The translations under genes and the position numbers were made by a program. Shown in pieces: positions 1 to 64,000 of a stretch of DNA of 64,000 nt. Origin of the DNA: Candidatus Eubacterium faecigallinarum (lineage in GTDB: Bacteria > Bacillota > Clostridia > Oscillospirales > Acutalibacteraceae); contig DXDN01000020.1 in NCBI GenBank assembly GCA_019115455.1, positions 1 through 64,000 of the forward strand, in the 5' to 3' direction. Under the pieces are notes generated by a model. The model did no database searches. It saw only the letters and a program-made list of their open reading frames with translations, and was not told the DNA's origin. The stretch's first letter is position 1, and every line of letters begins with the position of its first letter.

Positions 1-333
1 AGCCAGACGCTCTACTTCAATATAATCCCTAAGGGAATAACAGGAATCACAAAGATAACCTCAAAGTCAAAGGGATTCACAGTGCAGTGGGCAACCCAGC
101 AGACGGCAACAACGGGATATCAGGTGCAGTACAGTACATCAAGCAGCTTCAGCAACGCAACGACCATAACAATGCCGAAGAATGTGTACTACGCAAAGAG
201 CGTAACAGGACTGAAAGGCAACAAGAAATATTATGTAAGAATAAGAACCTATACGCAGACAAAGTTCAACGGTTCAAATTACAACATCTATTCACCCTGG
301 TGCGCTGTTAAGAGCGTTGTTACAGGTAAATAA
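1..333 (+). CDS. C-terminal part of a fibronectin type III domain protein (5' end outside window)
   Basis: The frame is open from base 1 and ends in TAA at 331-333, giving 110 residues of a protein that begins upstream. The visible part looks like one fibronectin type III beta-sandwich: a FTVQW strand, then GYQVQYSTSSSF, then a YYVRIRTYT strand and a final SPW-VKSVVTGK segment, the normal end of such domains. The composition (rich in T, S, N, Y, K; no Cys-rich or catalytic motif) fits a secreted or surface protein of gut clostridia, where FN3 modules often follow catalytic or adhesive domains. The catalytic or binding part cannot be seen, so the overall function is unknown. A strong terminator follows directly. 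Confidence 0.75.
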   Translation, partial: SQTLYFNIIPKGITGITKITSKSKGFTVQWATQQTATTGYQVQYSTSSSFSNATTITMPKNVYYAKSVTGLKGNKKYYVRIRTYTQTKFNGSNYNIYSPWCAVKSVVTGK

Positions 334-338
334 AATGA

Positions 339-372
339 AAGAACTCTCTTTTTTAAGAGAGTTCTTTTTTTA
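339..372 (+). terminator. Rho-independent terminator after the FN3 protein
   Basis: A 12-bp perfect stem (AAGAACTCTCTT / AAGAGAGTTCTT) with a TTTT loop is followed by a T run at 361-371. It closes the transcript of the FN3 protein and isolates it from the long operon that follows. Confidence 0.92.
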
Positions 373-387
373 CAAATAATTATCAAA

Positions 388-416
388 TTTACTATTGAAA
401 TTTTTAACCTTATAAT
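388..416 (+). promoter_or_regulatory. Candidate sigma-A promoter of the long trmH-dprA-topA... operon
   Basis: TTTACT at 388-393 (4 of 6 matches to TTGACA) and TATAAT at 411-416 are 17 bp apart in an AT-rich gap of about 135 bp upstream of the methylase start at 509. It is the only good -10/-35 pair seen in this gap. No clear promoter or terminator is then seen until after the fucosidase gene at 19570. Confidence 0.5.
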
Positions 417-508
417 GTAATATATTTATAATTTAATATATAGATTAATGTCAGTCAGTGATTTCTTTAAACGAATGTAAATTATTGGCACGCTTTCTGG
501 AGTTGTGT

Positions 509-1288
509 ATGGAAAAAATCACAGGTAAAAATAATGATATAATTAAGAACGTGAAAAAACTTCTTTCATCTTCCAAGCACCGCAGGGAGCAGAATCTCTT
601 TGTGCTTGAGGGTGCAAGACTTGTTTTTGACGTTCTTAATTCTTTTTATGAGGTTAGTTGTCTGCTTATGACCCAAAGCGCATATGATAAATATAAAGAA
701 CAGGCAGACAAGATGGTTGAGCTCAGCCGCCGTTCATTTATCATTTCGCAGGAAATATCTGAGAAACTTAGTGACACCAAGAATCCCCAGGGGATATTTG
801 CCGTATGCCCTGTGAAGAAAAACGATGAATTCTTGCCAAAAAGCGGCGGAAAATATATTGCCCTTGACAATATTCAGGATCCGGGTAATCTCGGCACCAT
901 AGTGCGTACCGCTGAGGCGCTCGGCATTGACGGAATCATTGCCGGCGGCGGATGCGATATCTATAATCCTAAAGCGCTGAGAGCGGCAATGGGTTCAATG
1001 CTCAGAATGAATGTTTTTCAGTATGAAAATCTTTGCGATATAATCCCGGTTATGAAAGAATCAGGACTTAAAGTCTATGTCTCGACGCCTGACGATAAAG
1101 CTCTTTCGGTAACAGACGTTGATTTTTCATCAGGCGGTGTGTGCGTAATCGGCAATGAGGCAAACGGCGTGAGCGACAGCGTAAAGAAACTGTGCGACCG
1201 CCTTATAACAATAAAAATGACGGGACGTGCTGAGAGCTTGAACGCTTCAGCCGCCGCCTCTGTAATTATGTGGGAGATGCTTAGATGA
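509..1288 (+). CDS. TrmH/SpoU-family RNA 2'-O-methyltransferase
   Basis: SPOUT-class methyltransferase of 259 residues that transfers a methyl group from SAM to a ribose 2'-OH of rRNA or tRNA; the exact target nucleotide cannot be told from sequence. All three SpoU motifs are present: motif 1 around 119-135 (LDNIQDPGNLGTIVRTAEA), motif 2 around 211-222 (VCVIGNEANGVS), motif 3 around 233-252 (ITIKMTGRAESLNASAAA). The N-terminus (KLLSSSKHRREQNLFVLEG) is the usual substrate-binding SpoU_sub_bind start. I choose ATG 509, preceded by a GGAG; a GTG at 458 in frame would add 17 residues with no family support. The stop overlaps the dprA start (ATGA), implying translational coupling. An RlmB-like or TsnR-like role are both possible. 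Confidence 0.9.
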   Translation: MEKITGKNNDIIKNVKKLLSSSKHRREQNLFVLEGARLVFDVLNSFYEVSCLLMTQSAYDKYKEQADKMVELSRRSFIISQEISEKLSDTKNPQGIFAVCPVKKNDEFLPKSGGKYIALDNIQDPGNLGTIVRTAEALGIDGIIAGGGCDIYNPKALRAAMGSMLRMNVFQYENLCDIIPVMKESGLKVYVSTPDDKALSVTDVDFSSGGVCVIGNEANGVSDSVKKLCDRLITIKMTGRAESLNASAAASVIMWEMLR

Positions 1289-2490
1289 GTGAAAATCTGC
1301 GGTACTGGCTGTGGATGCAAAAAGCTCTGGGCGAAGGGGCGCATATAAGGAATATCCTTGAGGATTTCGGCAGCGCCGAAAATCTATATAACTCCAATAT
1401 ACTTGAATGGAGGATGAGCCCTGCGCTGACTGCTAAGCAGGTGATCAGGCTTGAACAGACCAACTTAAGCTCGGTTGATGAAATAATATATACCTGCGAA
1501 AGTAACGGCTGGAGTATTATTGATTACGACGATGAGCGTTATCCCGACAGACTGAAAAATATATATAATCCGCCCTGTGTGCTCTATGTTGACGGAACTT
1601 TGCCCGATATTGACCGCCTTGCTGTTATCGGTATTGTGGGCACAAGAAAGGCGAGCTCTTACGCAGTTAAGGTGGCGCACATTATGAGCCGAGGCATAAC
1701 CGAATGCGGTGCGCTTGTAATCAGCGGCGGCGCCCTCGGAGTGGATACTGCCGCCCATAAAGGCGCTCTTGCCGCCGGCGGCAAAACTGTTGCAGTGCTC
1801 GGGTGCGGACTCGGCGCAAATTATCTTAACGAGAACAAATCACTCAGGGATGTGATTAAAAATAACGGCGCCTTGGTTACGGAATATCCGCCGTTTACAA
1901 GGGCAAGCAGAACTACGTTCCCAATGCGAAACAGGCTGATAAGCGGCTTGTCAGTAGGCGTTCTCGTGGTGGAGGCAAGCGTTAAAAGCGGCAGCTTAAT
2001 AACTGCCAATTACGCCCTTGAACAGGGTAGGGACGTTTATGCCGTTCCGTCTTCGGTGCTTTCGGTGGATTTTGCAGGTACTAACAAGCTTATTGACGAT
2101 GGTGCAATTGTCGCCACAAAGCCTGCACAAATTGCCGGAGCGTATGTCGAGAAATTTGATACAATTGATATGTCAAAGGCGAGGAGCATAGAAGAGCTGA
2201 TGACAGACGAGTCTGACAAAAGCGCTAACGTTGAAAAAGACGAAAATGCTCTTAGCTTTGAGAAACTTGAAGAAAACCGTGAAAAACGGCTTGAAAACGA
2301 AAAAATCGCCGCCGGTCTTACCGGTGACGTTAAGACTGTATATAACTGCCTGAGTGACTGCTTTGTCCATATCGACACCGTTATAGAGAAAACAGGCCTT
2401 CCCGGTGCCAGCGTAATGGCGTCGGTCACACAGCTTGAAGTGCTGGGTCTTGTGCAGAGCACCTCCGGCAAAAGATACAAATTATCCTGA
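1285..2490 (+). CDS. dprA: DNA processing protein DprA (Smf)
   Basis: DprA loads RecA on incoming single-stranded DNA during natural transformation. The 401-residue protein has the typical layout: a helical N-terminal region, the Rossmann-like domain around 110-290 with GTRKASSYA, VISGGALGVDTAAHKGAL and AVLGCGLGANY, the conserved PMRNRLISGLS stretch, and a C-terminal winged-helix (around 340-400, ending in LEVLGLVQSTSGKRYKL). A charged linker around 290-340 joins the two. It starts at an ATG overlapping the preceding stop and is followed 13 bp later by topA, the usual dprA-topA order in Firmicutes. Whether the cell is competent cannot be judged; DprA is kept widely in clostridia without proven competence. 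Confidence 0.95.
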   Translation: MSENLRYWLWMQKALGEGAHIRNILEDFGSAENLYNSNILEWRMSPALTAKQVIRLEQTNLSSVDEIIYTCESNGWSIIDYDDERYPDRLKNIYNPPCVLYVDGTLPDIDRLAVIGIVGTRKASSYAVKVAHIMSRGITECGALVISGGALGVDTAAHKGALAAGGKTVAVLGCGLGANYLNENKSLRDVIKNNGALVTEYPPFTRASRTTFPMRNRLISGLSVGVLVVEASVKSGSLITANYALEQGRDVYAVPSSVLSVDFAGTNKLIDDGAIVATKPAQIAGAYVEKFDTIDMSKARSIEELMTDESDKSANVEKDENALSFEKLEENREKRLENEKIAAGLTGDVKTVYNCLSDCFVHIDTVIEKTGLPGASVMASVTQLEVLGLVQSTSGKRYKLS

Positions 2491-2503
2491 AAGGAATAAA
2501 AAT

Positions 2504-4606
2504 ATGTCAAAATTAGTTATTGTTGAGTCGCCTGCAAAGGCTAAAAATATCAAGGGTTATCTGGGCAAAGGCTATGACGTTGTGGCGTCCATGGGTCATG
2601 TTCGTGATCTTCCCGCCGCAAGACTCAGCGTTGATATCGCCAATAATTTTGAGCCTAAATACGCAGTAATAAAAGGCAAGGAAAATTTTGTAAAGGAACT
2701 TAAGAAAAAAGCCGACGCATCGGATTATGTGTACCTTGCAACGGACCCCGACCGTGAGGGAGAGGCAATTTCATGGCATCTGGCAACTCTGCTGGGACTT
2801 GATATGAAAGAAAAAAACAGGGTAACATTTAACGAGATAACGAAAAACGGCGTCAAAAACGGTATGGAGCATCCCAGAGCCATTGACATTGATTTTGTGA
2901 ATGCTCAGCAGGCAAGACGTATACTTGACAGGCTTATCGGCTATAAGCTTTCACCCTTTATTTCTCAGAAAATAAGAAGGGGACTTTCAGCGGGACGTGT
3001 TCAGTCTGTGGCACTCAGGCTTGTTGTGGACCGTGAGGAGGAGATCAGGGCATTTAAGCCGGAGGAGTACTGGTCAATAGACGCTAAATTTACAAATCCT
3101 CCTGAGCGCAAGGTGTTTTCCGCCGCACTGTATGCCAAGGACAAAGAAAAAATCAAAATAACAAATAAAGAACAGAGCGACAGCATACTCAGCGACCTTG
3201 AAGGCGCGCACTATATTGTCACAGCCGTCAAGAAAGGCAGCAGGAAGAAGAATCCTACTCCGCCCTTTACAACATCTACGCTTCAGCAGGAGGCATCCCG
3301 CAGGCTTTCGTTCCAGGCAAAGAGAACGATGAAAGCCGCTCAGGAGCTTTATGAGGGCGTCGATGCCGGCGAGCTTGGCACAGTGGGTCTTATCACATAT
3401 ATGAGAACTGACTCCCTTCGTATCTCGGACGAGGCACGTGCGGCAGGTAACGAGTATATATCAGAAACCTACGGCGAAAAGTATTTGCCTAAGAAGCCGA
3501 GATATTATAAATCAAAGAGCAATATCCAGGACGGCCACGAAGCAATCAGACCGTCAATGCCTAAGGTAACTCCAGATCAGGTAAAACCTTATCTCAGCTC
3601 GGATCAGTATAAGATTTATAAGCTTATATGGGAGAGATTCATAGCTTCTCTTATGGAAGCCTGTCTTCAGGAAACCATGAAGATAGAGATTACGGCAAAC
3701 GGCTATAATTTCAGCGCCACAGGTTATACGGTAAAATTCGACGGCTTTACCGCTTTGTATGAAGAAAAGAGCGACGATGAAAAGTCCGATTCCGCATCCG
3801 CTCCTCTGCCTCCGGTAAAAGAGGGCGACGAGCTCAAGCTCAGAAGCATTCTGGGAAATCAGCATTTTACTCAGCCCCCGGCAAGATATACTGAAGCTTC
3901 ATTGACTAAAGCGCTGGAGGAGAACGGAGTGGGACGTCCGTCAACATATGTTACCATAACCTCCACCATTCTTAACCGTGAGTATGTTAAGCGTGAGGGC
4001 AAGCAGTTTGTTCCCACTGAGCTGGGCGAGGCTGTTACAAAGCTTCTTGAGGAGAGAATGCCCAATATCGTAAATGTCAAGTATACCTCAAAGATGGAAA
4101 CGGACCTTGACAAGATTGACTGCGGCGAAAAGGATTATAAGGAAATGATTCGTCATTATTATGACGATTTTGAAAAACCGCTGGAAAAAGCAAAGGCAGA
4201 GATGCAGGGCGTAAAGATTCGCTTAAAGGAAGAGGAAACCGACGAGGTGTGCGAAAAGTGCGGCCGCAAGATGGTTGTCAAGGTCGGCAGATACGGCAAA
4301 TTTCTTGCCTGCCCCGGTTATCCTGAATGTAAAAACACAAAACCGCTGGTATACAAAACAACGGCAAAATGCCCTGAATGCGGCGGCGACGTAATAGAAA
4401 AGAAAACAAAGAAAGGCACTTCCTTCTTCGGATGTTCAAATTATCCCAACTGCAACTTTATGACCTGGGACGCTCCGTCTGATGAAGTGTGCCCCAAGTG
4501 CGGCAAATCCCTGTTCAGACGCAGAGGCAATGTCCTTTATTGTCCGGATACAGAGGGATGCGGCTTTACTAAGCCGGTGCCAAGGAAAAAGAAAACAGAA
4601 GAATAA
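2504..4606 (+). CDS. topA: DNA topoisomerase I (type IA)
   Basis: Relaxes negative supercoils by single-strand passage. 700 residues from ATG 2504, chosen because it follows AAAGGAAT and gives the canonical MSKLVIVESPAKAKNIKGYL start; the open frame extends upstream into dprA but that part is not TopA-like. The Toprim domain includes the acidic DPDREGEAISWHL motif (around 85-97), and the active-site tyrosine is Y299 in TYMRTDS. The C-terminus carries three four-Cys zinc ribbons (CEKCG...C..C, CPECG...C..C, CPKCG...C..C), usual for Firmicutes TopA. The length is normal. Confidence 0.97.
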   Translation: MSKLVIVESPAKAKNIKGYLGKGYDVVASMGHVRDLPAARLSVDIANNFEPKYAVIKGKENFVKELKKKADASDYVYLATDPDREGEAISWHLATLLGLDMKEKNRVTFNEITKNGVKNGMEHPRAIDIDFVNAQQARRILDRLIGYKLSPFISQKIRRGLSAGRVQSVALRLVVDREEEIRAFKPEEYWSIDAKFTNPPERKVFSAALYAKDKEKIKITNKEQSDSILSDLEGAHYIVTAVKKGSRKKNPTPPFTTSTLQQEASRRLSFQAKRTMKAAQELYEGVDAGELGTVGLITYMRTDSLRISDEARAAGNEYISETYGEKYLPKKPRYYKSKSNIQDGHEAIRPSMPKVTPDQVKPYLSSDQYKIYKLIWERFIASLMEACLQETMKIEITANGYNFSATGYTVKFDGFTALYEEKSDDEKSDSASAPLPPVKEGDELKLRSILGNQHFTQPPARYTEASLTKALEENGVGRPSTYVTITSTILNREYVKREGKQFVPTELGEAVTKLLEERMPNIVNVKYTSKMETDLDKIDCGEKDYKEMIRHYYDDFEKPLEKAKAEMQGVKIRLKEEETDEVCEKCGRKMVVKVGRYGKFLACPGYPECKNTKPLVYKTTAKCPECGGDVIEKKTKKGTSFFGCSNYPNCNFMTWDAPSDEVCPKCGKSLFRRRGNVLYCPDTEGCGFTKPVPRKKKTEE

Positions 4607-4625
4607 AAAATTATTAGAAAATACT

Positions 4626-5942
4626 ATGAAATTTAAAGTTATAGGCGCAGGACTTGCAGGCGTTGAAGCGGCTTGGCAGATAGCCGAGGCAGGATTTCCT
4701 GTTGAGCTTTATGAAATGAAAGAAATTAAACGCTCGCCTGCTCATAAGACGGATATGTTTTGTGAGCTGGTGTGCTCCAACTCCCTTAAAGCGTCAAGGC
4801 TTGAAAGCTCCGCAGGTCTGCTGAAAGAGGAAATGTTCAGGCTCGGCAGTATTACGGTGCCTGTTGCACGTGAATGCGCTGTTCCGGCAGGCGGAGCCTT
4901 GGCAGTAGACAGGGATATTTTTTCAAAAAAAATAACCGACCTTATTAAAGATCATAAAAATATCACCGTGGTAAACGAAGTGGTGCGTGAGCTTAAATAT
5001 GATGACGACACCATCGTGATAGTGGCTACAGGTCCCCTTACCGACGGTGAACTGGCTGAGAATATTAAAGCTCTTGTGGGGGATTATCTCTCCTTTTATG
5101 ACGCTGCGGCTCCGATAGTTACCGCCGACAGCATTGATATGAGCAAGGCTTTCGGTGCTTCGAGATATGACAGAGGCGGCGAAGCTGACTACATTAACTG
5201 TCCGTTTAACAAACAGCAGTATGAAACGTTCATAAACGAGCTTGTTAATGCCGAAAGTGCCGTGGTGCATGATTTTGACGTCTACGAGGGCTGTATGCCC
5301 ATAGAGAAACTGGCAAAAAGAGGCACCGATGCACCGAGGTTCGGACCTATGAAACCTGTGGGGCTTGTTGATCCCTCCACCTGCAGAAGACCCTGGGCGT
5401 GTGTACAGCTAAGGCGTGAGAACGCCAAGGGAACAATGTTCAATTTGGTAGGCTTTCAGACAAATTTAAAATTCGGCGAGCAAAAAAGAGTATTTTCCAT
5501 GATACCGGGACTTGAAAACGCAGAGTTTGTCAGGTACGGTGTAATGCACAGAAACTCGTTTTTAAACTCACCCGGACTGCTTAACAGCGATTACAGCCTT
5601 AAAAGCCACGGCAATATATTTTTTGCCGGTCAGATAACGGGCGTTGAGGGTTATATGGAATCCGCCGGCAGCGGAATCATAGCAGGCATTAATGCCGTCA
5701 GAAAAGCTGAGGGAAAGCCGTCGTTTGTTCCTCCCGAAGATACAATGCTCGGTGCATTGTGCGCATATATAAGTGATGTAAGTGTTAAAAACTTTCAGCC
5801 CATGGGTGCAAATTTCGGTATTCTTCCGCCCATTGAGCCGAAAATAAAGGATAAAAAAGAAAGATACAGGGCGCTGTCTGACAGAGCCTTGAGTTCCCTT
5901 GAAAAATCAGTTAAGGAGAACGGTAATGAAGATAATTGTTGA
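4626..5942 (+). CDS. trmFO: Methylenetetrahydrofolate-tRNA (uracil-54-C5) methyltransferase TrmFO
   Basis: Folate- and FAD-dependent enzyme that makes ribothymidine 54 in the T-loop of tRNA, the Gram-positive alternative to TrmA. 438 residues from ATG 4626, where the protein starts directly with the FAD-binding beta-alpha-beta fold (VIGAGLAGVEAAW, residues 5-17). Other family stretches are ELVCSNSLK, the CRRPWACVQLRREN block and the C-terminal GQITGVEGYMESAGSGIIAGINA that closes the FAD site. Upstream in-frame starts lie inside topA and lack homology. The topA-trmFO order is typical of Firmicutes. Its end overlaps the plsX start by 17 bp. Confidence 0.96.
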   Translation: MKFKVIGAGLAGVEAAWQIAEAGFPVELYEMKEIKRSPAHKTDMFCELVCSNSLKASRLESSAGLLKEEMFRLGSITVPVARECAVPAGGALAVDRDIFSKKITDLIKDHKNITVVNEVVRELKYDDDTIVIVATGPLTDGELAENIKALVGDYLSFYDAAAPIVTADSIDMSKAFGASRYDRGGEADYINCPFNKQQYETFINELVNAESAVVHDFDVYEGCMPIEKLAKRGTDAPRFGPMKPVGLVDPSTCRRPWACVQLRRENAKGTMFNLVGFQTNLKFGEQKRVFSMIPGLENAEFVRYGVMHRNSFLNSPGLLNSDYSLKSHGNIFFAGQITGVEGYMESAGSGIIAGINAVRKAEGKPSFVPPEDTMLGALCAYISDVSVKNFQPMGANFGILPPIEPKIKDKKERYRALSDRALSSLEKSVKENGNEDNC

Positions 5943-6915
5943 TGCATTCGGCGGTGATAACGCTCCGCTGGAAATTATTAAAGGTTCCATGCTTGCCAGT
6001 CGGGAATATGACGTGGATATTATACTGACAGGCGATCGGGACAAAATAGAAGCGTGTGCTAAAGAAAATTCAATCGACCTGAAACGTACGCAAATTGTTG
6101 ACGCTAAAGGTGTTATAACCATGCACGACGACGCAAAATCCGTGCTTAAGGAAAAGGCGGATTCTTCAATGTCGGCAGGCTTCAGGCTGCTTAACGACGG
6201 CTCGGGTGACGCATTTGTCAGCGCTGGAAACACAGGCGCAATAACCGTTGGCGCAACGCTTATTACAAAGCGTATCAAAGGGATAAAGAGGCCTGCAATC
6301 GCCTCCGTTATGCCCAGCGCCAAAAAGCCGATACTGCTTATGGACTGCGGAGCAAATGCCGAGTGCAGAGCGGAATTTCTCTACCAGTTCGGTCTTATGG
6401 GCGACCTTTATATGAAGCATATTCTCAAGTATGAGAACCCCAGAATTGCTCTGGCTAACAACGGTGTTGAGGAGACAAAAGGCACTCCGCTTGTTAGGGA
6501 AGCTTATGAGCTGATGAAAAAGGCTCCGTATAATTTCGTTGGTAATATTGAGGGCAGGCAGATACCTTTCGGTGATGCCGATGTCATTGTTGCCGACGGT
6601 TTTACAGGTAATCTGATTTTAAAAATGTACGAGGGCGTTGCTAAGGTGCTTATGAGCGGTATCAAGGACGCCTTTATGAAAAATATATTTTCAAAGCTGT
6701 CATATCTCGGCGTTAAAAACGGACTCGACGATATGAAAAAACAGTTTGATTATAAGGAATACGGCGGAGCGGTAATGCTCGGTGTTAAAAAGCCAGTAGT
6801 AAAAGCTCACGGCTCTGCCGACGCAAATACTTTTAAAAACGCCATTAAGCAGGCAGTTTGGTTTCTTGAAAACGACCTTATTAAAGAAATCGAAAATGCG
6901 CTTAATCCGGCATAA
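5926..6915 (+). CDS. plsX: Phosphate acyltransferase PlsX
   Basis: Makes acyl-phosphate from acyl-ACP for PlsY, the first step of membrane phospholipid synthesis in Gram-positives. 329 residues, start at ATG 5926 after AAGGAG (MKIIVDAFGGDNAP, the family's canonical N-terminus). Other conserved stretches: SSMSAGFRLLNDG, AFVSAGNTGAI, CGANAECR, VADGFTGNLILK, and the GVKKPVVKAHGSAD block near the end. Peripheral membrane protein. It overlaps the end of trmFO and is followed by rnc after 23 bp; the acpP gene often found between plsX and rnc is absent here. Confidence 0.96.
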   Translation: MKIIVDAFGGDNAPLEIIKGSMLASREYDVDIILTGDRDKIEACAKENSIDLKRTQIVDAKGVITMHDDAKSVLKEKADSSMSAGFRLLNDGSGDAFVSAGNTGAITVGATLITKRIKGIKRPAIASVMPSAKKPILLMDCGANAECRAEFLYQFGLMGDLYMKHILKYENPRIALANNGVEETKGTPLVREAYELMKKAPYNFVGNIEGRQIPFGDADVIVADGFTGNLILKMYEGVAKVLMSGIKDAFMKNIFSKLSYLGVKNGLDDMKKQFDYKEYGGAVMLGVKKPVVKAHGSADANTFKNAIKQAVWFLENDLIKEIENALNPA

Positions 6916-6938
6916 TCTTCTAAAGGAAGTCATGGTAT

Positions 6939-7613
6939 ATGGAAACTCTTGAAAAGAGAATCAGCTACAGATTTAATAACAGGTCTTATCTTATGCAGGC
7001 GCTTACCCATTCCTCATTTGCAAATGAGAGGAATAACGGCTCCAAAAGTAACGAAAGAATGGAATTTCTCGGCGATTCGGTGCTGTCGCTGATAACCAGC
7101 CAGTTTTTGTTTGAAACGTATCCGGATATGCCTGAGGGCGAGCTTTCAAAATTTAAGGCGTCCCTTGTCTGCACCGAGAGCCTGTCGGGATTTGCGTCTC
7201 AGATTTGTCTCGGCGATTATCTTTTCCTCGGCAAGGGGGAGACGCTGACAGGCGGAGCGCACCGCCCCTCAATACTCGAGGACGCGTTTGAATCCCTGAT
7301 AGCCGCCATATATCTTGACGGCGGACTTGAAAAAGCCAGAGAATTTGTACTGGGCTTTCTCAGACCTGCGCTGGAAAATCACAATATCAACTTTAAGGAT
7401 TATAAAACGACCCTTCAGGAGGTTATTCAGCAGAACCCCGACCAGAGTATAAACTATGTTTTCGTAGGTTCTTCAGGTCCCGACCATGACAAGGTGTTTG
7501 AGGCTGAGGTCAGACTTAATTCCAACGTCATCGGCAGAGGAAAGGGTAAAAGCAAAAAAAGCGCCGAACAGGCTGCCGCCAAAGAAGCGCTGAAACTAAT
7601 GGGATTAGGATGA
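6939..7613 (+). CDS. rnc: Ribonuclease III
   Basis: Double-strand-specific endoribonuclease for rRNA and mRNA processing. 224 residues: the RNase III catalytic domain with the signature NERMEFLGDSVLSL (around 38-51, holding the metal-binding Glu and Asp) and the second acidic site in ILEDAFESLIAAIYLDGG (around 111-128); then a double-stranded RNA-binding domain (around 155-223) ending in GRGKGKSKKSAEQAAAKEAL. Start ATG 6939 is preceded by AAAGGAAG at a somewhat long spacing. It lies between plsX and a radical SAM gene ahead of smc, a common clostridial order. Confidence 0.96.
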   Translation: METLEKRISYRFNNRSYLMQALTHSSFANERNNGSKSNERMEFLGDSVLSLITSQFLFETYPDMPEGELSKFKASLVCTESLSGFASQICLGDYLFLGKGETLTGGAHRPSILEDAFESLIAAIYLDGGLEKAREFVLGFLRPALENHNINFKDYKTTLQEVIQQNPDQSINYVFVGSSGPDHDKVFEAEVRLNSNVIGRGKGKSKKSAEQAAAKEALKLMGLG

Positions 7614-7623
7614 TTTTAAATAT

Positions 7624-8595
7624 ATGAAAAAAGGCAATATCAGTATTTTTGTGCCGCATCAGGGCTGCCCGTGTGCATGCTCTTTCTGTAACCAAAAAAC
7701 AATAACGGGCAAGACTTTTTTGCCCGACGTTGAATATGTGGACAAGACAGTTAAAACAGCTCTGTCAAAAAAAGGGTATGATTATGAAATCGCTTTTTTC
7801 GGCGGTTCCTTTACAGCCATTGACAGGGATTACATGCTTGAGCTTCTTTCAGCCGCCTATCCTTATGTCAAAAGCGGCGAGGTTTCGGGTATCCGAATTT
7901 CCACAAGACCTGACTGTATCACAGAGGAAATACTTGATTTACTCAAAAAATACGGCGTTACCAGCATTGAGCTGGGCGCTCAGAGTATGGACGACGAAGT
8001 CCTTGAAGCCAACAGAAGAGGACACACTGCCCAGGATGTTTTAAACGCGTCTGAAATGATAAAAAACGCAGGCTTTGAGCTTGGACTTCAGATGATGACG
8101 GGACTTTATAAGGACACTGCTGAAAAGTCCCTTGAAACCGCTAAAAAAATAATAGAAATTAAACCCCAAACGGTCAGAATATACCCCACAGTTGTACTTA
8201 AAAATACATATCTTGCAGAGCTTTATCTGAGCGGCGAATACAAGCCGCTTAACGTGGATGATTCTGTGGAGCTGTGCGCTGTTCTTGTGCCGATGTTTGA
8301 GAAGGCGGGAATCAGAGTGATACGCCTGGGACTTCATTCGGGCAGCGATATCAAGGAGAATATGCTGGCAGGCGGATTTCACGACAGTTTCGGCGAGCTG
8401 GTAAAATCACGCATAATGGTTAATAAAATCCTTGAACTGCCGCCGGCTGATTATCAGGTGTTTGTTAATCAGAGGTCAATCTCCAAGCTCAAGGGCAACG
8501 GAAAAAGAAATATTTATCTCCTTATGGAGAGGGGATATAACATAAAAATTATTACTGACAACGGACTTGACGTTGATGAACTGAGGATAAAATAA
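7624..8595 (+). CDS. Radical SAM protein of the Elp3-like group (rnc-smc neighbour)
   Basis: 323 residues with the radical SAM cluster motif CPCACSFC (CxxxCxxC) right after a HQGC start, followed by FFGGSFTAID and a TIM-barrel pattern (IRISTRPDCI, SIELGAQSMDDEVL, GLQMMTGLY). It resembles the catalytic half of Elp3/COG1243 proteins but lacks the C-terminal GNAT acetyltransferase domain. In clostridia this gene sits regularly between rnc and smc. The substrate is unknown; a tRNA-modifying or oxidoreductase role is possible but not shown. The stop shares a base with the smc start (TAATG), so the two are probably translationally coupled. Confidence 0.85.
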   Translation: MKKGNISIFVPHQGCPCACSFCNQKTITGKTFLPDVEYVDKTVKTALSKKGYDYEIAFFGGSFTAIDRDYMLELLSAAYPYVKSGEVSGIRISTRPDCITEEILDLLKKYGVTSIELGAQSMDDEVLEANRRGHTAQDVLNASEMIKNAGFELGLQMMTGLYKDTAEKSLETAKKIIEIKPQTVRIYPTVVLKNTYLAELYLSGEYKPLNVDDSVELCAVLVPMFEKAGIRVIRLGLHSGSDIKENMLAGGFHDSFGELVKSRIMVNKILELPPADYQVFVNQRSISKLKGNGKRNIYLLMERGYNIKIITDNGLDVDELRIK

Positions 8596-11500
8596 TGGTT
8601 TTAAAAACGCTGGAAATGCAGGGATTCAAATCTTTCCCGGACAAAACACAACTTAATTTCGGCAGCGGAATCACCGCAGTTGTAGGTCCCAACGGCTCAG
8701 GAAAGAGTAATATTTCCGACGCTGTGCGCTGGGTGCTTGGTGAAACGAGTACAAAGTCTCTGCGTGGCTCAAAAATGGAGGATGTTATCTTCGGCGGTAC
8801 TTCCGCCAGAAAAGCGCTGGGATTTGCCCAGGTGCAGCTTACGCTTGATAACTCGGACCATACCCTTAAAGACAAGGGCGACACGGTGACTGTTACAAGG
8901 CGCTACTACAGGTCGGGCGAAAGCGAATATAAAATAGACGGCGAAAATGTGCGCAGACGTGATATTCACGAGCTGTTTATGGACACAGGACTCGGCTCGG
9001 ACGGCTATTCAATGGTAGGTCAGGGAAAGATTGACTCCATTATCTCCCAGAAGAATGAGGACCGCCGTGAGCTTTTTGAGGAAGCGGCAGGCATATCGCT
9101 TTTCCGTCACAAGAGAACAGACGCAACACGCAGGCTTGACCAGGCTCAGGAAAATCTTGTGAGACTGCTGGATATTCTGGGCGAGCTTGAAAACCGTGTA
9201 GGTCCGCTTAAAAAGCAGAGTGAAAAAGCGTCGCAGTTTCTTGAACTGTCAGAGGAAAAAAAGACTCTTGAAATAGGCGTTTGGATAAATAAAATCAACA
9301 GGTTTACTAACGAGCTCAGGGAGCAGGAGCACAAGATTGACGCCGCTAACGCTTCCTACGACGTATGCGAAAAAGAGCTTAAAAATATAGAAAACGAAAT
9401 AGAGGAAATACTGGAAAAAACTGCCGGTATAAATGCCCTGATAGAGGAGATACGCACAGGTTCAAAGGAATTTGTGGAGGAGGCTTTGCGCAGGGACACA
9501 GACGCTTCCGTTTTGCAAAATACGCTGGAGCACAACAACGAAACTATCGCAAGACTTAAAAACGATATCGGAGACGCGGACAATTCAAATTCCTCCATTG
9601 ACTCTCAGATAAAAGAGAAGCAACAGCTTATTGAGCAAAACGAAAAGCTTGTGCAGGAAAAGAAAAACAGCCTTGCTGAGATTTCAATGCAGATGCAGGA
9701 GCTGGTTTCCTCAAACGAGAAGTATTCTAAAATGACGGTGGAGCTTAATCAAAAGATTACAGCCCTTACCCTTGAACTTTCCGATTGTAGGGTAAAATGC
9801 TCACAAGCCGTGTCATCAATAAACGAGATTAAGGCTCGCCAGAGCGCTATTGACGAAGCCGTGGCAGAGTGCGAGAGGGATGCTCAGTCGGTTCTTGAGC
9901 AGAAAACCCAGAGCGAGGAAAATCTTAAGTTTCTCAACAGCCGCATAGAGGAAAACAATAATTCTCTTTCAGGTTTCAGACTTAAGCTGGAAAATAAGAC
10001 GCAGAAAGCTGACAAGATAAAAAAACAGCTTGACAGCGTTAATCTTGAACTTTCCCAGAAAAAATCAAAGGCAAAAATGCTCAGCGACCTTGAAAAGAAT
10101 ATGGAGGGCTTTTCGGGCGCTGTAAAAGCCGTTATGAAACAGTCTCAAAGCAGAGCTCTTTCAGGAATTCACGGACCGCTGTCACAGCTTATCACCGTTG
10201 ATAACGAGTATTCTGTGGCAGTTGAGGTTGCGCTGGGCGCTGCAATGCAAAATATTGTAACCACCAACGAAACAGACGCCAAAAGGGCAATCTATTACCT
10301 TAAAAACAATCACCTCGGCAGAGCTACATTCCTGCCGGTGTCAAATATTAAACCCAGATATCTTGACGAAAAAGAGCTTGACGATAATCTCGGCTTTGTG
10401 GCAGTTGCAAGCGAGCTTGTGGAATGTAAAAGCGAGTATAAAAACATCGTATCAAATCTGCTGGGCAGAGTCGTAATCGTAGAGGATATGGACTGTGCGA
10501 TAGGTATTGCCAAGCGTTATTTCAACAGATTTAAGATAGTGACGCTGGACGGTCAGGTTATTAATCCGGGCGGTTCAATGACGGGCGGTTCACAGTCCAA
10601 GAGCGCCGGTATTCTCTCCAGAGGCAATATGATTGAAGAGCTTAATAATCAGGCTAAGGAGCTTGAAAAGCAGTCAGAAACGCTTTCAGCGGAGTATAAG
10701 ACTGCGCTGGAGGATGCTAATTATGCCGCCGCTATGCTTCAGGGAGCTGAGGTTGATCTTCAGCAGGCAAAGGAAGAACTTATCAGAGCCCAGGGCGAAA
10801 ACAAGCTGATTTCAGAAAAGCTGGAAACACTGATTTCTAGAAAAACGACCCTGATTGCTGAAAAAGAAAGTTCTCAGCAAAGAACAAATGACCTTGAAAA
10901 GCTGAATAAAGACAGCGAAAAGCAGGCTTTAGATATTGAAAATCAAATAAACTCCGCTCAGGAGGAACTTACAAAAACCAGTGACAACGCCAACGAAATA
11001 ATCGAGAAAAATGAGCAGTACAGGCAAAAGAGCGAGCAAATCAATCTTGAGCTTATGTCGCTTATTAAAGATAACGAAACGGCGCGCGAATCCATCAGCG
11101 AGCTTGAAGTCAGAAAAGATACTCAGTCCGACAGAGTCAGAACCATTGAGGATGAGATTAGGGAGATAGAGGGCAGAAACAGCGAGCTTCTTTCCCGTAT
11201 TGATCAGGTTAAGTCCCAGGCGGATGAACTTAGAGCCAAGGCGGCAGAAGCTGAGAAGAATGTGTCGCTGGAGATTGAAAAGCGTGACGCGCTTGAAAAA
11301 CGCTCGGGCGAGCTGAGAGTGTTGGAACGAAACAAAGGCCAGGAACGTGAAAAACTCTCCGGCGAGCTTGTACGCCTTGACGAGCGCAAGATAGCCATGC
11401 GAAAGGAATATGACGAACTCAACGACATGCTTTTTGAGCAGTATGAGCTTACAAAGCGTGAGGCGGAAGCCTTCAATATCCAGATTGACAATATGGCAGA

Positions 11501-12164
11501 GGCAAAAAAACGCCTCCATGAAATAAAAGTCGCCATTAAAGCGCTGGGCTCTATCAATGTGGGCGCTATTGAGGAATACAAGGAAGTTTCACAGCGGTAC
11601 GAATTTCTCAAGGAACAGATAGGCGACGTGGAAAAGTCAAAATCCGAGCTTATGAAAATTATCGAGGATCTCACCGCATCAATGAGCGAAAAATTCCTTG
11701 AAAAGTTTAAGAAAATCAACGAGGAGTTCAAGGTTTGCTTTGCCGATTTCTTCGGCGGAGGCAAGGGCGAGATAATTCTTGAGGAGCCTGACAACTGCCT
11801 TGAATCTCCCATAGAAATCAAAATTCAGCCACCCGGAAAATCAGTGCAGAATATCAATCTGTTTTCCGGCGGCGAGAAATCGCTGGCGGCTATGGCGCTG
11901 CTCTTCAGCGTTCTTAAGGTTCAGCCTGCTCCGTTTTGTATATACGACGAGGTTGAGGCGGCGCTGGACGACGTTAATGTAGAGCGATTTGCAAAATATA
12001 TGCGCAAAATGACAGATAAGACGCAGTTCATCTCCATCACTCACAGACGCGGCACTATGGAGGAAGCCGACGTGCTGTACGGCGTTACAATGCAGGAAAA
12101 GGGCGTTTCCAAGCTTATTGAGCTTCAGACAGCAGAGCTTGCCGCTCAGATGGGGCTTGAATAA
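8595..12164 (+). CDS. smc: Chromosome segregation ATPase SMC
   Basis: Core subunit of bacterial condensin with ScpA and ScpB. 1189 residues, normal length. N-terminal ATPase half with Walker A GPNGSGKSNI (around 32-41); coiled coil from about 170 to 500; hinge around 523-665 (GIHGPLSQLITVDNEYS to VINPGGSMTGGSQS); second coiled coil to about 1040; C-terminal half with the ABC signature LFSGGEKSLAAMALLF, Walker B FCIYDEVEAALDD and the switch His in ISITHRRGTMEEAD. scpA and scpB are not in the window. Followed by ftsY after 45 bp. Long antisense open frames over this gene are composition artefacts of the coiled coil. Confidence 0.98.
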   Translation: MVLKTLEMQGFKSFPDKTQLNFGSGITAVVGPNGSGKSNISDAVRWVLGETSTKSLRGSKMEDVIFGGTSARKALGFAQVQLTLDNSDHTLKDKGDTVTVTRRYYRSGESEYKIDGENVRRRDIHELFMDTGLGSDGYSMVGQGKIDSIISQKNEDRRELFEEAAGISLFRHKRTDATRRLDQAQENLVRLLDILGELENRVGPLKKQSEKASQFLELSEEKKTLEIGVWINKINRFTNELREQEHKIDAANASYDVCEKELKNIENEIEEILEKTAGINALIEEIRTGSKEFVEEALRRDTDASVLQNTLEHNNETIARLKNDIGDADNSNSSIDSQIKEKQQLIEQNEKLVQEKKNSLAEISMQMQELVSSNEKYSKMTVELNQKITALTLELSDCRVKCSQAVSSINEIKARQSAIDEAVAECERDAQSVLEQKTQSEENLKFLNSRIEENNNSLSGFRLKLENKTQKADKIKKQLDSVNLELSQKKSKAKMLSDLEKNMEGFSGAVKAVMKQSQSRALSGIHGPLSQLITVDNEYSVAVEVALGAAMQNIVTTNETDAKRAIYYLKNNHLGRATFLPVSNIKPRYLDEKELDDNLGFVAVASELVECKSEYKNIVSNLLGRVVIVEDMDCAIGIAKRYFNRFKIVTLDGQVINPGGSMTGGSQSKSAGILSRGNMIEELNNQAKELEKQSETLSAEYKTALEDANYAAAMLQGAEVDLQQAKEELIRAQGENKLISEKLETLISRKTTLIAEKESSQQRTNDLEKLNKDSEKQALDIENQINSAQEELTKTSDNANEIIEKNEQYRQKSEQINLELMSLIKDNETARESISELEVRKDTQSDRVRTIEDEIREIEGRNSELLSRIDQVKSQADELRAKAAEAEKNVSLEIEKRDALEKRSGELRVLERNKGQEREKLSGELVRLDERKIAMRKEYDELNDMLFEQYELTKREAEAFNIQIDNMAEAKKRLHEIKVAIKALGSINVGAIEEYKEVSQRYEFLKEQIGDVEKSKSELMKIIEDLTASMSEKFLEKFKKINEEFKVCFADFFGGGKGEIILEEPDNCLESPIEIKIQPPGKSVQNINLFSGGEKSLAAMALLFSVLKVQPAPFCIYDEVEAALDDVNVERFAKYMRKMTDKTQFISITHRRGTMEEADVLYGVTMQEKGVSKLIELQTAELAAQMGLE

Positions 12165-12209
12165 TCACAGCGGTGAAGTGATTAATATTTCTTAAAGGAA
12201 GGATTAAAT

Positions 12210-13178
12210 ATGGGTATTTTTTCATTTTTCAAGAAAGGACTGAAGAAAACCAGGGACGAGGGAATCACAGCCCAGATGGACCAGGTTATGGAGTCCTATA
12301 AGGAGATTTCGGACGAGCTTTTCGACGAGCTGGAGGAAATACTTATAATGGGCGACGTGGGTATGCCCACCGCCGAGCGTATTATACGCGACCTTAAGAG
12401 TAAGATTGAAAACGACAGAATAACCGACGTAAGACAGGTGCGTGAAACGATGAAGGATATTGTTTCAGGTATCGTTTGGGGCGGTAGTTATCTCAAACTG
12501 CGTACTAAGCCGTCAATAATACTGATGATAGGTGTAAACGGCGTGGGCAAGACCACTACTATCGGCAAACTTGCGCTGAGACTTAAAGAGCAGAACAGAA
12601 AAGTAATACTCGGCGCCGCGGATACATTCAGAGCCGCCGCCATAGAACAGCTTCAGGTTTGGGCTGACAGAGCACAGGTGGACCTTATAAAGCATGCTGA
12701 GGGCTCGGACCCTGCCGCGGTTGTTTACGATACGATACAGGCAGGTAAGGCGAGAAACTGTGACGTTATAATAATCGACACGGCAGGCAGGCTCCATAAT
12801 AAAAAGAATCTTATGGACGAGCTTAACAAGATAAGCCGTGTAATAGACAGGGAGCTCCCCGACGCGTCAAAGGAAATACTTCTTGTGCTGGACGCTACCA
12901 CCGGTCAGAATGCCGTAAATCAGGCAAAGGACTTTAAAGAAGCCGCAGGAATCACGGGAATTGTCCTGACTAAGCTTGACGGCACCGCCAAGGGCGGAGT
13001 TGTGCTGGCAATAAATAATGAGCTTGACGTTCCGGTAAAATTTGTGGGTGTTGGCGAAAAGATAGAGGACCTTCAGCCCTTTGACGCAGATGCCTTTGCC
13101 AGCGCTCTGTTTGATGCTAAAATACCCGATGACGATAAGGACATAGCTGATTTTATTACTAATGACGAGGAAAAATAA
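12210..13178 (+). CDS. ftsY: Signal recognition particle receptor FtsY
   Basis: SRP GTPase that docks ribosome-SRP complexes at the membrane. 322 residues with the NG domain only: the acidic A domain is reduced to a short start ([17 protein letters not shown]), as in many Firmicutes. GTPase motifs: [15 protein letters not shown] (G1), [24 protein letters not shown] (G3), [10 protein letters not shown] (G4), and [17 protein letters not shown] at the C-terminus. The short amphipathic N-terminal helix is the likely membrane anchor. SD AAAGGAAGG lies before ATG 12210. ffh and ylxM, often next to ftsY, are absent. Confidence 0.97.
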
Positions 13179-13765
13179 TGGACTTTATTCTTGCAACAAA
13201 TAATATGAAAAAATTAGGGGAAATGCAGCGTATACTTTCCCCGCTGGGAATTAATGTGGTGACGGCTAAAATGCTGGGAATTACCCTTGAGGACGTTGAC
13301 GAAAACGGCGAGACTTTTGAAGATAACGCCAAATTAAAGGCACGTGCCGCATGCAAGGAAACAGGAATGCCTGCAATTGCCGATGATTCGGGACTCTGCG
13401 TTGATTACCTTAACGGCGCTCCGGGAGTTTATTCAGCCCGTTTTGCAGGTGAGCACGGCAACGACGAGAAAAATAACGACCTCCTGCTTGAAAAGCTTGA
13501 GGGCGTTGAGGCTGATAAGCGCACGGCGTATTATGTTTGCGCCGTATGCTGTACTTTCCCTGACGGAAGAGAAATTGTTGTCCGCGGCGAGTGCCACGGG
13601 GCAATAGGATTTCAGCGTGACGGCAACGAGGGATTCGGATATGATCCGCTGTTTTTGGTGGACGGAAAGTCCTTCGGCAGATACACCGCTGATGAAAAGG
13701 ACAAGATAAGCCACAGGGGCAAGGCGCTCAGATTACTTACCGAGGAACTGGAGAAAATATTATGA
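13178..13765 (+). CDS. rdgB: Non-canonical purine NTP pyrophosphatase (RdgB/HAM1)
   Basis: Hydrolyses dITP, XTP and related deaminated purine nucleotides to monophosphates, keeping them out of DNA and RNA. 195 residues with the family's start (DFILATNNMKKLGEM), the FEDNAKLKA and IADDSGLCVDYLNGAPGVYSARFAG metal and nucleotide-binding stretches, GFGYDPLF, and the C-terminal SHRGKAL. It overlaps the ftsY stop by one base (TAATG) and the next gene by 4 bp. Confidence 0.95.
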   Translation: MDFILATNNMKKLGEMQRILSPLGINVVTAKMLGITLEDVDENGETFEDNAKLKARAACKETGMPAIADDSGLCVDYLNGAPGVYSARFAGEHGNDEKNNDLLLEKLEGVEADKRTAYYVCAVCCTFPDGREIVVRGECHGAIGFQRDGNEGFGYDPLFLVDGKSFGRYTADEKDKISHRGKALRLLTEELEKIL

Positions 13766-14193
13766 CATCAAAGGAAAGAGCTCAGTGGAGAGCCAAGGCA
13801 AACGGACTTGAGCCTATTATTCAGATAGGCAAAGAGGGAATAAGCGATAATCTTATTACACAGGTTGACGACACGCTGGACGCCAGGGAATTAATAAAAA
13901 TCAGGGTGCATCTTGAAACTGCGCCGAAAACTCCCAAGGAACTGGCAAATGAGCTGGCAGCGCCGCTTGGTGCTGAGGTTATACAGGTAATAGGCGGAAT
14001 AATTGTCCTTTACCGTGAGGCTGACCCCGACAGAATTGCAGAGAAAAAGAAAAAGCGCGGTTCAGGAACCGCGAAGGCAACAGCCAAAAAGAAAGTAAAA
14101 ATCAAGGGCAAGAGACAGCGCCAGAGAGAAAAGGAAGCTAAAAATCCTTACGCTGTCTATGACAGACCTAAATTCAGAGGAAAGCAAAAATGA
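13762..14193 (+). CDS. yhbY: YhbY-family RNA-binding protein with a basic C-terminal tail
   Basis: The first ~95 residues are a CRM/YhbY domain (ERAQWRAKANGLEPIIQIGKEGISDNLITQVDDTL, then RELIKIRVHL and VIQVIGGIIVLYR), a small KH-like fold that binds the pre-50S ribosome. The usual protein is about 97 residues; this one has 143, with an added Lys/Arg-rich tail (about 95-143: EKKKKRGSG, KKKVKIKGKRQRQREKEAK, ending YDRPKFRGKQK). The tail probably adds nonspecific RNA contacts. Its neighbours rdgB and nadD overlap it by 4 bp on both sides; yhbY-nadD-yqeK-rsfS is a classic Firmicutes cluster linked to ribosome maturation. Confidence 0.9.
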   Translation: MTSKERAQWRAKANGLEPIIQIGKEGISDNLITQVDDTLDARELIKIRVHLETAPKTPKELANELAAPLGAEVIQVIGGIIVLYREADPDRIAEKKKKRGSGTAKATAKKKVKIKGKRQRQREKEAKNPYAVYDRPKFRGKQK

Positions 14194-14792
14194 AAACCGG
14201 AATATTCGGCGGAGCTTTTAACCCGATTCACAAAGGGCATCTGGCGCTGGCTGAAAATTATTATAAGAGCCTCGGCTTGGACAGAATATTTTTCATCCCC
14301 ACATCGCTTCCGCCTCACAAGACGTCGGAGTATCTTGCACCTGCTGAGGACAGACTAAACATGGCGCGTATCGCGACTGCTCAGAATCCCGCTTTTGTGG
14401 TGAGTGATATTGAATTTGACAGGCAGGGTAAATCATATACCTACGACACGGTTATGCAGCTTAAAGCGGATTTCCCTGAGGATGAATTTTTCCTCATTAT
14501 CGGTGCTGACCAGTTTCTGACTTTTCATGAGTGGTACAGGTATGAGGACATCCTTGATATGGTCACTCTGTGTACATCGGCACGTGAAAGCGAGCAGGAA
14601 AAAAGGAAGCTTTACGAATATGCCGCCAAATGTGATAAAATGCGTGGCAGATATTATATCGCCAATTATCCGGTAATACGGCTGAGCTCCAGCCAAATCA
14701 GGGAAAAAGTAAAAAACAAAGAGGACATTTCACACCTCGTGCCTTACGGCGTGGAAAAATATATTTTGGAAAAGGGTCTTTACATTGTATGA
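14190..14792 (+). CDS. nadD: Nicotinate-nucleotide adenylyltransferase NadD
   Basis: Joins nicotinate mononucleotide with ATP to give deamido-NAD. 200 residues. Nucleotidyltransferase motifs: GIFGGAFNPIHKGHL (GxFxPxHxGH, residues 4-18) and the second ATP-binding motif SSSQIREKVKN near the C-terminus, followed by YGVEKYILEKGLY. The start overlaps yhbY by 4 bp and the end overlaps yqeK by 8 bp. Confidence 0.96.
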   Translation: MKTGIFGGAFNPIHKGHLALAENYYKSLGLDRIFFIPTSLPPHKTSEYLAPAEDRLNMARIATAQNPAFVVSDIEFDRQGKSYTYDTVMQLKADFPEDEFFLIIGADQFLTFHEWYRYEDILDMVTLCTSARESEQEKRKLYEYAAKCDKMRGRYYIANYPVIRLSSSQIREKVKNKEDISHLVPYGVEKYILEKGLYIV

Positions 14793-15366
14793 TATAAAGG
14801 AATATACTTCAATTATAAGACAGCGGCTTTCTGACTATCGCTTTTATCATTCACTCTGCGTGTCGGAAAGTGCGGCAATGCTGGCACAGCGGTATTCTGC
14901 TGATGTGGAGAAGGCGCGTGTCGCCGGAATACTGCACGACGCTATGAAGGAAAGCTCTGCCGAAGAACAGCTTGAGATTATAGAAAAAGCAGGCATGACG
15001 ATTACGCCGCTGGAAAAAAGCCAGAAGAAATTTTATCATCAGATATCGGGAGCGGCTTTTGCAAAGGCGGTGCTTAATATTGACGACGCTGAGATACTTG
15101 ACGCCATACGTTATCACACCACCGGCAGAGCCGATATGACGCTGATGGATGAGATAATCTATCTTGCTGATTTTATTTCAGCCGACAGGGATTATGACGA
15201 CGTTGACGTTATGCGCAGCAAGGTCGACGAAGGCAAGGAGCAGGGACTGCTCTATGCCACGGCATATACAATCAAATCAGTTGCCGAAAAGGGGAATATT
15301 CTTCACCCCGACACGGTAAACGCATATAACTGGATACTGACACATTATTTTAAGAATGACAAATAA
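14785..15366 (+). CDS. yqeK: YqeK-type HD-domain nucleotidase (Ap4A hydrolase)
   Basis: HD-domain metal enzyme of 193 residues. Members of this family cleave diadenosine tetraphosphate symmetrically to ADP. Visible metal ligands: H in YHSLCVSESA, the HD doublet in VAGILHDAMKE, and H in IRYHTTGR, followed by IIYLADFISADRDY. It lies in its usual place between nadD and rsfS. Start at TTG/ATG region 14785 in frame overlapping nadD; the family N-terminus (IKEYTSIIRQRLSDYRFYHS) supports it. Confidence 0.9.
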   Translation: MYDIKEYTSIIRQRLSDYRFYHSLCVSESAAMLAQRYSADVEKARVAGILHDAMKESSAEEQLEIIEKAGMTITPLEKSQKKFYHQISGAAFAKAVLNIDDAEILDAIRYHTTGRADMTLMDEIIYLADFISADRDYDDVDVMRSKVDEGKEQGLLYATAYTIKSVAEKGNILHPDTVNAYNWILTHYFKNDK

Positions 15367-15397
15367 ACAAGATTTTACGGTAAAGGAAAGTGAATCA

Positions 15398-15751
15398 ATG
15401 GACGCAAAGAGTATTGTTAAAGAGGCAGTTAAGGCGATTGACAGCAAAAAGGGCGAGAACATACAGGTTATCGGTATAACCGACCTTACGATTTTAGCCG
15501 ATTATTTTGTTATTGCCACAGGTACCAGCTCAACCCAGGTTAAGGCTCTGAGTGAAGAGGTGGAGTACCGTCTCGAGCAGCAGGGCATAACGCCGCATCA
15601 TATTGAGGGCAGAAATACGCCTTGGGTGTGCCTTGATTATAATTCAGTGGTTATCCATGTTTTCTATAAGGACCAGCGTGATTTTTATCAGCTGGAGCGC
15701 TTGTGGGAGGATGGCAAAAAAATAGATATTACAGATTTTTTGGAGGACTGA
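15398..15751 (+). CDS. rsfS: Ribosomal silencing factor RsfS
   Basis: Binds L14 and blocks subunit joining when nutrients are scarce. 117 residues if started at ATG 15398, which is preceded by GGTAAAGGAA and gives MDAKSIVKEAVKAIDSKKG, the family's usual start; an in-frame start at 15356 would overlap yqeK and add 14 unsupported residues. Conserved DUF143 stretches: ITDLTILADYFVIATGTSSTQ, GITPHHIEGRNTPWVCLDY, VVIHVFYKDQRDFYQLERLW. Followed after 3 bp by leuS. Confidence 0.94.
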   Translation: MDAKSIVKEAVKAIDSKKGENIQVIGITDLTILADYFVIATGTSSTQVKALSEEVEYRLEQQGITPHHIEGRNTPWVCLDYNSVVIHVFYKDQRDFYQLERLWEDGKKIDITDFLED

Positions 15752-15754
15752 CAT

Positions 15755-18163
15755 ATGGAATACAATTATAAAAAGATTGAAAAAAAGTGGCAGGACATCT
15801 GGTACAGCCAGAATACCTTTGCGGCAAAGCAGGATTTTACTCTGCCCAAGTATTACTGCCTTGTTGAGTTCCCTTACCCGTCAGGTCAGGGACTTCACGT
15901 AGGTCATCCGCGTTCCTATACCGCTCTTGATATAGTTGCAAGAAAGAAGAGACTTCAGGGCTACAATGTACTTTATCCCATGGGCTGGGACGCTTTCGGG
16001 CTTCCTACTGAGAATTTCGCTATTAAAAATCATGTTCATCCCGAAGATGTAACCCAGAAAAATATTGCCCACTTTAAAGAGCAGCTGCAATCTCTGGGAT
16101 TCTCCTTCGACTGGACAAGGGAGATAAACACCACCGACCCGTCATATTACAAATGGACTCAGTGGATATTCCTCCAGCTTTTCAAAAAGGGTCTTGCCTA
16201 TAAAAAAGAAATGGCAGTAAACTGGTGTACTTCCTGCAAATGCGTGCTTGCAAACGAAGAGGTTGTAAACGGTGTGTGCGAGCGCTGCGGCAGTGAGGTA
16301 ATAAGAAAGAATCAGAGCCAGTGGATGCTTAAAATAACAGAGTATGCCCAGAGGCTCGTTGATGACCTTGACGATCTTGACTTTATCGACAGGGTAAAGG
16401 TTCAGCAGAAGAACTGGATAGGCAGATCTACCGGTGCGGAGGTTGATTTCGGTACGACACTCGGCGATACTTTGACAGTTTATACCACAAGACCTGATAC
16501 TCTTTTCGGAGCTACATACATGGTTATGTCACCTGAGCATCCGCTGATTGAAAAATGGGCTGATCGTCTGTCAAATATGGACGAAATCAAAAAATATCAG
16601 GAGGCGGCTGCGCACAAATCTGACTTTGAGCGTACCGAGCTTAATAAGGAAAAAACAGGCGTTAAGCTCCAGGGAGTTATGGGAATAAATCCTGTAAACG
16701 ATACGGAGATTCCGATATTTATTTCAGACTATGTTCTCACTTCATACGGAACAGGCGCCATCATGGCAGTTCCGGCTCACGACACACGTGACTGGGAATT
16801 TGCAAAGAAGTTTGATTTGCCGATTATCGAGGTGGTTGCAGGTTCTCAGGTAGGAGTTGAAAATGAGGCTTTCACCGATTGCAATACCGGAAAGCTTGTT
16901 AATTCATCCTTCCTTAACGGAATGAATGTTGAGGAGGCTAAAACCGCTATAACTGAATGGCTTACCAAAGAGGGTAAGGGTCACCAGAAAGTCAATTTTA
17001 AGCTCAGAGACTGGGTATTCTCACGTCAGAGATACTGGGGCGAGCCAATCCCGATCGTTAAATGTGAGGAATGCGGATATGTTCCGATTCCTGAGAGTGA
17101 GCTGCCGCTGAGACTGCCTAAGGTGGATTCTTATGAGCCTACTGACACAGGTGAGTCACCTCTTGCCAAGATGACCGACTGGGTTAATACTACTTGTCCC
17201 CACTGCGGAAAGCCTGCAAAGAGGGAAACAGACACCATGCCTCAGTGGGCAGGTTCTTCTTGGTATTTCCTCAGATATATGGATCCCCACAACGACAAGG
17301 AGCTTGTTTCTCCTGAGGCTGTAAAATACTGGGGACCTGTTGACTGGTATAACGGCGGTATGGAGCACACGACTCTTCATCTGCTTTATTCACGCTTCTG
17401 GCATAAATTCCTTTATGATATCGGCGTAGTGCCCACTAAGGAGCCGTATGCAAAGCGTACTTCACACGGAATGATTCTGGGTGAAAACGGCGAAAAGATG
17501 TCCAAGTCAAGAGGCAATGTTGTTAATCCCGATGAAATCGTAGACCAGTACGGCGCCGACACAATGCGTCTTTATGAAATGTTCATAGGCGATTTTGAAA
17601 AGGCTGCTCCGTGGAACAGCGACTCAATCAAGGGATGCAAGCGCTTTATCGAGCGTTTCTGGAACCTTCAGGAAACCGTTACTGACGGCGATACCTATTC
17701 CGAGGCTCTTGAGCCGCTGATGCACAAGACAATTAAGAAAGTTACTGAGGATATCGACAACCTTAAATGCAATACTGCCATTGCCGCTATGATGACTCTG
17801 GTAAACGAGATGGCGTCGAAGGGCGTAAACAAGGCTGAGCTGAAAACGCTTACCATTCTCCTTAATCCGTTTGCTCCCCATGTTACCGAGGAAATGTGGG
17901 AGGTTATGAATTTCGGCGGAGCTGTTCACGATGCAAGCTGGCCGGAATATGACGAGGAAAAGACCAAGGAAAGCACTGTTGAGATTGCGCTTCAGATAAT
18001 GGGCAAGGTACGTTCACGTATCACCGTGCCGGTTGACATCAGCAAGGATGAGGCAATAGCGCTGGCAAAGGCTGATGAGAAAATTGCTGCGGCAATAGAG
18101 GGCAAGACAATTAAAAAGGAAATCTATGTTCCGGGTAAGCTTGTAAATATCGTAGCAGTTTAA
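15755..18163 (+). CDS. leuS: Leucyl-tRNA synthetase
   Basis: Class I synthetase charging tRNA-Leu. 802 residues, normal for bacterial LeuRS. HIGH-type motif in [15 protein letters not shown] (around 41-55), a zinc-binding segment [19 protein letters not shown], the CP1 editing domain (around 220-410) with the conserved [14 protein letters not shown] and [15 protein letters not shown] motifs, KMSKS in [16 protein letters not shown] (around 578), and the C-terminal anticodon-binding and LeuRS-specific domains. Start ATG 15755 follows a strong GGAGGA. The rsfS-leuS adjacency is usual in clostridia. The next gene follows only 27 bp downstream with no terminator between. Confidence 0.98.
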
Positions 18164-18190
18164 CAACAATTTACTTTAACGAGGTTTTAT

Positions 18191-19570
18191 ATGAACACCG
18201 AATTTAACAGAAACTGGACCACCGACAATAACGGCTTTGCGCTGATGGACAACGAGGTGGAGCGCTATATATCCGTAGTGCCGTCGGAAAATCAAATGAG
18301 ACTTGCCGAAAAGCCTTTTTATTGCTTTATACATTTTGGTATGAACACCGCTACCGCAAGGGAGTGGGGCAAGGGTAACGAGACTGTTGATAATTTTACA
18401 ATCAGTGCTGTTGATGCCGAGCAGTGGGCGTCCGTTATTAAAAAAAGCGGCGCTACGGGAATTATTCTTACCTGCAAGCACCATGACGGATTTTGTCTGT
18501 GGCACACTGAATATACGGATTTCTGCGTAAAGAACACTGCTTTCGGCAAAGATATCGTTAAACTCGTGTCTGACGCATGCAGGAAGTATGGCTTGGATTT
18601 CGGCGTTTATCTTTCTCCGTGGGATATGCACGACAAGCGTTACGGCACTCAGGCATATAACGATTATTTCTGCAATCAACTTGAGGAGCTTCTGACAAAT
18701 TACGGCGAAGTGTTTGAGGTGTGGTTTGACGGAGCAAAGGGAGCGGACGCTGTTGATTTTGAATATGACTGGCAGCGGTATTATAAAATAATAAGAACTC
18801 TTCAGCCAAAAGCAAATATTGCTATTTGCGGAAACGATATACGCTGGGTCGGCAATGAGGGCGGAAAGACCAGAAAATCTGAATACAGCGTGGTTCCGTA
18901 TTCTCTTTGTGACGCTGAAAAAACCATGAAGAAAAGCCAGCAGGGAGAAAATCAGGCGGCGTCACTCAAGGAATTTTCCTCCAAGGATGAAGATTTAGGC
19001 TCAAGGCAGGTGCTTGAAAAAAGCGACCGGCTTTGCTGGTATCCTGCTGAGGTGGACGTTTCAATAAGAAGAGGCTGGTTTTATTCCAAAAATGAGAATA
19101 TAACCGTTAAATCCGCAAAGAAGCTTTTTTCTATTTATCTCAGCTCTGTAGGCAATAATTGCACACTTTTGTTGAATGTTCCGCCTACTAATAAAGGCGT
19201 TATTCATAAAAAAGACGCTAAAGTTCTTGAAAAGCTCGGAAATATGATTTCCGGCATCACTGAAAAACCAATTTCAGAGTACCACCCCGGTATGCTTTCG
19301 GACGACTGCGGATATCTTGAATATTTTTTTGACTCAGTTAAAAAGCTGAGGTATATTGTAATTGAGGAGGATATCAGCTTCAGCCAAAGGGTGGAGGCGT
19401 TTGACGTCTACGTAAAAAGAGCAGACGGGGAGTATAAATTCTTGTCTTCTCATACTGTAATAGGTGCAAAGAAAATATTACAGCTTGATACAAAGTGCGG
19501 CGGGGTCTGCATAGTTATCAGGCAGTCACGCTCAAATCCCGTTATAAAATCAATAGGCTTTTATGAGTGA
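18191..19570 (+). CDS. GH29 alpha-L-fucosidase
   Basis: Retaining alpha-L-fucosidase family, 459 residues. Diagnostic stretches are FIHFGMNTATAREWGKGNE near the start, the GATGIILTCKHHDGFCLWHTEYTDF block that shapes the fucose pocket, YLSPWDMHDKRYG, and VWFDGAKG, in which D180 is the expected nucleophile. The ~330-459 region looks like a beta-sandwich accessory domain. There is no signal peptide, so the enzyme is probably cytoplasmic and acts on imported fuco-oligosaccharides. It sits 27 bp behind leuS with only a modest SD (AACGAGG), and a strong terminator follows, so it seems to be the last gene of a housekeeping operon, an odd place for a glycosidase. Confidence 0.88.
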   Translation: MNTEFNRNWTTDNNGFALMDNEVERYISVVPSENQMRLAEKPFYCFIHFGMNTATAREWGKGNETVDNFTISAVDAEQWASVIKKSGATGIILTCKHHDGFCLWHTEYTDFCVKNTAFGKDIVKLVSDACRKYGLDFGVYLSPWDMHDKRYGTQAYNDYFCNQLEELLTNYGEVFEVWFDGAKGADAVDFEYDWQRYYKIIRTLQPKANIAICGNDIRWVGNEGGKTRKSEYSVVPYSLCDAEKTMKKSQQGENQAASLKEFSSKDEDLGSRQVLEKSDRLCWYPAEVDVSIRRGWFYSKNENITVKSAKKLFSIYLSSVGNNCTLLLNVPPTNKGVIHKKDAKVLEKLGNMISGITEKPISEYHPGMLSDDCGYLEYFFDSVKKLRYIVIEEDISFSQRVEAFDVYVKRADGEYKFLSSHTVIGAKKILQLDTKCGGVCIVIRQSRSNPVIKSIGFYE

Positions 19571-19572
19571 AG

Positions 19573-19606
19573 AAACACCGCTTTTCTTTTGAAAAGCGGT
19601 GTTTTT
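19573..19606 (+). terminator. Rho-independent terminator after the fucosidase
   Basis: A 14-bp perfect stem (AAACACCGCTTTTC / GAAAAGCGGTGTTT) with a TTTT loop and a T run. It is the first clear terminator after position 372 and so probably ends the 19-kb operon. Confidence 0.93.
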
Positions 19607-19677
19607 GTGTCACAGATTATCTGCGTTATACGAATATAAAAGTGAAAGGAATTCCTTTTAGAGAAAGGAGGCTGGGT

Positions 19678-20241
19678 ATGTTTGACCAATCTTTACTAAG
19701 GCTTATCAAGGAAAAGCCAAACAGGGGAATGTCAGCTCTTATGGATCAGTATACGGGACTGGTCTATTCGACGGTAAAAAACAGAATATCAGGCATCTGC
19801 ACCGAGGAAGATATCGAGGAGATTGTAAGCGATGTTTTTGTTGCGTTTTACAATCAGGTGGATAAAATCGATACCGAAAAAGGCAGTCTTGCCTCGTATC
19901 TCATAACGATAGCTAAAAGAAAAGCTGTTGACAAGTACCGTTCGTGCGGCAAATCGTCAGAACTGCATTTTGACAGTGACGACTGTTTTATCGAGATTCC
20001 CGACGGTATTGATATTGAGAATGAGTCTGAAAAAAACAGGTTTTACGCCTGCCTGATTGATGAGATAAATGCGCTGGGCGAACCGGATTCTACCATAATT
20101 TACCGTAAGTTCTATTACTGCCAAAGTTCAAAAGAGATTGCATCTGTTACCGGCTTGACGGCGGATAATGTCCGCAAACGTCTCCAGCGCTCCTTAAGAA
20201 AGCTGGAATCGAAACTGAAAGGAGTATACTATGAAACTTAA
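19678..20241 (+). CDS. ECF-type sigma-70 family RNA polymerase sigma factor
   Basis: 187 residues. Region 2 spans about 20-90 (LMDQYTGLVYSTVKNRI, then EDIEEIVSDVFVAFYNQVDKID and SYLITIAKRKAVDKYR); region 4 spans about 130-185 with a helix-turn-helix SSKEIASVTGLTADNVRKRLQRSLRKLES. Region 3 is absent, as in ECF factors. The start ATG 19678 follows a perfect GAAAGGAGG; an upstream in-frame start would run into the fucosidase terminator. The next gene, a DUF4179 membrane protein, overlaps it by 11 bp and likely acts as its anti-sigma factor or sensor, a pairing seen repeatedly in clostridia. The inducing signal is unknown. Confidence 0.88.
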   Translation: MFDQSLLRLIKEKPNRGMSALMDQYTGLVYSTVKNRISGICTEEDIEEIVSDVFVAFYNQVDKIDTEKGSLASYLITIAKRKAVDKYRSCGKSSELHFDSDDCFIEIPDGIDIENESEKNRFYACLIDEINALGEPDSTIIYRKFYYCQSSKEIASVTGLTADNVRKRLQRSLRKLESKLKGVYYET

Positions 20242-21313
20242 TATGTACGACGTTTTTGATGACCTGCCGCAGGAAAATGCTCAAAAAATAAATCAAAATA
20301 ACGCATCCTTTAATTGCAACGCTGAAATTATCGATAGCATCAAAGACAAAACGCTTTCAAGGCTCAGCCTTGCTGTTGAAAACAAGCGTAGAAATATCTT
20401 GAAGAAAAAGCTTTCATTTAAGCGTATTGCAGCTTTGGCAGCGGCGTTTGTGATTATATGCGGCAGTATCAGTGTGGGAGCAACAGCCTATTTTAAGCCT
20501 GACAGTGCTTTGGCGCAGTATTTCACTTTCGACAACGAGGTGGATATGAGCACTCTCGGACAGGACGTTAATATTGCTGAAAGCTCAGCTGGTTATACCA
20601 TTACGCTGAAGCAGGTGCTAAGCGATAATTCAATTATCCACGCCGTATTTGAATGTCCGGAATCAAACGGTATGCTTTTAGTGCCCTCACTCAGCGACCT
20701 TAAAATAAACGGCAGAAGCTATTTTGACTCATATTCAACATCAATCTATATTGAAGATAATTCCCATACCTGCTCCGTTATTATTCACGGTTTAAGGAAT
20801 ATAAAAAATAATGACAACATAACTTTGATTGCAGACGGTGCGAATTTTTATGATTTGCAGTCAAAGGAGCTTTTGAGGGATATGACAGTTGACGGCAGCT
20901 GGAATTTCACATTTGAAGCGCTCAGAGCTGACGTTAAGACAAATCTTGACCCGTCAGGCAATATAAAGACTGAATACGGCGAGTATGAAGTCACAAATTT
21001 GACCCTTTCACCGCTGGGTGTTCATATTGATTATAGACAGATAAGCCCTGTTTCCCATGACCCTGAAACGAACACAAGAAACGACGATATCAGCTTGTCT
21101 TACGGAAAAGAAGATATGATTACTTTGGAGCTGAAAAACGGTGAGATTTATACGGACTCCGACTCAAGCTGCTTTGATATCGCTGTCGGCGGTACTGCAA
21201 CGGAAGATGAACCCTATGAAGGCAATATTGATATAATGTTCAAAAATGTGATAAATACTGATGAAATTAAATCAATCTCTGTTTGCGGATGTGTTGTCTA
21301 CGAGGCAGAATGA
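20231..21313 (+). CDS. DUF4179 membrane protein, probable anti-sigma factor
   Basis: 360 residues: a cytoplasmic N-terminal ~60 residues rich in Asn and Lys, one transmembrane helix around 65-86 (RIAALAAAFVIICGSISVGATAYF), and a ~270-residue extracytoplasmic beta-rich part. The sequence just after the membrane helix (PDSALAQYFTF) and the whole design match DUF4179 proteins, which accompany ECF sigma factors. The start ATG 20231 has the SD AAAGGAG within the sigma gene, so the two are translationally coupled. Function as anti-sigma factor is inferred from position and topology, not shown. Confidence 0.8.
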   Translation: MKLNMYDVFDDLPQENAQKINQNNASFNCNAEIIDSIKDKTLSRLSLAVENKRRNILKKKLSFKRIAALAAAFVIICGSISVGATAYFKPDSALAQYFTFDNEVDMSTLGQDVNIAESSAGYTITLKQVLSDNSIIHAVFECPESNGMLLVPSLSDLKINGRSYFDSYSTSIYIEDNSHTCSVIIHGLRNIKNNDNITLIADGANFYDLQSKELLRDMTVDGSWNFTFEALRADVKTNLDPSGNIKTEYGEYEVTNLTLSPLGVHIDYRQISPVSHDPETNTRNDDISLSYGKEDMITLELKNGEIYTDSDSSCFDIAVGGTATEDEPYEGNIDIMFKNVINTDEIKSISVCGCVVYEAE

Positions 21314-21327
21314 AGATATAAAAAATG

Positions 21328-21358
21328 TCCCGGAAGTTTAAACTTCCGGGATCTTTTG
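21328..21358. terminator. Bidirectional terminator between convergent genes
   Basis: A perfect 24-bp palindrome (21328-21351; arm TCCCGGAAGTTT) with an A run on its left (21317-21325) and a T-rich stretch on its right, placed between the stop of the DUF4179 gene (+) and the stop of the MBL hydrolase gene (-). Being symmetric it can stop transcription from both sides. Confidence 0.88.
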
Positions 21359-21362
21359 CTTT

Positions 21363-22217
21363 TTACATAATGTCTGTTTTTATATCAATGGAATTGTCGG
21401 AAAATTCAACAATCGCTCCGTTTACGTCGGCTGTTGCGATGATTTGAGATTTTGAAATATGCTCAAGTTTCAGTCTTACATCGGGATAAATTGCCTTTGA
21501 CCAGTTGCATACTATGGCGTATTTCGGCATAAGCGATTTTATCCAAAAAGCGGAGGTGGAGCCTACGTAGCCGTGATGACCTACCTTGAGCAGATCTACT
21601 TTGCCGATTTGAGGAGCCAATCTTTTTTCGTCCCCGTCCTTGTAATTCAGGTCGCCGGCAAGCACGCTTTTGTATTTGCCGATTTTAACCACGGCAACCG
21701 CGGAGTTGATGTTTTCCCCGAATTTTATTCTGCGCTTTCTGTAGGTGCCGTTAAGAAATTCTATCTCAAAGTCTCCAAGCTTAACTTTCTGCCTGTCAAA
21801 GCTCTCGATAAGTTCCACCGAATTTGCTTTTATTGCGTCAAGCATCTGGGTGTATACCTCAACATTGTCCCATGATTTTCTTTCATAAAAGAAGATGTTT
21901 TCCTCATGGTAGGGTTTGAGATACGCTGTCTTGACATTTATATCAGGGTGATTTATTACTGTGTCAAATCCGCCTATGTGGTCGGAATGGGCGTGGGTGC
22001 CCATAACAAATTCGATATTTACCTTTCCCTCAGAGTCGGAAAAGTTTTTCAGAAGATAATCCACCACCTGGTCCTCGTAACCCTTAAGGTTAAGGTGCGG
22101 CTTATTTGGCGGATATTCAGTATCTTCCGCCGCGTCTATCATGGCTATTTTACCCTGACTTTCAAGTATAATGCAGTCGGAGTGACCTGTGTTCAAAAAA
22201 TGTATCCTGCCCAGCAT
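21363..22217 (-). CDS. Metallo-beta-lactamase fold hydrolase (ComEC C-terminal domain type)
   Basis: 284 residues. The metal-binding motif is THAHSDHIGG (H75, H77, D79, H80), with further ligands in AGDLNYKDGDE and KVGHHGYVGS. The start (MLGRIHFLNTGHSDCIILES) resembles the competence-protein-like MBL group that includes the ComEC C-terminal domain; substrates of stand-alone members are mostly unknown, nucleic acids or cyclic nucleotides being guesses. No signal peptide, so cytoplasmic. I choose the ATG at 22217 because GGAGGTG precedes it; an upstream in-frame start overlaps the HAD gene. Third gene of the minus-strand GtrA-HAD-MBL group, 2 bp after the HAD stop. Confidence 0.82.
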   Translation of the reverse strand: MLGRIHFLNTGHSDCIILESQGKIAMIDAAEDTEYPPNKPHLNLKGYEDQVVDYLLKNFSDSEGKVNIEFVMGTHAHSDHIGGFDTVINHPDINVKTAYLKPYHEENIFFYERKSWDNVEVYTQMLDAIKANSVELIESFDRQKVKLGDFEIEFLNGTYRKRRIKFGENINSAVAVVKIGKYKSVLAGDLNYKDGDEKRLAPQIGKVDLLKVGHHGYVGSTSAFWIKSLMPKYAIVCNWSKAIYPDVRLKLEHISKSQIIATADVNGAIVEFSDNSIDIKTDIM

Positions 22218-22219
22218 GA

Positions 22220-23047
22220 TTACACCTCCGTTATATTGTCGCAAATATATTTAACTATATGCTCGTTGTTTGAGCAGACAACGGCGTCGGCATGTGCTTT
22301 TACCAAATCCGAAGCATTGCCTGCCGACAGCGATAATCCGGCGAATTCAAACATTGTCAAATCGTTTTTGCTGTCGCCGGCAGCTATAACGTATTCCTTT
22401 TCAATGCCGATAATTTCGCAGAGTGTTTTAAGGGCTGAGCCCTTGGATACTCCCTTAGCCATAATTTCAATATTGTTGTCCATGGACGTTGTAAAATCTA
22501 CGTCAAAACCGTCTTGAAGCGCTTTTGCACAGGCTTCTCTTTCCTCTGCATTTCTGAAAAAAATATTGAGTATCTCAACTCTGTTGTTGTCAGTAACATA
22601 CTGCTCCAAATCGTCAACTCCGATTCGGGTCATGTCAATTACAGGGCGGTAATCTTCGTCTATCTTATAATATTCGTATGATTTGGCGTTGAGCTTATTT
22701 GCCTCGGTTACCGGGTGGCAGTTTTCGTAAAATTCCACCATGGTATCGTAACCTCTGAGCAGTTTAAGCAGTTTTAAAGACGTGTCATTGTCAATATAGC
22801 GGGCAAAAAGTTGTTTTTTCTCTTTTTTGTCATACGCCGCTGAGCCGTCAGAGTAGATTATGTATCTGATGTCATCGCACTCAAGAAGCTTTTTTGGTAT
22901 TTCGTAAAATGTTCTGCCTGTGCAAACGACAAATTCAACTGCACTTTTAACGAGAGTGTTAATCGCCGAGAAATTCTCAGCGCTGACTGTTGAGTCGTCA
23001 CGCAGAAGAGTTCCGTCCAAATCGCAGGCAATCAGTTTGAATTTCAT
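22220..23047 (-). CDS. Cof-type HAD-IIB family phosphatase
   Basis: 275 residues. HAD motifs: I at the start (IACDLDGTLLRDD, nucleophile Asp), II in VVCTGR, III around the Lys before GVSKGSALKTLCE, and IV in AAGDSKNDLTMFEFAG. The IIB cap lies between II and III. Such proteins dephosphorylate sugar phosphates, nucleotides or FMN; the substrate cannot be predicted. Lies 3 bp after the GtrA gene and 2 bp before the MBL gene, so co-transcribed. Confidence 0.9.
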   Translation of the reverse strand: MKFKLIACDLDGTLLRDDSTVSAENFSAINTLVKSAVEFVVCTGRTFYEIPKKLLECDDIRYIIYSDGSAAYDKKEKKQLFARYIDNDTSLKLLKLLRGYDTMVEFYENCHPVTEANKLNAKSYEYYKIDEDYRPVIDMTRIGVDDLEQYVTDNNRVEILNIFFRNAEEREACAKALQDGFDVDFTTSMDNNIEIMAKGVSKGSALKTLCEIIGIEKEYVIAAGDSKNDLTMFEFAGLSLSAGNASDLVKAHADAVVCSNNEHIVKYICDNITEV

Positions 23048-23050
23048 ATA

Positions 23051-23596
23051 TTATTCCTGTTCTTCTGAAGCAGTGGGAGTTTTCTTTTTTCTGTGAATAA
23101 CAAATCTGTTAAGCGGATAAGTCCAAAGTGTAGGCACGGTCATTACAACCAGCTTGGTAAGCATTACAATGAAAACGCTGTCATAGCCTTTGTTTTGAAT
23201 AAGAGTTCCGAGAAAAGCACCGAACCATGTGTTAAACGCAATAGTGCATACTACCATTATTGCATAAAGTATAGTGGACAGCACCGGATTTGCGTCCGCC
23301 TTAAAGGTCAGCTTCCTGTTCATTATGTATGCCGCCGCATATCCTATTACCGCGGAAATAAAATAGCTGTACATATAGCCCTTGTAGTCAATTCCCAAAA
23401 AGGCAAGCACAGGGTTATCCGTAACTGGAACCTCGTTAAGTGACTTGAATATTCCGTACTGAAGCACTGCGAAAACTGCCATTTCCAGTATGGAGGTGCT
23501 GGCGCCTGTAAAAGTGAATTTTATAAATTTCCAAATTTCTGCGTGCTTTTTGGTGAATGCTGTTACTTTTTCTTTGAATTTGTTGTTTTCCGGCAT
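23051..23596 (-). CDS. GtrA-family membrane protein
   Basis: 181 residues with four predicted transmembrane helices: around 22-45 (FIKFTFTGASTSILEMAVFAVLQYGI), 73-92 (MYSYFISAVIGYAAAYIMN), 105-130 and 145-165. The FxxxG...N-K-TF arrangement (AAYIMNRKLTFKAD) is the GtrA signature. Family members are thought to help flip lipid-linked sugars or to take part in teichoic-acid or cell-wall glycosylation. Charged hydrophilic tails flank the membrane part. First gene of a minus-strand group; start ATG 23596 follows GCAGGGAG. Confidence 0.87.
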   Translation of the reverse strand: MPENNKFKEKVTAFTKKHAEIWKFIKFTFTGASTSILEMAVFAVLQYGIFKSLNEVPVTDNPVLAFLGIDYKGYMYSYFISAVIGYAAAYIMNRKLTFKADANPVLSTILYAIMVVCTIAFNTWFGAFLGTLIQNKGYDSVFIVMLTKLVVMTVPTLWTYPLNRFVIHRKKKTPTASEEQE

Positions 23597-23727
23597 AGTA
23601 ATTCTCCCTGCAAAATATTTCGATATAATATATCATTATAATATTTATTTTTTATGTGGCATAAAGTAAAATATTATAAAGATTGTGTTAAAATCATGTT
23701 ATAAATGTTAAATTCGTGTTAAATTGC

Positions 23728-23756
23728 GTGACAAGGATTATGCTATTTGATATAAT
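23728..23756 (+). promoter_or_regulatory. Sigma-A promoter of the YitT gene
   Basis: GTGACA (23728-23733, 5 of 6) and TATAAT (23751-23756) are 17 bp apart, in the divergent gap between the GtrA gene and the YitT gene. Good match and position about 35 bp upstream of the start. Confidence 0.72.
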
Positions 23757-23792
23757 CCACCACGGATGAATTTTGATAAGAGGACAGATGAA

Positions 23793-24674
23793 ATGAAGAT
23801 TTTTTCAAAGGACGGGTATCTTCCTGTTAAATCCATAGGGCTGATGTTTGTCGGCTCGCTTATATATTCTCTTGCCATGAATATCCTGATAATTCCCTGC
23901 GGAATGTACAGCGGCGGAGTGCTGGGCATAGCTCAGCTTATAAATGCTCTTCTTGAATATTTGGGCATAACCTTCAGCGGCGTTAATATGGAGGGTATTA
24001 TTTACCTTATGATTAATATACCCCTGCTGATACTCGCCTATAAGAGCCTCGGCAGACCTTTCTTTTTTAAGACCATTGTCTGCACCGTGTTTTACACAAT
24101 ATTCCTGGCAGTAATTCCTGTGCCGGAAAAAATGGTGTTAGATGACACCGTCATATGCTGCGTTGCAGGCGGACTGATTTCCGGAATCGGCATCGGCTTC
24201 ACACTGCTTTCAGGCGGATGCGGCGGCGGAGAAGAGATAATCTGTGTTTATCTTACCAAAAAGTACCGCAATTTCAGCGTCGGAAAGGTTACCGTCATAA
24301 TCAATATATTTGTCTACGGCTGCTGTGCAATATTCTTTAATCTCACGGTTGCGGTATATTCTATTCTCTGCTCTGTGATTTCAAGCATCGCCGTTGACAA
24401 AATACATTTCCAGAATATCACCGCCGATATGTTTATCGTTACAAAAAAGAGCGGCGTTGAGAAACTTATATTTGATACCGTAAACAGAGGAGCCACCCGT
24501 GTGGACGCCACAGGTACATACACCGGCGACGATACAAATATTTATCTGGTGGTTCTCTCAAAAAATGAGGCGGCTACGCTGAAAAAAGAGATACACGCCT
24601 TTGACCCGGACGCTTTCGTCTTTATCCACGAGGACGTCGACGTTTCGGGAAATTTCCAAAAGCATCTTCATTAG
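23793..24674 (+). CDS. YitT-family membrane protein with DUF2179 domain
   Basis: 293 residues. Five transmembrane helices around 10-200 (for example SIGLMFVGSLIYSLAMNILIIP, EGIIYLMINIPLLILAYK, TIVCTVFYTIFLAVIPVP), the family's conserved GGVLGIAQLIN and GFTLLSGGCGGGEEIICVYL stretches, then a cytoplasmic C-terminal DUF2179 domain (about 215-290, TADMFIVTKKSGVEKLIF). The role of YitT proteins is unknown; transport is presumed. ATG 23793 is chosen, 9 bp after AGAGGA; an in-frame ATG at 23766 is possible but has no SD. A terminator lies downstream inside the opposite gene. Confidence 0.87.
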   Translation: MKIFSKDGYLPVKSIGLMFVGSLIYSLAMNILIIPCGMYSGGVLGIAQLINALLEYLGITFSGVNMEGIIYLMINIPLLILAYKSLGRPFFFKTIVCTVFYTIFLAVIPVPEKMVLDDTVICCVAGGLISGIGIGFTLLSGGCGGGEEIICVYLTKKYRNFSVGKVTVIINIFVYGCCAIFFNLTVAVYSILCSVISSIAVDKIHFQNITADMFIVTKKSGVEKLIFDTVNRGATRVDATGTYTGDDTNIYLVVLSKNEAATLKKEIHAFDPDAFVFIHEDVDVSGNFQKHLH

Positions 24675-24683
24675 TCACAGATT

Positions 24684-25550
24684 TTACAATTTGTTTATTG
24701 CATTTAAGACCTTTTTCTTATCCGCTGACCACAGCGGCGAGATAAGGTCTTTTTTTGCGCCGTCGCCCGTCAGACGGTGAATGACTATATTGTCAGGGAT
24801 AATATCAACACAGGATTTTAATATGTCGAGATATTCGTCCATCTCCAGCGTTTTAAATTTTCCCTGTGCGTAGTCCTTTTCAAGGTCCGTGTTTTTCAGT
24901 ACGTGAAGCAGCTGGAGCTTTATTCCGTCGATGCCGCTTTCGCACACGTATTTTACGCTGTCGAGCATATCCTGCTTCGTTTCGCCAGGTAGTCCGAGAA
25001 TGAGATGCACCACGGTGTTTACGCCAATCTTTTTTAAATCAGATACCGCCTTGTCATATACGTCAAGGGTGTAGCCGCGCCTTATGTACCTGGCAGTTCT
25101 TTCGTGTATCGTCTGAAGCCCGAGCTCAACAAAAACAGGCTTTATTTTGTTGATTTCATCAAGGAGTTTCAGCACGTCGTCACCAAGGCAGTCGGGTCGG
25201 GTGGCAACGGACAGCGCCACGATATCCTTGTGATTAACTGCCTCCATATATTTGCTTTTGAGTATTTCAACAGGTGCGTAAGTGTTGGTGTAAGCCTGAA
25301 AATAAGCAATGTATTTGCCGCTTTTTATTTTTTTGGCTACTCTCTCTTTTCCTCTTTCTATCTGCTGTGTAATCGAAAGGGAGGAGCTTTCCGCAAAATC
25401 ACCGCTGCCGCCGGCAGAGCAAAAAATGCAGCCCTTTGTTCCGAGCTTTCCGTCACGGTTCGGACAGGTGAAACCTGCGTTCAGGCTGAGTTTATAAACC
25501 TTGTCGCCGAAAGTGTCCCTCAGGTATTTGTTAAGACTGTAGTAATGCAT
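24684..25550 (-). CDS. YhcC/YtqA-type radical SAM protein (TIGR01212 group)
   Basis: 288 residues. The Fe-S motif is the spaced type of this group, CPNRDGKLGTKGCIFC (residues 23-38 region), followed by the radical SAM barrel (YFQAYTNTYAP, ALSVATRPDCL, VFVELGLQT, HLILGLPGE). Residues after ~240 hold the VIHRLTGDGAKKDLISP tail typical of the family. Function not established; tRNA or peptide modification has been suggested for relatives. Start ATG 25550, with GGCGGA upstream, gives the canonical MHYYSLNKYLRDTFG; it overlaps the preceding monophosphatase by 20 bp. Confidence 0.87.
   Translation of the reverse strand: MHYYSLNKYLRDTFGDKVYKLSLNAGFTCPNRDGKLGTKGCIFCSAGGSGDFAESSSLSITQQIERGKERVAKKIKSGKYIAYFQAYTNTYAPVEILKSKYMEAVNHKDIVALSVATRPDCLGDDVLKLLDEINKIKPVFVELGLQTIHERTARYIRRGYTLDVYDKAVSDLKKIGVNTVVHLILGLPGETKQDMLDSVKYVCESGIDGIKLQLLHVLKNTDLEKDYAQGKFKTLEMDEYLDILKSCVDIIPDNIVIHRLTGDGAKKDLISPLWSADKKKVLNAINKL
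24706..24757 (+). terminator. Terminator of the YitT transcript, inside the opposite radical SAM gene
   Basis: AAGACCTT (24706-24713) pairs with AAGGTCTT (24744-24751) and CCGCTG (24722-24727) with CAGCGG (24732-24737), with an internal loop between and seven T after the stem. It is oriented to stop plus-strand transcription from the YitT gene but lies in the last codons of the minus-strand radical SAM gene; only 9 bp separate the two stops. Confidence 0.7.
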
Positions 25551-26295
25551 AAAATTCCGCCAAAACCTTTTTGTTGCCGCATACAAAGGAGTCTATTTTG
25601 TTTGCATCAAGGGGACTTGCGTCAAAGGTGGATGCAGCGCCGCCGGCTTCCTTAAGAATAAGATAAGCGCCTGCCCAGTCCCAGGGACGCAGAATCATTT
25701 CATAGTAAAGGTCGGCTTTTCCGCTTGCCACATAGCATATATCCAGTGCGGCAGAACCGCCGCGCCTTACCTCAATTGCCTTGTAGAATATCTTTTCCGT
25801 CAGCTCAAAGGTCTTGTGAGCAAGCTCGTGCTCATACGGGCATGTACCGAAAAGCACAAGACTTTTTTCAATTGAGCAGTCGGAAACGTGAATGGGCTTT
25901 CCGTTAAGGTAAGCTCCCTTGCCCTCCTGGGCATAAAAAAGATTATCAAGATCAGGGTCGTAAACCACTCCGATTATTATTTTTTTATCCTTCGCCAGCG
26001 CAACGCTTATGGCGCTGTGCTGATATCCTTTGATGAAATTTGTTGTTCCGTCAATAGGGTCTATAATAAAGCACAGACCGTCGGTAAGGACCTTGTTGCC
26101 GTCGCCCTCTTCACCGAAAAAGCTGCACCCCGGCACAGCTTTTTCAAGCTCGCTGAAGAGAAAATCCTGTATCATCTTGTCATATTTTGTCACAAGATTT
26201 ACGGCGGAGCCCTTGTCAGTAATGCCGAGATCACTGCCGGCGCTTCTGTAAATTTCTCCCGCTTTTTTAACAATATCTATAATGCTGTTTAGCAT
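25531..26295 (-). CDS. Inositol monophosphatase family protein
   Basis: 254 residues of the lithium-sensitive Mg-dependent phosphatase fold. Metal-binding motifs: FFGEEGDG (first Glu), IDPIDGTTNFIKGY (the DPxDGT signature, around 77-90) and LRPWDWAGAYLILKEAGG (WDxA motif, around 205). Family members act on inositol-1-phosphate, fructose-1,6-bisphosphate, NADP or PAP; the substrate here is not clear. ATG 26295 follows GGAGATG; an in-frame start 21 bp upstream has a weaker context. It is first in a two-gene minus-strand unit with the radical SAM gene. Confidence 0.9.
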   Translation of the reverse strand: MLNSIIDIVKKAGEIYRSAGSDLGITDKGSAVNLVTKYDKMIQDFLFSELEKAVPGCSFFGEEGDGNKVLTDGLCFIIDPIDGTTNFIKGYQHSAISVALAKDKKIIIGVVYDPDLDNLFYAQEGKGAYLNGKPIHVSDCSIEKSLVLFGTCPYEHELAHKTFELTEKIFYKAIEVRRGGSAALDICYVASGKADLYYEMILRPWDWAGAYLILKEAGGAASTFDASPLDANKIDSFVCGNKKVLAEFYALLQS

Positions 26296-26481
26296 ATTAT
26301 CATCTCCGTTTTTCATTTTAACATAACACGTATGTACCGGGCAAGAAAAATATAAAATTTAGTAATTTGCTTAATTATGATATTTTGCGTGTACTACAAA
26401 TTTACCACTTTAAATGCGGTATAATTTTTTGATTAAAAACTCACAGCGGCGTAAAAATACCGACTCGGCATAAACAAATTA

Positions 26482-26510
26482 TTGACTTGAATGTGCACTT
26501 GGTTTAAAAT
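26482..26510 (+). promoter_or_regulatory. Sigma-A promoter of murT-gatD-ddl
   Basis: TTGACT (26482-26487) and TAAAAT (26505-26510), 17 bp apart, about 75 bp before the murT start. Together with a possible minus-strand promoter for the monophosphatase gene (TTGCCC, 18 bp, TAAAAT near 26315-26345) this makes the 290-bp gap a divergent promoter region. Confidence 0.72.
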
Positions 26511-26585
26511 TAAAATAACTTGTTATTACGCATATAAAGCAGTGAATTCAGATAGAATTAATATAGATTATTTTGGAGTGATTTA

Positions 26586-27956
26586 ATGAGAGTAATTTTG
26601 GCATGCCTTGTTTGCAGGCTTGTGACTTTTATATTGCATAAAATGGGCAGGGGAGCTACAACTCTTCCCGGAAGAGTTGCGCTGAAGGTTAAGAGAAACG
26701 TCCTTTACGACCTGTCAAAAAATGTAAAGGTTATTATAGTTACCGGCACCAACGGAAAAACCACCTCCTGCCGCATTATCGAGGAGGGACTTAAGACTGC
26801 CGGAAGAACTTATTTTATAAACAAATCCGGCGCAAATCTTATTACCGGCATAACAGCTTCGTTTATAATGAATTCCACCGTTACCGGCAAAAACAAATGC
26901 GAGTATGCCATAGTCGAATGTGACGAAAACGCATTTCGTGAGGTGTCAAGATATATCCGTGCCGACGTGGTGCTGGTTACAAACGTATTCCGTGACCAGC
27001 TTGACAGATACGGCGAGGTTACACACACGCTAAACGCCATTAAGGAGTCGGTAAAGAATCTGCCAAAGGCGGTTGTATGCCTTAATGCCGACTGCTCGCT
27101 GACTTATTCCATGTCGGGTGAAATACCGAATAAAATCATTACCTACGGCGTAAACGTGCCGTTTGACAAGGACGCTGGCGAGCCGGAGATTTCCGATGCA
27201 AAATACTGCATTTTCTGCAAGCATGAGTACAGCTATTCTTATCACACATACGGTCATCTCGGCGGATTTGAGTGCAAAAACTGCGGCTATAAGCGTGTAA
27301 GCCCTGATTTTGCAGTTACCAGCGTCGAAGAGCTTAAGCCCAGTTACTCGCTTGTTGTTACTGATTTTAACGGCGACAGAAATATTACAAAAATCAATAT
27401 CGGCGGAGCTTATAATGTTTATAATGCCGTGGGCTGTTCAGCGGCGCTGTCCGCTCTGGGACTTGATAATAATACAATATATACCGCTCTCGAAAACTTT
27501 AACGGAGCTTTCGGCAGAATGGAGCAGTTTGAAAGCGGCGACAACAAGATAAATGTTATACTTGTTAAGAATCCCGCAGGCTTCAGCCAAACTATGAGCT
27601 TTTTAAAATCAATTGACGACGATTTTACGCTTATTCTTTCCCTTAACGATAATGCCGCAGACGGGCGTGATATCAGCTGGATATGGGATGTTGATTTCAA
27701 CGGAATATTTAAAAAATCAAACGTTAAGGAAATATACGTTACAGGCAAACGCTGCTATGATATGGCAATCAGAGTCAAGTATGAGGGCGTGGGCAACAGG
27801 GAAATCAAAGTTATTGAAAACGAGGATTACAGCAAGCTTGTGGATATTGCCACAGGCAGGGGCACAGACGTTTATATCGTGCCCACATATACCTCAATGA
27901 TGACAATGCGCCCTGTTATTGCAAAAAGACTGGGAGGTAAGGATTTTTGGGAATGA
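26586..27956 (+). CDS. murT: Lipid II isoglutaminyl synthase, ligase subunit MurT
   Basis: Mur-ligase-like ATPase that, with GatD, amidates the D-Glu of lipid II to D-isoglutamine at the membrane. 456 residues: P-loop VTGTNGKTTS (53-62), central Mur domain with YAIVECDENAF and TNVFRDQLDRYGE, a four-Cys zinc ribbon inserted in it (C208, C211, C230, C233), which is the hallmark of MurT, and a C-terminal DUF1727 region (about 320-450). Preceded by a good promoter; coupled to gatD by an overlapping stop. Confidence 0.95.
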   Translation: MRVILACLVCRLVTFILHKMGRGATTLPGRVALKVKRNVLYDLSKNVKVIIVTGTNGKTTSCRIIEEGLKTAGRTYFINKSGANLITGITASFIMNSTVTGKNKCEYAIVECDENAFREVSRYIRADVVLVTNVFRDQLDRYGEVTHTLNAIKESVKNLPKAVVCLNADCSLTYSMSGEIPNKIITYGVNVPFDKDAGEPEISDAKYCIFCKHEYSYSYHTYGHLGGFECKNCGYKRVSPDFAVTSVEELKPSYSLVVTDFNGDRNITKINIGGAYNVYNAVGCSAALSALGLDNNTIYTALENFNGAFGRMEQFESGDNKINVILVKNPAGFSQTMSFLKSIDDDFTLILSLNDNAADGRDISWIWDVDFNGIFKKSNVKEIYVTGKRCYDMAIRVKYEGVGNREIKVIENEDYSKLVDIATGRGTDVYIVPTYTSMMTMRPVIAKRLGGKDFWE

Positions 27957-28675
27957 TTATCAGAATTGCACATCTTTATCCCGATATGCTTAATCTTTAC
28001 GGCGACAGGGGAAATATTATTGCTCTGACCGAGCGTATGCAGGCAAGAGGTATCGAAACGGTGACGGACGCCGTGACCATGGGCAAAAGCTTTAATGCCG
28101 ATGATTATGATATTCTCTTTATCGGCGGCGGACAGGATTTTGAGCAGGACGTACTGCTCAGCGACCTTAATAAGGGCAAGGACGTTCAGATAAACAAGGC
28201 TATACACAGCGGTACTGTTATGCTGGCTATCTGCGGCGGATATCAGATGCTCGGCAAGTATTATAAAACATATGACGGCAAGATGCTGGAGTATATGGGA
28301 GCTCTTGATTTTTACACCCAGGGCAAGGAAGAACGTATGATAGGAAACTATGCCTTTAAGACCAAGGAAGGCATTGAGATAGTAGGCTTTGAAAATCACA
28401 GCGGACGCACGTATCTGGGCAGCGGAGTCAAACCGCTGGGAAAAGTGATAAAGGGATACGGCAATAACGGCGAGGACGGCACCGAGGGCGTACGGTATAA
28501 AAACACCTTCGGCACATATTCTCACGGTCCTATTCTGCCTAAAAATCCGGATTTTGCCGATCTGCTTATCTCAAAAGCCGTTGAAAACAAGTATGGCAAG
28601 ACTGAGCTTGCTCCTCTTGACGATACTCTTGAGGCAAAGGCAAGGGCACAGGTAATGAAATTGTATATTAAATAG
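27947..28675 (+). CDS. gatD: Lipid II isoglutaminyl synthase, glutaminase subunit GatD
   Basis: Class I glutamine amidotransferase-like subunit that supplies ammonia to MurT. About 242 residues: nucleophile C96 in AICGGYQ and catalytic H193 in TYSHGPILPKNP; substrate pocket segment YPDMLNLYGDRGNI near the start. Two starts are possible: TTG 27947, 9 bp after GGGAGG, and ATG 27953, which overlaps the murT stop as ATGA. The SD spacing favours the TTG; protein identity is not affected (two residues differ). Confidence 0.95.
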   Translation: MGMIIRIAHLYPDMLNLYGDRGNIIALTERMQARGIETVTDAVTMGKSFNADDYDILFIGGGQDFEQDVLLSDLNKGKDVQINKAIHSGTVMLAICGGYQMLGKYYKTYDGKMLEYMGALDFYTQGKEERMIGNYAFKTKEGIEIVGFENHSGRTYLGSGVKPLGKVIKGYGNNGEDGTEGVRYKNTFGTYSHGPILPKNPDFADLLISKAVENKYGKTELAPLDDTLEAKARAQVMKLYIK

Positions 28676-28690
28676 TGCGGGAGATTTGAT

Positions 28691-29710
28691 ATGAAAATAG
28701 TTGTTTTAGCCGGAGGACTCAGTCCTGAGCGTGATGTGTCGCTGTCATCAGGGGCGCTGATTTCAAATGCGCTGATTGATAACGGTCACGACGTAATGTT
28801 GCTTGACTTGTATCTCGGCACAAACAGCGGAGATTTTCCGCCGGTTTACAGAAATAATAAATCTTCGTTCAGATATTCTTACGAAGTGACAGAGTCACAG
28901 CCTGATCTTGAAGCGGTAAAAAGTTCGGCAAAAAACGGCGACTGCCTTGTGGGCGACGGTGTTATAAACCTCTGTCGTGAGGCTGATATCGTGTTTATGG
29001 CGCTTCACGGTGCTGAGGGTGAAAACGGTCAGATTCAGGCGCTTTTTGATTTGAATTCCATCAAGTATACAGGCTCCGGATATGCCGCCAGCCTTATTGC
29101 TATGGATAAGGATTTGTCAAAGCGTATTATGCGTGACAGCTCAATTTTAACTGCCGACTGGGAATATGTCGACGTTAGAAATAAAAATGATTTAAGCGGT
29201 ATATCATATCCCTGCGTAGTTAAGCCCTGCAGCTGCGGTTCAAGCGTTGGAGTGACCATTGTTGAAAATGAAGCTCAGCTTAGCAAAGCCTTAGAGTTAG
29301 CAGAAAAATACGAGGATCACGTTATTGTTGAAAAAAAGATAAGCGGCAGGGAATTTTCGGTGGGAATACTTAATAACCGGGCGCTGCATCCCATTGAGAT
29401 TATCCCGAAAAGCGGCTGGTACGACTATAAAAACAAATATCAGTCAGGCTTGACGCAGGAGGTCTGTCCGGCTGATATTACCGGGGAAATATGCTCTCTT
29501 TTGCAGGAAAGTGCTTTAAAGGTGCACAATGCTCTCAGGCTCGGTTATTACTCAAGAGTGGATTTCATTTTGGACGAAAACGGCAGGGCTTACTGCCTGG
29601 AGGCAAATACTCTGCCGGGAATGACTCCCACAAGCCTTCTTCCCCAGGAAGCGGCGGCAGTCGGTATATCATACAATAAGCTTTGCGACATGATTGCATC
29701 AAGCAAATAA
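28691..29710 (+). CDS. ddl: D-alanine--D-alanine ligase
   Basis: ATP-grasp ligase making the D-Ala-D-Ala end of the peptidoglycan stem. 339 residues: N-terminal LAGGLSPERDVSLSSGALI, MALHGAEGENGQIQALFD, the ATP-grasp core (CVVKPCSCGSSVGVTIV, VIVEKKISGREFSVGIL), the omega-loop with the Tyr typical of D-Ala-D-Ala rather than D-Ala-D-Lac enzymes (WYDYKNKYQSG), and the metal-binding C-terminus LEANTLPGMTPTSLLP. It follows gatD after 15 bp (GCGGGAG SD), so three cell-wall genes form one operon. Confidence 0.93.
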   Translation: MKIVVLAGGLSPERDVSLSSGALISNALIDNGHDVMLLDLYLGTNSGDFPPVYRNNKSSFRYSYEVTESQPDLEAVKSSAKNGDCLVGDGVINLCREADIVFMALHGAEGENGQIQALFDLNSIKYTGSGYAASLIAMDKDLSKRIMRDSSILTADWEYVDVRNKNDLSGISYPCVVKPCSCGSSVGVTIVENEAQLSKALELAEKYEDHVIVEKKISGREFSVGILNNRALHPIEIIPKSGWYDYKNKYQSGLTQEVCPADITGEICSLLQESALKVHNALRLGYYSRVDFILDENGRAYCLEANTLPGMTPTSLLPQEAAAVGISYNKLCDMIASSK

Positions 29711-29771
29711 GACAAAAATGAACCATTAATAATACTGCGACGGAAATACTGTTTTGAATAAATATTTTATT

Positions 29772-29801
29772 AAAAAAGGCTTGATTTTTCAGGCCTTTTT
29801 T
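29772..29801 (+). terminator. Rho-independent terminator after ddl
   Basis: AAAAAAGGCTTGA pairs with TCAGGCCTTTTTT (one G-T wobble) around a TTTT loop, ending in a T run. The stem's inner left part, TTGATT at 29781, doubles as the -35 box of the rpsB promoter. Confidence 0.85.
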
Positions 29802-29809
29802 GCTATAAT
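29781..29809 (+). promoter_or_regulatory. Sigma-A promoter of rpsB-tsf
   Basis: TTGATT (29781-29786) and a consensus TATAAT (29804-29809) with exactly 17 bp between. The -35 lies inside the ddl terminator hairpin. Predicted RNA start around 29816, giving a leader of about 110 nt before rpsB. Confidence 0.8.
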
Positions 29810-29817
29810 GTTCCAGC

Positions 29818-29898
29818 ATTCGCATAAGTGAAAGCGAATACGCACATAAACGGGTGAGCCTTAGGTTATTGATTTAGGCTCGTGCCAGCCTGTTTGTG
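29818..29898 (+). ncRNA. Structured 5' leader of rpsB, candidate autoregulatory element
   Basis: Two stems are visible. Hairpin 1: ATTCGC (29818-29823) with GCGAAT (29834-29839). Hairpin 2, two-part: CACA/TGTG (29843-29846 with 29895-29898) then, after a TA bulge, AACGGG/CCTGTT (29849-29854 with 29889-29894), enclosing an inner stem GAGCCT/AGGCTC (29856-29861 with 29876-29881). The apical loop contains AGGTT (29863-29867), which can pair with AACCT (29906-29910) just before the SD AAAGGAGGA (29912-29920), a possible pseudoknot. Ribosomal protein operons are often controlled by their product through such leaders; S2 as ligand is an inference. Confidence 0.55.
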
Positions 29899-29927
29899 GA
29901 GGATTAACCTTAAAGGAGGAAATTATT

Positions 29928-30686
29928 ATGGCAAATGTAGTTTCTATGAAACAGCTTTTAGAAGCAGGTGTTCATTTCGGACACCAGACCAGAAGATGGA
30001 ACCCCAAAATGGCTGAGTACATCTTCACAGAGCGTAACGGCATTTACATCATCGACCTTCAGAAAACAGTTAAGAAGCTTGATGAGGCTTATATGTACGT
30101 TCGCGATCTCGCTGCAGAAGGCGGTTCAATCATCTTCGTAGGCACAAAGAAGCAGGCTCAGGAGTCTGTTAAGGAAGAGGCTGAGCGTTGCGCTATGCCT
30201 TATGTAAACGCTCGTTGGCTCGGCGGTATGCTTACAAACTTCAAGACCATCCGCGGCAGAGTAGCTCGTCTTGCACAGCTTAAGGCTATGCGTGAGGACG
30301 GCACATTCGACCTCCTTCCTAAGAAGGAAATCATCAAGCTTGAGCTTGAGATTGAAAAGCTTGAGAAATATCTCGGCGGTATCACAGAGATGAAGAAGAT
30401 TCCTAACGCTATGTTCATCGTTGATCCCCGTAAGGAGAGAATTGCCGTATCAGAGGCTATGAAGCTTGGTATTCCGATCGTTGCTATCGTTGATACAAAC
30501 TGCGACCCTGACGAGATCGACTATGTAATCCCGGGTAACGACGACGCTATCCGTGCTGTTAAGCTTATTGCAGGCGCAATGGCAGACGCAGTAATCGAAG
30601 GCAGAGACGGTAAGGACACCGCTGACGAGGAAGCTCCTGCTGAGGAAGCAGCTCAGGAAACTGCTGAGGAAGCTGCTGCTGAATAA
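29928..30686 (+). CDS. rpsB: 30S ribosomal protein S2
   Basis: Structural protein of the small subunit. 252 residues with the S2 signature stretches [22 protein letters not shown] at the start, [27 protein letters not shown] and [24 protein letters not shown]. The last ~30 residues are an acidic Ala/Glu-rich tail ([19 protein letters not shown]), common in Firmicutes S2 proteins. Strong SD AAAGGAGGA. Codon choice is biased to a few codons, as expected for high expression. Confidence 0.98.
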
Positions 30687-30706
30687 TTAATACAACAAGA
30701 TATCAC

Positions 30707-30732
30707 CGGAGCAATGCCAAAACATTGCTCCG
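30707..30732 (+). promoter_or_regulatory. Intercistronic hairpin between rpsB and tsf
   Basis: A perfect 10-bp stem (CGGAGCAATG / CATTGCTCCG) with a 6-nt loop, ending 33 bp before the tsf start. No strong T run follows (ATTTGAAATATTC), so it looks like a partial terminator or RNA-stability element that sets the S2:EF-Ts ratio rather than a full stop. Confidence 0.6.
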
Positions 30733-30764
30733 ATTTGAAATATTCTAATTTGGAGGAATTTATT

Positions 30765-31703
30765 ATGGCATTTACCGCTCAGGACGTAAAGGCTCTTCGT
30801 GAGAAGACAGGCGTCGGAATGATGGAATGTAAAAAGGCTCTTGTTGAGGCTGACGGCGATATGGACAAGGCAATCGACTATCTCCGTGAGAGAGGTCTTG
30901 CTGCTGCTCAGAAGAAAGCAACAAGAATTGCCGCTGAGGGTGTAGTTCTCCCTTATTACGATAAAGAGGCTAAGAAGGGTGTCGTTGTTGAGGTTAACTC
31001 TGAAACAGACTTCGTTGCCAAGAATGAGAAATTCATGGATTTCGTATCAGGTGTAGCAAAGACAATCGTTGCTACAAACCCTGCTGACGTTGAAACTCTT
31101 TGCGCTACAGAGTTCAACGGTACCGGCAGAACAGTTACCGAGACTCTTAACGACCTTGTTCTTTCAATCGGCGAGAACATGAAAGTTCGCCGCTTTGAAA
31201 CAATGGAAGGCATCGTTTCAACATATATTCACGGCGGCGGAGCAGTAGGCGTTATGGTTGGCTTTGATGTAGCTGACGAGTCTAAGGCTTCAACAGCTGA
31301 ATTTGAGGCAATGGGCAAGAACGTTTCAATGCAGATTGCTGCAATGAATCCAAGCTATCTTGACGAGGCTTCAGTACCTGCTGAGGTTGTTGAGCACGAG
31401 AAGAGCATCCTTGCCGCTCAGATGAAGGAAGATCCTAAGATGGCTTCTAAGCCGGAGGCTGTTCTTGCTAAAATTGCTGAGGGTAAGATGGGCAAGTTCT
31501 ATAAGGAAAACTGCCTTGTTGACCAGGAGTTCGTTCGCAGCGACATTTTCCAGGGCTCAGTAAAGGGCTATGTTGACAGCGTTGCTAAAGAACTCGGCAC
31601 AGAAATCAAGGTTAACGGCTTCATCAGAATGATGAAGGGCGACGGTCTTGAGAAGAGAGAAGAGAATTTTGCCGAGGAAATTGCAAAGCAGATCAACGGC
31701 TAA
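30765..31703 (+). CDS. tsf: Translation elongation factor Ts
   Basis: Guanine nucleotide exchange factor for EF-Tu. 312 residues from ATG 30765 (SD TGGAGGAAT). N-terminal UBA-like domain and EF-Tu contact TAQDVKALREKTGVGMMECKKAL, then GLAAAQKKATRIAAEG, the core with EVNSETDFVAKNEKF (signature 2) and GVMVGFDVAD, and a C-terminal module ending in EEIAKQING. The rpsB-tsf pair is universal; the usual next genes pyrH-frr are displaced by about 10.7 kb here. Confidence 0.98.
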   Translation: MAFTAQDVKALREKTGVGMMECKKALVEADGDMDKAIDYLRERGLAAAQKKATRIAAEGVVLPYYDKEAKKGVVVEVNSETDFVAKNEKFMDFVSGVAKTIVATNPADVETLCATEFNGTGRTVTETLNDLVLSIGENMKVRRFETMEGIVSTYIHGGGAVGVMVGFDVADESKASTAEFEAMGKNVSMQIAAMNPSYLDEASVPAEVVEHEKSILAAQMKEDPKMASKPEAVLAKIAEGKMGKFYKENCLVDQEFVRSDIFQGSVKGYVDSVAKELGTEIKVNGFIRMMKGDGLEKREENFAEEIAKQING

Positions 31704-31735
31704 TCAAAAAATTTCATAATTTTTCATAAACTATT

Positions 31736-31773
31736 AAAACCCGTTAAAATCTACTGTTTTAACGGGTTTTTCT
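31736..31773 (+). terminator. Rho-independent terminator after tsf
   Basis: A 14-bp perfect stem (AAAACCCGTTAAAA / TTTTAACGGGTTTT), 7-nt loop, ending in TTTTT. Closes the rpsB-tsf transcript. Confidence 0.93.
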
Positions 31774-31828
31774 ATTTTTAGAAAATGAAAAAGTATTATA
31801 ATTTATTATAGTTTTTTTAACCAAAAAA

Positions 31829-31897
31829 TGCGTAAAATTTGCGTACAAAATTGCGTATGACTTTCCCGAATTATCTTTTGCTAAGTTTTTTTGCGTA
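31829..31897 (+). repeat. Phased TGCGTA direct repeats
   Basis: Four direct copies of TGCGTA (31829-31834, 31840-31845, 31852-31857, 31892-31897), mostly in a longer TTGCGTACAA-like context. Helical phasing of the first three suggests a protein-binding array, for example recombinase arm sites or a repressor array. The binding protein is not known. Confidence 0.5.
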
Positions 31898-31910
31898 CAA
31901 TTCATTATCA

Positions 31911-31946
31911 AGGACTTGTTAGTGTGGTATTATTAACAAGTTCTTT
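31911..31946 (+). terminator. Orphan terminator in the tsf-XRE gap
   Basis: AGGACTTGTTA pairs with TAACAAGTTCT (one G-T pair) around a 12-nt loop, then six T. No gene lies directly upstream, since tsf already has its own terminator, so this may be left over from a lost gene or end a small untranslated RNA. Confidence 0.6.
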
Positions 31947-32059
31947 TTTATTTGTATAGAGGCTATGGCGTGAACTTAAGCTTTATTACTGTAAAAATAT
32001 CATTAACAATTGCTATAACAGTTTACAGGAATTTTATAATATAATATTGACGGACGGAG

Positions 32060-32392
32060 GTGATATATATAAATAACGTAGATGAATTGGTAAATAAACT
32101 CACAGAGTTAAAGGATAACCGAAAGTGGAGTAATTATCGTATAGCAAAGGAAAGCGGTTTGCCTGTAAGCACAGTTTCAAATATTTATAAAAGAAAAACA
32201 GCGCCTCAATTTTATACATTTTGCTTAATTTGCAACGGATTTGGCATCAGTTTGTCTGATTCCTTTTGTGATGATAGAAAATTTGCCTCGCTAAATCAAA
32301 GAGAGAAAGAAGTTTTAAATTTGTTAAATCAACTTGATGATGAGCAACAAGAACTTATAATAAATTTAATGAAAATTATGAATAAAGCATAG
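32060..32392 (+). CDS. Small XRE-family helix-turn-helix regulator
   Basis: About 107-110 residues. The HTH is around 22-42 (SNYRIAKESGLPVSTVSNIYKRK) followed by the Cro/CI fold (APQFYTFCLICNGFGISLSDSF); the C-terminal 40 residues are a helical, charged region (LNQREKEVLNLLNQLDDEQQELIINLMKIMNK). It has a near-perfect SD (GGAGGTGATA) but no ATG, GTG or TTG at normal spacing: a GTG at 32060 overlaps the SD itself, and the codon at the right distance (32069) is ATA. Low GC and phage-type architecture suggest horizontal origin. Likely a DNA-binding repressor; the target is unknown. Confidence 0.75.
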   Translation: MIYINNVDELVNKLTELKDNRKWSNYRIAKESGLPVSTVSNIYKRKTAPQFYTFCLICNGFGISLSDSFCDDRKFASLNQREKEVLNLLNQLDDEQQELIINLMKIMNKA

Positions 32393-32424
32393 AAACTGTA
32401 AATTGTCATTTTTTCTGTCTTCGC

Positions 32425-32452
32425 TTGCAAGGAGGCAGAATAATGGTATAAT
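32425..32452 (+). promoter_or_regulatory. Candidate promoter of the GH31 gene
   Basis: TTGCAA (32425-32430) and TATAAT (32447-32452), 16 bp apart, about 35 bp upstream of the GH31 start. Confidence 0.55.
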
Positions 32453-32485
32453 GTAGTTAAAATATTTAGAAAGAATTTTGTTCCT

Positions 32486-34438
32486 ATGGAAAATATTAAG
32501 ATTGATAATAACGAGATTCTGTTTTCAAGATTTTCGGAACTTGTAAGAATAACCCCCTGCGGTAAAAACGCAATAAGATTTCAGGGTTTTCCTGATTGCC
32601 AAGTCATTGATGAAAACTATACTTTGATGCCCCAAAAAGCAGATTGTGTTATTGAGGAGCTTGACAACTGTGTGAAATTAACTCGGGGCAGTCTTACAGC
32701 CCAGCTTAGAAACAACGGCTGTGTTTCATTTTATAAAGACGGCGTTAAAATTCTTGAGGAACAGCCTGAACTTACTTTTCACAATGGTTTCAGAAATTAT
32801 GTGAACCTTGCCAACGGTGTGTGGAAAAGCAGGGTTACTTTCAATGCGAATGAGGGCGAACACTTTTTCGGCCTCGGACACAGCATGAATAATCCTTTTG
32901 ATTTAAAAGGCTGTTCGTTTGATATTATAAATACAAACGCCAACTGTGCAATGCCTTTTGTTTATTCATCTCTCGGGTACGGCTTTTTGTGGAATAATCC
33001 GTCAATCGGCTCAGTTGAGCTTTCAAATAACCGCACCCGCTGGAACAGCACGGCGTGCAGATTTGTTGATTATGTTGTTATTGTCGGAACGCCTGCCGAG
33101 GTCAGCGAAACTCTTGCACAGCTTACGGGTTATGCCCCCGAAATGCCTTACTGGGCAACGGGATTTTGGCAGAGCAGGCTCAGATATGAAACACAGGATA
33201 AACTCCTTGAGGTTGCAAGAAGATATAAAGAAGAAAATATTCCGGTTTCTGCAATCGTTGCCGATTATTTTCACTGGACGGAGCAGGGAGATTATAAATT
33301 TGACCCTGAATACTGGCAGGATGTAAAGGCGATGAGCGACGAACTGCACGAAATGGGGACAAAGCATGTTGTTTCCGTATGGCCTACAATCAATGAGCAC
33401 AGCGAAAACTACCGCACGATGAAAAACAGAAATATGCTTATCAGAACCACACGAGGTTCTGACAGAGTGTTTGAGTTTTACGGCTGGCAGGCTGAAATTG
33501 ACGCCACCAATGAAGAAACAAGAAAATTTGTTTGGCAGAGGCTTAAAGAAAATTATATCGACAACGGAGTAGACAGCTTGTGGCTTGACGAGGCTGAGCC
33601 TGAAATTCACCCCGAGCAGTTTGACAACCTGATTTTCAGCAAGGGCAGGGGAGATGTTGTTGCTCTTCTTTATCCCTATTATTATTCCAAAATGCTGTAT
33701 GACGGCTATAATGAAATCGGCAAAAAGGATATAATCACACTCACAAGATGCGCCTATCTCGGCAGTCAGAAATTCGGCTCCCTTGTTTGGTCGGGCGATA
33801 TTGAGTCTACTTTTGAAAGCCTTAGATGCCAGGTGCACGCCGCAATAAATATGTCTGTATGCGGTATTCCGTGGTGGAACACTGATGTGGGCGGATTTTA
33901 TGACGCTGATATTACAAGCGATTATTTTAAGGAGCTTATCGTAAGGTGGTTTCAGTTCGGTGTGTTCTCACCCGTATTAAGACTTCACGGCAGCCGAATC
34001 CGCCACGGTGAAAAAAGTAATCTTAAGGAGCCCAGCGGCGACCCGAACGAGCTTTGGTCATTCGGCGAGGAGAATTTTGAAATACTCAAAAAACTTGTTT
34101 TCCTGCGTGAGAATTTAAGACCGTATATTAAGCGTTATATGGATGAGGCGAGCGATACGGGTCACCCTGTTCTTCGCCCGATGTTCTTTGAATTCCCGGA
34201 CGACGAGGTTTGCTATACTCTTGGCGAGCAGTATATGTTCGGCGCCGAGATTATCTTTGCCCCCATTGTAAATCAGGGGCAGAAAACAAAACGCTTTTAT
34301 GTTCCCGACGGCGAATGGATTTTGACTAAGGACAAAACAACCTATACAAAAGGCTGGCACGAAATTAATGTCGGCATTGAAGATTTAGTTGCGCTTGTTA
34401 AAGCAGACAGTGATGTGATATCCGCTTTTGAATTATAA
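32486..34438 (+). CDS. GH31 family glycoside hydrolase (alpha-glucosidase/alpha-xylosidase type)
   Basis: 650-residue retaining glycosidase. An N-terminal beta-sandwich (about 1-215, with GEHFFGLGHSMNNPFD) precedes the TIM barrel; the expected nucleophile is D368 in LWLDEAEPE and the acid/base is D438 in VWSGDIES. Other barrel motifs: FWQSRLRYETQDKLLEVARRYKEENIPVSAIVADYFHW is split over residues ~228-265, and SPVLRLHGSRIRHGEKS, then RPMFFEFPDD. The nucleophile context with EPE rather than NEP resembles alpha-xylosidase/exo-acting relatives, but substrate cannot be fixed. No signal peptide, so intracellular. Own promoter and terminator. Confidence 0.9.
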   Translation: MENIKIDNNEILFSRFSELVRITPCGKNAIRFQGFPDCQVIDENYTLMPQKADCVIEELDNCVKLTRGSLTAQLRNNGCVSFYKDGVKILEEQPELTFHNGFRNYVNLANGVWKSRVTFNANEGEHFFGLGHSMNNPFDLKGCSFDIINTNANCAMPFVYSSLGYGFLWNNPSIGSVELSNNRTRWNSTACRFVDYVVIVGTPAEVSETLAQLTGYAPEMPYWATGFWQSRLRYETQDKLLEVARRYKEENIPVSAIVADYFHWTEQGDYKFDPEYWQDVKAMSDELHEMGTKHVVSVWPTINEHSENYRTMKNRNMLIRTTRGSDRVFEFYGWQAEIDATNEETRKFVWQRLKENYIDNGVDSLWLDEAEPEIHPEQFDNLIFSKGRGDVVALLYPYYYSKMLYDGYNEIGKKDIITLTRCAYLGSQKFGSLVWSGDIESTFESLRCQVHAAINMSVCGIPWWNTDVGGFYDADITSDYFKELIVRWFQFGVFSPVLRLHGSRIRHGEKSNLKEPSGDPNELWSFGEENFEILKKLVFLRENLRPYIKRYMDEASDTGHPVLRPMFFEFPDDEVCYTLGEQYMFGAEIIFAPIVNQGQKTKRFYVPDGEWILTKDKTTYTKGWHEINVGIEDLVALVKADSDVISAFEL

Positions 34439-34486
34439 TAACATAAAGGACCTTAAAACAATTTGTTTTCAGGTCTCAGCTTATTG

Positions 34487-34514
34487 AAAAACCCGGCAAA
34501 AGCCGGGCTTTTTG
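34487..34514 (+). terminator. Rho-independent terminator after the GH31 gene
   Basis: CCCGGC / GCCGGG stem (34492-34497 with 34502-34507), AAAA loop, flanked by A run and followed by CTTTTTG. Confidence 0.88.
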
Positions 34515-34662
34515 TGTTAGCGGTAGAATAACTGTGGTAATAAAATAAAAGTATAAACAGCTATAACAGTATTTAAAATACAGGATATATACAGCGCCTG
34601 TGACATGAAATCATCTAAAGGGAGAAAAGAGGATTGAATCTTTAATTTTTTACAAAAAATGG

Positions 34663-34691
34663 TTGACAAATAGAATTGTGGTGTGTATAAT
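34663..34691 (+). promoter_or_regulatory. Sigma-A promoter of feoA-feoB
   Basis: TTGACA (34663-34668) and TATAAT (34686-34691), both perfect consensus, exactly 17 bp apart. An operator begins 8 bp downstream, over the transcription start, so the strong promoter is probably kept off by a repressor. Confidence 0.85.
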
Positions 34692-34698
34692 AGCAATG

Positions 34699-34714
34699 GT
34701 TAGTTGATACTAAC
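34699..34714. promoter_or_regulatory. Operator copy 1, GTTAGT-N4-ACTAAC
   Basis: Perfect inverted repeat GTTAGT TGAT ACTAAC covering the predicted transcription start of feoA. The TTAG...CTAA half-sites resemble those bound by DtxR/IdeR-family iron regulators. Confidence 0.75.
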
Positions 34715-34732
34715 TAATTTTTATACATTACA

Positions 34733-34748
34733 GTTAGTGACAACTAAC
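34733..34748. promoter_or_regulatory. Operator copy 2, GTTAGT-N4-ACTAAC
   Basis: Perfect inverted repeat GTTAGT GACA ACTAAC, 34 bp downstream of copy 1, inside the feoA untranslated leader. Confidence 0.75.
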
Positions 34749-34772
34749 GAAAACAGCAATATAGGTGATACT

Positions 34773-34988
34773 ATGAAATTAAAAGACGCCCAAGAGGGCA
34801 GAGAATACTTAATCAAAGATGTTCTTACGGATGATGATGAACTAAACTCTTTTCTGTTTTCTCTCGGCTGTTATTCGGGTGAGCGCATAACCGTGGTTTC
34901 AAAAAAGAAAAGCGGTTTTGTTGTATCAATTAAAGACGGTAGATATAATATTGATTTGCAGCTTGCCGGTGCAATAGTAGTGCAATAA
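34773..34988 (+). CDS. feoA: FeoA-domain protein
   Basis: 71 residues with the SH3-like FeoA fold: MKLKDAQEGREYLIKDVLTDDDE, then FSLGCYSGERITVVSKKKSGFVVSIKDGRYNIDLQLAGAIVV. FeoA is a small cytoplasmic partner of the ferrous iron transporter FeoB. ATG 34773 is chosen: AGGTGAT lies just upstream and this gives the standard FeoA length; an upstream in-frame codon at 34704 falls inside operator 1. Regulated by the consensus promoter and operators upstream. Confidence 0.9.
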   Translation: MKLKDAQEGREYLIKDVLTDDDELNSFLFSLGCYSGERITVVSKKKSGFVVSIKDGRYNIDLQLAGAIVVQ

Positions 34989-35028
34989 ATAGATGTTTAA
35001 ATGGTAAGCAAAGAGCTTAATATCCGCT

Positions 35029-35064
35029 TTTTTTATGCAATTTTTTATGCAATTTTTTATGCAA
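35029..35064 (+). repeat. Three tandem copies of a 12-bp repeat between feoA and feoB
   Basis: TTTTTTATGCAA is repeated exactly three times (35029-35040, 35041-35052, 35053-35064), directly before operator copy 3. The T-rich bent-DNA-like repeat lies in the untranslated space upstream of feoB. Confidence 0.85.
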
Positions 35065-35068
35065 TGTG

Positions 35069-35084
35069 GTTAGTGTAAACTAAC
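35069..35084. promoter_or_regulatory. Operator copy 3, GTTAGT-N4-ACTAAC
   Basis: Perfect inverted repeat GTTAGT GTAA ACTAAC, 33 bp upstream of feoB. Same half-sites as the two copies before feoA, suggesting separate control of feoB by the same regulator. Confidence 0.75.
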
Positions 35085-35116
35085 TTATTTTTAGTAATTT
35101 ATAGCAGGAGGGGCTA

Positions 35117-37144
35117 ATGATGAGAATAGCATTGGCAGGTAATCCCAATTCGGGAAAAACAACTATGTATAACGCTCTGACAGGCCGTAACGAAAAGGTT
35201 GGCAACTGGGCAGGCGTTACCGTAGACAAAAAGGAACACAGGATAAAAAAGACCTTTGTTTCGTCAGATGAACAGGTTTTGGCAGTTGATTTGCCGGGCG
35301 CTTATTCAATGTCGCCGTTTACCAGCGAGGAGAGCATAACAAGCTCTTATGTGAGAAAGGAAAATCCCGATGTTATCATAAATATCGTTGACGCAACTAA
35401 TTTGAGCCGAAGTCTTTTCTTTACAACTCAGCTTTTGGAATTGGGAATACCCGTGGTGGTTGCCTTAAACAAATGCGACATTAACGAGAAAAAGGAAACT
35501 GTAATTAACGCTGATTTGCTAAGTGTAAAACTCGGCTGTCCTGTAGTGGAAACCGTTTCTACCTCTTCAAAAGGCTTGAAAGAGACGGTAGAGAAAGCGA
35601 TTCACTCGGCTAATACAGTACAAAATGCGCCCTATCACCAGGGAAATATTGATTTAACAGATAAAAAGGCTGTTGAAAAGGCAGACCGTGAAAGGTTTGA
35701 TTTTGTAAACAGTATAGTTTCCGAGGTGGAAAAAAGAAAAATACTTACAAAAGAAAAAAATATCGGTGATAAAATTGACGCTGTTCTTACAAATAAGTGG
35801 CTTGGCATTCCCATATTTGCTGTTGTAATGTTTCTCGTTTTTCAAATTTCACAAGTTTGGGTGGGAACACCTATTGCGGATTTACTTGTAGGCTGGCTTG
35901 AGGCTTTTCAGGGCTGGGTAGGCGGACTGCTGGAAAACGCAAATCCTGTTCTTTACGCTTTGCTTGTAGACGGCATAATCGGCGGCGTGATTGCCGTAAT
36001 CGGTTTCCTTCCTCTTGTAATGGTTATGTATTTCCTTATTGCACTGCTGGAGGACTGCGGATATATGTCACGTGTTGCCGTGGTTCTTGACCCGATATTT
36101 AAAAAGGTGGGTCTTTCCGGAAAATCTGTTATTCCTTTTGTAATTACGGTAGGCTGTGCTGTTCCCGGAATTATGGCAAGCCGTACTATAAGAAACGAGA
36201 GAGAGCGCAGAGCAACTGCAATGCTCGCACCTTTTATGCCTTGCGGTGCAAAAATACCTGTTATTGCTCTTTTTGCAGGTGCGTTTTTTGACGACGCAGG
36301 CTGGGTAAGCGCACTAATGTATCTTTTAGGTATTGTGCTTATCTTTTTAGGCGCACTGCTTGTAAATAAAATCGCAGGCTATAAATCGAGAAAATCTTTC
36401 TTTATCATTGAATTGCCGGAATATAAGGTGCCGTCACTTGGGGGCGCATTTAAGTCAATGTGTGCAAGGGGTAAAGCATATATTGTCAAAGCGGCGACAA
36501 TTATTCTTCTTTGCAATACAGCCGTTCAGGTAATGCAGACTTTTGACTGGAGCTTTTCAGTTGCTGAAACCGCAGACTCTTCAATTCTTGCATCTATTGC
36601 AAAGCCATTTGCCTATATACTCCTTCCCGTTGTGGGAGTTTTAAGCTGGCAGCTTGCTGCGGCGGCAGTAACTGGCTTTATTGCAAAGGAAAATGTTGTT
36701 GGAACTCTTGCTGTGTGCTTTGTGGGACTTGAAAACCTGATTGACACTGAAGAACTTGCACTTATGGAGGGTGCAGGCACAGAAGTTGCAGGAGTAATGG
36801 CGATTACAAAAGTTGCGGCGCTTGCATATCTTATGTTTAACCTCTATACTCCTCCTTGTTTTGCGGCTATCGGTGCAATGAACGCCGAAATGAGAAGCCG
36901 TAAGTGGCTTATGGGCGGTATCGGTCTTCAGCTTGGAGTAGGTTACACAGTAAGTTACTTGGTTTATACAATCGGCACGCTTATTACTGCTCCTGAAACT
37001 CTCGCTGTTGTTCCTGCTGTATTAGGTTTCGTAGGAGTGCTGGTTATTGTCGGTATAGTAACAGCCCTTATAATAAATACTAACAAAAAACTTGCAGGCG
37101 AGTATTCGCTTAACGGCAAAAAAACAGTAAAGGAATATGCGTAA
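35117..37144 (+). CDS. feoB: Ferrous iron transport protein FeoB
   Basis: 675 residues: cytoplasmic G domain with GNPNSGKTTMYNAL (G1), DLPGAYS (G3) and NKCD (G4), a helical GDI-like segment (about 165-235), then a multi-pass membrane domain of about eleven helices with the conserved GYMSRVAVVLDPIFKKVGLSGKSVIPFV and VGCAVPGIMASRTI gate motifs and the second Gate repeat around FIAKENVVGTLAV. Imports Fe2+. SD AGGAGGGG precedes the start; a second in-frame ATG follows at 35120. Shorter at the C-terminus than E. coli FeoB, typical for Firmicutes. Stop overlaps the next small gene. Confidence 0.96.
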   Translation: MMRIALAGNPNSGKTTMYNALTGRNEKVGNWAGVTVDKKEHRIKKTFVSSDEQVLAVDLPGAYSMSPFTSEESITSSYVRKENPDVIINIVDATNLSRSLFFTTQLLELGIPVVVALNKCDINEKKETVINADLLSVKLGCPVVETVSTSSKGLKETVEKAIHSANTVQNAPYHQGNIDLTDKKAVEKADRERFDFVNSIVSEVEKRKILTKEKNIGDKIDAVLTNKWLGIPIFAVVMFLVFQISQVWVGTPIADLLVGWLEAFQGWVGGLLENANPVLYALLVDGIIGGVIAVIGFLPLVMVMYFLIALLEDCGYMSRVAVVLDPIFKKVGLSGKSVIPFVITVGCAVPGIMASRTIRNERERRATAMLAPFMPCGAKIPVIALFAGAFFDDAGWVSALMYLLGIVLIFLGALLVNKIAGYKSRKSFFIIELPEYKVPSLGGAFKSMCARGKAYIVKAATIILLCNTAVQVMQTFDWSFSVAETADSSILASIAKPFAYILLPVVGVLSWQLAAAAVTGFIAKENVVGTLAVCFVGLENLIDTEELALMEGAGTEVAGVMAITKVAALAYLMFNLYTPPCFAAIGAMNAEMRSRKWLMGGIGLQLGVGYTVSYLVYTIGTLITAPETLAVVPAVLGFVGVLVIVGIVTALIINTNKKLAGEYSLNGKKTVKEYA

Positions 37145-37311
37145 TGGAGAATTTTATAATTATTGCACTGCTTGTTTTAATCATAGGAGGCATTATGTTT
37201 TACATATACAAAGCAAAGAAAAGCGGTAAAAAATGCATTGGCTGTCCGGATTGCAAAAATTGCTGTTCAGGCTGCGGCGGCAAATGTAACGGAAATGTAA
37301 AAAATAAATAG
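37144..37311 (+). CDS. FeoB-associated Cys-rich membrane protein
   Basis: 55-residue protein. One N-terminal transmembrane helix (FIIIALLVLIIGGIMFYIY, residues 3-21), a basic stretch (KAKKSGKK), then a Cys-rich tail CIGCPDCKNCCSGCGGKC with eight Cys. This is the small partner commonly found right behind feoB in clostridia; a role in metal handling or in stabilising the FeoB complex is suggested but unproven. The ATG shares a base with the feoB stop codon, so it is translationally coupled. Confidence 0.88.
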   Translation: MENFIIIALLVLIIGGIMFYIYKAKKSGKKCIGCPDCKNCCSGCGGKCNGNVKNK

Positions 37312-37328
37312 ACCAACTCCTTTAATAT

Positions 37329-37375
37329 GCCCTGTGTTTAAGACTTTGCCGGTCTTTACACAGGGCAGCTTTCTT
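37329..37375 (+). terminator. Terminator of the feo operon
   Basis: GCCCTGTGT (37329-37337) pairs with ACACAGGGC (37358-37366), with an extra AAGAC/GTCTT stem inside, then AGCTTTCTTTG. The T run is weak but the long stem and position support termination. Confidence 0.72.
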
Positions 37376-37542
37376 TGTAATTGAAATTGCTCAAAAAAAT
37401 GCTATAATGAATTAAAAGAAAATTTCACAAATGTTTGAAAATGTTGTAGCGCATAAGTTTAAAGAAAATATAGATAAACATTATAGAAAAGACAGAATAT
37501 ATACTGCTTTTATGATTTGCAATTGATTTAACGGAGAAAATT

Positions 37543-37864
37543 ATGTGGTACCATGAAAATGACAAAACTCCCCCTGTAATTACTGCGAAAAAGCACATTG
37601 AAAGTTGTCACGGAGGAAGCCTTGAACTTCCCGAAACAGCAATATTATTCTATATGCGCGGCGGCGAAGAGTATGCGGCGGCCAATTACGATACCGTAAA
37701 AATATCAGAGAAATTTCCGAGATTTTTAAATTCGTGTCCGGTCTATAAATTTAGAGATTATGACGTGTGTTTTCTTGATGGTCTATGAGCAGGGAAATGA
37801 GATGTGGTTTTTTTTTGAAAAGAGCATCGGATTTGTTCTCGGTCTCGAAACAGTATAAAAGATT
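37543..37864 (+). pseudogene. Truncated gene, perhaps the N-terminus of a nucleoside phosphorylase
   Basis: A clean start (AACGGAGAAAATT before ATG 37543) begins an 81-residue frame with VITAKKHIESCHGGSLELPETAILFYMRGGEEY and NSCPVYKFRDYDVCFLDG, then stops at 37788. In another frame directly after, a protein-like tail YEQGNEMWFFFEKSIGFVLGL ends at about 37858. The N-terminal part reminds me of phosphorylase-like proteins of about 260 residues; that assignment is from memory and uncertain. The layout (start region, then a C-terminus-like tail in a shifted frame) suggests internal deletion. It could also be a genuine 81-residue protein of unknown function. Promoter-like TTGAAA-16-TATAAT at 37381-37408. 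Confidence 0.45.
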
Positions 37865-37882
37865 AAAACAAAATAATTCAGT

Positions 37883-37912
37883 AAAAAGCAGGCATATTTT
37901 GTCTGCTTTTTT
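37883..37912 (+). terminator. Terminator after the truncated gene
   Basis: AAAAAGCAG pairs with CTGCTTTTTT around a loop of about 11 nt. Lies just after the C-terminus-like tail, consistent with being the original terminator of the decayed gene. Confidence 0.65.
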
Positions 37913-38233
37913 GTTTGAAATGCAATGTGTTTTAAAAAAATCAGTCATTTTGTTTTGTCAATAATATGACAAGGTAAAGCGTGGTAAATCTATATCATTG
38001 ATTATTTTTTGACATACTTTTAAGATTAATATAATGTTTTGCCAAATGAGTTTATAATTCATAAAACGATTGTTAATAATGCAAACAGAAATGACAATAT
38101 TTTAACAATATCAAATACAATCTCTAATATTAATAGTCGCTATCAACAAAAACATAAAAAATAATGATTGAAAAATTGTGCATAATGTCTTATAATGAAA
38201 TTGCCGGTAATCTGTATAAGAAAGGAAGATTTT
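37913..38233. other. AT-rich intergenic region before the aldehyde dehydrogenase
   Basis: About 320 bp, very AT-rich, with no open frame that has an SD and no strong hairpin. Only the promoter at 38168-38196 can be supported. Confidence 0.6.
38168..38196 (+). promoter_or_regulatory. Sigma-A promoter of the aldehyde dehydrogenase gene
   Basis: TTGAAA (38168-38173) and TATAAT (38191-38196), 17 bp apart, about 38 bp before the start. Confidence 0.75.
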
Positions 38234-39601
38234 ATGCTTGAGCAAATCGTTGCGGCTCAGAAAGATTATTTTTCAAAGAAAAAGACCTTGCCCTATGCCG
38301 CCAGGATGAATGCGCTAAACGCACTTGAAAAAAGCATACTGAAACATCATAATGAAATATATGAGGCACTTTGGCAGGACCTTAACAAGTCTGAGACAGA
38401 AGCGTTTATGACAGAAGTCAGCATGGTGCTGACCGAGCTAAAATATGTTAAAAGGCATCTTAAGCGCTGGATGTCGGAGGAGGTAGTGTCCACACCGTTT
38501 GCACATTTTCCGTCAAAGAGTTTTATCGTGTCCGAGCCGTTTGGTACGGTGCTTATTATCTCTCCCTGGAACTATCCTTTCATGCTAAGTATTGACCCGC
38601 TTATTGGTGCTTTGTGCGCCGGTAATACAGCGGTTATCAAACCGTCATCGTATTCGCCTGCCACGTCCGATGTCATTGAAAAAATAATATCAGACGCCTT
38701 TGACAGCGAGTATGTTACGGTGGTACGCCTGAAACAGGGACAAAACGACTTACTGCTGGAGCAGAATTTTGATTTCATCTTTTTTACCGGAAGCGTCAAT
38801 GTCGGCAAGAAGATAATGAAGCAGGCTTCTTATAACCTGACTCCTGTTGTGCTGGAATTGGGAGGAAAAAATCCGTGTGTGATCGATGATACTGCGGATA
38901 TTAAAATAGCTGCCGACAGAATCGCTTTCGGCAAGTTTCTCAACGCGGGTCAGACCTGCGTCGCGCCGGATTATATCCTGATTGACAATAAGGTTAAAGA
39001 CAGCTTTATGTCACAAATAAAGAGCAGTATTACCAAAATGTACGGCGAAAATCCTGTAGAGAATAAAGATTATCCTAAAATAATAAACGAAAAGCATTTT
39101 TTCAGGCTCAAAGACCTTTTGGAAAACGAAAATGTATGTGTCGGAGGTCAGTACGACGAGAAAACTAACAAGATAGCGCCGGCGGTTATTGACGGCGTAA
39201 GCGAAGATTCGCCGCTTATGCAAAATGAAATATTCGGTCCGCTTCTTCCGGTTATTACTTATGACAGCATAAGTCAGGCAAAAGAATTTATTTTAAATCG
39301 CGACAAGCCGCTTGCGTTTTATCTTTTTACAACTGACAGAAAAAGAGAAAAGGAGTTTTTACAGGAAATACCTTTTGGCGGCGGCTGTATTAACGATACC
39401 ATTATCCATGTTGCGTCCTCTAATCTGGGTTTCGGCGGAGTAGGAACCAGCGGCATGGGCAAATATCACGGCAGGGAGAGCTTCAGGGTGTTCAGCAATC
39501 ACAAGGGCGTAATTAAAAAAGCGCTTTGGCCGGATATTCCTGTGAGGTATCAACCGTATACACCGTTTAAGAGAAAGCTCCTTAAATTTATATTGAAATA
39601 G
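38234..39601 (+). CDS. NAD(P)-dependent aldehyde dehydrogenase (class 3-like)
   Basis: Oxidises aldehydes to acids. 455 residues, the length of class 3/YwdH-like enzymes. Motifs: ISPWNYPFMLSIDPLIGALCAGNTAVIKPS, FFTGSVNVGKKIM, general base E208 in LELGGKNPC, nucleophile C242 in NAGQTCVAPDYIL, and NEIFGPLLPVI. A hydrophobic/basic C-terminal tail (PFKRKLLKFILK) may attach it to the membrane, as in class 3 relatives acting on fatty aldehydes; that is an inference. ATG 38234 follows AAAGGAAG. Monocistronic, with its own promoter and terminator. Confidence 0.93.
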   Translation: MLEQIVAAQKDYFSKKKTLPYAARMNALNALEKSILKHHNEIYEALWQDLNKSETEAFMTEVSMVLTELKYVKRHLKRWMSEEVVSTPFAHFPSKSFIVSEPFGTVLIISPWNYPFMLSIDPLIGALCAGNTAVIKPSSYSPATSDVIEKIISDAFDSEYVTVVRLKQGQNDLLLEQNFDFIFFTGSVNVGKKIMKQASYNLTPVVLELGGKNPCVIDDTADIKIAADRIAFGKFLNAGQTCVAPDYILIDNKVKDSFMSQIKSSITKMYGENPVENKDYPKIINEKHFFRLKDLLENENVCVGGQYDEKTNKIAPAVIDGVSEDSPLMQNEIFGPLLPVITYDSISQAKEFILNRDKPLAFYLFTTDRKREKEFLQEIPFGGGCINDTIIHVASSNLGFGGVGTSGMGKYHGRESFRVFSNHKGVIKKALWPDIPVRYQPYTPFKRKLLKFILK

Positions 39602-39616
39602 ATCAGCTAAAATGCG

Positions 39617-39645
39617 GCAGTCCGGTTATTCGGGCTGCTTTTGTT
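39617..39645 (+). terminator. Terminator after the aldehyde dehydrogenase gene
   Basis: GCAGTCCG pairs with CGGGCTGC (one T-G pair) around a 6-nt loop, followed by TTTTG TTTTG. Confidence 0.78.
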
Positions 39646-39728
39646 TTGCTAATATTTTGATGTATTGAAAATTTAGTCGCAATATGTTACTATTAAATTA
39701 GCTAAATATATAATCAGGGGTGATTATT

Positions 39729-42239
39729 ATGAGAAAACGGCTGACAGCGGCATTGACTGCTTTTTCACTGCTTGTGACAGTGCTGTTTTGCTTTAACACA
39801 TCAATAGCTTTTGCTAAAGATGATTCGGGTTACTGCGGGGCCAGTTCAAGTATTTTCTCCACGGGAAAAAATGCTTCCTATACCTATGTTGAAGCGACTA
39901 AAACACTTACTATCACAGGTACGGGTGCGACTAAAGATTACGGAGATACTGCATTAAACCGTGTTCCGTGGTATGACTATAAAGCTGAGATAGAAAATGT
40001 TGTTATCGGTGAGGGAATTGATACTATCGGCACACTTAATTTTTACGGTTGTACTGCCCTTAAATCTGTAACACTGCCCAGTACGCTTACTACAATTTCC
40101 GGAGGTATTGCAAATTACGGAGCATTTAGGGGCTGTACTGCGCTGGAATCCATTACTCTGCCTGAAAATCTTACTGCCATTGAGGCAATGGCGTTTCGTG
40201 GGTGTTCATCACTCAAAAGTATAACCTTCCCTGATTCGCTTACGGAGCTTGGCGAAAACGCCTTCAGAGAATGTACAAATCTTGAAAGAGTTGTTTACGG
40301 AAACGGTCTTACATCCACGGGAGTCGGTGCTTTTTATGAATCTGGCGTCAGAGAAATCGTTTTCTCTTCTTCTATAACCAGTATTGATGCGTTTTCATTC
40401 TATAGATGCAAAATGACTTCTGTAGAATTTCCCGAAACGGTTACAAATATCGGAATGAGCTCTTTTGCAGACTGCTATAACCTCAGCTCCGTTACCGTAA
40501 ATAATCCTAATACAGTCTTTGCAGGACTGAGCGTCGCTGAGGAAAATCCTTTTGCCGGCGAGGTTCAGCATATTATATTCTACGGTCACAGCGGCTCCAC
40601 CACTCAAAGCTTTGTAACAAAGCAGGTGGAGGAAAATAATCACGATTATGAATTTGTTTCCCTTGACCCGTGCGAGCATACCAGTACACACGAGGTAATC
40701 ACTGTTGAGCCTACCTGTACTCAGCCGGGCGTGTCCACCCAGGTTTGCGATGAGTGCGGATTCGTCGTTTCCACAACTCAGCTTGAAGCGCTGGGACACG
40801 ATATGCAACTTGCTGAAACCCTTGACCAGACAGCGGAAAACGGTCATGTCATCAGGGGTTACGTGTGTTCTGTATGCGGCGAGGAGCAAAGCGAGGTTGA
40901 GCATGTTGAATGGGTAGAGGGCTTCTACAATTATTCAAATACCGCAACCTGCACCACCCCCGGATTGGAAACATATAGATGCACCTTTGACGGATGCGAT
41001 GAAGTGAAGATTAATCCCGTTTTAAGTGCTAATCATACTGTTGCTGAATATGAAGTTGTGACTCAGCCAACCTGTACTGAACCTGGATTGGAGAGGGGCA
41101 CTTGCTCAGTATGCAATGAAACAGTAGAAAGAGAGATTCCTGCAACAGGTCACCAGAATGTATTGATTAACGAGTACGACAATACTCTTGAGGACGGACA
41201 TACTTATAAGATTTACCAATGCTCTGTTTGTAATACGGAAACGGTGGAGGCTACTCACGTTGAATGGTTAGACGGCTACTATACGTCTAACACGGTAACC
41301 AATCCAACCTGTACCATAGACGGCATCGGAACGGATACATGCGATATCTGTGGGAAGACAAGAGTTGTCGCCATACCCGCAAACGGCGAGCACGTGTGGT
41401 ACGAAACCTCCAGAACAGAACCGACCTGCACCGCCGTGGGCAAAATATATTATGCCTGTGAAAACTGTAATTTCACCACGAGCGAGAATATACCTGCTCT
41501 TGGGCACGATCTTGCTCTTGTAGAGGGTAGCTGCGTTGCACCTACCTGCACCACGGCAGGTTATAATACATACAAGTGCAACGTGTGCGGATATACTGAA
41601 AAGGAAGTGCTCAACGCAACAGGGCATACCCCTGTTGAGGGAAGTTATACCGTTATTACAGAACCCGATTGCCTGAACGGCGGCCTTGCCAAGGCTGTTT
41701 GCTCCGTCTGCAATCAGGAATATGAAATTACGCTTGAGGCACTGGGTCACGATTATCAGGACATAAAAACACCGATTGAGGATAAACCCGGGCACAGCCT
41801 TTCTACTCCTACGTGCAGTCGCTGCGGAGATGCAAAGGCATCAACTACAGTTCATGACGAGTGGCTGGAAGAATATTATGACACAACTGTTGTGACAACC
41901 GGCACTTGTACAATTGCCGAAATCACAAGTGATACCTGTACCATTTGCGGCGAGACAAGACTTAATACCACCCCGGCTCCGGGACACGATTACGAGTTTA
42001 CAGGTATTAACGAAAGCGGAAGATTAAGTTACTTGTGTAACGTTTGTGGTAATGTTTATACCGCAAATGTGTCTGTTGTATACGGAATGTGGAATATTTC
42101 CTATGTAAATACGGCTCCCGGTGACACAACGCTGGGATATCTGTTTGATTTTACAAATGACGGCGTTATAAACGCAAAGGACTACGCATGCCTAATCAAA
42201 ATGAATAAAAATGCTGAAAATTCTCAGACTCAGCAGTAA
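39729..42239 (+). CDS. Secreted LRR_5/BspA-like protein with CxxC repeats and a dockerin-like motif
   Basis: 836 residues. A signal peptide (MRKRLTAALTAFSLLVTVLFCF..SIAFA, about 1-30) is followed by BspA-type leucine-rich repeats (about 85-310: AFRGCTALESITLPENLTAIEAMAF and similar), then about 450 residues of degenerate repeats of the pattern PTCT-x-G-..-C-x-x-C-G, each ending in an ALGHD/PATGH-like step, with paired CxxC motifs like small zinc ribbons. Near the C-terminus, FDFTNDGVINAKDYACLI is a single calcium-binding loop like half a dockerin. ATG 39729 follows AGGGGTGAT. Likely cell-surface or extracellular adhesion; no catalytic domain seen. Confidence 0.85.
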   Translation: MRKRLTAALTAFSLLVTVLFCFNTSIAFAKDDSGYCGASSSIFSTGKNASYTYVEATKTLTITGTGATKDYGDTALNRVPWYDYKAEIENVVIGEGIDTIGTLNFYGCTALKSVTLPSTLTTISGGIANYGAFRGCTALESITLPENLTAIEAMAFRGCSSLKSITFPDSLTELGENAFRECTNLERVVYGNGLTSTGVGAFYESGVREIVFSSSITSIDAFSFYRCKMTSVEFPETVTNIGMSSFADCYNLSSVTVNNPNTVFAGLSVAEENPFAGEVQHIIFYGHSGSTTQSFVTKQVEENNHDYEFVSLDPCEHTSTHEVITVEPTCTQPGVSTQVCDECGFVVSTTQLEALGHDMQLAETLDQTAENGHVIRGYVCSVCGEEQSEVEHVEWVEGFYNYSNTATCTTPGLETYRCTFDGCDEVKINPVLSANHTVAEYEVVTQPTCTEPGLERGTCSVCNETVEREIPATGHQNVLINEYDNTLEDGHTYKIYQCSVCNTETVEATHVEWLDGYYTSNTVTNPTCTIDGIGTDTCDICGKTRVVAIPANGEHVWYETSRTEPTCTAVGKIYYACENCNFTTSENIPALGHDLALVEGSCVAPTCTTAGYNTYKCNVCGYTEKEVLNATGHTPVEGSYTVITEPDCLNGGLAKAVCSVCNQEYEITLEALGHDYQDIKTPIEDKPGHSLSTPTCSRCGDAKASTTVHDEWLEEYYDTTVVTTGTCTIAEITSDTCTICGETRLNTTPAPGHDYEFTGINESGRLSYLCNVCGNVYTANVSVVYGMWNISYVNTAPGDTTLGYLFDFTNDGVINAKDYACLIKMNKNAENSQTQQ

Positions 42240-42246
42240 TTTACTG

Positions 42247-42277
42247 AAAGCAGATTGTTTATGCAATCTGCTTTTTT
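42247..42277 (+). terminator. Terminator after the LRR protein
   Basis: An 11-bp perfect stem (AAAGCAGATTG / CAATCTGCTTT), 6-nt loop, then a T run. Marks the right end of the accessory block. Confidence 0.92.
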
Positions 42278-42323
42278 GTTATGAATATTTAAGGAGAATA
42301 TTGTTACATTTTTATTATAACTA

Positions 42324-42352
42324 TTTACTTTAAGAGTAATTTATATTATTAT
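42324..42352 (+). promoter_or_regulatory. Candidate promoter of the pyrH operon
   Basis: TTTACT (42324-42329) and TATTAT (42347-42352), 17 bp apart, about 33 bp before the pyrH start and after the LRR terminator. A promoter is needed here because pyrH is cut off from rpsB-tsf. Confidence 0.55.
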
Positions 42353-42384
42353 ATTAAAGACAATATATGTGGGAGGACTTTTGT

Positions 42385-43092
42385 ATGGGTATCGCATATA
42401 AAAGAATTTTATTGAAGCTCAGCGGCGAGGTACTTGCCGGAGCAAAAGGAAGCGGAATCGACACGCCGACAGTAATCAGAATCTGTGAATCAGTTAAAAA
42501 AGTCGCAGATATGGGTGTGGAGATCGGCATCGTTGTCGGCGGCGGTAATTTCTGGCGCGGCAGAACCAGCGAGCATATGGACAGAACAAGAGCTGACCAT
42601 ATCGGAATGCTTGCCACCGCTATGAATTCACTGGCGCTTTGTGACGCACTGGAACAGCTTGGGGCTAATGTAAGAGTGCAGACGGCTATTGAAATGCGCC
42701 AGATTGCCGAGCCTTATATCCGCAATAAGGCTATACGCCATTTTGAAAAAGGCAGGATTGTTATTTTCGGCTGCGGAACAGGCTCGCCGTTTTTCTCAAC
42801 CGATACGGCTGCGGCTCTGAGAGCTGTTGAAATAAACGCCGACGTATTGCTTAAGGCAACAAATGTTGACGGTGTTTATGACAAGGATCCTAACAAGTAT
42901 GACGACGCTGTTAAATTTGATGAAATCAAATTTAAGGATGTTCTTGCCCGTGATATCAAGGTTATGGATTCCACCGCATTTTCACTTTGCAAGGACAACG
43001 ATCTTTCAATATTCGTGTTTGATCTGTCCGACCCTGACAATATCATCAGGGCTGTTCAGGGCGAAAGTATCGGAACAATAGTAAACAACTAA
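42385..43092 (+). CDS. pyrH: Uridylate kinase (UMP kinase)
   Basis: Converts UMP to UDP. 235 residues of the amino acid kinase fold: [22 protein letters not shown] at the start, [25 protein letters not shown], the [20 protein letters not shown] block and [20 protein letters not shown] 42385 follows GGGAGGA; an upstream in-frame ATG at 42367 sits before the SD. Followed by frr, the universal pairing. Confidence 0.97.
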
Positions 43093-43118
43093 TTTGACCG
43101 CAAGGAGAGGTAATTTTT

Positions 43119-43673
43119 ATGGAAACAGTTTTTAATAAGACTAAGGAAAAAATGGAAAAATGCCTTACATCTCTTGAAAGGGATTTTTCATCAATAAGAG
43201 CCGGAAGAGCTAACCCAGCAGTGCTTGACAAGGTTATGGTTGACTATTACGGAGTTCCTACGGCTATAAATCAGATGGCGGCAGTAAGCGTGCCGGAAGC
43301 AAGACTTCTTGTCATTCAGCCGTGGGATGCATCAACCCTCAGAGATATCGAAAAAGCAATTAATACATCTGATATCGGAATCAACCCTCAGAATGATGGC
43401 AAGGTTATCAGACTTACATTCCCTCAGCTTACCGAGGAGCACCGTAAGTCCCTTCAGAAGGATATTTCAAAGCGCGGCGAGGAAGCAAAGGTAGCTATCC
43501 GCAATGTGCGCCGTGACGCTATGGACGATATTAAAAAGCTCAAGAAAAACAACGAGATAACCGAGGACGATCAGAAGGACGGCGAGAAGAAGCTTCAGGA
43601 TATAACAGACAGCTTCATCAAGCAGGCTGAGCAGATCACAAAGAAAAAAGAAGAAGAAATTCTTTCAATGTAA
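43119..43673 (+). CDS. frr: Ribosome recycling factor
   Basis: Splits post-termination ribosomes with EF-G. 184 residues, canonical length. Family stretches: RDFSSIRAGRANPAVLDKVMVDYYG (around 20-45), VPEARLLVIQPWD, IGINPQNDGKVIRLTFPQLTEEHRK, and DDIKKLKKNNEITEDDQKDGEKKLQDITD near the C-terminus. SD AAGGAGAGG. Confidence 0.98.
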   Translation: METVFNKTKEKMEKCLTSLERDFSSIRAGRANPAVLDKVMVDYYGVPTAINQMAAVSVPEARLLVIQPWDASTLRDIEKAINTSDIGINPQNDGKVIRLTFPQLTEEHRKSLQKDISKRGEEAKVAIRNVRRDAMDDIKKLKKNNEITEDDQKDGEKKLQDITDSFIKQAEQITKKKEEEILSM

Positions 43674-43706
43674 TTTGTAAAAAAAGAATATTTTTTATCT
43701 GATTAC

Positions 43707-43728
43707 GGGTCGGTGCTGGCATCGGCCC
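43707..43728 (+). promoter_or_regulatory. Hairpin between frr and uppS
   Basis: GGGTCGGTG pairs along its length with CATCGGCCC (two G-T pairs) around CTGG. No T run follows, so it is more likely an RNA-processing or stability element than a full terminator. Confidence 0.4.
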
Positions 43729-43780
43729 ATACATTGTTAAATAAAGTATTTTTATTCAGATCAGGTCCGGAGGTGTTATT

Positions 43781-44497
43781 GTGGCACTGTTTACTAAAAA
43801 AAATGACGGCGCAGCGGAATTTTCCGTGTTGCCTAAGCATATAGGAATTATTATGGACGGTAACGGCAGGTGGGCAAAAAAGCGTGCTTTACCGAGGTCG
43901 GCAGGTCATAAGGCTGGTGCAAACGTGTTCAGAACCATAAGCAAGGAGTGCGAACGCCTTGGAATTGAGTACGTTACCTTTTACGCCTTTTCCACCGAGA
44001 ACTGGAAAAGACCGAAAGAGGAAGTAGACGCATTAATGAATTTGTTTATGGATTATTTGCTGGAAGCAAAGAGCGATATGACCAAGGCAGGCAACAGCAA
44101 AATCAAATTCATAGGTGAACGCAGCGGAATATCCGACGACCTGCTTAAGCTCATGGACGAGGCTGAGGAGGAAACCGCTTCACACACCGGCACCACAGTT
44201 TACCTTGCCATTAATTACGGCGGCAGACAGGAGATTGTGTCCGCTGTAAATAAGCTGATAAGCCAGGGCAAGACAAAAATATCTGAGGACGATATTTCGC
44301 AGAATATCTACACCGTTGCCGACTGTGATTTGATTATCAGACCCAGCGGTGAGGAAAGACTTTCCAATTTTCTGCTGTGGCAGGCGGCTTACAGCGAGTT
44401 TTGGTACAGCGACGTGCTGTGGCCTGACTTCAAGGTCAGCGATCTTCACGAGGCGCTTCGTGAATTTGAAAAGAGAAACCGTCGTTTCGGAGGGTGA
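43781..44497 (+). CDS. uppS: Undecaprenyl diphosphate synthase
   Basis: cis-Prenyltransferase making the C55 carrier lipid for wall synthesis. 238 residues. Signature IGIIMDGNGRWAKKRALPRSAGHKAG (around 22-47, catalytic Asp in MDGNGRW), YVTFYAFSTENWKRP, and the C-terminal IIRPSGEERLSNFLLWQAAYSEFWYSDVLWPDF with RxSxE..LSNF for diphosphate and Mg binding. Starts with GTG after CCGGAGGTG. cdsA follows after 2 bp. Confidence 0.97.
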   Translation: MALFTKKNDGAAEFSVLPKHIGIIMDGNGRWAKKRALPRSAGHKAGANVFRTISKECERLGIEYVTFYAFSTENWKRPKEEVDALMNLFMDYLLEAKSDMTKAGNSKIKFIGERSGISDDLLKLMDEAEEETASHTGTTVYLAINYGGRQEIVSAVNKLISQGKTKISEDDISQNIYTVADCDLIIRPSGEERLSNFLLWQAAYSEFWYSDVLWPDFKVSDLHEALREFEKRNRRFGG

Positions 44498-44499
44498 AT

Positions 44500-45372
44500 A
44501 TGAAACAGAGAGTTATTACCGCAGTATGCCTTCTGGCAGTTCTTGCGGTTATTGTATGGCAGATAAATACTCCGGCGCTTGTGATAGCTGTGGCGTTTAT
44601 ATCTGCCGTTGCCAGCGGCGAGATTATGAGATGCGCTAATGTCAGCAATAAATTTATTAAAATTGTGGGCATAACCTTTTCTGCCTGCACACCGTTTTTT
44701 GCCAGCGCCGACGTTATGCTGCCGCTTATAAGCGCTGAGCAGTGGGGAATGGTCATAGGATTTATTCCAAACATTGTTTTTGTTATTGCGCTTTGTCTGG
44801 TATTCCTTTTGGCTATGCTCAAAGGGTATTCCCACACCTCCTTTGAAGATGTGGCAATCAGCATTTTTGCCAGCGTTGTGGTGCCTTTCGGCTTTAGCAT
44901 TTTCATCAGACTCAGGGATATGTTTGATAATGAGCAGCTGGGAATATATCTGATATTCTTTGCACTTATTTGTGCTCTTGCCACGGACACAGGCGCTCAG
45001 CTTACCGGTATGGCAATAGGCAAGCATAAAATGTCACCCAATATCTCGCCAAAGAAAACAGTTGAGGGCGCTGTCGGAGGACTCGTGTTCAGCCTTATTT
45101 TAAACGCAGTGGCAATTGTTATTTATAACAAGGTTGCCGATGCACCGCTTCAAACCGATTTGTGGATAGCGCTTCTTGTATGCTCGCTTCCGGTGTCCTT
45201 TATGGGTATGATGGGCGATCTCTCAGCGTCAGTGCTTAAAAGGAATTTTAACGTCAAGGATTTCGGCAAGATATTCCCGGGACACGGCGGCGTTATGGAC
45301 AGAATGGACTCGTCGCTTTTTACCCTTGCGTGTACATATGTGATAGCTCTTGTTACCAAGAGTGTTATTTGA
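44500..45372 (+). CDS. cdsA: Phosphatidate cytidylyltransferase
   Basis: Makes CDP-diacylglycerol, the branch point of phospholipid synthesis. 290 residues with about seven to eight membrane helices (for example VITAVCLLAVLAVIVWQI, MVIGFIPNIVFVIALCLVFLLAML, LWIALLVCSLPVSFMGMMG) and the family signature near the C-terminus: SPKKTVEGAVGGLVF, then GDLSASVLKRNFNVKDFGKIFPGHGGVMDRMDS. ATG 44500 lies 6 bp after GGAGGG at the end of uppS. In the conserved uppS-cdsA-dxr-rseP run. Confidence 0.95.
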   Translation: MKQRVITAVCLLAVLAVIVWQINTPALVIAVAFISAVASGEIMRCANVSNKFIKIVGITFSACTPFFASADVMLPLISAEQWGMVIGFIPNIVFVIALCLVFLLAMLKGYSHTSFEDVAISIFASVVVPFGFSIFIRLRDMFDNEQLGIYLIFFALICALATDTGAQLTGMAIGKHKMSPNISPKKTVEGAVGGLVFSLILNAVAIVIYNKVADAPLQTDLWIALLVCSLPVSFMGMMGDLSASVLKRNFNVKDFGKIFPGHGGVMDRMDSSLFTLACTYVIALVTKSVI

Positions 45373-45390
45373 TTACCGGAGGAATGTGAA

Positions 45391-46536
45391 ATGAAAAATA
45401 TTTCTCTTTTGGGCTCCACAGGGTCAATAGGTACCCAGAGCCTTGATGTGTGCCGTATGCACGGCTACAATGTAAAATGTCTTACCGCCAATTCCCGTGT
45501 GGACGTTATTGAAAATCAGGTCAGGGAATTCAAACCGGAGATGGTTTGTATGATGAATCCGGATTCCGCCAAGGATCTTAAACAGCGAATCAGTGATACG
45601 TCCACGAAAGTCGTTACCGGGATGGAGGGACTTATCGAGTGCGCTGTTTATGACGGGGCGGACACAGTTCTTAATTCCGTGGTGGGAATGGTTGGACTTC
45701 AGCCTACTCTTGAGGCAATAAAGGCGAAAAAGACTGTTGCCCTTGCCAATAAGGAAACCCTTGTGGCAGGCGGTCATCTTGTTACAAATCTTGCGGCGGA
45801 AATGGGAGTGAGCATACTTCCCGTTGACAGCGAGCATTCAGCCATCTTTCAGGCGATGCAGGGTTCTCCAAACAAAAAGGCAGTTAAGAAGATAATTCTT
45901 ACAGCGTCAGGCGGACCTTTTTTCGGCAAGAAGCTTGAAGAGCTTGAAAACGTTACTGCCGACGACGCTTTAAAGCATCCCAACTGGGATATGGGCGCAA
46001 AAATTACAATCGACTCCGCTACCATGATGAACAAGGGACTGGAGTTTATTGAGGCTAAATGGCTGTTTGATATGCCTAATGAAGATATAGAAATTGTGGT
46101 TCACCGTGAATCAGTGGTTCACTCCGCAATTGTTTATCAGGATAATTCAGTTATCGCTCAGCTGGGTGTGCCGGATATGAGAATACCGATACAGTATGCC
46201 CTGACTTATCCTGAAAGAGAGCCAAGTCCAGTCAGCGAGCTTTCGCTTACCGATTACGGAAAGCTGACTTTCTACGAGCCTGATTACGATACTTTTAAAT
46301 GCATTAATGTGTGCAAGCAGGCGATAGAAATGGGCGGACTGCATCCGGCGGCGGCTAACGGCGCCAACGAGGAAAGCGTAAGGCTTTTCTTAAAAGGAAA
46401 AATTAAATTTACGGATATTGCATATCTTAATAACAAGGCGATGCTTAATGCTCCCGATAAAAAAGATTTTACTCTTGACGATGTTCTTCAGGCGGACAGA
46501 GCGGCAAGAGATTATGTAATTGAGGCGGTCAAGTGA
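45391..46536 (+). CDS. dxr: 1-deoxy-D-xylulose 5-phosphate reductoisomerase
   Basis: Second step of the MEP isoprenoid pathway (DXP to MEP, NADPH-dependent). 381 residues: NADPH-binding GSTGSIGTQSLDV at the start, LANKETLVAGGHLV, metal-site VDSEHSAIFQ, TASGGPFFGK, PNWDMGAKITIDSATMMNKGLEFIEA (substrate site), HPAAANGANEE. The dxr stop overlaps the GTG start of rseP. The MEP enzyme ispG lies two genes later, so isoprenoid steps are co-expressed with uppS. Confidence 0.97.
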   Translation: MKNISLLGSTGSIGTQSLDVCRMHGYNVKCLTANSRVDVIENQVREFKPEMVCMMNPDSAKDLKQRISDTSTKVVTGMEGLIECAVYDGADTVLNSVVGMVGLQPTLEAIKAKKTVALANKETLVAGGHLVTNLAAEMGVSILPVDSEHSAIFQAMQGSPNKKAVKKIILTASGGPFFGKKLEELENVTADDALKHPNWDMGAKITIDSATMMNKGLEFIEAKWLFDMPNEDIEIVVHRESVVHSAIVYQDNSVIAQLGVPDMRIPIQYALTYPEREPSPVSELSLTDYGKLTFYEPDYDTFKCINVCKQAIEMGGLHPAAANGANEESVRLFLKGKIKFTDIAYLNNKAMLNAPDKKDFTLDDVLQADRAARDYVIEAVK

Positions 46537-47573
46537 GTTTAAGTTCTGTATGGAATACAGTTTATCCCATAATTATAGCGATTCTCTTTTTTGAGCTGAT
46601 AATAATTATACACGAGGGTGGTCATTATTTCGCCGCCAGACTGATGAAAATAAAAGTCAATGAATTTTCCGTCGGCATGGGGCCGAAAATATTTCAGATA
46701 ACACGCAAGGGCACGAAATACACCCTGCGCTGGATACTTTTCGGCGGCTACTGCTCCATGGAGGGCGAGGACGAGGACAGCGATGACGAGAACGCGTTTG
46801 TCAACAAGAAAGTTTGGCAAAGAATTTTTGTTGTAGTGGCAGGCGCTGTTATGAATCTTATTCTCGGATTTGTGATAGTGCTGATTATCGTGTGTTCTCA
46901 GAATCTTGTGGGCACCACCCAGGTGGCAAAGTTTGACGACGGGGCAGTTTCCGCCCAAAGTGGACTTCAGGCAGGGGATATTATCAAGAGCATCGATGGC
47001 ATGCGTGTTTATACCACTAACGATGTTCAGACCGGACTTTCCAGGAGTCCTGACAGCACCGTCGATATGGTCGTTACCAGGGACGGAAAGGACGTAAGAC
47101 TTAATGTCGAATTCGCCACCCAGGAATATGAGGGCACGCAGTATATCAATATGGATTTTTGGCTCAGGGGAGTGGAAAAGACTTTTTCAAACGTCATAGT
47201 CCAGACCTTCAAGGAATCTGTTTCCTATGCCCGTATGGTGTTTTTGTCTGTTCATGACCTTCTTACAGGCAGGTACGGACTGTCCGATTTAAGCGGACCT
47301 GTGGGCGCCGTGTCCGTGGTATCAGATGCGGTTAAAACTTCTATGTACTCTATGCTCAAAATCATGGCTCTGCTGACCATTAATGTGGGACTGTTTAATC
47401 TGTTCCCGATACCTGCTCTTGACGGCTGGCGGTTTTTCGTCCTGCTTGCCGAGGGCATTACCAGAAAAAAACTTCCGTCCAAGGCGGAATATATAATAAA
47501 CGCAGTAGGTCTTGTATTGCTTCTGGGACTTATGTGCGTAGTCACGTTCAGCGATATTACCAAACTGTTTTGA
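46533..47573 (+). CDS. rseP: Site-2 membrane metalloprotease RseP/RasP
   Basis: Intramembrane zinc protease cleaving anti-sigma factors and remnant signal peptides. 346 residues: first membrane helix with the HExxH zinc site (IIIHEGGHYFAARLMKIKVNEFSVGMGP), a PDZ domain (about 125-200, AKFDDGAVSAQSGLQAGDIIKSIDG), and the second catalytic motif NLFPIPALDG in a later helix. Normally this reads PIPALDGGR; here DGWR, leaving the metal-binding Asp intact. GTG start overlaps the dxr stop. It could act on the DUF4179 protein of the ECF pair upstream, but nothing in the sequence shows this. Confidence 0.94.
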   Translation: MSLSSVWNTVYPIIIAILFFELIIIIHEGGHYFAARLMKIKVNEFSVGMGPKIFQITRKGTKYTLRWILFGGYCSMEGEDEDSDDENAFVNKKVWQRIFVVVAGAVMNLILGFVIVLIIVCSQNLVGTTQVAKFDDGAVSAQSGLQAGDIIKSIDGMRVYTTNDVQTGLSRSPDSTVDMVVTRDGKDVRLNVEFATQEYEGTQYINMDFWLRGVEKTFSNVIVQTFKESVSYARMVFLSVHDLLTGRYGLSDLSGPVGAVSVVSDAVKTSMYSMLKIMALLTINVGLFNLFPIPALDGWRFFVLLAEGITRKKLPSKAEYIINAVGLVLLLGLMCVVTFSDITKLF

Positions 47574-47621
47574 TTATTTTATATTGACTGCGCATTGTGC
47601 GCTTGACTGAGGGTAAAATTT

Positions 47622-48671
47622 ATGGAAAGAAGAAAAAGTAAAAAAATAAAGCTCGCAAATACCTATATCGGCGGCGACAGCGAAATTTTAGTTCAGAGCA
47701 TGCTCAACGTGCCTGCGTCCGATATCGAAGGTTCTGTTGCTCAGGCAAAAGAACTGGCGGCGGCAGGCTGCCAGGTAATACGCTTCGCTATCCCAAACGA
47801 GGAGGCGCTTAACCTTATTGAACCTATTAAAGAGGCAGTGGACGCTGCCATTGTGGCAGATATCCACTTTGACTACAGGCTCGCCCTTGGCGCCGCTGAA
47901 AGAGGTATAGATAAAATACGAATTAATCCCGGCAATATCGGCGACGACTCCCGTGTTAAGGCTGTGGCTGATATTTGCAAGCAAAAGGGTATTCCAATCA
48001 GAATAGGAGTTAATTCAGGCTCCCTTGAAAAAGAGATACTTGCAAAATACGGCTCTCCCACACCTCAGGCGATGGTGGAATCAGCCCTTTATCATGCAAG
48101 ACTTCTTGAGAAATTCGATTTTGACGACATAGTTATTTCAATAAAATCATCAAACGTAAATACAATGATAACCGCCTATGAGCTGGCGGCTCAGCAGTGC
48201 GACTATCCGCTTCATCTCGGTGTTACCGAGGCAGGAACGGAGAGAATGGGCATTATCAAATCCTCAATAGGCATCGGCTCGCTTCTTGCCCACGGCATAG
48301 GCGATACCATAAGGGTGAGCCTTACTGATTCGCCTATCAAAGAGGTTTTTGCCGCATTTGATATCTTAAAGGCGCTGGGACTTAAAAACGACAGCCCCTA
48401 TCTTATTTCCTGCCCCACATGCGGCAGAACGAAGATTGACCTTGTGTCTCTGGCAAAGCAGGTTGAGGAGCGCCTTAAGGACTGCAAAAAGCCTATTAAG
48501 GTTGCCGTAATGGGATGCGTTGTAAACGGACCCGGCGAGGCTAAAGAAGCAGATATAGGCATTGCCGGCGGCGACGGCAACGGACTTATATTTAAAAAAG
48601 GAGAGATCCTGCGCAAGGTTGACGAAAAGGATCTCCTTGAAGAATTAATGAAAGAAATCGAGAAGTTATAA
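47622..48671 (+). CDS. ispG: 4-hydroxy-3-methylbut-2-enyl diphosphate synthase (flavodoxin)
   Basis: Late MEP-pathway 4Fe-4S enzyme converting MEcPP to HMBPP. 349 residues: KIKLANTYIGGDSEILVQSML at the start, ADIHFDYRLALGA, KIRINPGNIG, then the C-terminal cluster ligands in SCPTCGRTKIDL and MGCVVNGPGEA. The TIM-barrel form without the plant insertion. Stop overlaps the polC start by one base (TAATG). Confidence 0.97.
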   Translation: MERRKSKKIKLANTYIGGDSEILVQSMLNVPASDIEGSVAQAKELAAAGCQVIRFAIPNEEALNLIEPIKEAVDAAIVADIHFDYRLALGAAERGIDKIRINPGNIGDDSRVKAVADICKQKGIPIRIGVNSGSLEKEILAKYGSPTPQAMVESALYHARLLEKFDFDDIVISIKSSNVNTMITAYELAAQQCDYPLHLGVTEAGTERMGIIKSSIGIGSLLAHGIGDTIRVSLTDSPIKEVFAAFDILKALGLKNDSPYLISCPTCGRTKIDLVSLAKQVEERLKDCKKPIKVAVMGCVVNGPGEAKEADIGIAGGDGNGLIFKKGEILRKVDEKDLLEELMKEIEKL

Positions 48672-51600
48672 TGAGCAGATTTTCAGATTTATTTTCTGAT
48701 TACATAGACAATGACATATTGGCTGATATCGGCAGCGGCGAGATATATTCCTTTGTTGTTTCAAGGGATAAGAGAACGCTGTCGATAGGCTTGTATCTTG
48801 ACTGCTTTGTAAGCTATGACAAAATTCTCCGCGCTGAAAAGTCGCTGAAGAATTCCATTGTGCTTAACAAGGTAACCATAGAGCCTGTTTTTCCTAAATC
48901 TGAGTTTTCCCTGGGAAATATTGAGAGAATTCTTGACTATGCCAAAAGGGAAACGCCTGCGGCAAACGGCTTTTTTGACGGCGCCGAGGCGGAGATTGAG
49001 GACAATACCCTTACCGTATTTCTTAAAAAAGGCGGAAAGGATGTTTTACTGGCTCAGAAGGTGGACTCAGTTATTTCCTCTGTTTTGTACAAGCTTTTCA
49101 AAGTTGATTACGACGTAAGTTTCCTTGAAGTTCAGGCTTTTGATATTGAAAAGGCTGTTAAGGAGGCAGTGGAGGAAAAGCACAAACAGGAAGAGATAAA
49201 GAAAGTTAAGGAAGAGAAAAATGTCGTCCACGAGCAGTGGGGAGAGCTTCCTCTTTATAAAGATACGGTAAAGAATATTTACGGTAAGACTCTGCGTGAC
49301 ACTCCTACACCTATTAAGGACGTTACCACTGAGGACGGATATATCACCGTATGGGGCGATGTTTTCGAATCCGAGGTCAGGGACACAAAGCGCGGAACAA
49401 ACCGCATTTTTAACTTTAATATCACAGACTATACTTCCTCAATAACAGTCAAGATGTTTGAGGACAGGCGTGTAATCGACCCGCTTATTGAAAAGCTCAA
49501 TGAGTGTTCCAGCGTGGTGGTAAACGGCGCCTATCAGTTTGATACGTTTACTAATCAGTACGTGCTCCATCCGTTTTCTATTTCCAGCGTTAAGAAGATT
49601 GAAAAAACCGACGCAGCCGAGGAAAAGAGAGTGGAGCTTCATCTTCATACCTCTTTGTCGGAAATGGACGGTATTTCTGCACCGAAAGATATTATTAACA
49701 GAGCGATTAAGTGGGGGCATAAGGCAATCGCCGTTACAGACCACGGCGTAGTCCAGGCTCTGCCTGAGGCATATAATACCGCCAAGGGCAAAATCAAGCT
49801 GATTTTAGGTATGGAGGGATATTTGGTTGATGATGAAAAATATCCCGACTTTATGAATTTAAAGCTTAAACAGTTTAAGCGCCACCATATAATTTTGCTT
49901 GTTAAAGAAGACACCTCTCTTGATGAAAGCATACCAAAAGAAGAAAGAAAATACGGCAGAAAAAATCTGTATGAACTTATTTCTTCATCTAACATAAAAA
50001 CATTCAAATCACGACCTCTCATTCCTAAATCAATGCTTGCCCAAAAGCGTGATGGCTTGATTATAGGCTCAGCATGTGAGCAGGGTGAGGTTTATCAGGC
50101 AATTTTAAATAAACTGCCTGAGGAAGAAATTGAAAAAATTGCTTCTTTTTACGATTATCTTGAAATTCAGCCTAACGGTAACAATGCGTTTATGATTAGG
50201 TCAACTAAAGAATTGCATCAAGATGTAAACAGCGAAGAGGACCTTATTAATATAAATAAAAAAATCATTGCCCTTGCCGATAAACAGGGCAAGCTTGTGG
50301 TGGCAACAGGGGACGTGCATTTTCTTGACAAAAAGGATGCAAAGTTCAGAGCAATCATTATGGCGTCAAAGGGTTTTGAGGACGCAGATAATCAAGCACC
50401 TCTGTATTTCAAAACCACTAATGAAATGTTAGAGGACTTTGCATGGGCAGGGGACAGAGCAAAAGAATTTGTAATTGATAACCCAAATAAGATTGCCGAT
50501 ATGGTTATGGATAATATTCCGCCTATCCCTCCCGGAACATTCCAGCCTCATATTGACGGTGCAAATGAGGAGCTTACCCAGAAATGTTGGGCAAGAGCAA
50601 AGGAGCTTTACGGCGACCCTGTTCCTGAAATCGTTTCCGACAGACTTCAAAGAGAGCTTGACTCAATCATCGGTCACGGTTTCGGCGTGCTTTATGTAAT
50701 TGCCAAGCGACTGGTTGAGGAAAGCGAAAGAAACGGCTACCTTGTAGGTTCAAGAGGTTCAGTTGGCTCATCTCTCGCCGCTCATATGGGTGGTATTTCC
50801 GAGGTTAATCCGTTACCGCCTCATTACTACTGTAAAAAATGTAAATACAGCGAATTTTTCACCATGGGTGAATATGGATCTGGCTTTGATCTGCCTCCTA
50901 AAAATTGTCCGAATTGCGGTGAACCTTTAAAGCGTGACGGTCACGAAATTCCCTTTGAAACATTCCTTGGCTTTGACGGTGATAAAGAGCCTGATATCGA
51001 CCTTAACTTTTCAGGTGAATATCAGTCCCGCTCACACAGATATACTGAAGAACTGTTCGGTAAAGAGTATGTGTTCAAGGCAGGAACTATGGCAACTGTA
51101 GCGGAAAAGACCGCTTACGGTTACGTTATGAAATATCTTGACGAGCGCTCTCTGACCGCTTCAACGTCTAAGGCGGAAATTGACAGGCTTACCAAGGGAT
51201 GTACAGGCATCAAGCGTACAACAGGTCAGCATCCCGGCGGAATGGTCGTTGTGCCCGACAAGTACACAGTTGAGGATTTTACACCTATTCAGTATCCCTC
51301 AAACGATGAGAAAAAGGGTACATATACAACCCACTTTGACTTTAAAAACTCACTTCACGATACTCTTTTAAAGCTTGACGAGCTTGGTCACGATAATCCA
51401 ACTCTGTATAAGTATCTTGAAGATTCAACAGGTATTCCTGTAATGGATGTTGATTTGTCCGATCCAAAGCTTTATCAGCTTATTACGTCCACTGAGCCAA
51501 TCGGCGTTTCACCCGAGGATATTGACTGTAACACAGGCACTCTTGCAATCCCCGAAATGGGTACTCCATTTGTAATTGGAATGCTTGAGGAGGCACAGCC

Positions 51601-52477
51601 AAAAACCTTTGCCGACCTGCTTCAGATTTCAGGTCTTTCTCACGGTACAGATGTTTGGCTTGGAAATGCACAAGAGCTTATCAAAAACGGCACCTGTTCA
51701 ATTTCCGAGGTTATTGGATGCCGTGATGATATTATGACTCACCTTATCCACGTAGCAGAAGATTATGAAAAAAGAACAGGCAAGGAATCTCCTTTAAAGA
51801 AGATTGACTGCTTTAAGATTATGGAGTATACCCGTAAAGGTAAAGCGCCTAAGGAATTGCCGCCTTATGAGGAGGCAATGAAAACAATAGGTGTTGAGCA
51901 GTGGTATATTGATTCCTGCTACAAGATAAAATACATGTTCCCCAAAGCGCACGCCGCAGCATATGTAATTGCTGCACTGCGTCTTGCATGGTACAAGATA
52001 TACTATCCTATCGATTTTTATTCGGCGTACTTTACGGTGCGAGGCGACGCTATCGACGCTGTTGCCGCTGTTGAGGGCAAGGCAGCAGTAAAAAAGAAAA
52101 TGGATGAATTCAACCAGAAAAAGAAAACAGGTGCTTCTGTTACTGCAAAGGAGGAATCTACCTATGTGGTTAATCAGATTGTCATCGAGATGCTTGCCAG
52201 GGGCATAAAATTTCTTCCGGTTGATATTTATAAGTCCGATGCAAGAATATATAAAATAGAAAACGGTATGATACGTCTTCCTTTCGGTGCCATTGACGGC
52301 ATCGGTGAAAATGCTGCCAAAGCTATTGCACAATCACGTGACGACGGCAACGGCGAATTTATGTCGTACGACGACCTGATGGCACGTGCCGGAATAGGTA
52401 AAAGCGTTGTGGAATCGCTTAAGGAAGCCGGAGCCCTCGGCGATATGCCTGAATCAAACCAGATATCACTTTTCTGA
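48671..52477 (+). CDS. polC: DNA polymerase III alpha subunit PolC lacking the inserted proofreading exonuclease
   Basis: Gram-positive replicative polymerase. 1268 residues, versus about 1430-1440 usual. Order seen: N-terminal PolC domain (1-190), OB fold (about 215-310, ITVWGDVFESEVRDTKRGTNRIF), PHP domain starting at V321 (VELHLHTSLSEMDG, KAIAVTDHGVVQALPEA), polymerase with the palm aspartates D775 and D777 in EPDIDLNFSGEYQ, then KAGTMATVAEKTAYG, KRTTGQHPGGMVVVPD, FPKAHAAAYV and the beta-clamp motif QISLF at the end. Between MEGYLVDDEK (381-390) and RHHIILLVKED (404-414), where family members hold the ~170-residue DnaQ-like exonuclease with its FDVETTG motif, there are only about 14 residues. 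Reading frame is intact. Confidence 0.95.
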   Translation: MSRFSDLFSDYIDNDILADIGSGEIYSFVVSRDKRTLSIGLYLDCFVSYDKILRAEKSLKNSIVLNKVTIEPVFPKSEFSLGNIERILDYAKRETPAANGFFDGAEAEIEDNTLTVFLKKGGKDVLLAQKVDSVISSVLYKLFKVDYDVSFLEVQAFDIEKAVKEAVEEKHKQEEIKKVKEEKNVVHEQWGELPLYKDTVKNIYGKTLRDTPTPIKDVTTEDGYITVWGDVFESEVRDTKRGTNRIFNFNITDYTSSITVKMFEDRRVIDPLIEKLNECSSVVVNGAYQFDTFTNQYVLHPFSISSVKKIEKTDAAEEKRVELHLHTSLSEMDGISAPKDIINRAIKWGHKAIAVTDHGVVQALPEAYNTAKGKIKLILGMEGYLVDDEKYPDFMNLKLKQFKRHHIILLVKEDTSLDESIPKEERKYGRKNLYELISSSNIKTFKSRPLIPKSMLAQKRDGLIIGSACEQGEVYQAILNKLPEEEIEKIASFYDYLEIQPNGNNAFMIRSTKELHQDVNSEEDLININKKIIALADKQGKLVVATGDVHFLDKKDAKFRAIIMASKGFEDADNQAPLYFKTTNEMLEDFAWAGDRAKEFVIDNPNKIADMVMDNIPPIPPGTFQPHIDGANEELTQKCWARAKELYGDPVPEIVSDRLQRELDSIIGHGFGVLYVIAKRLVEESERNGYLVGSRGSVGSSLAAHMGGISEVNPLPPHYYCKKCKYSEFFTMGEYGSGFDLPPKNCPNCGEPLKRDGHEIPFETFLGFDGDKEPDIDLNFSGEYQSRSHRYTEELFGKEYVFKAGTMATVAEKTAYGYVMKYLDERSLTASTSKAEIDRLTKGCTGIKRTTGQHPGGMVVVPDKYTVEDFTPIQYPSNDEKKGTYTTHFDFKNSLHDTLLKLDELGHDNPTLYKYLEDSTGIPVMDVDLSDPKLYQLITSTEPIGVSPEDIDCNTGTLAIPEMGTPFVIGMLEEAQPKTFADLLQISGLSHGTDVWLGNAQELIKNGTCSISEVIGCRDDIMTHLIHVAEDYEKRTGKESPLKKIDCFKIMEYTRKGKAPKELPPYEEAMKTIGVEQWYIDSCYKIKYMFPKAHAAAYVIAALRLAWYKIYYPIDFYSAYFTVRGDAIDAVAAVEGKAAVKKKMDEFNQKKKTGASVTAKEESTYVVNQIVIEMLARGIKFLPVDIYKSDARIYKIENGMIRLPFGAIDGIGENAAKAIAQSRDDGNGEFMSYDDLMARAGIGKSVVESLKEAGALGDMPESNQISLF

Positions 52478-52557
52478 TACCGCAGTAAAATCACTGTACG
52501 TATCACTTTGTTTACTATGTTTTATTTTTAAAAGTGATATAAAATAGTGATTAGCTA

Positions 52558-52593
52558 TTGACACGGTAAATTTAATATGGTAGCATATTACCA
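52558..52593 (+). promoter_or_regulatory. Promoter and operator-like repeat of the his operon
   Basis: TTGACA (52558-52563) and TAGCAT (52581-52586), 17 bp apart, in the 148-bp gap after polC. An inverted repeat TGGTA-N6-TACCA (52578-52593) covers the -10 box, a position suited to a repressor. A further 9-bp stem TATCACTTT/AAAGTGATA (52501-52539) lies upstream. No T-box or terminator-antiterminator fold is seen. Confidence 0.55.
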
Positions 52594-52625
52594 CTCTACC
52601 ACACTAAAGCAAACGGGAGGAAAGT

Positions 52626-54239
52626 ATGAAAAGATATTCAAAACTGACTCCTCAGGGCAGCAGGGATCTGCTTTTTGAGGAATGTGACGACAGACGAAGA
52701 GTTGAAACCATATTGTCAGATCTGTTTAAAGAGCATAATTACCGTAAGGTAATGACTCCCACAATTGAATACTTTGATGTTTTTAACAGCGACAATCTCG
52801 GCATAGAGGCGGAGGAAATGTATAAGCTGTCGGACAATCAGGGCAGGACAACAGTGCTTCGTCCCGATAATACGGCGCCTATAGCACGCCTTGTTGCCAC
52901 GAGGCTGTCGGACAGTGATTTTCCCGTGCGCCTGTATTATAATCAGAATATATATATCCGCAACAAGCAGCTTGCCGGCCGCACTGATGAGATTGAGCAG
53001 AGCGGCATTGAATTTATCGGCGACGCAAGCATGGAGGCGGATATAGAAGTTATTTCCATGGCATACGAGGCGCTTAAGAGAAACGACGTGCATTCCTTTA
53101 AGCTGGAGCTTTGCCATGCAGGATTTTTTAATTCCATTCTTGATAAAATGGAGCTTTCAGCCTCAGAAAAGGCGGATATATGCAGTCTTATCGAGGGCAA
53201 GAATTACTCCGCCCTCAATGACTTGCTTGACAAAATGGGTACCAGCGCCGAGGCTGATATGATAAAGAAACTGCCGAGACTTTTCGGCGATGTTTCCGTA
53301 ATTGACGAGGCTAAGTCCCTTTATGATAACAAGGAGGCTAACCAGGCGCTTGATTATCTCAGAGAAGTTTATGAAAAGCTTTGCGCGCTGGGATTCAGGG
53401 AGAATATACTTATTGACCTGAGCCTTGTAAACAGAAGTAACTATTATACCGGCGTTATTTTCCGCGGCTACGCACAGGGAAGCGGCGTTACGATACTTTC
53501 CGGCGGACGATATGACAATCTTATCGCTCAGTTCGGGCTTGACGCTCCGGCTATCGGCTTCGGCGTTGATGTAAACGCTCTTTGCGATGTTATGCGTGAC
53601 GAGATAAACATTGACCGTCCGCTTAGAATTGCCCTTACAAAGGGCAGACTTGAAAAATCCTCAGTTGCTCTTTTCAAAACCATGGGGCTTGACACCAGCG
53701 AGCTTGAAAACAAGGGCAGACGCCTTATTTTGCCTGTGGGCGATTATGAGGCGGTGCTTTCAAAGGCGCCTGACGTTATCACATACGTTGAACACGGCGT
53801 GTGCGATATTGGCGTTGTGGGCAAGGATACTATTGTGGAACACGGCAACTCCTTTTATGAGGTTATTGACCTTAATATCGGCAAGTGCCGCTTTGCCCTT
53901 GCGTGTCCTAAGGGTACAGACTTTTTCTCCGGCTACAAGCGCAAAGTAGTTGCAAGCAAGTATCCCAGAGTTGCAAGGGAGTATTTTAAATCAAAAGGTA
54001 TGGACGTCGATATAATCAAAATTGAGGGCAGTGTTGAGCTTGCTCCGCTGCTGGGTCTTGCAGACGGTATTGTCGATATCGTTGAAACCGGCTCCACGCT
54101 CAAGGAAAACGGACTTGAAGTTGTTGACGAGATAATGCCCATCTCAGCCAGAGTTATCGTAAATATGGCGTCAATGAAGCTGAGAAAGGACGAAATAGAA
54201 AATTTCCTGAACGATCTTGAATTAGCGTCGCAGGTATGA
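52626..54239 (+). CDS. hisZG: Fused HisZ-HisG: ATP phosphoribosyltransferase regulatory and catalytic subunits
   Basis: 537 residues in one unbroken frame. Residues 1-330 are HisZ, a histidyl-tRNA synthetase paralogue: TPQGSRDLLFEECDDRR, RPDNTAPIARLVATRL (motif 2-like), QSGIEFIGD and a YYTGVIFRGY...SGGRYDNL C-terminal part, without the HisRS anticodon domain. Residues 331-537 are short-form HisG: RPLRIALTKGRLEKSSVALF, TYVEHGVCDIGVVGKD, the PRPP-binding DGIVDIVETGSTLKENGL and a C-terminal helix. The enzyme condenses ATP and PRPP, the first step of histidine synthesis; short HisG is inactive without HisZ, so the fusion fixes them 1:1. Both halves look complete. SD GGGAGG. Confidence 0.93.
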   Translation: MKRYSKLTPQGSRDLLFEECDDRRRVETILSDLFKEHNYRKVMTPTIEYFDVFNSDNLGIEAEEMYKLSDNQGRTTVLRPDNTAPIARLVATRLSDSDFPVRLYYNQNIYIRNKQLAGRTDEIEQSGIEFIGDASMEADIEVISMAYEALKRNDVHSFKLELCHAGFFNSILDKMELSASEKADICSLIEGKNYSALNDLLDKMGTSAEADMIKKLPRLFGDVSVIDEAKSLYDNKEANQALDYLREVYEKLCALGFRENILIDLSLVNRSNYYTGVIFRGYAQGSGVTILSGGRYDNLIAQFGLDAPAIGFGVDVNALCDVMRDEINIDRPLRIALTKGRLEKSSVALFKTMGLDTSELENKGRRLILPVGDYEAVLSKAPDVITYVEHGVCDIGVVGKDTIVEHGNSFYEVIDLNIGKCRFALACPKGTDFFSGYKRKVVASKYPRVAREYFKSKGMDVDIIKIEGSVELAPLLGLADGIVDIVETGSTLKENGLEVVDEIMPISARVIVNMASMKLRKDEIENFLNDLELASQV

Positions 54240-54252
54240 AGAGGTGTTTGAT

Positions 54253-55536
54253 ATGAATATTACACGAGCCAACGGCAAGTCAGAATATGCCATGGTGGAA
54301 AATTTAAAAAAGCGTGCCGGCGAAGCCGACGCAAAAGTAGTTGATATTGTTAAAAACATAATCAATTCCGTAAAGGAACAGGGCGACGAGGCTGTCAGGG
54401 AATTCACCGCCCGTTTTGACGGAGCTGTGCCAAAGAAGACCGTTGTTGAAAAGGACGAGCTTCAGGGTTATCTTGATATGGTGGACGATGATTTCAAAAA
54501 AGCAATCGTAAACGCCAAGAATAATATATATGATTTTCACGCCCGTCAGGCACAGCAGTCCTGGATGACGACTCAAGAAAACGGCGTAATTATGGGTCAG
54601 CGCGTAAGAGGGCTTAAGCGTGTCGGAATATATGTTCCCGGCGGCACGGCTGCTTATCCGTCCTCAGTTCTTATGAATGCGATTCCTGCCAAAATAGCAG
54701 GCGTTGAGGAAATAATCATGGTTACGCCCCCGTCAAAGGACGGCAACCCGAACCCCGATATTATGGCGGCGGCGGCAGTAGCCGGAGTAGACAGAGTCTT
54801 TCTCGTGGGAGGAGCACAGGCGGTTGCCGCTCTTGCCTACGGAACAGAAAAGATTCCTAAGGTTGACAAGATAGTCGGACCGGGCAATATATTTGTTGCT
54901 ACCGCAAAGAAGCTGCTTTACGGCGTTGTTGATATTGATATGATAGCAGGACCGTCTGAAATTCTCATTGTAGCTGATAAAAGCGCAAAGCCGGAATTCC
55001 TTGCGGCAGACCTTATGAGCCAGGCGGAGCACGACAAGCTGGCGTCAGCTATTTTGCTGACTACATCTTTTGATATTGCAAAAGCAACCGCCAGAGAGAT
55101 AGACAGGCAGATAAAATACCTTGTAAGACAGGAGATAATTGAGGAGTCATTAGATAATTTCGGCGAGATAATCGTGTGCGAGAATCTCGACCAGGCAATC
55201 GAGTTTGCAAACGAGCTTGCTCCTGAGCATCTTGAAATGTGCGTTGAGGAACCCCTTAAATATATAGGCAGACTTGACAACGCAGGCTCGGTATTCCTTG
55301 GCAATTATTCCCCTGAGCCGCTGGGTGATTACTATGCAGGTCCTAACCACGTTCTGCCCACCAGCGGCACGGCGAGATTTTTCTCTCCGCTTTCAGTGGA
55401 CAGCTTTATTAAAAAGAGCTCATTTATCTATTATACTGAAAACGAGCTAAAAAAAGCTAAGGACGATATTGTTAAACTTGCTGAATCTGAGGGACTTACC
55501 GCCCACGCTAATTCAATTAAAGTAAGATTTGAATGA
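54253..55536 (+). CDS. hisD: Histidinol dehydrogenase
   Basis: Zinc enzyme for the last two steps, L-histidinol to histidine with 2 NAD. 427 residues: RVGIYVPGGTAAYPSSVLMNAIPAKIAGV, VDKIVGPGNIFVATAKKLLYG, DMIAGPSEILI, the zinc-ligand region QAEHDKL and PNHVLPTSGTARF. ATG 54253 follows GAGGTG; a GTG at 54244 falls on the SD. The stop overlaps the next gene (ATGA), so the inserted MBL gene is coupled to hisD. Confidence 0.97.
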   Translation: MNITRANGKSEYAMVENLKKRAGEADAKVVDIVKNIINSVKEQGDEAVREFTARFDGAVPKKTVVEKDELQGYLDMVDDDFKKAIVNAKNNIYDFHARQAQQSWMTTQENGVIMGQRVRGLKRVGIYVPGGTAAYPSSVLMNAIPAKIAGVEEIIMVTPPSKDGNPNPDIMAAAAVAGVDRVFLVGGAQAVAALAYGTEKIPKVDKIVGPGNIFVATAKKLLYGVVDIDMIAGPSEILIVADKSAKPEFLAADLMSQAEHDKLASAILLTTSFDIAKATAREIDRQIKYLVRQEIIEESLDNFGEIIVCENLDQAIEFANELAPEHLEMCVEEPLKYIGRLDNAGSVFLGNYSPEPLGDYYAGPNHVLPTSGTARFFSPLSVDSFIKKSSFIYYTENELKKAKDDIVKLAESEGLTAHANSIKVRFE

Positions 55537-56432
55537 GAGAGATAAAAAGGCGAATACCTGCCGCTGTGGCAATTATTCTGGTTTTGTTAATATGCGCCGC
55601 AGCTTATTTTTACGGCAGTGCTGATGAGGAAAAATCATCTGAAGCAATAAGCCGTTCGGATGATATAATCACCGTTCATTATATTGACGTGGGTCAGGGC
55701 GACAGTGAGTTTGTGGAGCTTCCCAACGGAGAATGTATGCTCATTGACGCCGGAACCAAGGAAAGCTTTGATACAATTTCACAGGTTATTGAAAGCTGTG
55801 GCTATGACAGCATAAATTATGTGGTAGCAACTCATCCCCACGCTGACCACATCGGCTCAATGAGCCAAATTATTGACGAATATGATATCGGCGAGTTTTA
55901 TATGCCAAAGGTTTCCTCAACCTCAAAAACATACGAAAATATGATTGATTCATTAAATGAAAGCAATGTCAGCGTTTTTGAGGCTAAGGCAGGTGTAAAC
56001 ATATTTTATGATGAAGATATAAGCATTGACATACTTGCCCCGTCATCAGACAGTTACGAGGAGACAAACGATTATTCAGCTGTAATTAAGATTACCTACG
56101 GCGAAAACTCCTTTTTGTTTTGCGGCGACGCAGAGACTGAATCGGAAACAGAGATGCTCCTTAACGGCGCCGAAAAACTCTCGGCAGATGTGTTTAAGGT
56201 TGGTCACCACGGCTCTGACAGCTCTACCTCAGAAGAATTTTTGAGCACAGTCAGTCCGCAGTATGCGGTTATATCCTGCGGCGCAGGCAATTCCTACGGT
56301 CATCCTCATACAGAGGTTCTTGAACGGCTGGAAAAGCACGGCGTTGAAACTTACCGCACGGACGATTACGGCGATATTACGATTTCCTGCGGAGCGAGCG
56401 GAGGATTTAATGTTGAATACGAGGACGACTGA
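55533..56432 (+). CDS. ComEC-like metallo-beta-lactamase protein with membrane anchor
   Basis: 299 residues. A basic start (MREIKRRIP) and one hydrophobic helix (AAVAIILVLLICAAAYFYG, about 10-28) act as signal anchor; the MBL domain is outside. Metal motif THPHADHIG (H101, H103, D105, H106), with HYIDVGQGDSEFVELPNGECMLIDAG, FCGDAETESE and KVGHHGSDSS. This matches the ComEC C-terminal domain family, whose free members may be extracellular nucleases or phosphodiesterases. It overlaps hisD (ATGA) and is overlapped by a DUF3006 gene, the usual partner of such proteins. No link to histidine synthesis is known. Confidence 0.87.
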   Translation: MREIKRRIPAAVAIILVLLICAAAYFYGSADEEKSSEAISRSDDIITVHYIDVGQGDSEFVELPNGECMLIDAGTKESFDTISQVIESCGYDSINYVVATHPHADHIGSMSQIIDEYDIGEFYMPKVSSTSKTYENMIDSLNESNVSVFEAKAGVNIFYDEDISIDILAPSSDSYEETNDYSAVIKITYGENSFLFCGDAETESETEMLLNGAEKLSADVFKVGHHGSDSSTSEEFLSTVSPQYAVISCGAGNSYGHPHTEVLERLEKHGVETYRTDDYGDITISCGASGGFNVEYEDD

Positions 56433-56632
56433 TGAAGTGGATAATTGACAGAATCGAAGGAGACACCGCCGTTTGCGAAACGGAAAACGGAGGCTTTGCT
56501 GACATTAAGCTTGAAAGCCTGCCGACCGGTGCAAAAGAGGGCGATGTTCTGATACTTTGTATTGACAAAGCCGAAACAGAAAAGAGAAACGAAGATTTGA
56601 ACAGGAAAATGAACAGCCTGTTTAAAGATTGA
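56432..56632 (+). CDS. DUF3006 small protein
   Basis: 66 residues: MKWIIDRIEGDTAVCETENGGFADI at the start, then SLPTGAKEGDVLIL and a charged helical tail. This is the DUF3006 pattern, a small beta-barrel-like protein often encoded next to ComEC-like MBL proteins, as here with a one-base overlap. Function unknown. Confidence 0.85.
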   Translation: MKWIIDRIEGDTAVCETENGGFADIKLESLPTGAKEGDVLILCIDKAETEKRNEDLNRKMNSLFKD

Positions 56633-56645
56633 CGGAGGACGTTAT

Positions 56646-57224
56646 ATGAGAACTGCTACTATTGAAAGAAATACTAAGGAAACGCAGATTTCGGTTGAGC
56701 TTGACCTTGACGGCGGAGAGGTTGAAATCTCCACAGGTATTGGCTTTTTTGACCATATGCTCAATGCCTTTGCCGTTCACGGCGGATTCGGACTTAAGGT
56801 TCAGGTTAAGGGGGACCTTGAGGTGGACACTCACCATACGGTGGAGGATACCGGTATTGCTCTGGGCGCAGCGTTTAAGCAGGCTTTGGGCGATATGAGT
56901 GGCATAGTCCGTTACGGCTCATTTTCCGTTCCCATGGACGAGGCGCTGGCAAACTGCGTTCTTGACATTTCAAACAGACCGTTTCTTGTGTTTAAAGCAT
57001 CGTTTGAGCAGGAGCTTTGCGGAGATTATGAGACCTGTGTTACAGAGGAATTTTTCAGGGCTTTTGCCATGAATTCATGTATAACCCTGCATATATCCGT
57101 GCCTTACGGAGCAAACGCTCACCACGAGATAGAAGCGATATTCAAAGCCGTTGCCCACGCTATGAAAATTGCAGTAAGCCGCAATCAGGACGGCAGCGTG
57201 CTTTCAACCAAAGGAGTTCTTTGA
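56646..57224 (+). CDS. hisB: Imidazoleglycerol-phosphate dehydratase
   Basis: Sixth step of histidine synthesis. 192 residues, the monofunctional form without histidinol phosphatase. Mn-site motifs: GIGFFDHMLNAFAVHGGF and DTHHTVEDTGIALG in the first half-repeat, and PYGANAHHEIEAIFKAVAHAM in the second; also KGVL at the C-terminus. The stop overlaps hisA (TGATG). Confidence 0.97.
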   Translation: MRTATIERNTKETQISVELDLDGGEVEISTGIGFFDHMLNAFAVHGGFGLKVQVKGDLEVDTHHTVEDTGIALGAAFKQALGDMSGIVRYGSFSVPMDEALANCVLDISNRPFLVFKASFEQELCGDYETCVTEEFFRAFAMNSCITLHISVPYGANAHHEIEAIFKAVAHAMKIAVSRNQDGSVLSTKGVL

Positions 57225-57937
57225 TGATAATTTTCCCAGCAATTGATATAATTGACGGCAAGCCTGTAAGGCTTTATAAAGGCGATTTTTCAACTGCCGC
57301 ACAGGTTGCGGAGGATGCGCTGGAGACAGCTCTGTCCTTCGTGGAAGCAGGCTGTGAATGGGTGCACATGGTGGACCTTGACGGCTCGCTAAAAAAGAAA
57401 CCGGTAAATGCTCAGACATTTATCACCGTAGCGCGTGAAACACCTCTTAAGGTTGAGCTTGGCGGCGGAATACGTACTATGAATGATATTGATTTTTACG
57501 CCCAAAACGGAATCAGCAGAATAATACTCGGCTCTGTTGCGCTTAAGGACCCTCAGCTTGTTAAGGAAGCTGTTAAGGAGTTCGGCGACCTGATAGCCGT
57601 TGGAATTGACGCAAAAAACGGTTATGCCGCCGCCGAGGGCTGGACTCAGAGCAGTAATGTTTATTTCACAGACCTTGCCTCTCAAATGGAAAGCGCAGGC
57701 GTTAAGACAATTATTTATACGGACATCGGCAGGGACGGTACCCTGTCCGGCCCTAACATAGAACAGCTTAAGGAGATAAATGACGCTGTCTCCTGCAACA
57801 TAACCGCCTCAGGCGGAGTAACGGATATCAATGATATCCGCCTGCTGCGTGACAACGGTCTTTACGCCGCAATCTGCGGAAAGAGTATATACCAAGGCAC
57901 ATTAAATCTAAAAGAGGCTGTGGAGGCTTGCAAATGA
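57224..57937 (+). CDS. hisA: ProFAR isomerase HisA
   Basis: Fourth step of the pathway, an Amadori-type isomerase. 237 residues with a beta/alpha barrel: [21 protein letters not shown] (first catalytic Asp), [62 protein letters not shown] (second catalytic Asp) and [17 protein letters not shown] 57224 after AAGGAG is chosen; frames open upstream inside hisB are not family-like. Followed by hisI with an ATGA overlap; hisF, which usually comes next, is missing. Confidence 0.96.
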
Positions 57938-58257
57938 CGGATATGGATATAGAAAAATATTTTAAAAAAGCGCCGCTTCTTCCTGCAATAATTCAGGAGG
58001 AGTCCACCGGCGAGGTGCTGATGCTTGCGTATATGAACAGGGAGTCGCTGAAAAAGACTCTCGAAACAGGCTATACATGGTTTTATTCCCGTTCAAGGCA
58101 GGAGCTTTGGAACAAGGGCGCCACATCGGGCCACGTGCAGAAGATTGTGTCAATCCACGGCGACTGCGACGACGACACACTGCTTATAAAGGTTATTCAG
58201 ACAGGAGCCGCCTGCCACACAGGCAGTCATTCCTGCTTCTTTAACAAAATAATGTAA
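57934..58257 (+). CDS. hisI: Phosphoribosyl-AMP cyclohydrolase
   Basis: Third step of histidine synthesis, opens the adenine ring. 107 residues: [45 protein letters not shown], then the metal sites [11 protein letters not shown] and [13 protein letters not shown]. Separate from hisE (not fused as in enterobacteria). ATG 57934 follows GTGGAGG; it overlaps the hisA stop. Confidence 0.96.
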
Positions 58258-58289
58258 ATAAATTAACCGTTATTATTCCAGGAGGATTT

Positions 58290-58613
58290 ATGGATTATAT
58301 TAAGAGCGAATATCAGATAATACTTGACAGAAAGGCTGCTCAGCAGGAGGGCTCATATACCTGCTATCTTTTTGAGCAGGGTATTGATAAAATACTTAAG
58401 AAAGTCGGCGAAGAATGTACCGAAATGGTAATTGCCGCAAAAAATAATGACAAAGACGAAACCGTGTATGAAATTACCGACTTGATATATCATACGCTTG
58501 TAATGATGGCAAATCAGGGAATAACGCCTGAGGATATCGAGGCTGAGCTTGAAAAGAGAGCGGCAAAATCAGGTAACCTCAAGAAATTTCACGTGGTAGA
58601 CAAAAATACATAA
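58290..58613 (+). CDS. hisE: Phosphoribosyl-ATP pyrophosphatase
   Basis: Second step of histidine synthesis. 107 residues of the MazG-like all-helical fold: SYTCYLFEQGIDKILKKVGEECTEMVIAAKNND with the metal-binding EExxE pattern, then EITDLIYHTLVMMANQGI. Last his gene of the operon; its stop overlaps the recJ start by one base. Confidence 0.95.
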   Translation: MDYIKSEYQIILDRKAAQQEGSYTCYLFEQGIDKILKKVGEECTEMVIAAKNNDKDETVYEITDLIYHTLVMMANQGITPEDIEAELEKRAAKSGNLKKFHVVDKNT

Positions 58614-60646
58614 TGGCTCATAAGAAATGGATAATTGCGCATGCCGACAAGGAAAAGGCGTCGCAGTTAAGCGAAAAACTCAATATCGACCCGTTTATCG
58701 CATTCCTGCTGGTTTCAAGAGGGATAGACGATGAACTTTCCGCTTCAGACTTTCTGACGGAGGGCTGCGCATTTACCTCGCCTTATTCATTAAAAGATAT
58801 GGATAAGGCTGTTTCCCGTATTAATGAAGCGCTGGAAAACGGTGAGAAAATATGTATTTACGGCGACTACGACTGCGACGGCGTAACGGCAACGGCGCTG
58901 CTTTATTCTTTTTTTGAAAGCATGGGCGGCGACGTTATGTACTTTATACCTGATCGCCTTACTGACGGATACGGTATGAATATATCCGCCGTGGAAAAAA
59001 TAAAAGCTCTCGGTACTGATTTGATAATAACTGTTGATAACGGAATTGCCTCGGTAAAAGAGGCTGAGCATATCTATTCTCTTGGAATGGAGCTTATTGT
59101 TACCGACCATCACCAGATTCCAAAAGAACTGCCCAGAGCCTGCGCCGTTATAAATCCTCACAGAACGGACAATAATATAAAATTCCGTGATTTTGCCGGT
59201 GTCGGGGTAGCTTTTAAGCTTGCCTGCGCGCTTTATGACGGCGATATCAGCGACTTGCTTGAGCAGTATGCTGACCTTGTTACACTGGGAACAATAGGCG
59301 ATATGGTGCCCCTCAAAAATGAAAACAGGGGTTTTGTAAGCGCCGGTCTTAAACTCATAAACAATAATTCCAGAACAGGGATTGAAGCGCTTCGCCGTGT
59401 GGCAGGCAATATTGATAACGAGCTTACGTCTGTTGACGCAGCGTTTCAGCTTTGTCCGCGTATCAATGCCGCCGGAAGAATGGATTCTGCATCAAAAGCG
59501 GTGGAGCTTCTGCTGTGCGATGATTACGAGGAGGCTCGGTTTAAAGCTGAGCAGCTTAATATCGAGAACACTCACCGCCATGAGGTTGAAAATAATATTG
59601 CCGATGATATCAGGAGTATAATATCCGAAAAGCCTTCGCTTGCTCAAGCGAGAGTGCTTGTTATCGCCGGCAGGAATTATCATCACGGAGTTATCGGTAT
59701 AGCGGCGGCGCATCTTGTTTCCGCCTATGGCAAGCCTGCGATTGTAATCGGTATCGACGATGACGGCAAATGCACCGGCTCTGCCAGGAGTATCGACGGC
59801 TTCAATATTTTTGAGGCGATAAGCTACTGCTCTGATCTTCTGACTCATTTCGGCGGTCATCCTTTGGCGGCAGGACTCGGCATTGAGCAGGATAATATCG
59901 ACGCTTTCAGAGAAAAGATAAATGAATATGCACTAAATCAGTATCCTGTTATGCCTGCGCCAAGCCTTAATCTTGACTGTAAGCTGTCGCCCTTTTATCT
60001 TAATACTGAGCTTGTGGATAATCTTTCGGCGCTGGAGCCGTACGGAGCTGATAATCCACAGCCTGTTTTCGGTTTATATAACGTTAAGCTTGCGGGAGTT
60101 ACGCCCATGGGCGACGGACGTCATATCCGTATGGAAATCCAGAAAAAGGGCAAAACTTTTAAAATCGCAAGATTTAATACAAGTGTTGCTGATTTTCCTT
60201 ACAGAGTCGGCGATATGCTTGATATAGCTATTAAGGTTTCAAAGAATTTTTACAAGGGCAAGTATTATCTGTCAATTATGGCGGAGGACGTAAGGCTAAA
60301 CGGAATAGACGACGACAAGTATTTCAGCCAAAAAAATGAGATGGAGCTTTTTAAATGCGGATATTCGGCTCAGGGCATAACCTGCCCCGACAGGCATACT
60401 TTTGCCGGTGTTTACAGATTTCTTAAAAGTAATTCTGATTTGAACTATACAACGGATGATTTGTATTTCGCCATGCGCCAGCAGCTAAGCTACAGCACGG
60501 TTAGCTTTGTTTTGCAGGCGTTTTGCGAAACGGGAATTATCAGCCTTGATAACGGCAGGATAAAGCTTAATGCTACAGAGGGCAAGGCTGACCTTGAAAA
60601 TACCAATGTAATAAAAATCCTGAAGGGAAGGCTTAATATTGAGTGA
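58613..60646 (+). CDS. recJ: Single-stranded-DNA-specific exonuclease RecJ
   Basis: 5'-3' ssDNA exonuclease of the DHH family used in recombination and mismatch repair. 677 residues: motif I GDYDCDGVTATALLY, motif II TVDNGIAS, motif III VTDHHQIPKELP, motif IV LGTIGDMVPLK in the DHH domain; DHHA1 with SARSIDGFNIFEAI and FGGHPLAAGLG; then an OB fold (about 450-560) and a C-terminal domain with a winged-helix look (about 590-677). Coupled to hisE by TAATG and to relA by an 8-bp overlap. Confidence 0.96.
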   Translation: MAHKKWIIAHADKEKASQLSEKLNIDPFIAFLLVSRGIDDELSASDFLTEGCAFTSPYSLKDMDKAVSRINEALENGEKICIYGDYDCDGVTATALLYSFFESMGGDVMYFIPDRLTDGYGMNISAVEKIKALGTDLIITVDNGIASVKEAEHIYSLGMELIVTDHHQIPKELPRACAVINPHRTDNNIKFRDFAGVGVAFKLACALYDGDISDLLEQYADLVTLGTIGDMVPLKNENRGFVSAGLKLINNNSRTGIEALRRVAGNIDNELTSVDAAFQLCPRINAAGRMDSASKAVELLLCDDYEEARFKAEQLNIENTHRHEVENNIADDIRSIISEKPSLAQARVLVIAGRNYHHGVIGIAAAHLVSAYGKPAIVIGIDDDGKCTGSARSIDGFNIFEAISYCSDLLTHFGGHPLAAGLGIEQDNIDAFREKINEYALNQYPVMPAPSLNLDCKLSPFYLNTELVDNLSALEPYGADNPQPVFGLYNVKLAGVTPMGDGRHIRMEIQKKGKTFKIARFNTSVADFPYRVGDMLDIAIKVSKNFYKGKYYLSIMAEDVRLNGIDDDKYFSQKNEMELFKCGYSAQGITCPDRHTFAGVYRFLKSNSDLNYTTDDLYFAMRQQLSYSTVSFVLQAFCETGIISLDNGRIKLNATEGKADLENTNVIKILKGRLNIE

Positions 60647-62843
60647 TACGGTTTACAGCGAGGGATATGACGACGGTTTCAAGGAATTCTTTGAAGAAGT
60701 AAAAAAGAATCCCCAGTACGACTGCGAAAAAATTGAAAAGGCATATAACCTGGCGCATGATGCTCATAAAAACCAGCGCAGAAGGTCAGGCGAGCCGTAT
60801 ATTATGCACCCGGTTGCCGTGGCAAAAATTTTGTTTAATTTAGGCATGGATAACGAGTGCATTATCGGCGCGCTTCTTCACGATGTTGTGGAGGATACCG
60901 AATATAATATCGACTATATCAAAAAAGAATTCGGCGACGAGGTGGCTCTTCTGGTTGACGGTGTAACAAAGCTCGGTCAGATTCCGCTTTCCACCAGGGA
61001 GGAGGTTCAGGCAGAGAATATACGCAAAATGTTCATAGCCATGAACGAGGATATCAGAGTTATCATTATCAAGCTCTGTGACCGCCTTCATAATATGCGT
61101 ACGGCAAAATTCTGGCCTGAATACAAACAGCGAGAAAAAAGTCTTGAAACTCTTGAAATATATGCGCCAATCGCTCACCGCTTAGGTATCAGACCAATTA
61201 AAGAGGAGCTTGAGGATCTGGCAATTTATTATCTTGACCCTATTGCTTACAAGGAGATTGAGAAAAATCTTTCTATGAAGAAGGAGCAGGGGGAAAAATT
61301 CCTTAAAGACATTACCCAGCAAATAAGCGATAAAATCACCCCTGTTATGGACAATGTTCAAATCACCTCAAGAGTTAAATCCGTTCACGGTATCTTCCGA
61401 AAGGTCTATATAAAAGGCAAGAATTTTGAGCAAATATTTGATATTTACGCAGTTAGAATAATAGTTGATTCCATGATTGACTGTTACAATGCTCTGGGTA
61501 TAGTCCATGATATGTTCCAGCCGATTCCCGGCAGATTCAAGGACTATATCTCTATGCCAAAGCCTAATATGTACCAGTCACTGCATACAACGGTACTCAG
61601 CAAATCGGGTATACCGTTTGAGATTCAAATACGCACCTGGGAAATGCACCGCACCGCTGAATTCGGTATCGCCGCACACTGGAAATATAAGCTCGGCAAG
61701 GGCGGCAGGGACAGAATGGATAACCAGCTTGAGTGGGTTCACCGTATTCTGGAAGCCGGCAACGAGACGGAAAACGCCGAGGAGCTTGTGGCAAATATCA
61801 AGGGCGACCTTTCTGTCGAGGAGGTTTACGTCTTCACTCCCCGGGGCGACGTAAAATGTCTGCCCAAGGGCTCAACCGTAATTGACTTTGCCTATGCCAT
61901 TCATTCGGCAGTCGGTAACAAGATGGTGGGCGCCAAGGTAAACGGTAAAATAGTAAACCTTGACTACCAGGTAAAGACTGGCGAAATAGTTGAAATACTC
62001 ACGTCAAATCAGCAGGGCAAGGGACCAAGCCGTGACTGGCTCAATATAGTAAAGACCGGCGAATCCCGCAGCAAGATACGCTCCTGGTTTAAGAAGGAAA
62101 AGCGTGAGGAAAATATCATCAACGGTAAAAATGAGGTCGATCGTGAGCTAAAGCGTAATTTCATACGCCTTGATGCGGAACAGTACGAAAAATTCCTTAT
62201 GAAGATAGCTCAGCGCCAGCATTTTGAAGAGATTGATGATTTTTATGCCGCAGTTGGATATGGCGGTATTCAGATTACACGTCTTATGCCCGGCATAAAG
62301 GACGAGTACAACAGGAATTGGAAACCAAAGGAGCCTGTACAGCCAAAGCCTGCTTTGAATATTGAGAAAAACGCATCCGCTAAGAATTCAAACGGCGTTG
62401 TGGTTGAGGGAATTGACAACTGCCTGATAAAAATGGCACGCTGTTGTTCTCCGATTCCGGGTGAACCTATTATCGGATTTATTAACCGTGGCACAGGTCT
62501 AACTGTCCACAGGCGTGACTGTGTGAATGTGCCTTCGGATATCTCTGTTTCATCCGAGCCGGAGCGCTGGGTAAAATGTCATTGGGATTCCAGCGTTGAG
62601 GTGGAGGCACGTTCCACCATTGATGTTTACGCTATTGACCGTGACGGCGTTGTACTTGATATTACAACAAAAATGGCAAACGCCCATGTGAAAATTCACT
62701 CTATTAACGCAAGACCTATAAATGAGGGCAATTGCTTAACCACCATGACGGTTTCTGTTAATTCCAAGGAGCACCTTGAGAGCATTCTCAAGCTTCTTAG
62801 AAAGGTGGACGGCGTATATCATATTGAAAGGAGCGGCAGCTGA
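60639..62843 (+). CDS. relA: Bifunctional (p)ppGpp synthetase/hydrolase RelA/SpoT
   Basis: Makes and degrades the stringent-response alarmone. 734 residues: HD hydrolase domain (about 40-190, GALLHDVVEDTEY, LCDRLHNMRTAKFW), synthetase domain (about 230-350, VKSVHGIFRKVYIKG, YAVRIIV, GRFKDYISMPKPNMYQSLHTTVL), TGS domain (about 390-455, VYVFTPRGDVKCLPKGSTVIDFAYAIH), a zinc-finger/helical region with CC in MARCCSPIPGEPI, and a C-terminal ACT domain. TTG start with an AAGGGAAGG SD inside recJ. Both HD catalytic residues are present, so it should hydrolyse as well. Confidence 0.97.
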   Translation: MSDTVYSEGYDDGFKEFFEEVKKNPQYDCEKIEKAYNLAHDAHKNQRRRSGEPYIMHPVAVAKILFNLGMDNECIIGALLHDVVEDTEYNIDYIKKEFGDEVALLVDGVTKLGQIPLSTREEVQAENIRKMFIAMNEDIRVIIIKLCDRLHNMRTAKFWPEYKQREKSLETLEIYAPIAHRLGIRPIKEELEDLAIYYLDPIAYKEIEKNLSMKKEQGEKFLKDITQQISDKITPVMDNVQITSRVKSVHGIFRKVYIKGKNFEQIFDIYAVRIIVDSMIDCYNALGIVHDMFQPIPGRFKDYISMPKPNMYQSLHTTVLSKSGIPFEIQIRTWEMHRTAEFGIAAHWKYKLGKGGRDRMDNQLEWVHRILEAGNETENAEELVANIKGDLSVEEVYVFTPRGDVKCLPKGSTVIDFAYAIHSAVGNKMVGAKVNGKIVNLDYQVKTGEIVEILTSNQQGKGPSRDWLNIVKTGESRSKIRSWFKKEKREENIINGKNEVDRELKRNFIRLDAEQYEKFLMKIAQRQHFEEIDDFYAAVGYGGIQITRLMPGIKDEYNRNWKPKEPVQPKPALNIEKNASAKNSNGVVVEGIDNCLIKMARCCSPIPGEPIIGFINRGTGLTVHRRDCVNVPSDISVSSEPERWVKCHWDSSVEVEARSTIDVYAIDRDGVVLDITTKMANAHVKIHSINARPINEGNCLTTMTVSVNSKEHLESILKLLRKVDGVYHIERSGS

Positions 62844-63295
62844 TGAAAGCCGTAATACAGCGTGTAGCGCACTCAAATGTAGTTATTGATTCGGTTGAAA
62901 AGGGCAGTACCGGAAAAGGTCTGCTTATCCTGCTGGGTGTTGAACAGGGCGACAGCGAAGCTGATGCTGACAAGCTCATTAAGAAAATTCCTGTTCTGCG
63001 TATTTTTGAGGATCAAAACGGCAAGATGAATTTGTCCTGCATTGATATTGACGGAGAAATTCTTGTGATTTCTCAGTTTACTTTGTGTGCCGACTGCTCC
63101 CATGGCAGACGTCCCAGTTTTACAAATTCCGCTCAGCCGGATATTGCAAACGACCTTTATATGTATGTTGTTGACGGACTGCGCAAGTCGGGCATAAAAA
63201 AGGTGGATACAGGTGAGTTCGGAGCGGATATGAAAGTGTCGCTTCTTAATGACGGTCCTGTTACAATAATACTCGACAGCAGACAGCTCAAATAA
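62843..63295 (+). CDS. dtd: D-aminoacyl-tRNA deacylase
   Basis: Removes D-amino acids and Gly misattached to tRNA. 150 residues, canonical length. Catalytic-site motifs SQFTLCADCSHGRRPSF (SQxT) and NDGPVTIILDSRQ (NxGPxT). The start ATG follows the relA stop directly; relA-dtd-MBL-hemZ is a usual clostridial order. Confidence 0.97.
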   Translation: MKAVIQRVAHSNVVIDSVEKGSTGKGLLILLGVEQGDSEADADKLIKKIPVLRIFEDQNGKMNLSCIDIDGEILVISQFTLCADCSHGRRPSFTNSAQPDIANDLYMYVVDGLRKSGIKKVDTGEFGADMKVSLLNDGPVTIILDSRQLK

Positions 63296-63332
63296 AAAAT
63301 CTTGCAGATTTGCAAGTAAAGGATATGATAAA

Positions 63333-63947
63333 ATGCTTGATGTAAAATGTAATGTTTTCGGCAGCCTAGAAAATAATTGTTATTTAATAACGGATAGAGC
63401 CACGGGCAAATCTGCTCTTGTTGACTGCACCGAGGACAGTGACAAAATGAGAAAGTTTATATCCGGCGCTGATTTGGAATATATTCTTCTGACCCACGGT
63501 CATTTTGACCATATCGGCGGCGTCAGCGCTTTAAGCGCCTCAACAGGGGCGAAAGTGGTAATCAGCCGTGAGGACGAGCCTATGCTCACTTCTTCTAGAG
63601 CAAGCCTGGCGGCATTTACCGGCGCTGTTCATACTAATGCTCATGCGGATATTACCGTCAGCGACAGCGATAAAATACAGCTTGGCGAAAGCACGATTTC
63701 AGTTATTTCAACGCCCGGTCACACTCCGGGAGGCGTGTGCTATCTTTGCGATGATAAGATTTTCAGCGGCGACACGTTGTTTTTCTGCTCCTGCGGACGT
63801 ACCGATTTTCCAGGTGGCTCGCTTGATCAAATGCTTGTAAGCCTAAATAAGCTGGCGTCGCTTAACGGCAATTACAAGGTATATCCTGGTCATGACAGAG
63901 AAACGAGTCTTGATTTTGAAATAGCAAATAATCCATATATGAAATAG
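63333..63947 (+). CDS. Glyoxalase II-like metallo-beta-lactamase hydrolase
   Basis: 204 residues. Metal motif THGHFDHIGG (H55, H57, D59, H60), next ligands in TPGHTPGGVCYL and SGDTLFF, and a C-terminal PGHDRETSLDFEIANNPYM. This is the YcbL/hydroxyacylglutathione hydrolase-like group. Thiol-ester hydrolysis is the family activity; the substrate here is unknown. It lies 37 bp after dtd and just before the hemZ-like gene. Confidence 0.87.
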   Translation: MLDVKCNVFGSLENNCYLITDRATGKSALVDCTEDSDKMRKFISGADLEYILLTHGHFDHIGGVSALSASTGAKVVISREDEPMLTSSRASLAAFTGAVHTNAHADITVSDSDKIQLGESTISVISTPGHTPGGVCYLCDDKIFSGDTLFFCSCGRTDFPGGSLDQMLVSLNKLASLNGNYKVYPGHDRETSLDFEIANNPYMK

Positions 63948-63954
63948 GAATAAT

Positions 63955-64000
63955 ATGATTCTTAAAGTTATAAACCATCCCTATGAATTTGACATGAAAA
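63955..64000 (+). CDS. hemZ: Start of a probable coproporphyrinogen dehydrogenase HemZ (cut by the window end)
   Basis: Only 15 codons are visible (MILKVINHPYEFDMK), with a weak upstream SD (ATAGGAA). The N-terminus resembles HemZ proteins and relA-dtd-MBL-hemZ-hisS is a common clostridial order; the call rests mostly on this context. Confidence 0.4.
   Translation, partial: MILKVINHPYEFDMK

Follow-up and report, generated by a model that had tools for sequence, protein, structure and literature searches.

The stretch of DNA analysed here (the window, 64,000 nucleotides from Candidatus Eubacterium faecigallinarum) contains on its forward strand the gene rpsB, encoding ribosomal protein uS2 of 252 amino acids (29928-30686), followed by tsf for elongation factor Ts as the second gene of the operon. 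The open reading frame listed for tsf starts at 30714; its start was placed at 30766 (30766-31703) because the Shine-Dalgarno-like sequence TTGGAGGAA precedes this position. The Shine-Dalgarno sequence of rpsB, AAAGGAGGA, lies at 29912-29920 on the same strand, as do all other features described below. The consensus promoter proposed for this region in the initial annotation is present at 29781-29809. It is of the sigma-70 type, with a -35 box (TTGATT) at 29781, a spacer of 17 nucleotides and an extended (TG) -10 box (TATAAT) at 29804-29809, giving 10 of 12 consensus matches, and -10 boxes are also found 5′ of the leaders of the genus. The rpsB-tsf transcript would begin near 29816. An inverted repeat, AAAAAAGG/CCTTTTTT, occupies 29772-29801 and is terminator-like for an upstream ddl-like gene; its loop contains the -35 box, and its T-run falls within the spacer of the rpsB promoter.

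Conserved fold of the rpsB leader

A DNA search gave a match in 69 of the 80 genomes of the genus. The genus set consists of 66 distinct leaders, which were aligned mechanically on the anchors CRCA, GGU, UGCC, GGAGG and AACC, and pairing was used solely for choosing between alternative CRCA anchors. The 5′-most element of the transcript is hairpin 1 (29818-29839), formed by ATTCGC (29818-29823) and GCGAAT (29834-29839). Although the single-sequence minimum free energy (MFE) fold favors a different small hairpin at this position, the stems of hairpin 1 covary: divergent members of the genus carry different strands that stay complementary (ATTCG/CGAAT, GCACGG/CCGTGC, GCATAGT/GCTATGC and CACAAAT/ATTTGTG), and a stem of at least 6 bp occurs in 86% of 65 leaders compared with 45% of shuffles. 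Outside the genus, hairpin 1 is frequently missing.

The three-part hairpin 2 assigned to 29843-29898 was likewise borne out, as both of its helices appear in the MFE fold and show compensatory changes among the 66 genus leaders. P1 is a helix of 10 bp between 29845-29854 and 29889-29898, in which individual positions show as many as six standard pair types, and P2 is a helix of 5 bp between GAGCC (29856-29860) and GGCUC (29877-29881). In the genus alignment, 93% of the P1 cells and 96% of the P2 cells are paired, whereas sliding the partner strand lowers these values to 34-51% and 18-61%, respectively. The order-level MAFFT alignment of 60 leaders supports both strands of P1 as well, with 90.2% of cells paired and a covariation score of 0.718, compared with 0.226 after shuffling and at most 0.193 after sliding. 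None of 200 dinucleotide shuffles folds as stably as the 130-nt leader (z -2.9). Beneath the bulged A29844, P1 is extended by C29843-G29899. This pair and C29841-G29901 involve the lower P1 strand CGCA (29841-29844), are C-G in 66 of 66 leaders, and flank a conserved mismatch, G29842/A29900, whose column is not a standard pair in 60 of 66 leaders; the same arrangement is seen in the RF01815 alignment. P1 is followed by a conserved GAGGAUU (29899-29905), which is part of the GUGGAGGNUUAACC core common to E. coli t44 and RF01815. A third helix, P3, is predicted in most order-level leaders and is absent in the genus, where the apical loop of a single hairpin therefore holds the pseudoknot strand.

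A pseudoknot adjoining the Shine-Dalgarno sequence

The two strands of the loop-to-flank pseudoknot suggested in the initial annotation are located where it had placed them: AGGUU in the P2 loop (29863-29867) and AACCU 3′ of P1 (29906-29910). The gap between AACCU and AAAGGAGGA is a single base, U29911, and not two bases as had been described. The GGU:ACC core is unchanged in 66 of 66 genus leaders, whereas pairs beyond it are often missing and the fourth pair is gone in 25 of 66. Because the core is invariant, no covariation of the pseudoknot was found among the 66 leaders, and the pseudoknot would be compatible with the genus sequences but not proven by them.

Evidence for the pseudoknot comes from outside the genus, where 80 loci yielded 68 parsable leaders. 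The 3′ triplet of each leader was set by a fixed rule, and its reverse complement followed by G was sought in the inner 5′ region. A matching 5′ triplet was present in 51 of the 68 leaders against 28.8 expected when triplets were dealt among species in 20,000 rounds (sd 3.0, maximum 42), corresponding to a permutation p of ~5e-5, although p-values of this test are inflated by relatedness and are hence not exact. Leaders with ACC carry GGUG in 34 of 38 cases compared with 8 of 30 others (p 1e-7), those with ACA carry UGUG in 9 of 15 compared with 6 of 53 (p 3e-4), and those with AAT carry AUUG in 5 of 6 compared with 9 of 62; ACT with AGUG goes in the same direction (2/7 vs 3/61) and is not significant alone. 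Thus, the core occurs outside the genus as GGU:ACC, UGU:ACA and AUU:AAU, and the exchange to UGU:ACA recurs in the dissimilar leaders L038, L058, L074 and L102. A few order-level leaders, such as L035, L073 and L103, do not have a matching triplet. These order-level triplet exchanges are compensatory changes affecting the pseudoknot itself. The covariation on which the initial annotation had made its proposal depend is therefore found in related leaders for P1, P2, hairpin 1 and the pseudoknot.

Relationship to known rpsB leader RNAs

The leader matches no Rfam family when default thresholds are used. A permissive Rfam search gave RF01815 (rpsB; 26.4 bits, E 9e-4) and RF00127 (t44; 21.5 bits, E 0.014) as the two best matches, both under their gathering thresholds of 40 and 44, respectively. 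Both families model RNA before rpsB, and their alignments to the leader span P1 and the UGGAGG-N-UUAAC core. RF01815 exceeded its gathering threshold in none of 59 genomes of the order, and RF00127 in none of 21 genomes of the family. The initial annotation had also named a match to an unrelated known RNA family as evidence against its proposal; the best matches are the rpsB leader families themselves, and all others scored far under threshold and were rejected. Separately, RF00127 and RF01815 are typed as sRNA genes, and at their gathering scores they miss Oscillospirales rpsB leaders (e.g., L036-L107) that share the motif.

Detection also works in the opposite direction. R1, a covariance model derived from Oscillospirales leaders, recovers the rpsB leader of E. 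coli K-12 at the correct place (24.9 bits, E 1e-6). When 199 genomes of the phylum were searched with R1, the best 30 matches all lay directly 5′ of rpsB. Claims are limited to these 30 checked loci; the tally of 174 of 199 genomes is not a count of leaders, because short hits consisting of a Shine-Dalgarno sequence plus AUG inflate it.

In 2009, Meyer et al. described an rpsB motif in Proteobacteria, Cyanobacteria and some Firmicutes, consisting of P1, the helices P2 and P3, which vary in length and may be missing, and a pseudoknot between a strand inside P1 (junction) and an extension 3′ of P1, which in Firmicutes comprises three base pairs (PMC2704228). The present leader and its relatives share the position directly upstream of rpsB, a long P1 supported by covariation, P2/P3 helices of which either may be short or absent, and the pseudoknot with the 3′ extension, which is invariant in the genus and covaries in the order. 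The three base pairs of the Firmicutes motif are the GGU:ACC core of this genus. The genus differs from the 2009 motif in having no P3, an extra 5′ hairpin and an extra conserved UGCCA. With RF01815, the leader shares P1 with its bulged A and the AUUAACC tail, aligned end to end, whereas the length of the inner part differs and the score is below the curated threshold. With the E. coli leader (RF00127), it shares the rpsB-tsf operon and the core CACAC-P1-GGUGCC-P1′-GUGGAGGNNUAACC, a kinship strengthened by the reciprocal detection; the stem sequences differ, the t44 score is under gathering, and the E. coli pseudoknot is GGGGU:ACCCC, at a greater distance from its Shine-Dalgarno sequence than in this lineage. 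By sequence core, fold and position, the leader is a well-supported further case of the widespread rpsB (S2) leader RNA, a motif known since 2009, while it falls short of the gathering scores of the two curated families. These leaders escape both Rfam rpsB models; merging the two into a broader one would help genome annotation to find them.

Predicted control by ribosomal protein S2

The comparisons above establish how the leader folds and where it lies, that the fold is conserved and covaries, and that the RNA is related to the E. coli leader. For E. coli, a 2024 review describes an established autorepression in which surplus S2 represses rpsB-tsf translation via the leader (PMC10931766). By analogy, S2 is probably the ligand and represses translation in this lineage as well. 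The 5′ hairpin of the transcript would be followed by P1 capped by P2, and GGU(U) in the P2 loop would pair with (A)ACC just 5′ of the Shine-Dalgarno sequence. S2 exceeding the free 30S subunits would bind this fold and stabilize P1 plus the pseudoknot. Since the pseudoknot helix is immediately next to the Shine-Dalgarno sequence, S2 holding this helix would keep the 30S subunit off, leading to less S2 and, through operon coupling, less EF-Ts. We assign a probability of about 0.87 to the reading of the leader as an S2-binding RNA whose stabilized P1 and pseudoknot keep the 30S subunit off the Shine-Dalgarno sequence. The autoregulatory role put forward in the initial annotation is thus supported by covariation and by the matches to rpsB families; its view of the device as particular to this lineage is not, since the motif has been known in several phyla since 2009. 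The ribosome-blocking step is suggested by geometry and is uncertain, because in E. coli the ribosome-binding site is reported to lie outside the operator and S2 repression is said to require S1 (PMC10931766). As the E. coli pseudoknot strand is farther from the ribosome-binding site, the mechanistic detail may differ. For comparison with the site of S2 on 16S rRNA, a 16S rRNA gene was sought in G000 and six relatives and was not found. A transcription attenuator was rejected as a candidate, with no terminator-like site across 29680-29960.

A further contact may exist at the start codon. UGCCA (29883-29887), between P2 and P1, is an internal-loop motif that is invariant and specific to the clade, being confined to the genus and its sister genus. 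It is complementary to UGGCA at 29929-29933 and, as it is usually UGCCAU, to the AUGGCAAA start of rpsB. Of the 66 genus leaders, 65 retain the five pairs, and the A-to-G and C-to-U substitutions seen give G·U pairs; the complementarity is longer in many relatives, and the sister genus (L150) has it too. It is conceivable, though rather improbable, that UGCCA(U) pairs with AUGGCA(AA) and hides the start codon in the repressed state, an explanation compatible with S2 as the ligand. In its fuller form, which we regard as equally speculative, the genus and its sister would have gained a second long-range contact, UUUGCCAU/AUGGCAAA, and an S2-stabilized double pseudoknot would occlude the start codon. 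Against such a contact, the start sequence is invariant in the clade, the pairing would have to cross P1 as well as the known pseudoknot, and UGCCA could equally be a contact of S2. Outside the clade, UGCCA with AUGGCA or UGACA with AUGUCA revealed no significant association (Fisher p ≥0.06, permutation p 0.09). Given this result and the invariant start, either a start contact or simply a protein contact may hold.

The Shine-Dalgarno sequence is unpaired with the conserved helices P1 and P2, and the 5′ hairpin looks like a stability element; both features would suit a conserved structured RNA that lacks S2 feedback in this lineage and mainly determines how stable the mRNA is and how efficiently it is translated. 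This is unlikely, as the compensatory evolution of P1, P2 and the pseudoknot exceeds the needs of an unregulated leader and the core is common to the S2-regulated E. coli leader. Control by another ribosomal protein, by EF-Ts, which is also encoded in the operon, or by a small molecule is very improbable, considering that the best 30 phylum-wide matches are all immediately 5′ of rpsB, that no riboswitch family matches, and that the known E. coli ligand of the family is S2 (PMC10931766).

If S2 controls this leader, a feedback loop proven in E. coli would reach a large group of Clostridia, backed by quantitative covariation that includes the pseudoknot. Only one base separates AACCU from AAAGGAGGA, in contrast to E. 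coli, so the lineage would provide a clean place for testing how S2 represses translation, a step that the review describes as unclear (PMC10931766).

Downstream of the operon, repeated words containing GCGTA (TGCGTAAAATTTGCGTACAAAATTGCGTATG and TTTTTGCGTACAATT) occur at 31830-31900, 3′ of tsf, and this stretch is followed at 32060 by a small helix-turn-helix-like open reading frame.
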